From: Gammaproteobacteria bacterium | GTDB taxonomy: Bacteria; Pseudomonadota; Gammaproteobacteria; SZUA-229 | Assembly (NCBI GenBank): GCA_029881035.1 | Contig: JAOUNI010000021.1 | Span: forward strand, 1 to 40,759 | Length of the DNA: 40,759 nucleotides | Direction: 5' to 3' | Shown: one piece after another, positions 1 to 40,759 of the stretch | Layout of the letters: each line of letters starts with the position of its first letter | Position numbering within the stretch: the stretch's first letter is position 1 | Notes under the pieces: generated by a model | Seen by the model: the letters and a program-made list of their open reading frames with translations, nothing else | Told to the model about the DNA's origin: nothing | Database searches by the model: none | Made by a program: the position numbers and the translations under genes

Positions 1-107
1 GGGTTTTCTGGTGTGAATTGAATATCACCCGCCGCACAGGAAGCCAACAGAAATATGAGGGGAATTAGAGCAAGTAGCTTGAACGATAGAACAGTACGTA
101 AATTCAT
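1..107 (-). CDS. Predicted outer-membrane lipoprotein, N-terminal 35 residues only
   Basis: The gene starts with an ATG at 107 and runs off the left edge of the window, so only about 35 residues are visible. They form a bacterial lipoprotein signal peptide: MNLRTVLSFK, a hydrophobic stretch, then the lipobox LASC followed by AAGD. Cleavage before that Cys (residue 24) and lipidation are expected. Position +2 after the Cys is Ala, so the Lol system should carry it to the outer membrane by the E. coli rule. A GGAG ribosome site lies about 8 bases before the ATG. It lies downstream of the tRNA cluster on the same strand but 490 bases away, so it probably has its own promoter. The function cannot be judged from this fragment. 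Confidence 0.7.
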   Translation of the reverse strand, partial: MNLRTVLSFKLLALIPLIFLLASCAAGDIQFTPEN

Positions 108-596
108 AATCGACTCCATCTGGTCAGTCATTAATGAATAATACGGGTAACTATAATTTAGGCGTTACCTTGATATACATACTAATGATATTTCCTTGCT
201 ATGCAATGCACTGTGATTAGTGCACTCCTCGGCGGTAGCGATAACGATGAGACTGAGGCTATTTTTTCGGAGGTGATGCACGGCGTGAAGCGTTGCGGGT
301 TGATTAAGATTAATTAACAACTCAAGAAATGGACAGACTCAATATGATTTTTTCTGGCGATTGGTAAGTCGAGACTGACCGTATTTCTTTTAATAGGAAG
401 ATCCCTTTAGTTTTAGATTGGCTAGTTAAATATCATGATGAATATAACATCAGGAGCAATCCACAGCATTTATGTTTTCAATAAATGGCCCGAAGGGTGA
501 GCGCAGGGATAGCACGAACAATCTAACCGGCAGCCGGTTCGAACGTTTAAGCACGCAGAGTAGTATATCTAAAAGGTATTACTAATGAATCAAAGA
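108..596. other. Intergenic region with no supported gene
   Basis: These 489 bases separate the tRNA-Leu 3' end from the lipoprotein gene. I found no open frame longer than about 15 codons with a plausible ribosome site on either strand and no convincing terminator behind tRNA-Leu. The stretch is AT-rich except for a GC-rich block at about 487-545, listed separately. A promoter for the lipoprotein gene should lie in the lower part, but no pair of boxes is good enough to call. Confidence 0.5.
487..545. repeat. GC-rich palindromic element, candidate dispersed repeat
   Basis: A GC-rich block sits inside AT-rich spacer. It contains the exact inverted repeat AACCGG (525-530), a 3-base spacer and CCGGTT (534-539). 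Before it lies a segment beginning GGCCCGAAGGGTGAGCGCAG, itself with a small CCCGAAGGG hairpin. Such blocks resemble short dispersed intergenic repeats in gammaproteobacterial genomes, but one window shows only a single copy, so the repeat status is inference. It is too far from tRNA-Leu and lacks a T run, so it is unlikely to be that gene's terminator. Confidence 0.3.
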
Positions 597-685
597 TGGT
601 GCCTGGGGCCGGAATCGAACCGGCACGGGAGTTACCCCCCGAGGGATTTTAAGTCCCTTGCGTCTACCTATTTCGCCACCCAGGC
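597..685 (-). tRNA. leuZ: tRNA-Leu (anticodon UAA)
   Basis: On the minus strand the acceptor stem GCCTGGG (from 685) pairs with CCCAGGC, followed by discriminator A and an encoded CCA (597-599). The anticodon loop CTTAAAA sits on a GGGA/TCCC stem and gives anticodon TAA, reading UUA. A long variable arm and the T arm with GGTTCGATTCC are present, as expected for a class II leucine tRNA. The order tRNA-Gly, tRNA-Cys, tRNA-Leu downstream of pgsA matches glyW-cysT-leuZ of E. coli, hence the symbol. Confidence 0.95.
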
Positions 686-706
686 AAGGTGTGCAATATT
701 AATGTA

Positions 707-780
707 TGGAGGCGAGTTCCGGAGTCGAACCGGACTAGATAGATTTGCAATCTACTGGATAACCGCTTTCCTAACTCGCC
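707..780 (-). tRNA. cysT: tRNA-Cys (anticodon GCA)
   Basis: The minus-strand sequence starts GGCGAGT at 780 and ends ACTCGCC, discriminator T and an encoded CCA (707-709). The anticodon loop TTGCAAA on a TAGAT/ATCTA stem gives GCA. The D arm and the T arm (GGTTCGACTCC) are intact. It lies 21 bases upstream of tRNA-Leu on the same strand, so the two are probably processed from one precursor. Confidence 0.95.
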
Positions 781-838
781 ATAAACTTTTGTGAGCTTAC
801 TGCATTATCGATGTCGATATAAGCAGTCAGTGTCACTT

Positions 839-871
839 TTTCAGGCTGTTTACTTTCTTCTGTGCCTGAAA
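839..871. repeat. Inverted repeat between two tRNA genes
   Basis: TTTCAGGC (839-846) and GCCTGAAA (864-871) form an exact 8-base inverted repeat around a 17-base loop. It lies immediately downstream, on the minus strand, of the terminator that follows tRNA-Gly and 58 bases before tRNA-Cys. It has no T run of its own. It could be an extra RNA-processing or pausing structure, or an operator for the tRNA-Cys/tRNA-Leu promoter. Confidence 0.35.
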
Positions 872-872
872 C

Positions 873-897
873 GAAAAAACCCTGTTTCGCAGGGTTT
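873..897 (-). terminator. Rho-independent terminator after tRNA-Gly
   Basis: On the minus strand AAACCCTG (897-890), the loop CGAAA and CAGGGTTT (884-877) form an 8-base stem followed directly by a run of T. It lies 13 bases beyond the CCA end of tRNA-Gly. It should end transcripts coming from pgsA and tRNA-Gly, which implies that tRNA-Cys and tRNA-Leu have a separate promoter. Confidence 0.8.
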
Positions 898-909
898 GGT
901 CGTATAAAT

Positions 910-985
910 TGGAGCGGGAAACGAGATTCGAACTCGCGACCTCAACCTTGGCAAGGTTGCGCTCTACCAGCTGAGCTATTCCCGC
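910..985 (-). tRNA. glyW: tRNA-Gly (anticodon GCC)
   Basis: The minus-strand sequence starts GCGGGAA at 985 and closes with TTCCCGC, discriminator T and an encoded CCA (910-912). The anticodon loop TTGCCAA on a CAACC/GGTTG stem gives GCC, reading GGC and GGU. The D loop (AGCTCAGCTGGTAGAGC) and T arm (GAGTTCGAATCTC) are standard. It lies 91 bases downstream of pgsA in the same direction, as in E. coli, and is followed by a strong terminator. Confidence 0.95.
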
Positions 986-1076
986 AGTGCATCTAAGCAG
1001 GTCGCTATTCTAGCGATGCTCACTGCCCTGTCAAGCGCAATAACGACACTAATGCTAATTTTAGTTATTTAATTCC

Positions 1077-1640
1077 TTATCCGGCTTTTTTTATCGTGCT
1101 CCAGGCCATGTTCAGGTAATTCATCATGGAGAACAAGGTCAGTACTGCTGCCCAGACGATAAGGACTAGACCAATGGTGAAGATAGGCAGTCCAAACAGG
1201 TCCTGTGCATAGATAAGAAAACCTAGTGCCCATAACTGGGCAAAGGTTTTAGCTTTGCCGGCAAATGAGACGACTACTTTATCGTCCTTGCCTTGTGCAG
1301 CCATCCATTCGCGTAGCGTCGAGATGATGATTTCACGGGCGATAATGATGATGGCTGAAAATAGTATCCAGTTGTTGTCAGGATGTGCGGCAACAATTAA
1401 CACTAATGCAATGATGACCATGAGTTTGTCGGCCAGTGGGTCGAGGAAGGCGCCGAGTGCTGATTGCTGGTTGAGTTTGCGTGCCAGATAACCGTCGAAC
1501 CAGTCGGAGATACCGGCAATAAAAAAGATACTGGTAGCAGCAATATGTTTCCATTCATAAGGCAGGTAAAAAGCAGAGATAAAAACTGGAATCAGGAAGA
1601 TTCTTAACAATGTTATGGAATTGGGGATATTTAACGTCAT
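1077..1640 (-). CDS. pgsA: CDP-diacylglycerol--glycerol-3-phosphate 3-phosphatidyltransferase
   Basis: This inner-membrane enzyme transfers the phosphatidyl group of CDP-diacylglycerol to glycerol 3-phosphate. It gives phosphatidylglycerol phosphate, the committed precursor of phosphatidylglycerol and cardiolipin. The 187-residue product has the complete CDP-alcohol phosphatidyltransferase signature: D46, D49, G50, A53, R54, G63, D67 and D71 in the expected spacing. Several hydrophobic segments agree with a polytopic protein, and the length matches the family (about 180-190). It follows uvrC after 38 bases on the same strand and precedes tRNA-Gly, the conserved enterobacterial order, so it is probably read from the uvrY promoter. 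Nothing is missing or unusual. Confidence 0.95.
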   Translation of the reverse strand: MTLNIPNSITLLRIFLIPVFISAFYLPYEWKHIAATSIFFIAGISDWFDGYLARKLNQQSALGAFLDPLADKLMVIIALVLIVAAHPDNNWILFSAIIIIAREIIISTLREWMAAQGKDDKVVVSFAGKAKTFAQLWALGFLIYAQDLFGLPIFTIGLVLIVWAAVLTLFSMMNYLNMAWSTIKKAG

Positions 1641-1678
1641 GTCTGAATTTATATTCTGGTTTTATTGTATGAGCTATC

Positions 1679-3523
1679 TTATTGATCTATATGAAATTCA
1701 TCATATATAGCCTGAGCCAGCTTTTTGCTGATACCGGGTATTTTAGCAAGATCTGCCACGCCCGACTGAGTTATCCCCTGTATTCCGCCAAAATGTTTAA
1801 GCAGGGTCTGTCGGCGTTTGGGGCCCAGGCCGGGAATATTCTCTAAAGGCGATTCACGGCGTGTTTTGCCGCGTTGCGCCCGGTGCCCGGAGATGGCGAA
1901 ACGATGGGCTTCGTCACGCACCTGCAGGATGAGGTTGAGTGCAGGAGAATCGAGGCTGAGATGCAGTTCGGGGCGACCATCACTGAATACCAGTTTTTCC
2001 AGCCCGGCCTTGCGCCCTTCTCCTTTGGCAACGCCGATTAAGAGCACGGAGTTGATCGCCAGTTCATCGAAGACTTCGATGGCCTGTCTGAGCTGGCCTT
2101 TGCCGCCGTCGATAAGCAGGATGTCCGGCAGTTTTTGTTCATCCTCGCCTGCTTTGCGAAAGCGCCGTTCCAGCGCCTGCCGCATGGCCGCGTAATCATC
2201 GCCACCGGTGATGTCTTTGATGTTGTAGCGCCGGTAGTCGGTCTTTAGCGGACCCTCGGGCGTCATCACGACGCAGGAGGCCATGGTGGCTTCGCCCTGG
2301 GTATGGCTGATATCGAAACATTCCAGTCGGATCGGAATGCTGTCCAGCTGCAGCAGCTCCTGCAGGTCTTCAAAGCGTTTCATCAGGCCGGTGCGTGACA
2401 TCAATCGAGTGTTGAGTGAGTTGGCTGCATTGGCGATGGCCATTTCCATCCAGCGAGCACGATCGCTACGCAGCTGTGAACGCAGTTTGACCTTGCGTCC
2501 GGCCTGCGTGCTCAGCACTTCTTCTAATAGCTCACATTCGTGCGGTACGGCGGAGACGAGGATTTCTGTGGGGATGTCGCTATCCAGATAAAACTGGGGA
2601 ATGAAAGCCGCAAGTATGGCTTCGACTTCGATGGATTCGGGCAGCGATGGATAGAAGTTACGATTGCCCAGATTCAGGCCGTTGCGAATATAAAATACGG
2701 TGACGCAGGCCTGCCCGCCTTCGGTGGCGCAGGCAATGACATCAAGATCGCCTTTTTCGGCGCTGATGTTCTGCTGTTCGGCGATTTTTTGCAGGTTGCG
2801 GATCTGGTCGCGGAAAGTGGCGGCTTTTTCGAAGTTCTGCTTGTTGGCGGCTTTTTCCATCGCTATAACCAGTTCACTGATGATTTGCTGGCTTTTGCCT
2901 TCGAGAAATAACAGCGCATGTTGCACGTCCTTTTTGTAGGCCTGTTCGGAAATATAACCAACACAGGGGGCGGAGCAGCGCTTGATTTGGTATTGCAGAC
3001 AGGGACGCGAGCGGTTTCTAAAATAGCTGTCTTCACACTGACGAATTTTAAAAGTGCGTTGTAACAGGTTAATGGTTTCTCTAACGGCACCGGCGTTGGG
3101 ATAAGGCCCGAGATAACGCCCCGGTTTTTTGCGTGCGCCGCGATGTATCGCCATGCCAGGGTAAGCGGTAGTGTCAGAAATATAGATATAGGGATAGCTT
3201 TTATCGTCGCGCATCAAGATGTTGTAGCGCGGATGGAATTCCTTAATCAGGTTACTTTCGAGAATCAGCGCCTCGCCTTCTGTGTGCGTGACCATGATTT
3301 CAATATGATGAATATGGCTCACCATAACCGATGTTTTTGGCGACAGACCAGAGCTGCGAAAATAGCTGCTGACACGATTTTTAAGATTTTTGGCTTTGCC
3401 AACGTAGAGGATTTTGTCCTCGACATCGTACATACGATAGACACCGGGCTTGCTGGTGAGTGTTTTAAGAAAAGCTTTAGAGTCGAAGGTTGGCTTCGGC
3501 TCGTTCTCAAGGTGAGAGTTCAT
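1679..3523 (-). CDS. uvrC: UvrABC excinuclease subunit C
   Basis: UvrC makes the 3' and 5' incisions around a DNA lesion in nucleotide excision repair after UvrB has been loaded. In the 614-residue product I see the GIY-YIG nuclease at about residues 20-100 (KPGVYRMY ... ILYVGKAKNLKNR). A UVR motif for UvrB contact follows at about 210-245. The RNase H-like 5' nuclease region contains CFDISHTQG and LLIDGGKGQ at about 400-475. Tandem helix-hairpin-helix motifs lie at the C-terminus (ENIPGLGPKRR and LAKIPGISKK). Length is typical (about 610). The start lies 4 bases after the stop of the upstream glycosylase gene, so translation of the two is probably coupled. It sits between uvrY and pgsA. Confidence 0.97.
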   Translation of the reverse strand: MNSHLENEPKPTFDSKAFLKTLTSKPGVYRMYDVEDKILYVGKAKNLKNRVSSYFRSSGLSPKTSVMVSHIHHIEIMVTHTEGEALILESNLIKEFHPRYNILMRDDKSYPYIYISDTTAYPGMAIHRGARKKPGRYLGPYPNAGAVRETINLLQRTFKIRQCEDSYFRNRSRPCLQYQIKRCSAPCVGYISEQAYKKDVQHALLFLEGKSQQIISELVIAMEKAANKQNFEKAATFRDQIRNLQKIAEQQNISAEKGDLDVIACATEGGQACVTVFYIRNGLNLGNRNFYPSLPESIEVEAILAAFIPQFYLDSDIPTEILVSAVPHECELLEEVLSTQAGRKVKLRSQLRSDRARWMEMAIANAANSLNTRLMSRTGLMKRFEDLQELLQLDSIPIRLECFDISHTQGEATMASCVVMTPEGPLKTDYRRYNIKDITGGDDYAAMRQALERRFRKAGEDEQKLPDILLIDGGKGQLRQAIEVFDELAINSVLLIGVAKGEGRKAGLEKLVFSDGRPELHLSLDSPALNLILQVRDEAHRFAISGHRAQRGKTRRESPLENIPGLGPKRRQTLLKHFGGIQGITQSGVADLAKIPGISKKLAQAIYDEFHIDQ

Positions 3524-3527
3524 TGGC

Positions 3528-4178
3528 TTATTTGAGCAGAGTTTGGGCGCGTTTAAAAACCTTTTCGAACATGGCTGTGGTCAGGCGATTAGTCTGGGTG
3601 TTGTAACGTGAGCAGTGATAACAATCGATCAGCACGCCGCGTTTGAGCCTGTGTTCAACGCCATGGCCAAAGCTATAATCACTCTGTTTCAGCCCCAGTG
3701 CCTTAATTACTGCTTTGTGGGCAATGCCACCGAGGGCCACGAGCACGTAGTGTTCGGGTAAGGCTTTAAGTTCCTGTGTCAGCCAGTGATTGCAGGTATT
3801 CACTTCAGCCCCGACCGGTTTGTTCTGTGGTGGCAGGCATTTTACCGCGTTGGTGATGCGGCAATTGAGTAGTTTTAAACCATCATCCGCTGAGATTGAT
3901 TGTGCTGTACTGGCGAAACCGTATTTGTGCAGGGTTTGGTATAGCAGGATGCCAGCATGGTCACCGGTGAAAGGTCGGCCTGTGGCATTAGCACCGTGCA
4001 TACCGGGTGCGAGTCCTACGATACAGAGTCGGGCATTTTTATCACCAAAAGCGGGTACAGGTTTGCTGAAATAATCAGGATATTGTTGGCGGATATCTAC
4101 TAGAAACTGGGTTAAACGTGGGCATTGATCACAATCAGGATCGAAGTTATTTGTGATTTTATTAGTCATTTTTAACAT
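3528..4178 (-). CDS. Uracil-DNA glycosylase, family 5-like, iron-sulfur type
   Basis: This enzyme should excise uracil, and perhaps other deaminated bases, from DNA to start base excision repair. The 216-residue product has motif 1 GLAPGMHGANATGRPFTGD (55-73) and motif 2 at about 188-193, H-C-S-R-Y-N, which are those of family 5 (UdgB) rather than UNG. Four cysteines, C16, C19, C114 and C129 (C-x2-C ... C-x14-C), fit the 4Fe-4S site of family 4/5 enzymes. A GLAPG start with no Asp in motif 1 is also family 5-like. The usual Pro after the motif 2 His is Cys here; I am not sure how common that is. The first ATG is used, with an alternative at codon 4. It sits between uvrY and uvrC with a 4-base gap to uvrC, so excision by both routes may be co-expressed. 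Confidence 0.85.
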   Translation of the reverse strand: MLKMTNKITNNFDPDCDQCPRLTQFLVDIRQQYPDYFSKPVPAFGDKNARLCIVGLAPGMHGANATGRPFTGDHAGILLYQTLHKYGFASTAQSISADDGLKLLNCRITNAVKCLPPQNKPVGAEVNTCNHWLTQELKALPEHYVLVALGGIAHKAVIKALGLKQSDYSFGHGVEHRLKRGVLIDCYHCSRYNTQTNRLTTAMFEKVFKRAQTLLK

Positions 4179-4205
4179 TAAATAGTATCGGTAAGTTATT
4201 GATAC

Positions 4206-4877
4206 TTATGTCTTAAGTGATGCGTTATCGAGAAGTCCATTTTTGATGGCTAAGTGCATCATCTCGATATCTGATTCAACCTCCAGTTTTTCGTGCAGAC
4301 GTTTACGGTAGGTGCTCACTGTCTTGGGGCTGAGGCTCAGGGTAGCAGAAATGGCGTTATTTTTTTTGCCCTGTGCGATCATCATTAGCACCTGTAGTTC
4401 ACGTTGTGAAAGCAAATCGATAAGATTTTTTTCACCGGGCAGTGCCGACAGGGCTAATTGTTGAGCAATATCTTTAGCGATATAGCAGCCACCTGCATGG
4501 ACATCGCGTATAGCTGTGACCATTTCATCGACCTTGTTACCTTTGGATAGATAACCACGTGCACCGCCACTGAGTAATCTTTTTGGTAAGGAGCCTTCGG
4601 CATGTACCGAGACAATTATGATACCGATGTTTGGCCAGTTTCTGTGCAGACGTTGTGTGGCTTCAAGACCACCCATGCCGGGCATATTGATATCCATCAT
4701 GATGATATCGAGGTCGGCAGCGTTTTTTCGGCAATATTCGATGGCCTGTTCGCCACTATTAGCTTCAGTAACAACTTCAATACCATCAATCGCAGATAAC
4801 AGACTGGTGAGGCCATGACGAACCAGATCATGGTCGTCAACAACCATTATTTTTATTGTTGGCTGGGCTTTATTCAT
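4206..4877 (-). CDS. uvrY: Two-component response regulator UvrY/GacA
   Basis: This regulator is phosphorylated by BarA/GacS-type kinases and activates small RNAs of the Csr/Rsm system. The 223-residue product has a receiver domain (about 8-125) with acidic pair D14/D15, phospho-acceptor D62 in MMDINMPG and a conserved Lys in YLSKGN. A LuxR-type helix-turn-helix follows at about 155-215 (LSQRELQVLMMIAQG ... LSLSPKTVSTYRKRL). Length and linkage to uvrC match E. coli UvrY and Pseudomonas GacA. It is the first gene of the run to pgsA and has a TATAAT box upstream. No sensor kinase is adjacent, which is normal for this regulator. Confidence 0.93.
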   Translation of the reverse strand: MNKAQPTIKIMVVDDHDLVRHGLTSLLSAIDGIEVVTEANSGEQAIEYCRKNAADLDIIMMDINMPGMGGLEATQRLHRNWPNIGIIIVSVHAEGSLPKRLLSGGARGYLSKGNKVDEMVTAIRDVHAGGCYIAKDIAQQLALSALPGEKNLIDLLSQRELQVLMMIAQGKKNNAISATLSLSPKTVSTYRKRLHEKLEVESDIEMMHLAIKNGLLDNASLKT

Positions 4878-4904
4878 ACTTTTTGTACCTTACCACAAAG
4901 CATT

Positions 4905-4910
4905 ATTATA
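4905..4910 (-). promoter_or_regulatory. Candidate -10 box for uvrY
   Basis: On the minus strand an exact TATAAT lies 28 bases before the uvrY start codon, giving a leader of about 20 bases with a weak TAAGG ribosome site. No good -35 hexamer stands at 16-18 bases; TTGATC is present but 21 bases away. This may therefore be an activator-dependent promoter or a chance match. Confidence 0.4.
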
Positions 4911-5228
4911 GCTTGTCTATGTTTAGTCGATGATCAAAAAAATAACAGGATTTATAACGATATTACAATTGATGAGGTAGCTACTGTGTCACAGTTTTTA
5001 GAATTCAGGAATGTTTTAACAAAATAACCATGGATAATCGTTATATCATGGGTGTATAACTATAATCATTAGTATTGAATCTATGGAGATTGAGAAAACT
5101 CATGTTGTTTCAGGAGAAGAATCATTAAGCAATAATTCAATTGATAAGATAATACCGAACGATATTAGTTTTCAGCACCCTAAGAAGAACATGCATTTAA
5201 TGGAATATTAACAATAAGGTAGGTAATC
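4911..5228. other. Divergent intergenic region uvrY / fadE
   Basis: This AT-rich spacer must hold the promoters for uvrY (minus) and the fad operon (plus). On the plus strand an exact TATAAT at 5061-5066 is the best -10 candidate, without a clear -35. I see no FadR- or PsrA-like palindrome that I would trust. A 42-codon open frame at 5083-5211 is listed separately. Confidence 0.4.
5083..5211 (+). CDS. Possible 42-residue leader ORF upstream of fadE
   Basis: An ATG at 5083 opens a 42-codon frame ending at a TAA 17 bases before the fadE start. The product would begin MEIEKTHVVSGEES, is polar and has no recognisable domain. There is no good ribosome site, which argues against it. In its favour, it would start about 10 bases after the transcript start predicted from the TATAAT at 5061-5066. 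I do not recognise it, and it may be chance. Confidence 0.15.
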   Translation: MEIEKTHVVSGEESLSNNSIDKIIPNDISFQHPKKNMHLMEY

Positions 5229-7658
5229 ATGATCTGGTTAATTGGTTTTGTTGTTGTCGTTGCACTGGCTGCTTATTTCCGTCTTCCTTTATTACTATGG
5301 ACGATAATCCTTGCTGTATTTATGTCTGCCTTCCAACAATATGGTGATGCCAATATAGTTACTCTGAGTATGTTGTGGGTGATATTTGCGGTGATATTTG
5401 TACCACTCAATATCTATCCTATACGCAGAAATATTTTAAGTCGCCCTATCTATAAATTGATGGCCAATATCATGCCGCAGATTTCGAAAACGGAACAGGA
5501 AGCACTGGATGCTGGCGATGTCTGGTGGGAAGCAGATTTATTTAGTGGCAAGCCTGATTTCAGTAAAATAAGAAACTTACCTAAACCCACTCTCAGCGCT
5601 AAAGAACAGGCTTTTATTGATGGCCCTGTCGAACAACTATGCAGCATGCTTAATGACTGGAAAATAACTCATGATGATTATGATTTAACGCCTGAAGTTT
5701 GGAAGTTTCTCAAAGACAATGGCTTTTTTGCCATGATCATCCCCGAAGAATATGGCGGTCTGGAATTTTCAGCGTATGCACATTCACAGGTCATCGTTAA
5801 GATTGGTAGTAGAAGCGGTTCTGCTGCGGTGACAGTGATGGTGCCTAATTCTTTAGGTCCGGGAAAATTGTTGTTGACCTATGGCACTGAAGAACAAAAA
5901 AATTATTATCTACCACGTCTGGCCAAAGGCGAAGAGCTGCCCTGTTTTGCATTAACTGGTCCAAGTGCTGGTAGTGATGCCGGAGCTATGCCTGATACCG
6001 GTGTGGTGTGTTATGGCTCGTTTGAAGGTAAAGAAAAAGTATTGGGCATTCGACTCAATTGGGATAAACGTTATATCACGTTGGCGCCGGTGGCGACTAT
6101 ATTGGGACTAGCCTTCAAATTACAGGACCCCGATCATTTGATTGGCGAGGAAACAGATCGTGGTATTACCCTGGCTCTAATTAAAAGGGAAACTGCGGGC
6201 GTTGAAGTTGGCCGACGTCACTTCCCCCTTAATCAGTCATTTATGAATGGACCGGTTCGAGGTAAGGATGTCTTTATTCCATTAGACTGGATTATTGGCG
6301 GCACAGATTACATAGGCAAAGGCTGGAGCATGTTAATGGAATGCCTGTCTGATGGACGAGCGATTTCATTACCGGCATTGGGTACAGCAGGTGGTAAAAT
6401 GGCTTCAAAATTTACCGGTGCTTACGCAAGAATACGACAACAATTTCATACTCCGATTGGTTACTTCGAAGGCATTGAAGAACCTTTAGCTGAAATTGGT
6501 GGTCAGGCCTACGCTATGGAATCCGCACGATTACTGGTGCTGTCCTGCCTGGATAATGGCGAGGTACCTTCGGTTATTTCTGGTATTGTTAAACAACAAT
6601 TGATGCATCGAATGCGCATCACTGTGAATCACGCCATGGACATTCATGGTGGTCATGGTATTTGCATGGGGCCACATAATCACCTGGCCCGTTCTTATCA
6701 ATTAGTACCTGTTGGCATCACCGTTGAAGGGGCTAATATATTAACTCGTAGCCTGATGATATTTGGTCAGGGCGCCATGCGCAGTCATCCGTATTTATTG
6801 AAAGAAGTTGGTGCGGTACATAATAACGATAAACAACAGGGCTTAAAAGATTTTGATCAAGCCCTGTTCGCTCATGCTGGTTTTGTAATCAGTAATGTTG
6901 TTCGCACATTATGGATAGCTCTAACTTCGGCACATTTACTGATAACTCCCGGACAAGGCATTACAAAATATTATTACCGTCAACTGGTGCGCATGAGTTC
7001 TTCTTTTGCATTAATGACTGATGCCTGTGTAGCGGTATTAGGCGGCTCACTGAAACGACGTGAAAAAATATCAGGACGTTTTGCTGATGCTCTGTCAAAT
7101 ATGTATGTATTGACTGCAGTACTTAAACATTTTGAAGATGATGGTTGTCCTGAAGAAGATATCCCATTACTTAAATGGGCCTGTGATGATGCTTTATTTA
7201 ATATTCAACAGGCAATGAAAGGTATTATGGTAAATATAAATATCCCTTTAATAGGCGGATTGCTGAACATACTGGTATTCCCGCTAAGTAAACCCTATCA
7301 AAAACCTGATGATAAACTCGGTCATCAGGTTGCGCGTTTATTATTACAACCGTCAACCACGCTGACACGGTTAACATGCGGAATTTATGTCAACAATAAT
7401 CCTGACGATGCAACCGGACGTATTTTACTGGCACAGGAACTTGTACTTAAAACAGTAGATATTGAACGTAAATTGCGTGCAGCTAAAAAGAACGGTGAAC
7501 TACAGGGTGATGATACCGGTCTTTATGTTGAAGCCAGAGAAAAACATATCATTGATGATGAAGAATTTAAGCTGCTAGAGCAGACACGTCTGGCTGTGCA
7601 GAATGCAGTTAAAGTCGATGAATTTTCAAACACAGGCTGGAAGGTGGAAACTCCATAA
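5229..7658 (+). CDS. fadE: Acyl-CoA dehydrogenase FadE
   Basis: FadE is the FAD-dependent enzyme that oxidises acyl-CoA to trans-2-enoyl-CoA, the first step of beta-oxidation. The 809-residue product matches the long FadE class (E. coli about 814) rather than 380-residue acyl-CoA dehydrogenases. Residues 1-65 are hydrophobic, suggesting membrane attachment. The acyl-CoA dehydrogenase core follows (PEEYGGLEFSAYAHSQ near 173, ALTGPSAGSDAGAMPDTG near 240, then the helical domain with MDIHGGHGICMGPHNH). A C-terminal domain of about 280 residues corresponds to the FadE-specific extension (DUF1974). A ribosome site (AAGGTAGG) precedes the ATG. Its stop overlaps the next start by one base (TAATG), so it leads a coupled operon. 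Confidence 0.95.
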   Translation: MIWLIGFVVVVALAAYFRLPLLLWTIILAVFMSAFQQYGDANIVTLSMLWVIFAVIFVPLNIYPIRRNILSRPIYKLMANIMPQISKTEQEALDAGDVWWEADLFSGKPDFSKIRNLPKPTLSAKEQAFIDGPVEQLCSMLNDWKITHDDYDLTPEVWKFLKDNGFFAMIIPEEYGGLEFSAYAHSQVIVKIGSRSGSAAVTVMVPNSLGPGKLLLTYGTEEQKNYYLPRLAKGEELPCFALTGPSAGSDAGAMPDTGVVCYGSFEGKEKVLGIRLNWDKRYITLAPVATILGLAFKLQDPDHLIGEETDRGITLALIKRETAGVEVGRRHFPLNQSFMNGPVRGKDVFIPLDWIIGGTDYIGKGWSMLMECLSDGRAISLPALGTAGGKMASKFTGAYARIRQQFHTPIGYFEGIEEPLAEIGGQAYAMESARLLVLSCLDNGEVPSVISGIVKQQLMHRMRITVNHAMDIHGGHGICMGPHNHLARSYQLVPVGITVEGANILTRSLMIFGQGAMRSHPYLLKEVGAVHNNDKQQGLKDFDQALFAHAGFVISNVVRTLWIALTSAHLLITPGQGITKYYYRQLVRMSSSFALMTDACVAVLGGSLKRREKISGRFADALSNMYVLTAVLKHFEDDGCPEEDIPLLKWACDDALFNIQQAMKGIMVNINIPLIGGLLNILVFPLSKPYQKPDDKLGHQVARLLLQPSTTLTRLTCGIYVNNNPDDATGRILLAQELVLKTVDIERKLRAAKKNGELQGDDTGLYVEAREKHIIDDEEFKLLEQTRLAVQNAVKVDEFSNTGWKVETP

Positions 7659-8959
7659 TGGCTTCAAAAAATGTTTATATTGTTGATGGCAGTCGCTCAC
7701 CTCAACTCAAAGCACGTGGACGACAGGGACCATTTAGCGCCAGTGATATGGCGGTACAAACTGCTCGACCTTTATTGCTGAGAAATTCAGCTGCAGCCGA
7801 GAATATTGATGAAGTTATTCTCGGTTGTATGATGCCCGGTCCTGATGAAGCGAATATTGCACGTGTCGTTGCTTTGCGACTGGGTATTTCACAACGCGTA
7901 CCTGCATGGACGGTGCAACGTAATTGTGCATCGGGTATGCAGTCAATTGATTCGGCGTTTCATAATATCAAAAGTGGGTTATCAGATATTGTACTCGCTG
8001 GCGGTGTTGAGGTAATGAGCCATGCGCCGCTATTGCTCAACAGTCATATGGTTAACTGGATGGGGGGTATGGCCACGGCGAGATCACCCATGATGAAAAT
8101 TAAGCAACTTTCAAAATTACGTCCGCATTTTTTAAAACCTGTGATCGCATTAATACGTGGACTCACTGATCACGTTGTGGGTTTGAATATGGGTCAGACA
8201 GCAGAAGAAATTGCTTATCGATTTAATATCAGTCGGGCACAAATGGATGAGTATGCCGTCGCCAGTCATCAGCGCCTGGCGCAAGCTTATGATAATGGCG
8301 CACTGGATGAAGTCGAAGTTTTATATGATTCAAATGGAAATTTTTATGCTGAAGATGATGGCTTACGTCGTGATTCCAGTGTTGAGAATCTGGCCCGCCT
8401 GCGCCCCGCTTTCGATCGTAATTATGGCAATGTCACTGCGGGCAATAGCGCACAAATTACCGATGGTGCGAGTTGGCTAATCCTGGCCAGTGAAAAAGCA
8501 GTTAAAAAATATAATCTGTCAGTGCTCGCAAAAATTAGTGATACGCAATGGGCGGGGTTAGATCCTAAAGTGATGGGCATGGGGCCGGTACATGCGATGA
8601 CGCCGATCATGCAACGCAATAAATTAAGTATTGACGATATTGATTACTGGGAAATTAACGAAGCATTTGCCACGCAGGTGCTCGGCTGTGTAGCTGCATG
8701 GAATGAGGACACTTATTGTAAAGAACATCTGAAACTGAAAAAAGCTATGGGTACAATTCCTCATGACCGACTCAATATCGATGGCGGAGGCATTAGTTTA
8801 GGTCATCCTGTCGGAGCCAGTGGTGCAAGGATCATATTACACCTCGCCAAATTATTAGAAAGAAAGAAGGCAAAGCGTGGCCTCGCCAGCTTATGCATTG
8901 GCGGTGGCCAGGGTGGCGCCATGTTAATTGAACGCGAAGAAAAACTGGAACAACAATGA
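7658..8959 (+). CDS. fadI: 3-ketoacyl-CoA thiolase (acetyl-CoA C-acyltransferase), FadI type
   Basis: Thiolase cleaves 3-ketoacyl-CoA with CoA to acetyl-CoA and a shortened acyl-CoA, the last step of the cycle. The 433-residue protein keeps the thiolase catalytic set: nucleophile C90 (RNCASGMQSI), H383 (SLGHPVGASGAR) and C413 (LCIGGGQGGAM). Length and sequence are closer to FadI (about 436) than to FadA (about 390). Its start overlaps the fadE stop by one base and its stop overlaps the fadJ start by four (ATGA), so the three genes are translationally coupled. A biosynthetic acetyl-CoA acetyltransferase role is possible, but the context argues for beta-oxidation. Confidence 0.92.
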   Translation: MASKNVYIVDGSRSPQLKARGRQGPFSASDMAVQTARPLLLRNSAAAENIDEVILGCMMPGPDEANIARVVALRLGISQRVPAWTVQRNCASGMQSIDSAFHNIKSGLSDIVLAGGVEVMSHAPLLLNSHMVNWMGGMATARSPMMKIKQLSKLRPHFLKPVIALIRGLTDHVVGLNMGQTAEEIAYRFNISRAQMDEYAVASHQRLAQAYDNGALDEVEVLYDSNGNFYAEDDGLRRDSSVENLARLRPAFDRNYGNVTAGNSAQITDGASWLILASEKAVKKYNLSVLAKISDTQWAGLDPKVMGMGPVHAMTPIMQRNKLSIDDIDYWEINEAFATQVLGCVAAWNEDTYCKEHLKLKKAMGTIPHDRLNIDGGGISLGHPVGASGARIILHLAKLLERKKAKRGLASLCIGGGQGGAMLIEREEKLEQQ

Positions 8960-10998
8960 GCATACAAGATAATAAATATAAACACTGGAAGCTCGAATTA
9001 GATGAAGCCAATATCCTGTGGTTGCATATGGACGTAGCTGAGTCAAAAGTTAATCTATTATCGTCTGCGGTGATTGATGAACTGAATGCCATACTGGATG
9101 ATATAAAAAAGCAACTGCCACAGGGCGTGATTATTTTATCAGATAAAAAAGACAGTTTTATTTTTGGTGCTGATATAAAAGAATTTACGGAACTCGAAAA
9201 TCAGCAACAGGCGGTCACCTTCCTCGAACGAGGTCATGCGCTGATGAACAAACTGGAGTCGATCTCCTGCCCTACTGTCAGCATGATCCATGGTATGTGT
9301 CTGGGTGGTGGAACTGAGTTATCACTAGCCTGCCGTTATCGCGTTATGTCGGATGAAAATTGCTCTCGAATTGGTCTGCCCGAAATCAAGCTGGGTATCT
9401 TCCCTGGTTATGGCGGCACCGTCCGTTCGATTCGTCGTGCTGGCCCGTTAGCGGCAATGAATATGATGCTCACAGGTAGTGCATTACCAACCAGGGTTGC
9501 AAAAAAAATTGGACTGATTGATGAGGCAGTACCACTGCGACAACTAAAGCACGCTGCCAGACATTTTGTGATGGATGCACCTAAACTTAAACAGCCGGGT
9601 TTAGTGCAACGAGTAGCTAATTATAGAATTTTACGGCCATTAGTTGCTGCTCAAATGCGTAAACAGGTTGCGCGAAAAGCAAAACAACAGCACTATCCGG
9701 CTCCCTATCGTTTAATTGAACTCTGGAAAAACTATGCCAGTAACCCAGAGCAAATGCTCCAACAGGAAATCAAAGAAGTTTCTAAACTAGCCATTAATGA
9801 AACTGCGCGTAATCTGGTGCGGGTGTTTTTTCTTCAGGAGGCTTTAAAAAAACAGGGTAAGCAGGTTGAATACAAGGCCAGGCATGTGCATGTTATTGGT
9901 GGCGGCATTATGGGCGGCGACATTGCATCGTGGTGTGCAATACAGGGATATACCGTTTCAGTTCAGGATCAAAGTCCTGAACGACTGGCTCAAACAACAA
10001 AACGTGCGCAAACATCTTTTAAAAAGAAATATAAAAAAGATCGTCGCGCCATCACCGCTGCCAGTGACCGTCTTATCATGGATCATAAAGGTATTGGTGT
10101 GGCGCAGGCTGATCTTGTTATTGAAGCTATTTTTGAAAATGCCGAAGTCAAACGTGAGTTATATCAAAACATTGAACCACGAATGAAAGAAGGCGCCATA
10201 CTTGCCACCAATACTTCAAGTATCAAACTCGAAGATTTAAGTTCATGTTTAAAAAATCCCGGTCGTTTAGTTGGGTTGCATTTCTTCAATCCAGTAGCAC
10301 TGATGCCACTGGTTGAGATTATTCATGGTAACAATACTGATCCAAATGTTTTACAGCAGGCTTCCTCCTTTGCGCGCAATATTGGTAAATTACCATTACC
10401 TGTTAAAAGCTCACCGGGATTCCTTGTCAATCGAATTTTGATGCCTTATTTGCTCGAAGCGGTCATCATGGTGGATGAAGGTATTGCACCGGAGTCAATT
10501 GATAAAGCCGCCACCGACTTTGGCATGCCGATGGGACCGATTGAACTGGCGGATACAGTAGGTTTAGATATCTGTAAAAATGTAGCCAGTATTCTATCTA
10601 AAACGATGAATATGGAATTACCAAAAAACCTCGAACAGATTGTTAAGATTGGCCATTTAGGTAAAAAAACTGGTTCGGGTTTTTATCAATATAAAAATGG
10701 TAAAGTTCAGAAGAATAAAAAAGTACAACACAAAAACATTCAGGAAATTCAGGATCGTATGATCATGAAGTTATTGAATGAATCGGTCGCCTGCTTACGC
10801 GAAGGTATTGTTGAAAATGCCGATATGATTGATGCCGGCGTCATTTTTGGTACCGGTTTCGCACCATTTAGATCTGGCTCAATTCATCATATTCATGACC
10901 AGGGTATTGAAAAACTCGTGAACAAAATGATTCAACTGGAAAAACGTTTTGGTGAACGATTTAAACCAGATGAATACTGGCAGAAATTAAAAGTCTAA
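8956..10998 (+). CDS. fadJ: Enoyl-CoA hydratase / 3-hydroxyacyl-CoA dehydrogenase (FadJ/FadB type)
   Basis: This bifunctional enzyme hydrates enoyl-CoA and oxidises the product to 3-ketoacyl-CoA with NAD. The 680-residue protein has an N-terminal crotonase domain with catalytic E121 (LGGGTELSLA) and E143 (GLPEIKLGIFPGYGGT). From about residue 310 a Rossmann dehydrogenase follows (VIGGGIMGGDIA) with catalytic H442 in GLHFFNPV, then two C-terminal helical domains (FGMPMGPIELADTVGLD; FGTGFAPFRSG). It is slightly shorter than E. coli FadJ (714) or FadB (729). It ends the fad operon. Its stop lies inside the stop of the convergent tatD gene and no terminator is visible, so transcripts may run into each other. 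Confidence 0.94.
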   Translation: MSIQDNKYKHWKLELDEANILWLHMDVAESKVNLLSSAVIDELNAILDDIKKQLPQGVIILSDKKDSFIFGADIKEFTELENQQQAVTFLERGHALMNKLESISCPTVSMIHGMCLGGGTELSLACRYRVMSDENCSRIGLPEIKLGIFPGYGGTVRSIRRAGPLAAMNMMLTGSALPTRVAKKIGLIDEAVPLRQLKHAARHFVMDAPKLKQPGLVQRVANYRILRPLVAAQMRKQVARKAKQQHYPAPYRLIELWKNYASNPEQMLQQEIKEVSKLAINETARNLVRVFFLQEALKKQGKQVEYKARHVHVIGGGIMGGDIASWCAIQGYTVSVQDQSPERLAQTTKRAQTSFKKKYKKDRRAITAASDRLIMDHKGIGVAQADLVIEAIFENAEVKRELYQNIEPRMKEGAILATNTSSIKLEDLSSCLKNPGRLVGLHFFNPVALMPLVEIIHGNNTDPNVLQQASSFARNIGKLPLPVKSSPGFLVNRILMPYLLEAVIMVDEGIAPESIDKAATDFGMPMGPIELADTVGLDICKNVASILSKTMNMELPKNLEQIVKIGHLGKKTGSGFYQYKNGKVQKNKKVQHKNIQEIQDRMIMKLLNESVACLREGIVENADMIDAGVIFGTGFAPFRSGSIHHIHDQGIEKLVNKMIQLEKRFGERFKPDEYWQKLKV

Positions 10999-11768
10999 TG
11001 ATGACCAAACAATCGATAGTAATTATCTTTTGATACCTGAGCTATGTGTTCGACACTGGTGTTGCGCACTTCAGCTATTGTTTCTGCGACGTGACTCACC
11101 AGTGCTGGCCAGTTCTGTTTGCCTCGATGCGGCACCGGTGCCAGATAAGGGGAATCGGTTTCGATCAGTAGCTTGTCATCGGGAACATGTCTAGCGACTT
11201 CACGCAGTGCTTCAGCATTTCTAAAAGTGGTGATACCCGAAAAGGAAATCATAAAACCAAGTTCCATTGCCCTGTCGGCAAAATCCATGCTTTCTGTAAA
11301 GCAGTGAATTACACCACTGCATTTTTCGGCATTTTCATCACGCAGTATGTCGAGTGTGTCCTGCCCTGCATCGCGGGTATGCACGATGACGGGTTTGTTG
11401 AGATCGTTGGCGATTTGAATGTGGCTACGGAATCGATTCTGTTGAATCCAGTTATCACCTTTGTGGTAATAATAATCGAGCCCGGTCTCACCAAGGGCAA
11501 CTACCTTTGCATTTGTTGCCAGTGTTCTTAAGTGGTTTGCATCCAGCGGTATTTGCTGATCGGCCATAGGATGCACGCCGACCGAGACTGAGATCTGTGG
11601 ATAGTCGGCAACCTGCGCCAGCATACTGGGATATTTCTCCAGGTCGATGCAGACACAGAGCATGTGTTCTATGCCTGCACTGATGGTTTTCTGGATTAGC
11701 GTGTCGAAACTGCCATTAAAATCGGCGAGATCAATACAGTCCAGATGGCAGTGTGAATCTACAAACAA
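10995..11768 (-). CDS. tatD: TatD-family metal-dependent deoxyribonuclease
   Basis: TatD-family hydrolases are divalent-metal nucleases linked to DNA repair and degradation. The 257-residue TIM-barrel protein carries the full ligand set: H6 and H8 (DSHCHLD), E94 (LGETGLDYYY), H130 (VIVHTRDA), H155 (GVIHCF) and D205 (IETDSPYLAP). The start must be a TTG at 11768, because the frame has no ATG upstream before pilZ ends and MFVDSHCHLD is the family's normal N-terminus. The ribosome site is weak. It is the last gene of the long minus-strand series, 28 bases after pilZ, as in Pseudomonas. Its final codons overlap fadJ. Confidence 0.92.
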   Translation of the reverse strand: MFVDSHCHLDCIDLADFNGSFDTLIQKTISAGIEHMLCVCIDLEKYPSMLAQVADYPQISVSVGVHPMADQQIPLDANHLRTLATNAKVVALGETGLDYYYHKGDNWIQQNRFRSHIQIANDLNKPVIVHTRDAGQDTLDILRDENAEKCSGVIHCFTESMDFADRAMELGFMISFSGITTFRNAEALREVARHVPDDKLLIETDSPYLAPVPHRGKQNWPALVSHVAETIAEVRNTSVEHIAQVSKDNYYRLFGHH

Positions 11769-11796
11769 GTTTGAACTACGTGTGACGATAAATGCT

Positions 11797-12147
11797 TTAC
11801 ATCGTATGGGTGATACGATCAGCTTTCATTGCTCCGGCAAGATGAGTTTCGATTTTGCTTCGGGTTTGTCCTTTATCCTGCGGTGCAAACTGTACACCAA
11901 TGCCCTGCGCTCGATTGCCCTGAGCACCCTGAGGCGTGATCCAGATAATCTTGCCCGCGACTGGTAGACGATCACCGTCCTCCATTAATGTCAGCAGCAT
12001 AAAAACCTCATCACCCAGATTGTAGGATTTATTGGTGGGAATAAATAAGCCGCCATTTTGCACATAAGGCATATAAGAGGCGTAAAGAGAAACCTTGTCT
12101 TTAATGCTAAGTGAAAGCATACCAGGGCGTGCATTGCTTGCGCTCAT
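11797..12147 (-). CDS. pilZ: Type IV pilus assembly PilZ-domain protein
   Basis: This is the small cytoplasmic protein needed for type IV pilus biogenesis through the PilF/PilB-type machinery. The 116-residue product has the canonical PilZ core GGLFIPTNKSYNLGDEVFML, then AGKIIWITPQGAQGNRAQGIGVQF. As in Pseudomonas PilZ, I see no RxxxR c-di-GMP-binding motif, so it should not bind the nucleotide despite the domain name. An AGGA ribosome site precedes the ATG. Gene order tmk-holB-pilZ-tatD is strongly conserved. No other pilus genes are in the window, so whether pili are made cannot be judged. Confidence 0.94.
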   Translation of the reverse strand: MSASNARPGMLSLSIKDKVSLYASYMPYVQNGGLFIPTNKSYNLGDEVFMLLTLMEDGDRLPVAGKIIWITPQGAQGNRAQGIGVQFAPQDKGQTRSKIETHLAGAMKADRITHTM

Positions 12148-12175
12148 AGTGTGGATCCTTTGTCTATTAAATTCT

Positions 12176-13156
12176 TCATAGAGAGTCCCATGATATTAGC
12201 AGATTCTCCCAGATTAATTGAAGATTCAGGGCAATAGTTTCCTTACGAATATATTCAATGATCAGGTCGTTATAAGCAAAAATTCGTTTTAAATCAGACT
12301 TTTTGGCGAGTTTATTCAAATGTGGTCGATTGATTTCATTAATGATAGCACTATTAAAATTGGTGTTTTTCAGTCGTACCAGATCATTGACCCAGTCCAG
12401 TAGCCAGTTCAGGCTAAGATCCTTGGGTAGCTCGGCCAGTTTGGCGGCATAACTTAGTGAAGATTCACCATTTAGGCCTGCTGTAAGTGCCTTTGCGAGC
12501 AATTCGCGATGTTGCAGGGTTTCTTCGTGTTGATACAATGCGGTTAGTGGTGCGCCATGAGCATATTTTAGAGCTATTTCAGGTGATTTCAGGCCTTGAG
12601 TCTGCAACCATCCGATAGCAGTCGCCTCACTGGGGTACGGGAAGCGTAACGCCTGACAGCGGCTTCGAACCGTTATCGGTAGGCGATGTGGTCGCGAGGT
12701 GACGAGAATGATCAGAGTCTGGTTACCTGGTTCTTCCAGCGTTTTGAGTAAAGCATTGGCTCCCTGAACCAGCATTCTGTCGGCATTTTCAATGATAGCA
12801 ATGCGGTAGCCTTCGAACTGGCTGCTCGATGTTAATTTGGTGCAGAGTTTACGAATTGCATCAATACGAATATTGAGTACTGGCTTCGTGCTTTTAGAAT
12901 TCTCTGGCGGAACTGGTTTTAGAAAAGTTAAATCCGGGTGTGTTTGAGCAGCGATTAGCTGGCAGGCACTACACCGCCCGCAGGCTTCTCCAGTTTGCAC
13001 AGATTGCTTACATAATAAAGAAGCGGATAAGGATTGAGCAAAATCACGCTTGCCGCTGCCTTCTTCACCGTATAACAAAATAGCATGAGGCAACCGTTGA
13101 GCTTGCTTCAGCTGCATCATTTTGTGCCATTGTTCCTGTTGCCATGGATAAATCAT
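12176..13156 (-). CDS. holB: DNA polymerase III subunit delta'
   Basis: Delta' is part of the clamp-loader complex that places the beta sliding clamp on DNA. The 326-residue protein begins MIYPWQQEQW, the normal N-terminus, followed by a P-loop-like GEEGSGK (30-36). A four-cysteine zinc site is present (C49, C59, C62, C65), the spacing I know from E. coli. Sensor-type motifs follow (LLKTLEEPGNQTLIILVTSRP and the SRC motif near 165). Length is typical (E. coli 334). It follows tmk after 36 bases and precedes pilZ by 28, all on the same strand. Confidence 0.95.
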   Translation of the reverse strand: MIYPWQQEQWHKMMQLKQAQRLPHAILLYGEEGSGKRDFAQSLSASLLCKQSVQTGEACGRCSACQLIAAQTHPDLTFLKPVPPENSKSTKPVLNIRIDAIRKLCTKLTSSSQFEGYRIAIIENADRMLVQGANALLKTLEEPGNQTLIILVTSRPHRLPITVRSRCQALRFPYPSEATAIGWLQTQGLKSPEIALKYAHGAPLTALYQHEETLQHRELLAKALTAGLNGESSLSYAAKLAELPKDLSLNWLLDWVNDLVRLKNTNFNSAIINEINRPHLNKLAKKSDLKRIFAYNDLIIEYIRKETIALNLQLIWENLLISWDSL

Positions 13157-13192
13157 TGTTTCTAAATCGTTCTGTTACGGTGAAATGAAAGC

Positions 13193-14831
<1,639 letters not shown>

Positions 14832-14835
<4 letters not shown>

Positions 14836-15659
14836 TGTCTGGAAATTCGTTGCTGTAATACCTGTGTAATTTTTTGAGTTATTGGGCCGATTTCATAACT
14901 CTTATTATTCAGTGTGTTGACTGGCCATATGCCAATAATGCTGTTACAAACAAAAATCTCATCCATGCTCATTATTTCTTCTTTTGTTATATTGGTAACT
15001 TTAGACTGGATTTTCTGCTCCTGTGCGATAGACAGTATTTGCGCTCGAATGATGCCGTTAACGCCGCTGAGGTTTAATGAAGGAGTGTATAATTGATTTT
15101 TTTTAACAGCAAAGACATTGCTCATAGTGCCTTCAATTAAGTGTCCTGATTCATCAAACATAAAGCCTTCCTGATATTCATCCTGCCATTCGTTTCGAGC
15201 CAATACATTATCCAGTCTGTTTAGATGTTTAATGCCTGCAAGTCTGGAATTATTTGATACCGGGTGCTGGCAGAAACATGCATTGATTCCCTGTTTTGCA
15301 TACTGCTCTGAATATGGTGGCAAATCACTGAGAATGACAATACGCGTTGGTTTCTGCGGTAACGAACTTCGATAGCCCCGCTCACTCTGTCCACGCGTTA
15401 ATATGAGTTTAATAACGCAGCCGCTAACACTGTGTGCTTGTAACATATTTTGCACGTCGGATTCAAAATATTTTATAGCCGAAAGTTCGATACCCAGTTG
15501 TTGCGCACTATTTTGCATGCGTACAATATGTTCATTCCAGAATTGCAGTTTGTGATCAACACAGGCGATAGTCTCAAATAAACCATCACCATAGTGCAGA
15601 CCCCTATCCATAATGGAAAGATACTGACAGGAAATCCCATTGATACTTATATGCTGCAT
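14832..15659 (-). CDS. pabC: 4-amino-4-deoxychorismate lyase
   Basis: PabC releases pyruvate from 4-amino-4-deoxychorismate to give p-aminobenzoate for folate synthesis. The 275-residue protein is a fold-type IV PLP enzyme: SIMDRGLHYGDGLFET (15-30) is its conserved N-terminal motif, K144 in GIKHLNRLDN is the expected PLP-binding lysine, and the PLP phosphate loop lies near 190-200 (GTMSNVFAV). It is 1 base downstream of pabB and overlaps mltG by four, so the two p-aminobenzoate genes are coupled. Branched-chain or D-amino acid transaminases share the fold, but the neighbour pabB decides for PabC. Confidence 0.92.
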
Positions 15660-15660
15660 A

Positions 15661-17055
15661 TCATGTATTCAAATTAAAAATATTAACCAGACCCTTTGCC
15701 TTGGCGCGAGTTTCTTCCAGTTCGCGCTGTGGGTCAGAGTCTGCCACGATACCACCACCAGCTCGGAAACTAATTTTATTGCCGGCTCTTAGCATAGTAC
15801 GAATTAAAATATTCAGGTCCATACTGCCATCACGATTAATGTATCCCACCGATCCCGTGTAGGCGCCACGTTGTTCCTGTTCCATCTCAGATAATATTTC
15901 CATGCACCGTACTTTAGGGCAACCTGTTATAGTGCCACCGGGAAACACGGCCTTGATTACATCTACTGGTGTTAACTGGTCTTTGATCATACCCTGAATA
16001 TTGGAAACAATGTGATGCACATGTTGATAGCTTTCCAGCCCCATGAGCTCACTTACCCTGATAGTGCCCGGCTTGCAGACGCGACCCAGATCATTACGTT
16101 CCAGATCGATCAGCATGATGTGTTCTGCCTGTTCTTTGGGATGCTCTAATAATTCTTTTGTGATTGCAGCGTCATTATCATGTGTAGATGAACGCGGTCG
16201 AGTACCGGCAATAGGTCTTGTTTCAATAATATTTTTTCTGGATGAAACCAGACGTTCTGGTGAAGAACTCATCAGGCAGGCATCACCTAATCGAGCAAAA
16301 GCTGCAAATGAGCCCGGATTGGATGTGGATAAAGCATTGAATATATCCACGTCATTAATAACATTATTTATTTCAATCAACCATGGCCTTGATAGATTAG
16401 CCTGAAAAATATCACCTTCAATAATATAGTTTTTGATTGTGTTTACCTGCTCCAGATACGGAGCTTCCGGTGATTCACAAATGGCATGGCAGTTTATTTT
16501 TGTTGGTTGTATTAAATCAGAATTGCATCCCAATTCAGCCACATCATTTTCAATTTGATCAAGCAGATTGGCGTATTCATTTTCTGCAACAGCTGTAATG
16601 GTGTTTCTCAAATGATCTACAATAATTGCAGCTGGACAACGTTTGGCTATGGCGAGCGGAATATTATTATTCAAACTGAGTTCATTGGGTTTTGGCAGCT
16701 TCAGTGTCGGTTCAATTTCTACCGCCATTTCATATGACAGATAAATGAACCAGCCACCGGTGAATGGCAGCTCAGTCTGTTGTGTTTGAATTTTTTCTTT
16801 TTGCCACCAGTGATCAAAGCTATTAAGAAAGCCATCGCCAATGGCCAGTGCAGGCTCACCAGTAAAGCTGAGTAGTTGGTCTTTATCGAGAGTAAGACAT
16901 TCCTGAGGATAAGCAAAAAAAATATCGTAGCGGTCACGCAGTCGAGCGTCACTGCTCGACGTGCTGACAAGTGCATAAGGATATTGTTCAGGTCTGGTTT
17001 TGCAGAGAACTGTTAAATCCAGATGATCTGAGAGCAACCGGGTCTGGAATGACAT
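15661..17055 (-). CDS. pabB: Aminodeoxychorismate synthase component I, lysine-less active-site variant
   Basis: PabB converts chorismate and ammonia, supplied by PabA, to 4-amino-4-deoxychorismate. The 464-residue protein has the chorismate-binding fold, with SSPERLV (near 264), LIDLERNDLGRVC (near 320), FPGGTITGCPK (near 375) and YTGSVGY. E. coli PabB has PIKGT, whose lysine is an active-site nucleophile; here residues 281-285 read PIAGT, the form usual in anthranilate synthase TrpE. The adjacent pabC, the absence of trp genes and the position after fabF argue for PabB. I recall lysine-less PabB proteins from Stenotrophomonas-type bacteria with the same neighbourhood. No pabA/trpG gene is nearby. 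A role as TrpE cannot be fully excluded. Confidence 0.83.
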   Translation of the reverse strand: MSFQTRLLSDHLDLTVLCKTRPEQYPYALVSTSSSDARLRDRYDIFFAYPQECLTLDKDQLLSFTGEPALAIGDGFLNSFDHWWQKEKIQTQQTELPFTGGWFIYLSYEMAVEIEPTLKLPKPNELSLNNNIPLAIAKRCPAAIIVDHLRNTITAVAENEYANLLDQIENDVAELGCNSDLIQPTKINCHAICESPEAPYLEQVNTIKNYIIEGDIFQANLSRPWLIEINNVINDVDIFNALSTSNPGSFAAFARLGDACLMSSSPERLVSSRKNIIETRPIAGTRPRSSTHDNDAAITKELLEHPKEQAEHIMLIDLERNDLGRVCKPGTIRVSELMGLESYQHVHHIVSNIQGMIKDQLTPVDVIKAVFPGGTITGCPKVRCMEILSEMEQEQRGAYTGSVGYINRDGSMDLNILIRTMLRAGNKISFRAGGGIVADSDPQRELEETRAKAKGLVNIFNLNT

Positions 17056-17065
17056 CCCTGTTCCG

Positions 17066-18310
17066 TTAGTCTGTCAGTTTCCTGAAAACCAGTGTGCCAT
17101 TGGTGCCGCCAAATCCAAATGAGTTGGAGATGGCGACGTCTATTTTCATCTGGCGTGCAGTGTTAGGCACATAATCCAGATCGCAGCCTTCACTAGGGTT
17201 CTGAAGATTAATGGTCGGTGGTGCCACCTGATCATGAATTGCCATTGCAGAGAAAACCGCTTCAATACCACCCGCAGCACCTAATAAATGTCCGGTCATT
17301 GATTTGGTGGAACTCACCGCTGTGCTGCTGGCATGTGAACCTAAAGCTGCTTTTAGTGCATTGGTTTCTGCGATATCACCCGCCGGTGTAGATGTGCCAT
17401 GAGCATTAACGTAATCAACATCAGAAGGATCAAGACCCGCATCTCTGAGAGCATTGAGCATGCATTTGGCTGCACCACTTCCATCAGCGATTGGCATGGT
17501 CATGTGATAGGCATCACTGTTGTAACCAAAACCGGCGATTTCACAGTAGACTTTTGCGCCTCGGGCTTTGGCGTGTTCATATTCTTCAAGCATCAGTACA
17601 CCGGCACCATCTCCCAGAACAAAACCGTCACGGTCCTGATCCCAGGGACGACTGGCTGTAGCAGGGTCATCGTTGCGCGTAGACAATGCTCTGGCTGCAG
17701 CAAAACCACCAATACCTAAAGGTGATGAAGCTTTTTCAGCACCGCCAGCAAACATTACATCAGCATCACCATAAGCGATAATGCGTGCAGCTTCACCGAT
17801 ACTGTGAGTGCCCGTTGAACAGGCTGTAACCAATGCGATATTCGGGCCTTTGGTGCCGTGCATGATCGAGAAATTTCCCGAAATCATGTTGATGATCGAG
17901 CCAGGGACAAAAAAGGGTGAAATCTTACGTGGACCAGATTCGAGCATCTTGCCATGATTTGTTTCAATCATGGGAAGACCACCAATACCTGAACCGATAG
18001 CAGTACCAATTCGATCTGCATTTTCATCGGTAATTTCGAGGCCCGAGTCACGCAGGGCTTCATCAGCAGCAACCAGTCCATAATGGATGAAGGTATCCAT
18101 TTTTTTCAGGTCTTTAGATGCTATGACATGAGTGGCATCAAAATTTTTGACAGTTGCTGCAATCTTAACGGCATAGTCGCTGGTATCGAACTCATCGATA
18201 GCAACCACTCCACTTTTACCTGCAATGATATTGCCCCAGCTCTCTTTTAGATTGAGACCTACGGGTGAAACAATACCCATGCCGGTGATGACGACGCGAC
18301 GTTTGGACAC
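17066..18310 (-). CDS. fabF: Beta-ketoacyl-ACP synthase II
   Basis: FabF condenses malonyl-ACP with acyl-ACP in fatty acid elongation. I place the start at the GTG at 18310: it gives the family N-terminus [11 protein letters not shown], a length of 414 (E. coli 413) and a GCAGG ribosome site 8 bases upstream. The ATG at 18325 adds five residues without a ribosome site. Catalytic residues are C164 ([10 protein letters not shown]) and the two histidines of [11 protein letters not shown] and [10 protein letters not shown] (about 304 and 341). It follows acpP, separated by a stem-loop, and precedes pabB by 10 bases. Confidence 0.95.
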
Positions 18311-18334
18311 TTTTAGTACCTGCATTAAATAACA

Positions 18335-18355
18335 ACAGCCACTAAAGGTGGCTGT
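18335..18355 (-). terminator. Stem-loop between acpP and fabF, probable attenuator
   Basis: On the minus strand ACAGCCAC (18355-18348), the loop CTTTA and GTGGCTGT (18342-18335) form an exact 8-base stem, followed by TGTTATTT rather than a full T run. It lies 26 bases after the acpP stop and 24 before the fabF GTG. It could partly end transcription or protect the 3' end of a short acpP messenger. That would fit the much greater need for acyl carrier protein than for FabF. Confidence 0.5.
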
Positions 18356-18381
18356 GTTGAACTAGAAAAAAACGACAGAAA

Positions 18382-18618
18382 TTACTCTGTATGTGCGTTT
18401 ACGTAGTCGATCGCTAATTGAATAGTGGTGATCTTCTCTGCATCTTCATCAGTAATTTCACACTCGAATTCTTCTTCAAGAGCCATTACCAGTTCTACAG
18501 TATCCAGTGAATCTGCACCAAGATCATCAACGAATGATGCTTCATTAGTTGCCTGTTCTTCTGTCACACCCAGTTGCTCGATTACAATCTTGCGAACGCG
18601 TTCTTCAGCTGTGCTCAT
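18382..18618 (-). CDS. acpP: Acyl carrier protein
   Basis: ACP carries growing acyl chains on a 4'-phosphopantetheine arm in fatty acid synthesis. The 78-residue acidic protein has the attachment site S37 in [18 protein letters not shown], with normal length and composition. A GAGGAA ribosome site lies 5 bases before the ATG. A 187-base gap separates it from fabG and contains a candidate promoter. A stem-loop follows the gene. Both features suggest an abundant short acpP transcript in addition to read-through from fabG. Confidence 0.97.
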
Positions 18619-18709
18619 TTATATTTCCTCGTTAAATTTATCAGTCATAGAGCTGCGCGGTATTCTAGTGAATTCACGCACAGCAATCCAGTTAAATTAT
18701 TGCCCAATA

Positions 18710-18739
18710 ATAATACGTTTTATATTAGAATAAAAACAA
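18710..18739 (-). promoter_or_regulatory. Candidate sigma70 promoter for acpP
   Basis: In the 187-base gap between fabG and acpP the minus strand shows TTGTTT (18739-18734), an 18-base AT-rich spacer and TATTAT (18715-18710). Transcription would start near 18703, leaving a leader of about 85 bases. The hexamers match the consensus only moderately. The rest of the gap is AT-rich and shows nothing else I can name. Confidence 0.4.
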
Positions 18740-18805
18740 TATGTTACAGTTACATTTTAATCTAAATTATCATTTGAATTTGAAGCCATCGGATTCGAAA
18801 ATAGC

Positions 18806-19546
18806 CTAAGGCATGTACATTCCGCCATTTACATGCAGTGTTTCACCGGTAATATAGCTCGATTCTGGACTTGCTAGGAATGCCACAGCATTGGCGATAT
18901 CAGCAGGATCACCCAAACGAGAGAGTGGAATTGAGCCAATTAGTGCCGCTTTTTGATCATCAGCAAGCTCACGTGTCATATCAGTGTCGATGAAGCCCGG
19001 CGCAACGGCATTGACCGTAATGTTACGTGAACCGATCTCTCTGGCCAACGATTTGGTAAAGCCCAGTAAACCTGCTTTAGCCGCAGAATAGTTAGTCTGC
19101 CCCGGATTACCAGTAGAACCCACAACAGAACCGATATTGATGATACGACCTTTTCTCGCCTTCATCATTTTGCGTAAAACAGCTTTGGAAAGACGGAAGA
19201 TGGAAGTCAGGTTGGTATCTATAATATCGTTCCATTGCTCGTCTTTCATCATCATTAATAGATTATCGCGTGTAATGCCAGCGTTATTGACCAGAATACT
19301 GACATCACCAAAATCACTGGTGATCTGCTTAATGACACTGGTAACAGAATCCGCATCGGTGACATTCAGACACATACCCTTACCGCTGGTGCCGAGATAT
19401 TCACTAATTTTTTCAGCACCGCCTTCAGTGGTTGCGGTACCAATTACAGTCGCACCGTCAGCTTTCAGTCGTTCTGCAATAGCTTTGCCAATGCCCCGGC
19501 TAGCACCGGTGACCAGTGCAATTTCACCTTCTAATTTATTACTCAT
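18806..19546 (-). CDS. fabG: 3-oxoacyl-ACP reductase FabG
   Basis: FabG reduces 3-ketoacyl-ACP to 3-hydroxyacyl-ACP with NADPH. The 246-residue short-chain dehydrogenase has the cofactor motif TGASRGIG (13-20), NNAG (87-90) and the catalytic S140, Y153 and K157 (NIGSVVG ... YSAAK). Length is standard (E. coli 244). It follows fabD after 43 bases and precedes acpP in the classical fabD-fabG-acpP-fabF order, which identifies it as the housekeeping FabG rather than another SDR. Confidence 0.96.
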   Translation of the reverse strand: MSNKLEGEIALVTGASRGIGKAIAERLKADGATVIGTATTEGGAEKISEYLGTSGKGMCLNVTDADSVTSVIKQITSDFGDVSILVNNAGITRDNLLMMMKDEQWNDIIDTNLTSIFRLSKAVLRKMMKARKGRIINIGSVVGSTGNPGQTNYSAAKAGLLGFTKSLAREIGSRNITVNAVAPGFIDTDMTRELADDQKAALIGSIPLSRLGDPADIANAVAFLASPESSYITGETLHVNGGMYMP

Positions 19547-19589
19547 AGAAACTCTCTTTATCTCGTTCTTATTTATTCGTATTTAGTGA

Positions 19590-20534
19590 TTATCTGACGT
19601 CCATGGAATCGAGGAATCTTTGCATGCTGACAGGGGTATCAAGCGAGAAAGTGGGGATGTCTGGTGTGATACGTTTAGACAGACCGCTTAATACTTTGCC
19701 AGGGCCACATTCGACAATAGCATCATCAGCGGCTGAACCGATGATTTCTGCGGTTTGCACCCAGCGCACCGGGTTGTACAACTGCCTTGCCAATGCATCA
19801 CGAATTGCATCAGGATCATCATGACTTTTTGCGTCAACATTGTGGATAACCTGAATTTCAGGTTTTTTAATGGCGACTGTTTTCAATGTTTCAGCCAGCT
19901 GATCAGCTGCCGGTTTCATTAAAGAACTGTGTGAAGGCACGCTGACAGGCAGTTTTAGCGCGCGCTTGGCACCTTCTTCCTTGGCAAACTCAATGGCGAG
20001 ATCAACCGCTGCAGTGTTGCCTGCAATCACCACCTGGCCGGGTGAATTATAGTTAACCGCTTCGACGACCTGACCAGTCTCAGAAGAGGCACGCTTACAT
20101 AGTTGTAGGATTTGATCGTCGGTCAAATTAAGAATCGCTGCCATTGCGCCCTCACCTTCCGGCACGGCACTTTGCATCAGTCGGCCGCGTTCAGCGACCA
20201 GTTTGATGGCATCGGTAAATTCTATGGATTTTGCTGCAACCAGTGCTGCATACTCACCCAGACTGTGACCGGCCAGGACAAAAGGCTTGAGCATGCATTG
20301 CTCAGCCATGACACGCATCACGGCGATATCCGCAGCCAGCATGGCAGGTTGGGTGATTTCGGTCTGGTTAAGTTTCTCAACCGGGCCATTACTAACGATA
20401 TCCCACAGGTCGTAACCTAGAACATCAGAGGCTTCCTTGAAAGTGTCGATTATTTGTGGCCAGTCTTCGGTGTAGCCTGACAACATGCCAACTGATTGGG
20501 AGCCTTGTCCCGGAAAAACAACAGCAATATTCAT
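19590..20534 (-). CDS. fabD: Malonyl-CoA:ACP transacylase
   Basis: FabD loads malonyl groups from malonyl-CoA onto ACP. The 314-residue protein has FPGQGSQSVGM (7-17), nucleophile S91 in AGHSLGEYAAL, and H202 in VPSHSSLMKPAA as the partner of the catalytic dyad. Length is usual (E. coli 309). It follows dapB after a 48-base gap with no terminator; fabH, plsX and rpmF, which often precede fabD, are absent here and must lie elsewhere. Confidence 0.96.
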   Translation of the reverse strand: MNIAVVFPGQGSQSVGMLSGYTEDWPQIIDTFKEASDVLGYDLWDIVSNGPVEKLNQTEITQPAMLAADIAVMRVMAEQCMLKPFVLAGHSLGEYAALVAAKSIEFTDAIKLVAERGRLMQSAVPEGEGAMAAILNLTDDQILQLCKRASSETGQVVEAVNYNSPGQVVIAGNTAAVDLAIEFAKEEGAKRALKLPVSVPSHSSLMKPAADQLAETLKTVAIKKPEIQVIHNVDAKSHDDPDAIRDALARQLYNPVRWVQTAEIIGSAADDAIVECGPGKVLSGLSKRITPDIPTFSLDTPVSMQRFLDSMDVR

Positions 20535-20582
20535 TTACGTTACCTGAGCTGAAATGATTGGATATTTTTAAGAAAGCGTATT

Positions 20583-21407
<825 letters not shown>

Positions 21408-21418
21408 TTATTATTTTT

Positions 21419-22561
21419 TTAAGATTTTACGTCATCAATGAATCGTTTCACACGATCCACCCAGGAATCATTTTTCGGACTATGTTGCTTGCCGTCAGCC
21501 TGAATCGAATTATCAAACTCACGTAACAGCTCTTTCTGCTTGCTGTTTAGTTTAACCGGAGTTTCAACCTGGACGCGACACAATAAATCGCCGACAGGGC
21601 CACCGCGAACCTGCTTCACACCCTTACCGCGCATGCGGAACAGATTGCCTGACTGTGTTTCAGCCGGGATTTTTAATTTAAGACGACCATTGAGTGTGGG
21701 CACTTCCAGTTCACCACCCAGCGCTGCAGTAGCAATGCTGATAGGCATTTCACAATAAAGGTCATTTTCATCACGAGTAAATATTGAATGCGGCTTAACC
21801 TGGATCTGTACATACAGATCACCATTTGGACCACCATTTTCACCAGCTTCGCCTTCACCCGCGAGGCGAATGCGATCACCATTGTCGACACCAGCTGGAA
21901 TTTTGGCGGACAGTGTTTTCTTCTTCTGCACACGGCCACGACCATGACAATCAGGACAGGGATCAGAAATGGTTTTACCCTGGCCACGACAGTTGGGACA
22001 GGTTTGTTGGACAGAGAAAAAGCCCTGCTGCATACGAACCTGGCCGACACCACCACAGGTGGTACAAGTGCTAGCTGTTGTACCTTTTTTTGCGCCAGAA
22101 CCATCGCAAGTATCGCAGCTTTGCATTGAAGGCACGCGAATACTAACTTCAGTACCAAACACGGCATCTTCCAGTGATAGTTCGAGGTTATACCTTAGAT
22201 CGGCACCTCGTACGACGCGGCTTCGACCGCCACCGCCTCGTCCACCACCGAAAATATCACCAAAAACATCGCCGAAAATATCACCAAAGTCACCACCACC
22301 AAAACCGGCAGCACCAGGGCGTCCTCCCATCGAAGGATTAACACCAGCATGGCCATATTGATCATATGCCGCTCTTTTTTGCGGATCAGAAAGAACCTCG
22401 TAAGCTTCTTTTGCATCCTTGAATTTTCCTTCCGACTCCTTGTCATCCGTATTACGATCTGGATGATGTTTCATAGCAAGACGGCGATAAGCTTTCTTCA
22501 GATCAGCATCATTTACATCACGTGAAACACCCAGAATTTCGTAATAATCGCGTTTAGACAT
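21419..22561 (-). CDS. dnaJ: Chaperone DnaJ (Hsp40)
   Basis: DnaJ delivers substrates to DnaK and stimulates its ATPase. The 380-residue protein has a J domain (1-70, with the HPD motif at about 33-35) and a Gly/Phe-rich linker (about 75-115). Four CxxCxGxG zinc repeats lie at about 148-210, followed by the C-terminal substrate-binding domains. Length is typical. It lies 98 bases after dnaK, with an 11-base stem-loop in the gap that probably lowers its expression relative to DnaK. A GAAG ribosome site precedes the ATG. Confidence 0.97.
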
Positions 22562-22595
22562 AGTAACTTCTTCACCACATTGATTCTAAATAAAC

Positions 22596-22629
22596 ACAAA
22601 ACCAGGACAGTTACCTGACCTGGTTTTGT
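22596..22629 (-). terminator. Strong stem-loop between dnaK and dnaJ, partial terminator or stabiliser
   Basis: On the minus strand ACAAAACCAGG (22629-22619), a 12-base loop and CCTGGTTTTGT (22606-22596) form an exact 11-base stem, followed by GTTTATTTAG. It starts about 30 bases beyond the dnaK stop. The T-rich stem end and tail could give partial termination. Because dnaJ and later genes follow on the same strand with no clear new promoter, attenuation or 3'-end protection of a dnaK messenger is more likely than full termination. Confidence 0.6.
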
Positions 22630-22659
22630 CGCTACAATTTAAACAAGAAAGATATGAGC

Positions 22660-24594
22660 TTACTTGTTTTCATCCTTGTCATTAACTTCTTCAAACTCGG
22701 CATCAACAGCATCATTTTCTTTATCAGCAGAAGCATTCGTTGTATCCGCACCAGATTGTGCATCGTTTGCTTCAGCCTGAGCTGCATAAGCTTTTTCAGC
22801 GATCTTGCTGGCGACTTCCGTCAGTGCTGTTGTTTTAGCTTCAATAGCATCTTTATCATTACCTTTCAGCGTTTCTTTGAGATCAGCAATAGCTGCTTCT
22901 GCCTGTGATTTTTCACCTGCATCTACCTTGTCGCCCAGATCTTTAATTGACTTTTCGGTAGCATGAATCATGTTTTCAGCAGCATTTCTGGCATCGACCA
23001 GAGCACGTGCTTTTTTATCTTCATCAGCATGAGCTTCAGCGTCTTTGATCATTTGCTCAACTTCTTCATCTGACAAACCACTGGATGCCTTGATGACAAT
23101 AGATTGTTGCTTACCAGTTGCTTTGTCTTTAGCCGATACATTCAAAATACCATTGGCATCAATATCAAAACTAACTTCAATCTGAGGCACGCCACGTGGT
23201 GCAGGTGGAATATCACTCAGATCAAAACGCCCCAGCGATTTATTACCTGAAGCCATTTCACGCTCACCTTGTAATACATGCACGGTAACAGCTTTCTGAT
23301 TATCATCAGCAGTTGAGAATACCTGTGATGCCTTGGTCGGAATCGTTGTATTTTTCTCAACCAGTTTGGTCATGACACCACCCATGGTTTCGATACCCAG
23401 TGACAAAGGTGTTACGTCGAGCAATAACACATCATTCACTTCACCGCCGAGTACACCACCCTGGATCGCAGCACCGATAGCAACAGCTTCATCAGGGTTA
23501 ACATCGCGACGAGGCTCTTTACCGAAGAATTTTTGTACTTCTGCCTGGACCTTGGGCATACGAGTTTGACCACCGACAAGAATAATGTCATCGATATCAC
23601 TGGCAGACAGGCCGGCATCTTTCAATGCCTGTTTGCATGGACCCATGGTGCTTGAGATAAGATCATCAACTAAACTTTCAAGCTTGGCGCGTGATAGTTT
23701 GATGTTCATATGTTTAGGGCCAGAAGCGTCGGCTGTGATATAAGGCAGATTAACATCGGTCTGTTGTGTTGAAGAAAGCTCAATTTTGGCTTTCTCAGCA
23801 GCTTCCTTAAGACGCTGCAACGCCAATGGATCATTGTGCAAATTAATACCTGAATCTTTCTGAAATTCGTCAGAAAGATAATCGATCAGGCGCATATCAA
23901 AATCTTCACCACCAAGGAAGGTATCGCCATTGGTAGCCAGTACTTCAAACTGATATTCACCATCAATTTCTGCTATTTCGATTACAGAAACGTCAAAAGT
24001 ACCGCCACCCAGATCATAAACAACAATCTTGGAGTCACCTGTTTTTTTATCCATACCGTAAGCCAGTGCTGCTGCAGTAGGCTCATTAATAATGCGTTTA
24101 ACATCCAGACCGGCAATACGACCTGCATCTTTAGTTGCCTGACGTTGTGAGTCATTAAAGTAAGCAGGTACGGTAATAACCGCTTCAGTCACTTCATGGC
24201 CGAGGTAGTCTTCTGCAGTTTTCTTCATCTTCTGCAATACACGTGCAGAAATTTCAGGTGGTGCCATTTTGTTACCATGTGCTTCAACCCATGCATCACC
24301 ATTATCAGCTTTGATAATTTTGTACGGCACTAGTTTTATATCACGTTGTACCACTTCTTCATCAAAACGACGACCAATTAAACGTTTTACCGCATACATA
24401 GTATCGGCCGGGTTAGTCACAGCCTGACGTTTTGCAGATTGGCCGGTGATGACTTCACCACTTTGTGTAAAAGCAACAATCGATGGTGTGGTGCGATCAC
24501 CTTCGCTATTTTCAATAACCTTGGCAACGCCTCCATCCATCACGGCTACGCAGGAGTTGGTGGTTCCGAGGTCTATTCCTATAATTTTTGACAT
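22660..24594 (-). CDS. dnaK: Chaperone DnaK (Hsp70)
   Basis: DnaK is the ATP-dependent general chaperone and a negative regulator of heat-shock responses. The 644-residue protein has the Hsp70 signatures [18 protein letters not shown] at the N-terminus, [16 protein letters not shown] near 195 and [14 protein letters not shown] near 340. A substrate-binding domain follows, then a lid and an acidic tail ([15 protein letters not shown]). Length is normal (E. coli 638). GGAG stands 8 bases before the ATG. The 107-base gap to grpE contains a sigma32-type promoter, listed separately, so dnaK can be induced independently of the hrcA promoter. Confidence 0.98.
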
Positions 24595-24647
24595 GGGTTA
24601 AATCTCCAAATAATTAAAACTTTAAATTTGTTTATGCTTGAATCTGA

Positions 24648-24676
24648 ATATGGGGCTATCTCAGCTCTTTTCAATA
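24648..24676 (-). promoter_or_regulatory. Sigma32-type heat-shock promoter for dnaK
   Basis: On the minus strand TATTGAA (24676-24670) is followed after 14 bases by CCCCATAT (24655-24648). This fits the RpoH consensus CTTGAA ... CCCCATNT with the spacing known from E. coli dnaK. A transcript starting near 24640 would have a leader of about 46 bases before the dnaK ATG. The same layout recurs before grpE, which raises confidence in both. Confidence 0.7.
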
Positions 24677-24701
24677 CCTGACTTAAATAAGGTTTATGTG
24701 A

Positions 24702-25265
24702 TTATTCAACAGCCTTTGAAACCATGACCATTGCGGGCCTGACCAGACGATCATTAAGCAAATAGCCTTTTTGCATCACCGCAATGACTGTATTGGGTTC
24801 AAATTCATCGGTAGGCTGTGCGGTCATGGCCTGGTGTAATTCAGGATTGAATGGTTCATTAACAGGATCGATCATCTTGATGTTAAATTTTTCAAACATC
24901 TGATTAACCATATTAAGGGTGAGTGTCATACCTTCACGTAAACTTTCGGTGCTTGCATTTTCTACGGCTAGCCCTAATTCCATGCTGTCCATTACGGGCA
25001 AGAGTTCACTGACAAATCTTTCAATGCCATATTTATGAGCATTTTCCAGATCGATCTGAGTACGGCGTCTTAAATTTTCCATTTCAGCCTTACTACGCAG
25101 TAACAGCTCCCAGTTTTCTTCTGCTTTCTTCTCTGCCTGATTGATACGCTCAATCATTTCGTCTTCTGCTTGAACCAGTGCTTCTTCTTCAGCACGCATT
25201 TGTGCTTCCTGATCGAGCTCCTCAACGACTGGTGACTGTTCCTGGCTTGCCTCATTCGATGACAT
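24702..25265 (-). CDS. grpE: Nucleotide exchange factor GrpE
   Basis: GrpE releases ADP from DnaK. I choose the ATG at 25265 (187 residues), preceded by GGAG at 5 bases; a GTG at 25271 would add two residues. The protein has an acidic, charged N-terminal half that should form the long paired helix (residues about 20-85, with RSKAEMENLRRR). The C-terminal beta domain has the GrpE signature ending GYLLNDRLVRPAMVMVSK. Length is standard. Gene order hrcA-grpE-dnaK-dnaJ is the classic heat-shock operon, with a sigma32-type promoter in the gap before this gene. Confidence 0.96.
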   Translation of the reverse strand: MSSNEASQEQSPVVEELDQEAQMRAEEEALVQAEDEMIERINQAEKKAEENWELLLRSKAEMENLRRRTQIDLENAHKYGIERFVSELLPVMDSMELGLAVENASTESLREGMTLTLNMVNQMFEKFNIKMIDPVNEPFNPELHQAMTAQPTDEFEPNTVIAVMQKGYLLNDRLVRPAMVMVSKAVE

Positions 25266-25311
25266 ATTCACTCCAAAATTTAATAAATCAATAAGTTATA
25301 TTACGTTTGGG

Positions 25312-25339
25312 TAGATGGGGACGACTTTTGCTTATTCAA
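25312..25339 (-). promoter_or_regulatory. Sigma32-type heat-shock promoter for grpE
   Basis: On the minus strand TTGAA (25339-25335, preceded by GGGG) is followed after exactly 14 bases by CCCCATCTA (25320-25312). This fits the RpoH consensus well in the -10 region and adequately in the -35. A start near 25305 leaves a leader of about 40 bases to the grpE ATG. It lies in the 93-base gap between hrcA and grpE. Confidence 0.7.
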
Positions 25340-25358
25340 CCCCAATACCTTTAAATAA

Positions 25359-26402
25359 TTATGCTTTCAGTGCCTCACTCAATAATCGAGCTGTCACATC
25401 AACGATAGGTATTACCCTGTCGTAATTAATACGCGTAGGACCAATAACCCCCAGCGCACCAATTACCTCACCACCGACCGAATACGGTGAGGTTACTACG
25501 CTGCAATTTCCCAGACCATCAATACCGACTTCTTTACCAATAAAGATCTTCACGCCCTCACCCTGAATGCAGCGATCCAGCAGGCCGAGCATTTCACGTT
25601 TATGGTCAAACATATCCAGCATATGCTGCATGTGTTTCATGTCGGTATCGCCACTATATCTGACCAGGTTACTTTTACCCTGTACCAGGTAAGGTTGCTG
25701 TTTATCTTCAAAATCAGGTAAGGCTTTATCAGCGACATCAATAACCGTACGCATTATCGCGTCCATATCTTTACGAGTGCGATTTAAATCTGATAACAAC
25801 TCTTTACGTACTGCAAAGATATCCTGTCCGGAAAAATGACGATTCAGATAGTTAGATGTAGCCTGTAGTTGTTCTACAGAATATGTCTGTTCTAAATGAA
25901 TAACTCTGTTTTGGACTTCCTTCTCATTTGTCACCAGTATGGCCAGAACTTTATTTTCAGGCAGTGGTAAAAATTCAATATGACGTAATTTTGACTGACT
26001 TTTTTTCGGTACAGTAATCACACCAGCCATATGGGTTAGCTCAGAAAGCATCTGATTGGCCTGACTAATCAGCGTATCTTTGTTTTGATCTGGATTCAGT
26101 TGCTGCTTGAGCTTGCTGAATAATTCCTTTTGCAGCGGCTGTACTTCGAGCATGGTATCAACAAACATACGCAGCCCTCTTTCGGTTGGTATTTTCCCCG
26201 AAGAGGTATGCGGTGCTATAACCAGCCCCTGTTTTTCAAGACCCGACATAACATTACGGATCGTTGCTGAACTGATATCCAGCCCTGCCATATCTGCCAG
26301 TTGCTTGGAACCCACCGGCTGACCATCCGTAATGTAACTATCAACCAGTTTCTTAAGCAGGGTTGCAGCTCGGTCATTCAATAACTGGGGGCTCGCGGAC
26401 AT
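25359..26402 (-). CDS. hrcA: Heat-inducible transcription repressor HrcA
   Basis: HrcA binds the CIRCE operator and represses chaperone genes until heat stress inactivates it. The 347-residue protein has an N-terminal winged helix (about 5-75; LLKKLVDSYITDGQPVGSK, then SSATIRNVMSGLEKQG) and a GAF-like central domain. The conserved C-terminal end carries the HrcA features SVVTSPYSVGG and GALGVIGPTRINYDRVIPIV. Length is typical (about 340-350). A matching CIRCE lies 27 bases upstream of the ATG, so autoregulation is expected. HrcA occurs in only part of the Gammaproteobacteria, which narrows the host lineage. Confidence 0.96.
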   Translation of the reverse strand: MSASPQLLNDRAATLLKKLVDSYITDGQPVGSKQLADMAGLDISSATIRNVMSGLEKQGLVIAPHTSSGKIPTERGLRMFVDTMLEVQPLQKELFSKLKQQLNPDQNKDTLISQANQMLSELTHMAGVITVPKKSQSKLRHIEFLPLPENKVLAILVTNEKEVQNRVIHLEQTYSVEQLQATSNYLNRHFSGQDIFAVRKELLSDLNRTRKDMDAIMRTVIDVADKALPDFEDKQQPYLVQGKSNLVRYSGDTDMKHMQHMLDMFDHKREMLGLLDRCIQGEGVKIFIGKEVGIDGLGNCSVVTSPYSVGGEVIGALGVIGPTRINYDRVIPIVDVTARLLSEALKA

Positions 26403-26428
26403 ACAATAACTCGATTACAGGATAATAA

Positions 26429-26455
26429 TTAGCACTCATCACTACTGAGTGCTAG
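26429..26455 (-). promoter_or_regulatory. CIRCE operator (HrcA binding site)
   Basis: The inverted repeat TTAGCACTC (26429-26437), 9 bases, GAGTGCTAG (26447-26455) matches the CIRCE consensus TTAGCACTC-N9-GAGTGCTAA in 17 of 18 positions with the exact spacing. It lies between the sigma70 promoter and the hrcA start codon, covering the predicted transcription start, so bound HrcA should block initiation. Confidence 0.95.
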
Positions 26456-26461
26456 CTGCGA

Positions 26462-26490
26462 ATTATCCGTGTAAACCACTATAGGGTCAA
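26462..26490 (-). promoter_or_regulatory. Sigma70 promoter of the hrcA operon
   Basis: On the minus strand TTGACC (26490-26485), a 17-base spacer and GATAAT (26467-26462) match the housekeeping consensus at five of six positions each. The predicted start falls in the first bases of the CIRCE element. The promoter lies directly behind the lolD stop codon. Confidence 0.75.
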
Positions 26491-26513
26491 GGACATAAGC
26501 CCTGACGGCAAGA

Positions 26514-27197
26514 CTACTGGGGTGCCAGAATACCGTCTTCAAGCGTATAAATACGGCTCATACGTTCAGCAATATGCAAATCGTGGGTGACAATGACCAG
26601 CGCGGTTTTATAGCTCTGATTAAGTTCAATAATAAGCTCGATGGCCTGCTCCGCATTTTTACGATCCAGATTACCCGTAGGTTCGTCCGCCAGCACGCAA
26701 TCAGGCCGGTGAATTAATGCGCGTGCTATCGCGGCCCGCTGGCGCTCGCCGCCTGATAATTCGCCCGGTTTGTGCTGAAGACGATGAGATAAACCAACTT
26801 CAGCCAGTATCGCTTCAGACTGCTGACTGGCGATTTCAGGTGAAATACCGGCAATCAGCAGTGGCATGGCGACGTTTTCCAGTGCAGTAAATTCAGGCAG
26901 CAGGTGGTGAAACTGGTAGATAAAGCCGAGGTGTTTGTTGCGGATGGTGCAGCGCGTCCTCTCGCTGTGACTGGCGATATCTGCGCCATTCAACAGTACC
27001 TTGCCGGTAGTGGGTTCATCCAGCCCGCCCAGCGTGTTCAGCAAGGTGGTTTTGCCTGAGCCCGATGAACCGATGATAGCGATGGTTTCACCCTGATGCA
27101 GATGCAAATTGATATTTGACAGCACATGCAAAGCATCGCCACTACCCTCCTGATAGGATTTACCCAGACCGATGGCCTCAAGACTGAAACTATTCAT
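26514..27197 (-). CDS. lolD: Lipoprotein-releasing ABC transporter ATPase LolD
   Basis: LolD powers extraction of outer-membrane lipoproteins from the inner membrane and their hand-over to LolA. The 227-residue ATPase has Walker [18 protein letters not shown] (about 42-58), the Q-loop region [10 protein letters not shown], the signature [15 protein letters not shown] (near 145), Walker [13 protein letters not shown] and the switch His in VTHDLH. Its start lies inside the end of the permease gene (8-base overlap), so the two are coupled. MacB- or FtsE-type ATPases share these motifs; pairing with a LolC/E permease decides. Confidence 0.93.
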
Positions 27198-28437
27198 AAC
27201 GCAGAGCCTCAGCCGGTAAAGTTTTGGAGGCCCGCCACGCCGGATAGATGGTCGCGAGTATGGTGATTAAAAAGGCAGATACGGCATAGGTGATAACCTC
27301 ATCAGCCCTGACATCGGCGACAACGTCACTGATGTAGTAGACATCTGCAGGTAAAAAGTCAGTATTAAAGACCTGCTCAAACCAGCTGACAATTTCAAAC
27401 ACATTCAGCGCTGCCGGCACGCCCAGAGCGACACCGATCAGCGTGCCAAACAAACCGATGACCGCACCCTGCACGATAAATATGGTCATAATGCTGCCCG
27501 GTGTAATACCGAGCGCGCGCAGAATCGCAATATCGGCTTCCTTGTCGTTGACTGACATCATCAGGGTAGACACGATATTGAGTGCCGCCACGGCAACGAC
27601 CATGAGCAAAATGATGAACATCACGGTCTTTTCAGTTTTCAGAGCCCGGAAAAAATTGGTGTGCTGCCGGGTCCAGTCACGTACCCAATGTTCATCACCA
27701 AACACCTGGTCCAACTTTCTGGCGATGGCAGGCGCTTCAAAAAGATCGGTGAGTTTTAGCCTCACGCCATTGACCTTACCTTCCAGATCGAACAGTTTGC
27801 TAGCATCTTCGATGTGCATATAGGACATTGCGCTGTCGAACTCGTGCATCCCCACTTCAAATACGCCGACGACTTTAAAGCGGCGTAGCCTGGGCATAAC
27901 ACCGACCGCCGTGACCATGGCCTGCGGTGTAATGAGAGTGACTCGATCACCTTCATAAACACCGAGTGAATTGGCCAGCTCACGGCCAAGGACGATACCA
28001 AATTCACCTGGCTTGAGGTCGCTGAGACGACCCGAGACCATTTTTTTATCAATGCTTGAAACATTTTTTTCCTGATCAGGCTGAATCCCGCGTACCAGTG
28101 AACCGCTCACGCGTTTGCCATTGGTGAGCATAACTTCCTTGCTGATATAGGGTGCCGTGGCGATCACGCCCTCTTCCTGCTTTACCTGATCGGCGACTTG
28201 TTGCCAGTCAGCGATGGTGCCGTCGAAGCCGGTGATGGTGGCATGGGATGTCATACTCAGGGTGCGATTTCGCAATTCATTGCCAAAGCCATTCATCACC
28301 GAGAGCACGACGATGAGTGAAAACACACCCAGCGCCACGCCTGCGATGGAGATAAACGCAATGAAGGACACAAAATGATTTTTGCGTTTGGCGCGTGTAT
28401 AACGCAGACCGATAAAAATTTCTTTAGGTAAAAACAT
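27190..28437 (-). CDS. lolC: Lipoprotein-releasing ABC transporter permease, LolC/LolE family
   Basis: This permease binds lipoproteins in the inner membrane and works with LolD. The 415-residue protein has one N-terminal helix ([30 protein letters not shown], about 24-53 in parts), a large periplasmic domain and three C-terminal helices (from about 270). The C-terminal sequence [20 protein letters not shown] is typical of the family. Length matches LolC/LolE (about 400-415). Only one permease gene adjoins lolD, whereas E. coli has lolC-lolD-lolE. A single-permease (LolF-like) transporter is possible, or a second gene elsewhere. No clear ribosome site precedes the ATG. Confidence 0.88.
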
Positions 28438-28517
28438 GGGGCGGATTTAATCAGGAATGACTAAATAATGCTACGCAAAACAGGCGGCATGTTGCACTCT
28501 TGCAACAAAAAGATAGC

Positions 28518-29468
28518 CTATTCCTGTGGCATTGCCTGCGTGGAAAGCGGCATGACGATAACCTCAACGCGTCTATTTTTCTGCCGGCCGCTTTCTGTGT
28601 CATTACTGGCCACCGCGCTCAGTTCACCATATCCAATCGACTTGATAGTCGCCTGCGTGCTCGGCAGATGGAGCGCAAGGTAGTCGCTGACGGCATTGGC
28701 GCGTTGTTGCGAGAGCTGCATATTGTAATCATCGGAACCTTTATTATCGGTATGCCCTGCAACGGTAATTCTGGCCTGGGGATAGATCTTTATTTGATTG
28801 ATCACCAAATCCAGCTGACGGAGGGCGGCGCTTGTGAGCTTCGATTGATTGAAGTCGAAGATCACACCACTGTCCAGTGTCATGCTCAAAGCCGAACCAA
28901 TGGCACCAATCGCATCGATATCTGAGCCCGGTGAACCCGGGCTGCAATGCTGTTTTAAGTCAGTCAGCCGCAGGTAGCGGAAGCTGTCAAACTGCTGGGT
29001 AAAGGCCGCAATATCAACATCGGCATGACCACCACTGATTTCGCCAACCATGATCCACTGATGGTTGTCAGGTGAGATTTCCAGCTGTGTCGGCTCAATG
29101 GCCGAGCCCACTTCAAAGATATGCAAATCCGGCCCTTCGATATCGGTCAGCGCGTTGTCGTTGAATTTAACCACCAGCACGCCACCACAACCCAGGCTCA
29201 AATAACCTTCACCGCTGCGGTGATTATAATCGGGTATGGATAAAGCATTAGCAGGGTCGCGATGCCTGGGTTTCAGTGGCGCGGGATCGCCTGCGTGGTA
29301 TTCAATCACTTCGTCGGCAAAAGAAATATCACCCTGAGGGAACAACACTTCACTGCCGTGACTGTCTGAATAATATTTTGCCTTAGCTGTCTCTGGCTGC
29401 TGAGCAACAGCCTGGCTGGATAGCATCAGTATTATAAAAAGGTGTATTGAACCGGTATGGGTTTTCAT
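28518..29468 (-). CDS. Secreted protein with discoidin-like and OmpA C-terminal domains
   Basis: The 316-residue product has a Sec signal peptide (1-22, ending SQAVAQQ). A domain of about 150 residues follows (about 45-200) with the pattern YLSLGCGGVLVVKFNDNAL, DLHIFEVG, PTQLEISPDNHQW and FRYLRLTDLK. These look like strands of a discoidin/carbohydrate-binding type sandwich. Two cysteines (LGCGG and KQHCSPG) could form a disulfide. The C-terminal 110 residues are an OmpA-like peptidoglycan-binding domain with AGHTDNKGSDDYNMQLSQQRA and NRRVEVIV, including the conserved Asp and Arg. It should be a periplasmic or outer-membrane protein anchored to murein. It lies 78 bases after the HupE-like gene and 80 before lolC. 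The N-terminal fold is inference. Confidence 0.75.
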   Translation of the reverse strand: MKTHTGSIHLFIILMLSSQAVAQQPETAKAKYYSDSHGSEVLFPQGDISFADEVIEYHAGDPAPLKPRHRDPANALSIPDYNHRSGEGYLSLGCGGVLVVKFNDNALTDIEGPDLHIFEVGSAIEPTQLEISPDNHQWIMVGEISGGHADVDIAAFTQQFDSFRYLRLTDLKQHCSPGSPGSDIDAIGAIGSALSMTLDSGVIFDFNQSKLTSAALRQLDLVINQIKIYPQARITVAGHTDNKGSDDYNMQLSQQRANAVSDYLALHLPSTQATIKSIGYGELSAVASNDTESGRQKNRRVEVIVMPLSTQAMPQE

Positions 29469-29546
29469 CTGATTCGTCCATGAATAGTTTTAAGGTGACT
29501 TGATATTAATCCAGTTCAGCCAATAAGTCTTGCTGACGCGGGTTAA

Positions 29547-30689
29547 TTACTGAATTCGCTGGATCGTCCATAACAGGCCGGTGATGGCAATCATCACCGA
29601 GCCTGGAATAATGATGATCTTTCGATACCAGGGCTTATCACGAAACCAGAAACCTACCAGTGCAAAAGCGGCAGCAATTACGGTGAGCTGAGCCAGCTCA
29701 ACACCAACATTGAAACTAATCAGGGCAGTGGCAAAATCATCGTCGGGCATACCAAAATCTGCGAGCACGCCAGCAAAACCCAGTCCGTGTAATAGTCCGA
29801 AAGCAAACACCAGAACCAGCCGGCTTTTGTGCAGCGATTTATGAAAAATGTTTTCAACTCCAATATAGGCAATAGAAAGTGCGATCAGCGGTTCAACAAT
29901 ATTGGCCGAGAGATTGATAATGCCGTTCATCGACAGGCCCAATGTGATGGTGTGCGCCAGGGTAAACATGGTCACCTGCCATAACAAAGGCTTGAGTTTG
30001 ACGCTTAACAGGAAGATACCCAGTATGAATAAAAGGTGATCGGCACCTTTAGGAATAATGTGCTCAAAACCAACGACTATATAGGAGCCGATCACCTCGG
30101 TTACAGATCGTTTGGCAAAAACTTCCTGCAGGGAGAATAACGCGCTCGCCTGATCTTTGCGCAACCATTGCCATTCGGACCAGTGCCATTGCTCGTTCAC
30201 TTCATCGACCTGCCTGACTCTGACTGCGTTATCGCCATAGCGCGCCGGATAGTACCATTGCAGCTCACGGGCACTGGGCAGAATTTGGCCACTTAATTCG
30301 ATAACACTGATGCGTGGTACTTTGGTGTAACCGGGCTCGGGGATGGTGACTGAATTGATGGATAGCGAAACCTTGCCAGCTTCTGTTTTAAGAAAGATGC
30401 TATCCAGCATATCCTGATGAAAACGGGTAAATTCATTTTCCAGCTCATCAGGCTGCATCGCTCGCAGCTCATCATATTCATCAGCAGTCGGCGCATCTTT
30501 GGTATTTTTATACTGCGCATTGATGCCTGTGAGCAGGGCTTCGATGCTGGCGCGAATTTCAACATTAACCCTACCATCAGAATGTGTATTAATTTCAACC
30601 AGTGCGGGTTTAACTACATCGGATATTGACGAATTAATACTCAGGAAATAGAGGCACAGAAAAAGAAAGATTTTATGAATAAAGTACAA
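29547..30689 (-). CDS. HupE/UreJ-family membrane protein with N-terminal periplasmic domain
   Basis: The 380-residue product has an N-terminal hydrophobic signal (4-23) and a soluble region of about 170 residues (about 24-195) rich in acidic residues. Six or so transmembrane helices follow from about 200. The membrane part has the HupE/UreJ-2 motif GFEHIIPKGADHLLFILGIF with two histidines and an Asp, and a second His-containing stretch FTLAHTITLGLS, plus LLHGLGFAG. Family members are linked to nickel or cobalt handling, but the substrate of this long form is not known. The start appears to be a TTG at 30689: the frame is closed just upstream and AAGGA stands 9 bases before it. It is divergent from soxB. 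Confidence 0.78.
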   Translation of the reverse strand: MYFIHKIFLFLCLYFLSINSSISDVVKPALVEINTHSDGRVNVEIRASIEALLTGINAQYKNTKDAPTADEYDELRAMQPDELENEFTRFHQDMLDSIFLKTEAGKVSLSINSVTIPEPGYTKVPRISVIELSGQILPSARELQWYYPARYGDNAVRVRQVDEVNEQWHWSEWQWLRKDQASALFSLQEVFAKRSVTEVIGSYIVVGFEHIIPKGADHLLFILGIFLLSVKLKPLLWQVTMFTLAHTITLGLSMNGIINLSANIVEPLIALSIAYIGVENIFHKSLHKSRLVLVFAFGLLHGLGFAGVLADFGMPDDDFATALISFNVGVELAQLTVIAAAFALVGFWFRDKPWYRKIIIIPGSVMIAITGLLWTIQRIQ

Positions 30690-30718
30690 GGTCCAACGTC
30701 CTTAACAGATGCATTAAA

Positions 30719-30747
30719 TTGTGTGTATGATCTAATTGAATTAGTAT
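30719..30747 (+). promoter_or_regulatory. Candidate promoter of soxB
   Basis: TTGTGT (30719-30724), a 17-base spacer and TAGTAT (30742-30747) form a plausible sigma70 promoter. It would start transcription near 30754, with a leader of about 65 bases to the soxB ATG. The -10 box is half of an inverted repeat, listed separately. Confidence 0.45.
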
Positions 30748-30771
30748 AAGGTCATACCGAAATGATACTAA
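30741..30771. promoter_or_regulatory. Inverted repeat at the soxB promoter, candidate operator
   Basis: TTAGTAT (30741-30747) and ATACTAA (30765-30771) are an exact 7-base inverted repeat with a 17-base spacer, so the half-sites are 24 bases apart, a little over two helical turns. The left half covers the proposed -10 box and the right half lies just after the predicted start, a position suited to repression. I do not know the protein; no regulator gene adjoins. Confidence 0.4.
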
Positions 30772-30819
30772 ATCTCACCTTTTACCATAGTCACGACCTA
30801 TTTATCAGGAGACGCTGCC

Positions 30820-32730
30820 ATGTCGAAGCTTAATCGACGCGATTTTTTGAAACTACTCGGTATTACTACTGCAGCAGGTTCGCTACCCATACTTTATCGT
30901 CACGCCAATGCCAGCATGTCCGGCATCAGTAAAGATTTCTACACCGTCCCCATGAGAGGCAATGCGCGAATTCTACATATTACCGACGTGCATGGACAAC
31001 TAAACCCGGTTTATTTCCGCGAACCCAATGTCAATCTGGGTGTGGGTGATGCGTTTGGCCGCCCACCGCATATCGTTGGCGAGAAATTCCTGAAAGAAAT
31101 GAAATTTAAACCCGGTACACCGGAGGCTTATGCCTACACCTATATGGATTTTGATAAGGGCGCAAAAAAATACGGACGCATGGGTGGCTACGCACATATC
31201 AAGACACTGCTCGACAGCTTGCGCAAACAGGCAGGCGATACAAGCAACACCCTGACACTGGATGGTGGTGACCTGTGGCAGGGTTCCGGCACCTCGCTGT
31301 GGACGCGTGGCGTTGATATGGTCGAAGCCTCAAATATACTTGGCGTCGATGTCATGGTCGGCCACTGGGAATTCACTTACAAGGAAAATGAAGTACTCAG
31401 CAATGTGGCACTGTTCAAGGGTGACTTCATCGGCCAGAACGTTAGAGTCAAAGATGAGTCACTGATTGGCGGCAGCTATACAAAATTCGTCGAACAGTTT
31501 GATGGTCGTGGCTTATACGATGAAGACACTGGTCATGCTTTCCAGCCTTATGTGATAAAAAATGTTGGCGGTGCCCGAATTGCCGTTATTGGTCAGGCCT
31601 TCCCCCGCACTGCCAATGCCAATCCCAAAGAATTTTTCCCCGACTGGTCATTTGGCTTACGTGAAGAGGACATGATCGAACTGGTCGAACAAATACGTGA
31701 AGATGAAAATCCTGACGCCATTGTTCTACTTTCGCATAACGGCATGGATGTCGATATCAAAATGGCAGAAAACGTGCCTGGCCTGAATGCAGTGTTTGGC
31801 GGCCACACTCACGATGGTATCCCGCAGCCGATCAAAGTTAAAAATGTCGAAGGTAATACCTGCTGGGTGACCAATGCCGGCTCCAACGGTAAATACATTG
31901 GCGTCATGGATTTTGATATTCAGGACGGCAAAGTTAAAGACATGCATTACCAAATGCTGCCCGTGTTTGAAGATGCCCTGCCCGCCGATAAAGAAATGCA
32001 GGCGTACATCAACCAGATGCGCAACAAAAAATACGACGAGAACATTGTTGAAAGCCGCGCCAATGATCGTTTCTATAATGAAATTCGTCTGGGCAAGACT
32101 TTTAAAGAAATTCTCGATGAAAAACTGGCTATTGCTGATCGCACACTCTATCGTCGCGGCAACTTCATGGGTACCTGGGACCAGGTTTTGTGTAACGCCT
32201 TACGCTGGGAACACAAAGCCGATATTTCAATGTCGGCTGGCGTGCGCTGGGGCACGACCACACTCAAAGGCGACTGGATCACCATGGAAGATGTGATGAC
32301 GCAGTGTTCCATGACCTATGGTGAAACTTACGTCGTTGATATGAAAGGTGAAGATATTCTGACTATTCTCGAGCAGGTCGCGGATAATCTGTTTGATCCG
32401 GATCCTTACCTTCAGTCAGGCGGCGACATGGTTCGTGTTGGCGGACTCGATTATGCTATCGATCCATCAAAGAAACTATTTGAACGCATCACCAATGTCA
32501 GGCTCGACAATGGTGATGTCTTACAGAAAGATAAAACCTATAAAGTCTCCGGCTGGGCGCTGGTCGACCGCACACCTGATGGTCGTCTAATGTGGGACGT
32601 GGTTCACGATTATATTCTTGCCAACAAGGGCAAAGACAATGTACTGCGTCTTGAAAAAATCAATCATCCAGAACTGATTAATGTATCTAAAAACCCCGGC
32701 ATTGCGGATTATCCCGGCAAGATCAGTTAA
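30820..32730 (+). CDS. soxB: Thiosulfohydrolase SoxB
   Basis: SoxB hydrolyses the terminal sulfone sulfur from SoxY-bound intermediates in periplasmic thiosulfate oxidation and releases sulfate. The 636-residue protein starts with a twin-arginine signal (NRRDFLKLLG, 5-14; cleavage likely near 32). The 5'-nucleotidase-family metal sites are intact: D56 and H58 (HITDVHGQ), D151 (DGGDLWQGSG), H182 (GHWEF), H306 (LSHNG) and H329/H331 (GGHTHDG). DLWQGSGTSLWTRG is a SoxB hallmark that separates it from ordinary 5'-nucleotidases. It is longer than the 560-600 residues I expect. AGGAG stands 8 bases before the ATG. No soxXA or soxYZ gene is nearby, so this is a stand-alone soxB. Confidence 0.95.
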   Translation: MSKLNRRDFLKLLGITTAAGSLPILYRHANASMSGISKDFYTVPMRGNARILHITDVHGQLNPVYFREPNVNLGVGDAFGRPPHIVGEKFLKEMKFKPGTPEAYAYTYMDFDKGAKKYGRMGGYAHIKTLLDSLRKQAGDTSNTLTLDGGDLWQGSGTSLWTRGVDMVEASNILGVDVMVGHWEFTYKENEVLSNVALFKGDFIGQNVRVKDESLIGGSYTKFVEQFDGRGLYDEDTGHAFQPYVIKNVGGARIAVIGQAFPRTANANPKEFFPDWSFGLREEDMIELVEQIREDENPDAIVLLSHNGMDVDIKMAENVPGLNAVFGGHTHDGIPQPIKVKNVEGNTCWVTNAGSNGKYIGVMDFDIQDGKVKDMHYQMLPVFEDALPADKEMQAYINQMRNKKYDENIVESRANDRFYNEIRLGKTFKEILDEKLAIADRTLYRRGNFMGTWDQVLCNALRWEHKADISMSAGVRWGTTTLKGDWITMEDVMTQCSMTYGETYVVDMKGEDILTILEQVADNLFDPDPYLQSGGDMVRVGGLDYAIDPSKKLFERITNVRLDNGDVLQKDKTYKVSGWALVDRTPDGRLMWDVVHDYILANKGKDNVLRLEKINHPELINVSKNPGIADYPGKIS

Positions 32731-32750
32731 TTAGGATCTTCCATAAATGG

Positions 32751-32785
32751 CACGGCTCCCGTTTTACGCGGGAGTCGTGTTTTTT
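32751..32785 (+). terminator. Rho-independent terminator of soxB, overlapping the msrQ 3' end
   Basis: CACGGCTCCCG (32751-32761), a 7-base loop and CGGGAGTCGTG (32769-32779) form an 11-base stem with one G-T pair, followed by six T. It lies 20 bases after the soxB stop. The right arm and T run are at the same time the last codons of msrQ on the other strand. The left arm is followed on the minus strand by ATTTATGG, so termination of msrPQ here would be weak. Confidence 0.85.
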
Positions 32786-33375
32786 CTTTGCTGATAAGCT
32801 CGATAAGAAAGCAGAACTAATAAGATCACACCATAAATGAATGGCTGGAGATAATCAGCCTTCACCAGCCAGACAAAATGCAAAACGCCCAGTACTGCAA
32901 TCACATAAACCAGTTTATGTAGCTTCACCCAGTTTTGTTTAAGTTTGCGTATCATTGATTTATTAGACGTAACCGCCAGCGGAATCAGCATGACAAAGGC
33001 GGCAAAGCCAACAGTTATAAAAGGTCGCTTGACGATATCTTTAATAATTTCATTGAGATCAAAAAACTGATCAAACCATACATATGTCATAAAATGTATG
33101 ACCGCATAAAAAAACACAAACAGTCCGAACATACGTCTGAATTTCATTAGCCATGGCCAGTGTAATATTTTTCTTGCCGGCGTAATGGTCAAGGTAATTA
33201 AAAGCAATCGCAGCACCCACTCCCCGGTTTCACGCGTCATGGTTTCAACCGGATTGGCACCCAGCGCATCATTCATTGCGCCCCAGACTAACCATGCCAA
33301 CGGCACAAGGCAGGTGATAAATAAAAAGGGTTTGATGATGAACGCTATGGTTTTATCAGAAGGCGAAATAGACAT
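32764..33375 (-). CDS. msrQ: Haem-containing membrane subunit MsrQ
   Basis: MsrQ (YedZ) is the haem b membrane protein that passes electrons from the quinone pool or flavin reductase to periplasmic MsrP. I set the start at the ATG at 33375, one base after the msrP stop (TAAGATG). This gives 203 residues (MSISPSDKTIAF), the normal size. The frame extends a further 50 codons upstream inside msrP, but that part has no membrane character and is a shadow. About six helices are visible, with conserved histidines in YAVIHFMTYVWF, KLHKLVYVIAVLGVLHFVW. No own ribosome site is clear, so coupling to msrP is likely. Its 3' end doubles as the soxB terminator. Confidence 0.92.
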   Translation of the reverse strand: MSISPSDKTIAFIIKPFLFITCLVPLAWLVWGAMNDALGANPVETMTRETGEWVLRLLLITLTITPARKILHWPWLMKFRRMFGLFVFFYAVIHFMTYVWFDQFFDLNEIIKDIVKRPFITVGFAAFVMLIPLAVTSNKSMIRKLKQNWVKLHKLVYVIAVLGVLHFVWLVKADYLQPFIYGVILLVLLSYRAYQQRKNTTPA

Positions 33376-33376
33376 C

Positions 33377-34327
33377 TTAGAAATTTTTAACCAGATCCAT
33401 ACCCGTATAAAGATGTGCCACCTGCTCTGCATAACCATTAAATATTTCTGTTTGACGTTTGGGTTTCCAGAAGGGTTCACCAATACGGCGCTCTGTGCGC
33501 TGGCTCCAGCGCGGATGATCAACATCAGGATTTACATTTGAATAAAATCCGTACTCATCAGGAGCCAGTTCATTCCAGGTGGTTTTTGGCTGCGTCTCTG
33601 TAAATCGAATTTTGACAATAGATTTAATACTTTTGAAACCATACTTCCATGGCACCACCAGTCGAATTGGTGCACCATTCTGATTAGGCAGAACATCACC
33701 GTACAAACCCACCGCCATAATCGGCAACGGATTCATGGCTTCATCAATGCGCAGGCCTTCCACGTAAGGCCAGTTGAGCACGCGACGGGCTTGCCCGGGT
33801 AAACGTGACTTATCCAGTAAGGTGGTGAATTCAACGTATCTGGCATTCGAGTTAGGCTCAAACTTTTTTAGCATATTTGCCAGAGAAAATCCCACCCAGG
33901 GAATGACCATCGACCAACCTTCAACACAACGCAATCGATAAATGTATTCCTGCAATGCAAAAGGTTTGATGAAATCTTCCAGATTAAAGATGCCCGATTT
34001 ATTGCACTCACCTTCTACGGCAATACTCCATGGCTTAGGATTAAATATGGATGCATTATTTGCAGGATCCTTTTTGCCTGTTCCTAATTCGTAAAAATTG
34101 TTATAACTTGTAATATCTTTTAAAGACGTGATGGTATCATCTGTTTTATAAGTGCTTTGCTGCAAATCAGGCCAACGCTTGGCCCATACGGGCAACATGG
34201 CATCAGTAGCCAATATCAAGCTACTGGCAAATGCCTGCCTCATAAATTGACGCCGATGTATATAAACAGACCTGGGTGTAATTTCAGATGCTTTAATATC
34301 AGAGGCTTTATTTATGATAATAGTCAT
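33377..34327 (-). CDS. msrP: Protein-methionine-sulfoxide reductase catalytic subunit MsrP
   Basis: MsrP (YedY) is a periplasmic molybdopterin enzyme that reduces methionine sulfoxide in envelope proteins. I choose the ATG at 34327 (316 residues), which has GGGAG 5 bases upstream; a TTG at 34357 would add ten residues without benefit. A twin-arginine signal HRRQFMRQAFASSLILA lies at about 24-40. The molybdenum-ligating cysteine is C134 in YRLRCVEGWSMVIPW, and further family motifs are LVVPWKYGFKSIKSIVKI and NEYGFYSNVNP-like (DEYGFYSNVNPDVDHPRWSQ). Length is close to E. coli (334). msrQ follows after one base. Maturation requires molybdenum cofactor genes elsewhere. Confidence 0.94.
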   Translation of the reverse strand: MTIIINKASDIKASEITPRSVYIHRRQFMRQAFASSLILATDAMLPVWAKRWPDLQQSTYKTDDTITSLKDITSYNNFYELGTGKKDPANNASIFNPKPWSIAVEGECNKSGIFNLEDFIKPFALQEYIYRLRCVEGWSMVIPWVGFSLANMLKKFEPNSNARYVEFTTLLDKSRLPGQARRVLNWPYVEGLRIDEAMNPLPIMAVGLYGDVLPNQNGAPIRLVVPWKYGFKSIKSIVKIRFTETQPKTTWNELAPDEYGFYSNVNPDVDHPRWSQRTERRIGEPFWKPKRQTEIFNGYAEQVAHLYTGMDLVKNF

Positions 34328-34377
34328 GCTATCTCCCGTCAGTTTGCTAACAGACAATAGAAGATTAGAATGGTTCT

Positions 34378-34383
34378 ATTATA
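34378..34383 (-). promoter_or_regulatory. Candidate -10 box for msrPQ
   Basis: An exact TATAAT on the minus strand lies 51 bases before the msrP ATG in a very AT-rich stretch. No convincing -35 hexamer accompanies it, so a chance match is possible in such sequence. Confidence 0.3.
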
Positions 34384-34421
34384 ATGATATATTCTGTATA
34401 TTTTTATATATCTATGAAAGA

Positions 34422-34448
34422 GAAAATCTTCTCATAAAGAAGATTTTC
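34422..34448 (-). terminator. Terminator of the hybrid histidine kinase gene
   Basis: On the minus strand GAAAATCTTC (34448-34439), a 7-base loop and GAAGATTTTC (34431-34422) form an exact 10-base stem beginning 15 bases after the kinase stop. The stem ends in TTTTC and is followed by TCTTTC, a T-rich though interrupted tail. It separates the kinase gene from msrPQ. Confidence 0.65.
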
Positions 34449-34462
34449 CGTGCTGCACACGA

Positions 34463-36145
34463 CTATGAGTGAATATTCAAAGCCCATCTATCAATGATTT
34501 CAAAAAGCTGATGATCCAGAACAGGTTTAGTGATACAGGTATCCATGCCTGCATCAAGAAAGGTTTTGTGCTCATACGGAAGCGCATGAGCTGTGAGCGC
34601 AATAATTGGCGTATGTTTAACACCTCTCCTTGAACGCAGTACTTCTGTAACTTCAATACCATTGAGCTCTGGCATACGTATATCCATAAATATAAGATCA
34701 AAATCGTTATTAAGTGCTGCATCCAAAGCACATTTACCATCTTCAGCTTCTGTTGTAGTAATACCACGTTGAGCCAATAAAGTTGTTATTAACTTACGAT
34801 TAATAGCATTATCATCAGCAACAAGAATATGTAAACCAGTATATTTATTATCTGATTGTGTCAATGTACGTTTTTTTACAGGCTCAGGAATTTGATCGGT
34901 TTCAATAATAGGTAAATGTATCCAGAAAGTAGCGCCATTTTTTAGATTATCTTTTACGCCTATACTTCCGTTCATTAATTCAATCAATTGTTTTGAAATA
35001 GCCAAACCCAGGCCCGTACCTGAATCTGGTTTGTATATAGAATAATTGGCTTGAGTAAATGCATCAAAAATACGACTTTTTTCGCTATTTGTTACGCCCT
35101 TGCCAGAGTCAGAAATTTCAATCATTAATTTATCAACTCCATCTTCCCTGATTTTCTCGGCAATTAAAGTAATTGACCCTTGATCAGTAAACTTTACGGC
35201 ATTACCAATCAAATTAGAAAGAATTTGTCTAAGCCGTAGTGGATCGACAATCATGTGTTCGGGCAGATCACTGGAAACATGAAAGTCAAGTTGTAGTGAT
35301 TTTGTTTTAGCAGCAGCAAAATACAATCTAACTACAGAAGACAGGCATTGTTTAATATTAACCGTTTCTGCCTGCAGCTCCATTTTTCCAGATTCTATAC
35401 GAGAAAAATCCAGTATATCGTTAATTATAATTAATAAGTCATTAACGCATGTATTGATAGTATTAACATACTCAGTTTGATTTTCATCTAGTTTTGTTTC
35501 TGATAATAGATTAGTAAAACCAATAACACCGTTCATGGGAGTACGAATCTCATGACTCATATTTGCCAGAAAAAGACTTTTTGCTTTATTTGCCTGTTCA
35601 GCCTGATCTTTGGCTTTGATTAGGTTTTCTTCGGCAATTTTACGGGCTGTAAAATCCTGGCCAGTACCCTCGACACCGATTACGACCCCATTCTCATCAA
35701 GTACAAAATGAGCATTGGTTGACATCCATATGGTTGAGCCATCTTTATGTCTTAAAGTAATAGGATATTGCTCAACATGACCATTATTATCAGCCATGGC
35801 CCGAAGAAAAGGTTCGCGATGCTCTGGATTAATATAAAATTCTGTAATTTTATGACCAACTAATTCTTCAGGCTTATAACCTAATAAAGGTTCCACGGAA
35901 GAAGATACAAATTGAAGTACACTGTCGTCATCAGTTCGATAATAAGTGTCCTGAAGATTATCAAGAATACCTTTTAATTCACGTTTTGATTTTGTCAGAT
36001 TTTCTTCAATTATTTTATGTTCTTCTAATTTCTTTGAATAAACAAGATTATTATTTTTGAGCTTATTAGAAGATCTGATCCACAGTATGGTTGAAATAAT
36101 TGTGGTAATAATAAAAATAATTAGCAATGTGTCCAGGTATGTCAT
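34463..36145 (-). CDS. Hybrid sensor histidine kinase with PAS and receiver domains
   Basis: The 560-residue protein has one N-terminal membrane helix (about 6-24) with almost no periplasmic part, then a short coiled coil (about 28-58). A PAS domain with PAC motif follows (about 58-172; GHKITEFYINPEHREPF, DGSTIWMSTNAHFV). The dimerisation domain has phospho-acceptor H198 (FLANMSHEIRTPMNG). The ATPase domain has the N box (LIGNAVKFTDQG), G1 (EISDSGKGV) and G2 (GTGLGLAISKQLIE). The receiver domain (about 435-555) has D488 in FMDIRMPE. No Hpt domain or partner regulator gene is nearby, so its output is unknown. It lies 211 bases after purL on the same strand, with its own TATAAT upstream and a terminator after it. 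Confidence 0.9.
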   Translation of the reverse strand: MTYLDTLLIIFIITTIISTILWIRSSNKLKNNNLVYSKKLEEHKIIEENLTKSKRELKGILDNLQDTYYRTDDDSVLQFVSSSVEPLLGYKPEELVGHKITEFYINPEHREPFLRAMADNNGHVEQYPITLRHKDGSTIWMSTNAHFVLDENGVVIGVEGTGQDFTARKIAEENLIKAKDQAEQANKAKSLFLANMSHEIRTPMNGVIGFTNLLSETKLDENQTEYVNTINTCVNDLLIIINDILDFSRIESGKMELQAETVNIKQCLSSVVRLYFAAAKTKSLQLDFHVSSDLPEHMIVDPLRLRQILSNLIGNAVKFTDQGSITLIAEKIREDGVDKLMIEISDSGKGVTNSEKSRIFDAFTQANYSIYKPDSGTGLGLAISKQLIELMNGSIGVKDNLKNGATFWIHLPIIETDQIPEPVKKRTLTQSDNKYTGLHILVADDNAINRKLITTLLAQRGITTTEAEDGKCALDAALNNDFDLIFMDIRMPELNGIEVTEVLRSRRGVKHTPIIALTAHALPYEHKTFLDAGMDTCITKPVLDHQLFEIIDRWALNIHS

Positions 36146-36174
36146 TTTATTTATAATCCTTTTATAACTTCTAA

Positions 36175-36180
36175 TTATAT
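36175..36180 (-). promoter_or_regulatory. Candidate -10 box for the hybrid kinase gene
   Basis: An exact TATAAT on the minus strand lies 30 bases before the kinase ATG; AGGA is then found between it and the start. The surrounding sequence is very AT-rich and no good -35 is present, so the call is weak. Confidence 0.3.
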
Positions 36181-36300
36181 TTCACTGTCATTATTTATTT
36201 TATGCAATAAACATAAACCAAATATCCATATCAAATGCTTTTTTTGTAATTATGAAAACGCATGAAGTTACATTACCTCATTGGCATCTTATATATTATT

Positions 36301-36343
36301 ATCTACAGGGAAGATACAAATTTTATCTACACCCTGTACAGAT
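36301..36343 (-). repeat. Nested inverted repeat downstream of purL
   Basis: ATCTACAGGG (36301-36310) pairs with CCCTGTACAGAT (36332-36343) as a 10-base stem with a 2-base bulge. Inside the loop GATA (36313-36316) pairs with TATC (36324-36327). The structure begins 14 bases after the purL stop on the minus strand. There is no T run after it, so it is not a standard terminator. It may be a 3'-end stabiliser or factor-dependent terminator. Confidence 0.4.
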
Positions 36344-36356
36344 AAAAATTTTATAG

Positions 36357-39300
36357 TTAGCCTAACCAAACCCGCGCATTTCTGAACATGCGCATCCACG
36401 GTGAATCTTCTTGCCAGACTGTAGGACGCCATGAATTCTGTACACTACGGAAGACGCGCTCCGGATGCGGCATCATAATCGAAACGCGACCATCATCGGT
36501 GGTAAAACCGGTCAGTCCTTCGGGTGACCCGTTCGGGTTTAATGGATACTGCTCTGTAGCAGCGCCGTTATGATCAACAAAACGTAATATTGAATGCACC
36601 TGTTTTTGCTGTTCGTCTGTTTTATATTCAGCCAGACCTTCGCCATGAGCTACAGCAATCGGCATACGTGAGCCCTGCATACCAGTTAACAGAATTGAAG
36701 GTGACTCCATGACTTCAACCAGACTAAAGCGCCCCTCGAACTGTTCGGACTGGTTGCGCACAAAATGTGGCCAGTGTTCAGCACCGGGGATTAGCTCTTT
36801 GATATTCGCCATCATCTGGCAACCATTACAGACACCTAAACTGAATGTGTCTTCACGATTAAAATAGTCACTGAAGACATCACGAGCACGTGCATTAAAC
36901 AAAATAGTTTTTGCCCAGCCTTCGCCGGCGCCGAGTACGTCTCCGTAGGAGAATCCGCCACAGGCAACCAGGCCTTTGAAATCTTCGAGGCTGAGGTTGT
37001 TATTAATGATGTCGCTCATGTGGACATCAATAGCATCAAAACCGGCGCGGTCAAAAGCAGCAGCCATTTCAATCTGGCCGTTAACACCCTGCTCTCTTAG
37101 CACTGCAATTCTGGGGCGCGCACCACTGTTAATCATGGGTGCGGCAACATTGTCATTCGGATCGAATGTCAGTGAAACATTGATACCGGTATCATCTTCA
37201 GTGATGCCGTCAAATTCCTGCTGAGCACAGTCGGAATTGTCGCGTATCGATTGAATCTGGTAACTGGTTTCGCTCCAGGCTTTTTGCATGGTGACTAAAT
37301 CAGATTCAAACACCAGTTTATTATTTCGCGTGAAGCGGATTTTCGAATCGCTGGCAACCGAACCAATTCGGTGACTGCACGTTTTCAGGCCGTATCTTTG
37401 TAACAGTGCTTCGACCTCATCAATGTTTTCAGAAGCCACCTGAATGACACCACCGAGTTCTTCATTAAATAATGATGCAATATTATCGGCTGGTAATGAG
37501 TCCAGTTTAATATCGAGGCCGCAGTGTCCAGCGAAAGCCATTTCACTCAAACAGGCAAACACACCGCCATCGGAACGGTCATGCCACGCTAACAGCTTGC
37601 CCTCATTATTGAGCCGCTGGATCACAGCGAAGAACATTTTGAACTGTTCGGTGTCATCAAGATCGGGTGGTACATCGCCGATCTGTTTACAGGTCTGCGC
37701 CAGTGCGGATGCACCCAGACGATTTTTACCGTTGCCCAGATCAATAAGGATCAGTTCGGTTGCGCCGGCATCGGTAACCAACTGAGGCGTTAGTGTTTTA
37801 CGCACATCCGTGACGGTTGAAAAGGCGGTAATGATTAAAGACAACGGCGCAGTAACGGCGCGTTGTTCACCCTCTTCTTCCCAGACAGTTTTCATCGACA
37901 TTGAATCTTTGCCGACCGGAATGGTTAAACCTAACTTGGGGCAAATATCCATGCCGACTGTTTTTACAGTGTCATATAAACGCGCGTCTTCGCCGGGATG
38001 TCCCGCCGGTGCCATCCAGTTAGCCGAAAGCTTTACCCCAGATAGATTTTCTATCGATGCGGCCATAAGATTAGTGATGGCCTCGGCTATTGCCATGCGA
38101 CCGGAGGCTGGTGCATCCAGCAGTGCCACAGGCGTACGTTCACCCATGGCCATGGCTTCGCCTTTATAACTTTCAAACGAAGAAGTAGTCACCGCAACGT
38201 CGGCCACCGGTACCTGCCATGGGCCGACCATCTGATCACGCGTGACCATGCCGGTAATACTGCGATCACCAATGGTAATCAAAAATGATTTGCTGGCGAC
38301 AGAAGGCAAACGTAAAACATTAAAAGCGGCTTCGTTGATATCAATTGTGCTGGTATCAAATACTTTCTGTTGAATCTTGATGGTTTTAACATCGCGCAGC
38401 ATTTTAGGTGGCTTGCCGAGCAGGACATCGAGCGGCATATCGACAGGATAATTACCAAAATGATTATCGTGCACGCGCAGATCCAGTTTTTTGGTGGTCC
38501 TGCCCAAAATGGCATAGGGGCAACGCTCACGTTTACACAGAGCGATAAAATCATCGATCTTATTCGGGTCGATAGCAATGGTGTAACGCTCCTGCGATTC
38601 GTTGCACCAGATTTGCATCGGTGTCATGCCCGGCTCGTCATTGTGCACTTCGCGTAGTTCGAACTCAGCACCACAGCCGCCATCATGAACCAGCTCGGGC
38701 AAGGCATTGGATAAACCGCCCGCACCAACATCATGAATAGAAAGAATCGGGTTGTTATTGCCCTGCATCCAGCAGCTGTCGATGACTTCCTGGCAGCGGC
38801 GCTCCATTTCCGGGTTGCCGCGTTGAACTGAGGCAAAATCCAGGTTCTCGGCACTGGTGCCGCTGGCCATGGATGAGGCCGCACCGCCGCCCAGACCAAT
38901 CAGCATGGCCGGACCACCGAGTACAACAATAGGCGTGCCCACAGGCAGCGATAATTTTTGCACGTGATCTTCACGGATATTGCCGTAACCACCCGCCAGC
39001 ATGATGGGCTTGTGGTAACCGCGAATTTCATCGCCTGCAACGCCGGGCACTTTTTCCTCAAAGGTGCGGAAATAACCGGCGATATTGGGGCGGCCAAATT
39101 CGTTATTGAATGCGGCTGAGCCGATCGGGCCTTCGAGCATGATATCGAGCGCAGAAACAATACGATTGGGCTTGCCGTTGTCGGTTTCCCAGGGCTGGGC
39201 GTAACCCGGAATTTTCAAATTGGACACCGAAAAACCACTCAAACCGACCTTCGGCTTTGAGCCGCGACCGGTTGCGCCCTCATCACGGATTTCCCCGCCC

Positions 39301-40241
39301 GCACCGGTGGCAGCACCGGGAAACGGTGAAATCGCGGTCGGATGATTGTGGGTTTCCACTTTCATCAGGATAGCAATGTGCTCTTCCGTATAACCATACT
39401 GCTTGCTGGCAGCATCCACCATAAAGCGCGGTGCCGTATGCGAAACCATCACCGCTGAGTTGTCGCTGTAGGCGCTCAGTACGCCTTCAGAATGCAGCTG
39501 GTAGGTATTGCGGATCATATTAAACAGCGAGCGATCCTGCTCTTTGCCATCGATAATCCAGTCCGCATTAAAGATTTTGTGGCGACAGTGCTCGGAGTTG
39601 GCCTGCGCGAACATCATCAGCTCAGCATCGACCGGATTACGCTTGATCGATGTATAAAAATTGACCAGATAATCGATTTCATCCGGCGAAAGCGCCAGTC
39701 CGAGTTCAGTATTAGCAGCGCGGAGCGCCTCGATGCCACCGGCCAGCACATCTACCGTACTGCTTTCGGCTGGCTGGGTATGGCTAAACAGCACCTCTGC
39801 ATCATCATACTGACGCAGCACCGATTCGATCATGCGGTCGTGCAAACAGGCATCAATCAACGATATTTCAGCCTCAGTCAGCGCATAACCAGCTTTGGTG
39901 GCCACAACATAGGCGATACCGCGTTCCAGACGTAAGATCTTGTCCAGGTTACAGTTATGTGCGATATCCGTCGCCTTCGATGACCAGGGTGAAATGGTGC
40001 CGGCACGCGGTGTCACCAGGAACAATGTGCCTTCGCAGTTGACGTCCTTAAGCTTGGGGCCATATTGCAGTAATCGAGCCAGAATGGAACTTTCTTCCGC
40101 ATTCAATGCCTCATTCACATCGGCAAAATGCACAAAATGCGTGGCAAGCCCGGAAACCGCTGGAACCAGCGTTTTTAGCTCATCCAGCAGTTTATTTAAA
40201 CGAAAATCGGATAATGCGGGAGACCCTTGAATATGCAGCAT
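36357..40241 (-). CDS. purL: Phosphoribosylformylglycinamidine synthase PurL
   Basis: PurL converts formylglycinamide ribonucleotide, glutamine and ATP to formylglycinamidine ribonucleotide in purine synthesis. The 1294-residue protein is the large single-chain form of Gammaproteobacteria and eukaryotes (E. coli 1295), not the split PurLQS. It has the N-terminal PurS-like domain, [16 protein letters not shown] (near 218) and [19 protein letters not shown] (near 295). Two AIRS-type halves follow, then a C-terminal glutaminase with nucleophile about C1138 ([10 protein letters not shown]) and the His/Glu pair in MPHPERVFR (about 1259 and 1261). AAGGG stands before the ATG. It is divergent from ssrA. 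Confidence 0.97.
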
Positions 40242-40260
40242 ATTGCCCTTAAATAGGTGG

Positions 40261-40290
40261 TGTATAAGGAAGGATGGAATGATAAAGCAA
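40261..40290 (-). promoter_or_regulatory. Candidate promoter of purL
   Basis: On the minus strand TTGCTT (40290-40285), an 18-base spacer and TATACA (40266-40261) lie just upstream of purL. The leader would be very short (about 10-14 bases), barely covering the ribosome site. I see no PurR-type operator near it. Confidence 0.3.
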
Positions 40291-40340
40291 AGCAGCTTCA
40301 GATTAAACCATGTTGCGTAGCTAGTTTAACATTCACAGCG

Positions 40341-40346
40341 TATAAT
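40341..40346 (+). promoter_or_regulatory. -10 box for ssrA
   Basis: An exact TATAAT is followed by a GC-rich CGCCG discriminator, as in many stable RNA promoters. Transcription from about 40353 would give a precursor with some 40 extra 5' bases, to be removed by RNase P. No good -35 stands at 16-18 bases. Confidence 0.5.
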
Positions 40347-40395
40347 CGCCGATGGAGCCTTGACCAGCTCTATAACAGTTCAGGAAACAAAACAC

Positions 40396-40757
40396 GGGGG
40401 CGACATGGCTTCGACGTGGGTAGCAAAACCTGAGGTGCATGCAGAGGTGTGAATCTCCTCTTAAATCCAGTCACAAAACTTATAGTTGCCAACGACGACA
40501 ACTACGCTTTAGCAGCTTAATAACCTGCTCATAGCCCTCGGCCTGATGTGTTCCTGTACGCTCAGATCACCGGGGTCGACTCATACAGGATCGCGATGAA
40601 GCATGTCTGGTGTGGATTCGTTAAAACTTATCCAGAATCGCCATCAGTTTTCCCCGCCCATTGGGTAGCTGCTGGTTAAACTTAAGAATGGGATAAGCAT
40701 GTAGAGCCGATGGCGGAGTGCTTGCGGACGCGGGTTCAATTCCCGCCGCCTCCACCA
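40396..40757 (+). ncRNA. ssrA: Transfer-messenger RNA (tmRNA)
   Basis: tmRNA rescues stalled ribosomes and tags the unfinished protein for degradation. The 5' end GGGGGCG (from 40396) pairs with CGCCTCC near the 3' end, followed by A and an encoded CCA (40755-40757). The tRNA-like part has GGGTTCAATTCCCGCC as T arm. The tag frame starts with the resume codon GCC at 40488 and reads ANDDNYALAA, followed by two stop codons (40518-40523). The ending YALAA is the classical ClpXP/SmpB-dependent tag. At 362 bases it has normal length for the one-piece form. It is divergent from purL. Confidence 0.97.
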
Positions 40758-40759
40758 AT

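Follow-up and report, generated by a model that had tools for sequence, protein, structure and literature searches.

Predicted series wiring of HrcA and sigma32 heat-shock control in a gammaproteobacterium, with a CIRCE operator upstream of rpoH

In this study, we found that CIRCE, the predicted operator of the repressor HrcA, lies not only over the promoters of the hrcA operon and groES but also upstream of rpoH in a gammaproteobacterium of the SZUA-229 lineage, and that the rpoH site co-occurs with hrcA across the class. Because CIRCE also sits on rpoH, the two heat-shock control systems of this bacterium appear to be connected in series, not in parallel. We propose, with a probability of roughly three in four, a two-tier circuit in which HrcA is predicted to repress the hrcA operon, groESL and rpoH, and in which the sigma32-driven expression of grpE and dnaK would depend on the release of HrcA. 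The hrcA operon was analysed in a window of 40,759 nucleotides, which is the whole stretch of DNA considered here, and its motifs, their positions and their conservation were observed directly as described below.

The hrcA operon and three CIRCE sites

A complete hrcA-grpE-dnaK-dnaJ series, assigned with NCBIfam and Pfam profiles, lies on the minus strand downstream of lolD. It comprises hrcA (25359..26402), encoding the heat-inducible transcriptional repressor (TIGR00331, 323 bits against a cut-off of 197; Pfam HrcA and HrcA_DNA-bdg), grpE (24702..25265; GrpE equivalogs of NCBIfam and Pfam GrpE), dnaK (22660..24594; TIGR02350, 961 bits) and dnaJ (21419..22561; TIGR02349, 460 bits). The profile matches show that the hrcA product has both the DNA-binding and the C-terminal domains.

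The hrcA promoter is of the sigma70 type (TTGACC-N17-GATAAT; 26462..26490, minus strand). It matches at 10 of 12 positions and is the top one of nine promoter-like hits in the region, a number of hits not above that in shuffled sequences; its -35 and -10 are kept across the genus alignment, the exception being one congener with a disrupted upstream region. The CIRCE, CTAGCACTC-N9-GAGTGCTAA (26429..26455), matches at 17 of 18 positions and starts 6 bp past the -10. Given that the -10 ends at 26462 and the CIRCE spans 26455 to 26429, the CIRCE covers the expected hrcA start, so the near-perfect CIRCE that the first-pass annotation had placed at the start of this promoter is indeed present. None of the shuffled hrcA upstreams (n=1350) scored above 14/18 for CIRCE, and a CIRCE of at least 14/18 was found at hrcA in 23 of the 45 readable relatives and in 9 of 13 extra rpoH-bearing genomes from other families. 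A terminator scan flagged the same palindrome; we rejected a role as terminator, since this sequence also overlies promoters at groES and rpoH. In one congener (G005, locus L049), an insertion of about 100 bp, bounded by long inverted ends and resembling a small mobile palindromic element, lies right after the hrcA CIRCE and before the hrcA start.

Scanned with up to two mismatches allowed, the whole genome (2.69 Mb, 98% complete) showed three palindromic CIRCEs, at the hrcA operon, groES and rpoH, and none for the reversed control. The groES site is perfect (18/18) and lies 28 bp 5' of the start, and the rpoH site (17/18) lies 30 bp 5' of the ATG, within the ftsX-rpoH gap. The sequence that defines the HrcA/CIRCE regulon, TTAGCACTC-N9-GAGTGCTAA, is thus found at the promoters of hrcA (17/18) and groESL (18/18). 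Among the readable genomes of the window's family, the CIRCE is present at rpoH in 28/28, at groES in 32/32 and at hrcA in 16/32, which makes the hrcA site the least constant of the three; in the 16 family members without it, the rpoH site was found in all 14 that were readable.

Upstream of groES (L102), a sigma70-type promoter (CTTGACTCTG...TTATGAT) adjoining the CIRCE is near-invariant in the genus. We rejected groESL as a sigma32 target in the genus, as the best element scores just 8-9/11 and lies upstream, while the sigma70 promoter abuts the CIRCE. Because groES combines a sigma70 promoter and a CIRCE with a weak sigma32-like element, the control of GroE and DnaK may be divided between HrcA and sigma32. 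One relative (G029) has two groES loci (L180 and L236), each with an 18/18 CIRCE.

Sigma32-type elements before grpE and dnaK

Putative sigma32-type promoters of the form TTGAA-N14-CCCCAT lie on the minus strand 5' of grpE (25315..25339; TTGAATAAGCAAAAGTCGTCCCCAT) and 5' of dnaK (24650..24674; TTGAAAAGAGCTGAGATAGCCCCAT). Both are perfect (11/11), in agreement with the first-pass annotation, and in 5000 shuffles of each gap this score was reached once for the grpE gap and twice for the dnaK gap. In the whole genome, TTGAA-N13..15-CCCCAT has eight perfect matches versus one in the reversed control. The six matches outside the operon were rejected as regulon members, none being tied to a heat-shock gene. 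With neighbours named by eye, four of them are antisense to or inside genes and the remaining two lie 76 bp 5' of a glmS-like gene and about 190 bp 5' of a carA-like gene; all six look like chance occurrences and were treated as such or as unassigned. A perfect match alone is weak evidence, and it is conservation that supports the grpE and dnaK elements.

Relatives comprised 58 genomes including this one, 48 of them with an hrcA match at E <= 0.001, and 48 operon stretches, this genome's own included, were compared. Among the readable congeners, again counting this genome, the grpE element scores 11/11 with invariant TTGAA and TCCCCAT columns in 6/6, and the dnaK element scores 11/11 with invariant TTGAA and CCCCATAT columns in 5/5; in the genus alignment both hexamers are fixed and the spacers variable. 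Loss of the elements from close relatives, named at first pass as grounds for abandoning them, therefore does not apply. The identical spacing of the two elements, to which the first-pass annotation had also drawn attention, is a property of this genome and not of its congeners: the grpE spacer is N14 here only and N15 in all five other readable congeners, whereas before dnaK the four others that are readable all have N14. We therefore rejected any meaning in the identical spacing.

Beyond the genus, the best element scores at least 10/11 in the grpE gap of 25/46 readable relatives (1.3% of shuffles) and in the dnaK gap of 33/43 (0.6% of shuffles). Other families contributed 12 further rpoH-bearing genomes in which the gaps are readable, and such elements were found in 3/12 (grpE) and 9/12 (dnaK); the thirteenth extra genome, G129, was left out of these counts, grpE and dnaK not having been found beside its hrcA. 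Taken together, the counts suggest that the putative dnaK promoter is class-wide and that the grpE promoter is limited to certain lineages, in which it comes and goes. Nineteen genomes (including this one) combine a CIRCE of at least 14/18 at hrcA with a readable dnaK gap, and 15 of them carry a dnaK element of at least 10/11. Dual control of the operon by HrcA and sigma32, as predicted from these motifs, is common in the relatives and not rare; the first-pass annotation had described it as known only from some proteobacteria.

The CIRCE upstream of rpoH and the promoter beneath it

The first-pass annotation had suggested looking for rpoH, and the gene is present in this genome (TIGR02392, 388 bits against a cut-off of 323), its translation containing QRKLFFKLR, which we take to be the RpoH box. 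We extended the analysis to a class sample of 104 genomes, at least 90% complete and one per family, in which rpoH was identified by TIGR02392 and hrcA by PF01628; hrcA was found in 75 and rpoH over the cut-off in 94. A CIRCE of at least 15/18 within about 250 bp 5' of rpoH was present in 63 of the 68 genomes with both genes versus 3 of the 26 with rpoH but no detected hrcA (Fisher p 4e-14, uncorrected for kinship). No shuffled rpoH upstream scored above 14 for CIRCE (n=3880, obtained by shuffling each of 97 loci 40 times; two of these loci lie in genomes that do not belong to the class sample). Given that the CIRCE precedes rpoH class-wide in hrcA-bearing genomes, the sigma32 layer is probably itself under HrcA.

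The five genomes of the class sample with hrcA and without an rpoH CIRCE are G049, G062, G072, G100 and G135, although the rpoH upstream of G135 looks like a CIRCE with an 8-base spacer. Conversely, hrcA was not detected in G052 (L207), G103 (L255) and G119 (L253), yet their rpoH CIRCEs score 15-17/18, for which a recent loss of hrcA, a missed gene or another binder are alternative explanations. Seven genomes of the sample (L317-L323), taken as a negative control, have hrcA and no rpoH over the cut-off; four of them (G064, G073, G104 and G117) carry dnaK-gap elements of at least 10/11, and their rpoH may be absent from the draft or too divergent. G068 has two rpoH genes (L274 and L316) with a CIRCE on just one, a possible division of labour.

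The alignment of 94 distinct rpoH upstreams on the CIRCE revealed the motif GGAACTT, which begins 16 bp before the CIRCE. We take GGAACTT-N16-TCnnA to be the sigmaE promoter consensus, with GGAACTT as its -35. A match of at least 5/7 to this -35 at positions -15 to -17 of the CIRCE was found in 69/94 rpoH upstreams versus 3/46 of groES and 2/22 of hrcA (5/68 together). The sigmaE-type -10, TCnnA, straddles the junction of the left CIRCE arm and the spacer, taking in two bases of the arm and three of the spacer, and a spacer TnA was found in 48/94 rpoH sites versus 4/46 of groES and 5/22 of hrcA (9/68 together). By contrast, a TATAAT-like -10 (at least 5/6) abuts the CIRCE in 40/46 groES versus 11/94 rpoH upstreams, and some rpoH sites also have a sigma70-like -10 adjoining the CIRCE. 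In this genome, the rpoH upstream reads GGAACTT-N16-TCTCA, of the sigmaE type, with the CIRCE on top, and RpoE is encoded (TIGR02939, 304 bits against a cut-off of 236), with a weak RseA match adjoining. In the one-per-family set, GGAACTT (at least 5/7) is in register in 41/63 CIRCE-bearing rpoH upstreams and TnA is present in 28/63; the sigmaE reading thus does not hold for all of them. In the hrcA-less genomes G103, G105 and G119, sigmaE-type elements are kept over an intact or decaying CIRCE. These data suggest that the rpoH CIRCE overlies what looks like a sigmaE-type promoter, sigmaE being the least certain step of our proposal. Such a candidate composite promoter, on which a cytoplasmic repressor and an envelope-stress sigma factor would meet on one stretch of DNA, is directly testable.

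Proposed circuit, alternatives and precedents

From these patterns we infer HrcA binding, promoter use, the identity of the sigma factors and the dynamics of the circuit. HrcA would bind the CIRCE at three promoters, namely the sigma70-type promoters of hrcA and groESL and the promoter of rpoH, and the hrcA-grpE-dnaK-dnaJ operon would form the lower tier. It is known that the activity of HrcA depends on GroEL in other bacteria. Upon heat or a loss of folding capacity, HrcA would let go, directly raising groESL and read-through of the hrcA operon and freeing rpoH, perhaps fully only when sigmaE is active. Newly made sigma32 would then fire the promoters of grpE and dnaK within the operon, and DnaK, DnaJ and GrpE, which shut down sigma32 in E. 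coli, would switch it off again. Control of grpE and dnaK by HrcA would thus run along two routes, a direct one and one by way of sigma32.

rpoH could have further promoters, and since E. coli controls sigma32 mostly at and after translation, repressing the transcription of rpoH might have little effect. In a rival explanation the layers are parallel, as the first-pass annotation had it: HrcA would set the basal level of the operon and sigma32 would act independently on grpE and dnaK. With translation and stability setting the activity of sigma32, the rpoH CIRCE would then be weak or irrelevant. The hrcA CIRCE and the sigma32 elements are each real and conserved, as this explanation expects, and E. 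coli, without a CIRCE at rpoH, regulates sigma32 otherwise. An idle operator at rpoH, however, would not be preserved at 17-18/18 across most families and occur almost exclusively in hrcA-bearing genomes, and we consider parallel layers improbable. Of the first-pass proposal, the layering itself is well supported by conservation, whereas the separateness of the layers is not, given the third CIRCE before rpoH. We regard it as very improbable that the CCCCAT elements inside the operon arose by chance or are relics and that the operon is transcribed from the hrcA promoter alone, under HrcA. This would suit the eight perfect matches in the genome, most of them far from heat-shock genes, and the lack of the grpE element in many families, but not hexamers that are invariant in the genus while the spacer varies, nor the excess of dnaK-gap elements over shuffles (33/43 versus 0.6%).

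A further explanation rivals only the sigmaE step and not the series wiring, namely that the rpoH CIRCE acts on a sigma70 promoter and that GGAACTT is some other conserved element. Several rpoH upstreams do have TAAAAT or TATAAT abutting the CIRCE, in the same register as at groES. Nevertheless, we think this rather unlikely, as TATAAT of at least 5/6 is in register in just 11/94 rpoH upstreams against 40/46 of groES, the strict register of GGAACTT and the TCnnA inside the CIRCE are as expected for sigmaE, and TGAACTT-N16-TCTGA is retained upstream of rpoH in E. coli. This E. coli region (L337), which is known to depend on sigmaE, has the same spacing and lies in the same ftsX-rpoH gap, but it has no CIRCE (best score 10/18 anywhere and 6/18 in register); E. 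coli is not among the controls with HrcA.

Returning to the series wiring, we tentatively suggest, while leaning slightly to the doubtful side, that an HrcA-gated sigmaE promoter on rpoH is the ancestral heat-shock wiring of the Gammaproteobacteria (in the GTDB sense). With the operator over the sigmaE -10, full transcription of rpoH would require stress in the cytoplasm (HrcA/GroEL) and in the envelope (sigmaE) at the same time. In E. coli, HrcA and the operator would have been lost and the sigmaE-type promoter of rpoH left behind, and genomes such as G103, G105 and G119 would be intermediates.

HrcA/CIRCE and sigma32 are textbook systems, in which positive control by sigma32 (E. coli) is set against negative control by HrcA (Bacillus), and bacteria with both are seen as having two parallel systems. 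In the Bacillus-type operon, hrcA is the first gene, a CIRCE lies over the operon promoter and groESL is the second target, all as found here; unlike the present case, it is without sigma32, internal sigma32 promoters and an rpoH target. If the repressor sits on rpoH in most families that keep both systems, E. coli would represent the reduced arrangement, and most gammaproteobacteria that keep HrcA would begin heat-shock induction with its release. Work by Permina and Gelfand from 2003, judging from its title, reportedly covers the sigma32 and HrcA/CIRCE regulons of beta-, gamma- and epsilon-proteobacteria and may already list gammaproteobacterial rpoH CIRCE sites. It is the likeliest earlier report and lies outside our literature search, which, in the accessible parts of its sources, met no report of the rpoH-CIRCE link in gammaproteobacteria or of the sigmaE/CIRCE composite. 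The one published precedent found for an rpoH CIRCE is a prediction in Geobacter sulfurreducens, in which, as here, CIRCE sites were placed 5' of hrcA-grpE-dnaK-dnaJ, rpoH (-51) and groESL, together with weak sigma32-like sites, including one before dnaK-dnaJ (Rodionov et al., 2004; PMC545781). That case differs from ours in concerning one deltaproteobacterium, and the accessible parts of the paper note neither a sigmaE element nor a class-wide gammaproteobacterial link.

Minor features were also seen in the gaps of the operon. Directly 5' of grpE, an A-T rich block (AACTTATTGATTT...TTTTGGAG; about 25270-25300, minus strand), possibly a translation signal, is near-invariant in six congeners, and the DNA between it and the grpE sigma32 element is variable among them. 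The terminator scan found a terminator-like hairpin (AGGTCAGGTAACTGTCCTGGTTT; 22599-22621, minus strand) followed by a T-rich tail between dnaK and dnaJ, and this may reduce dnaJ in comparison with dnaK.
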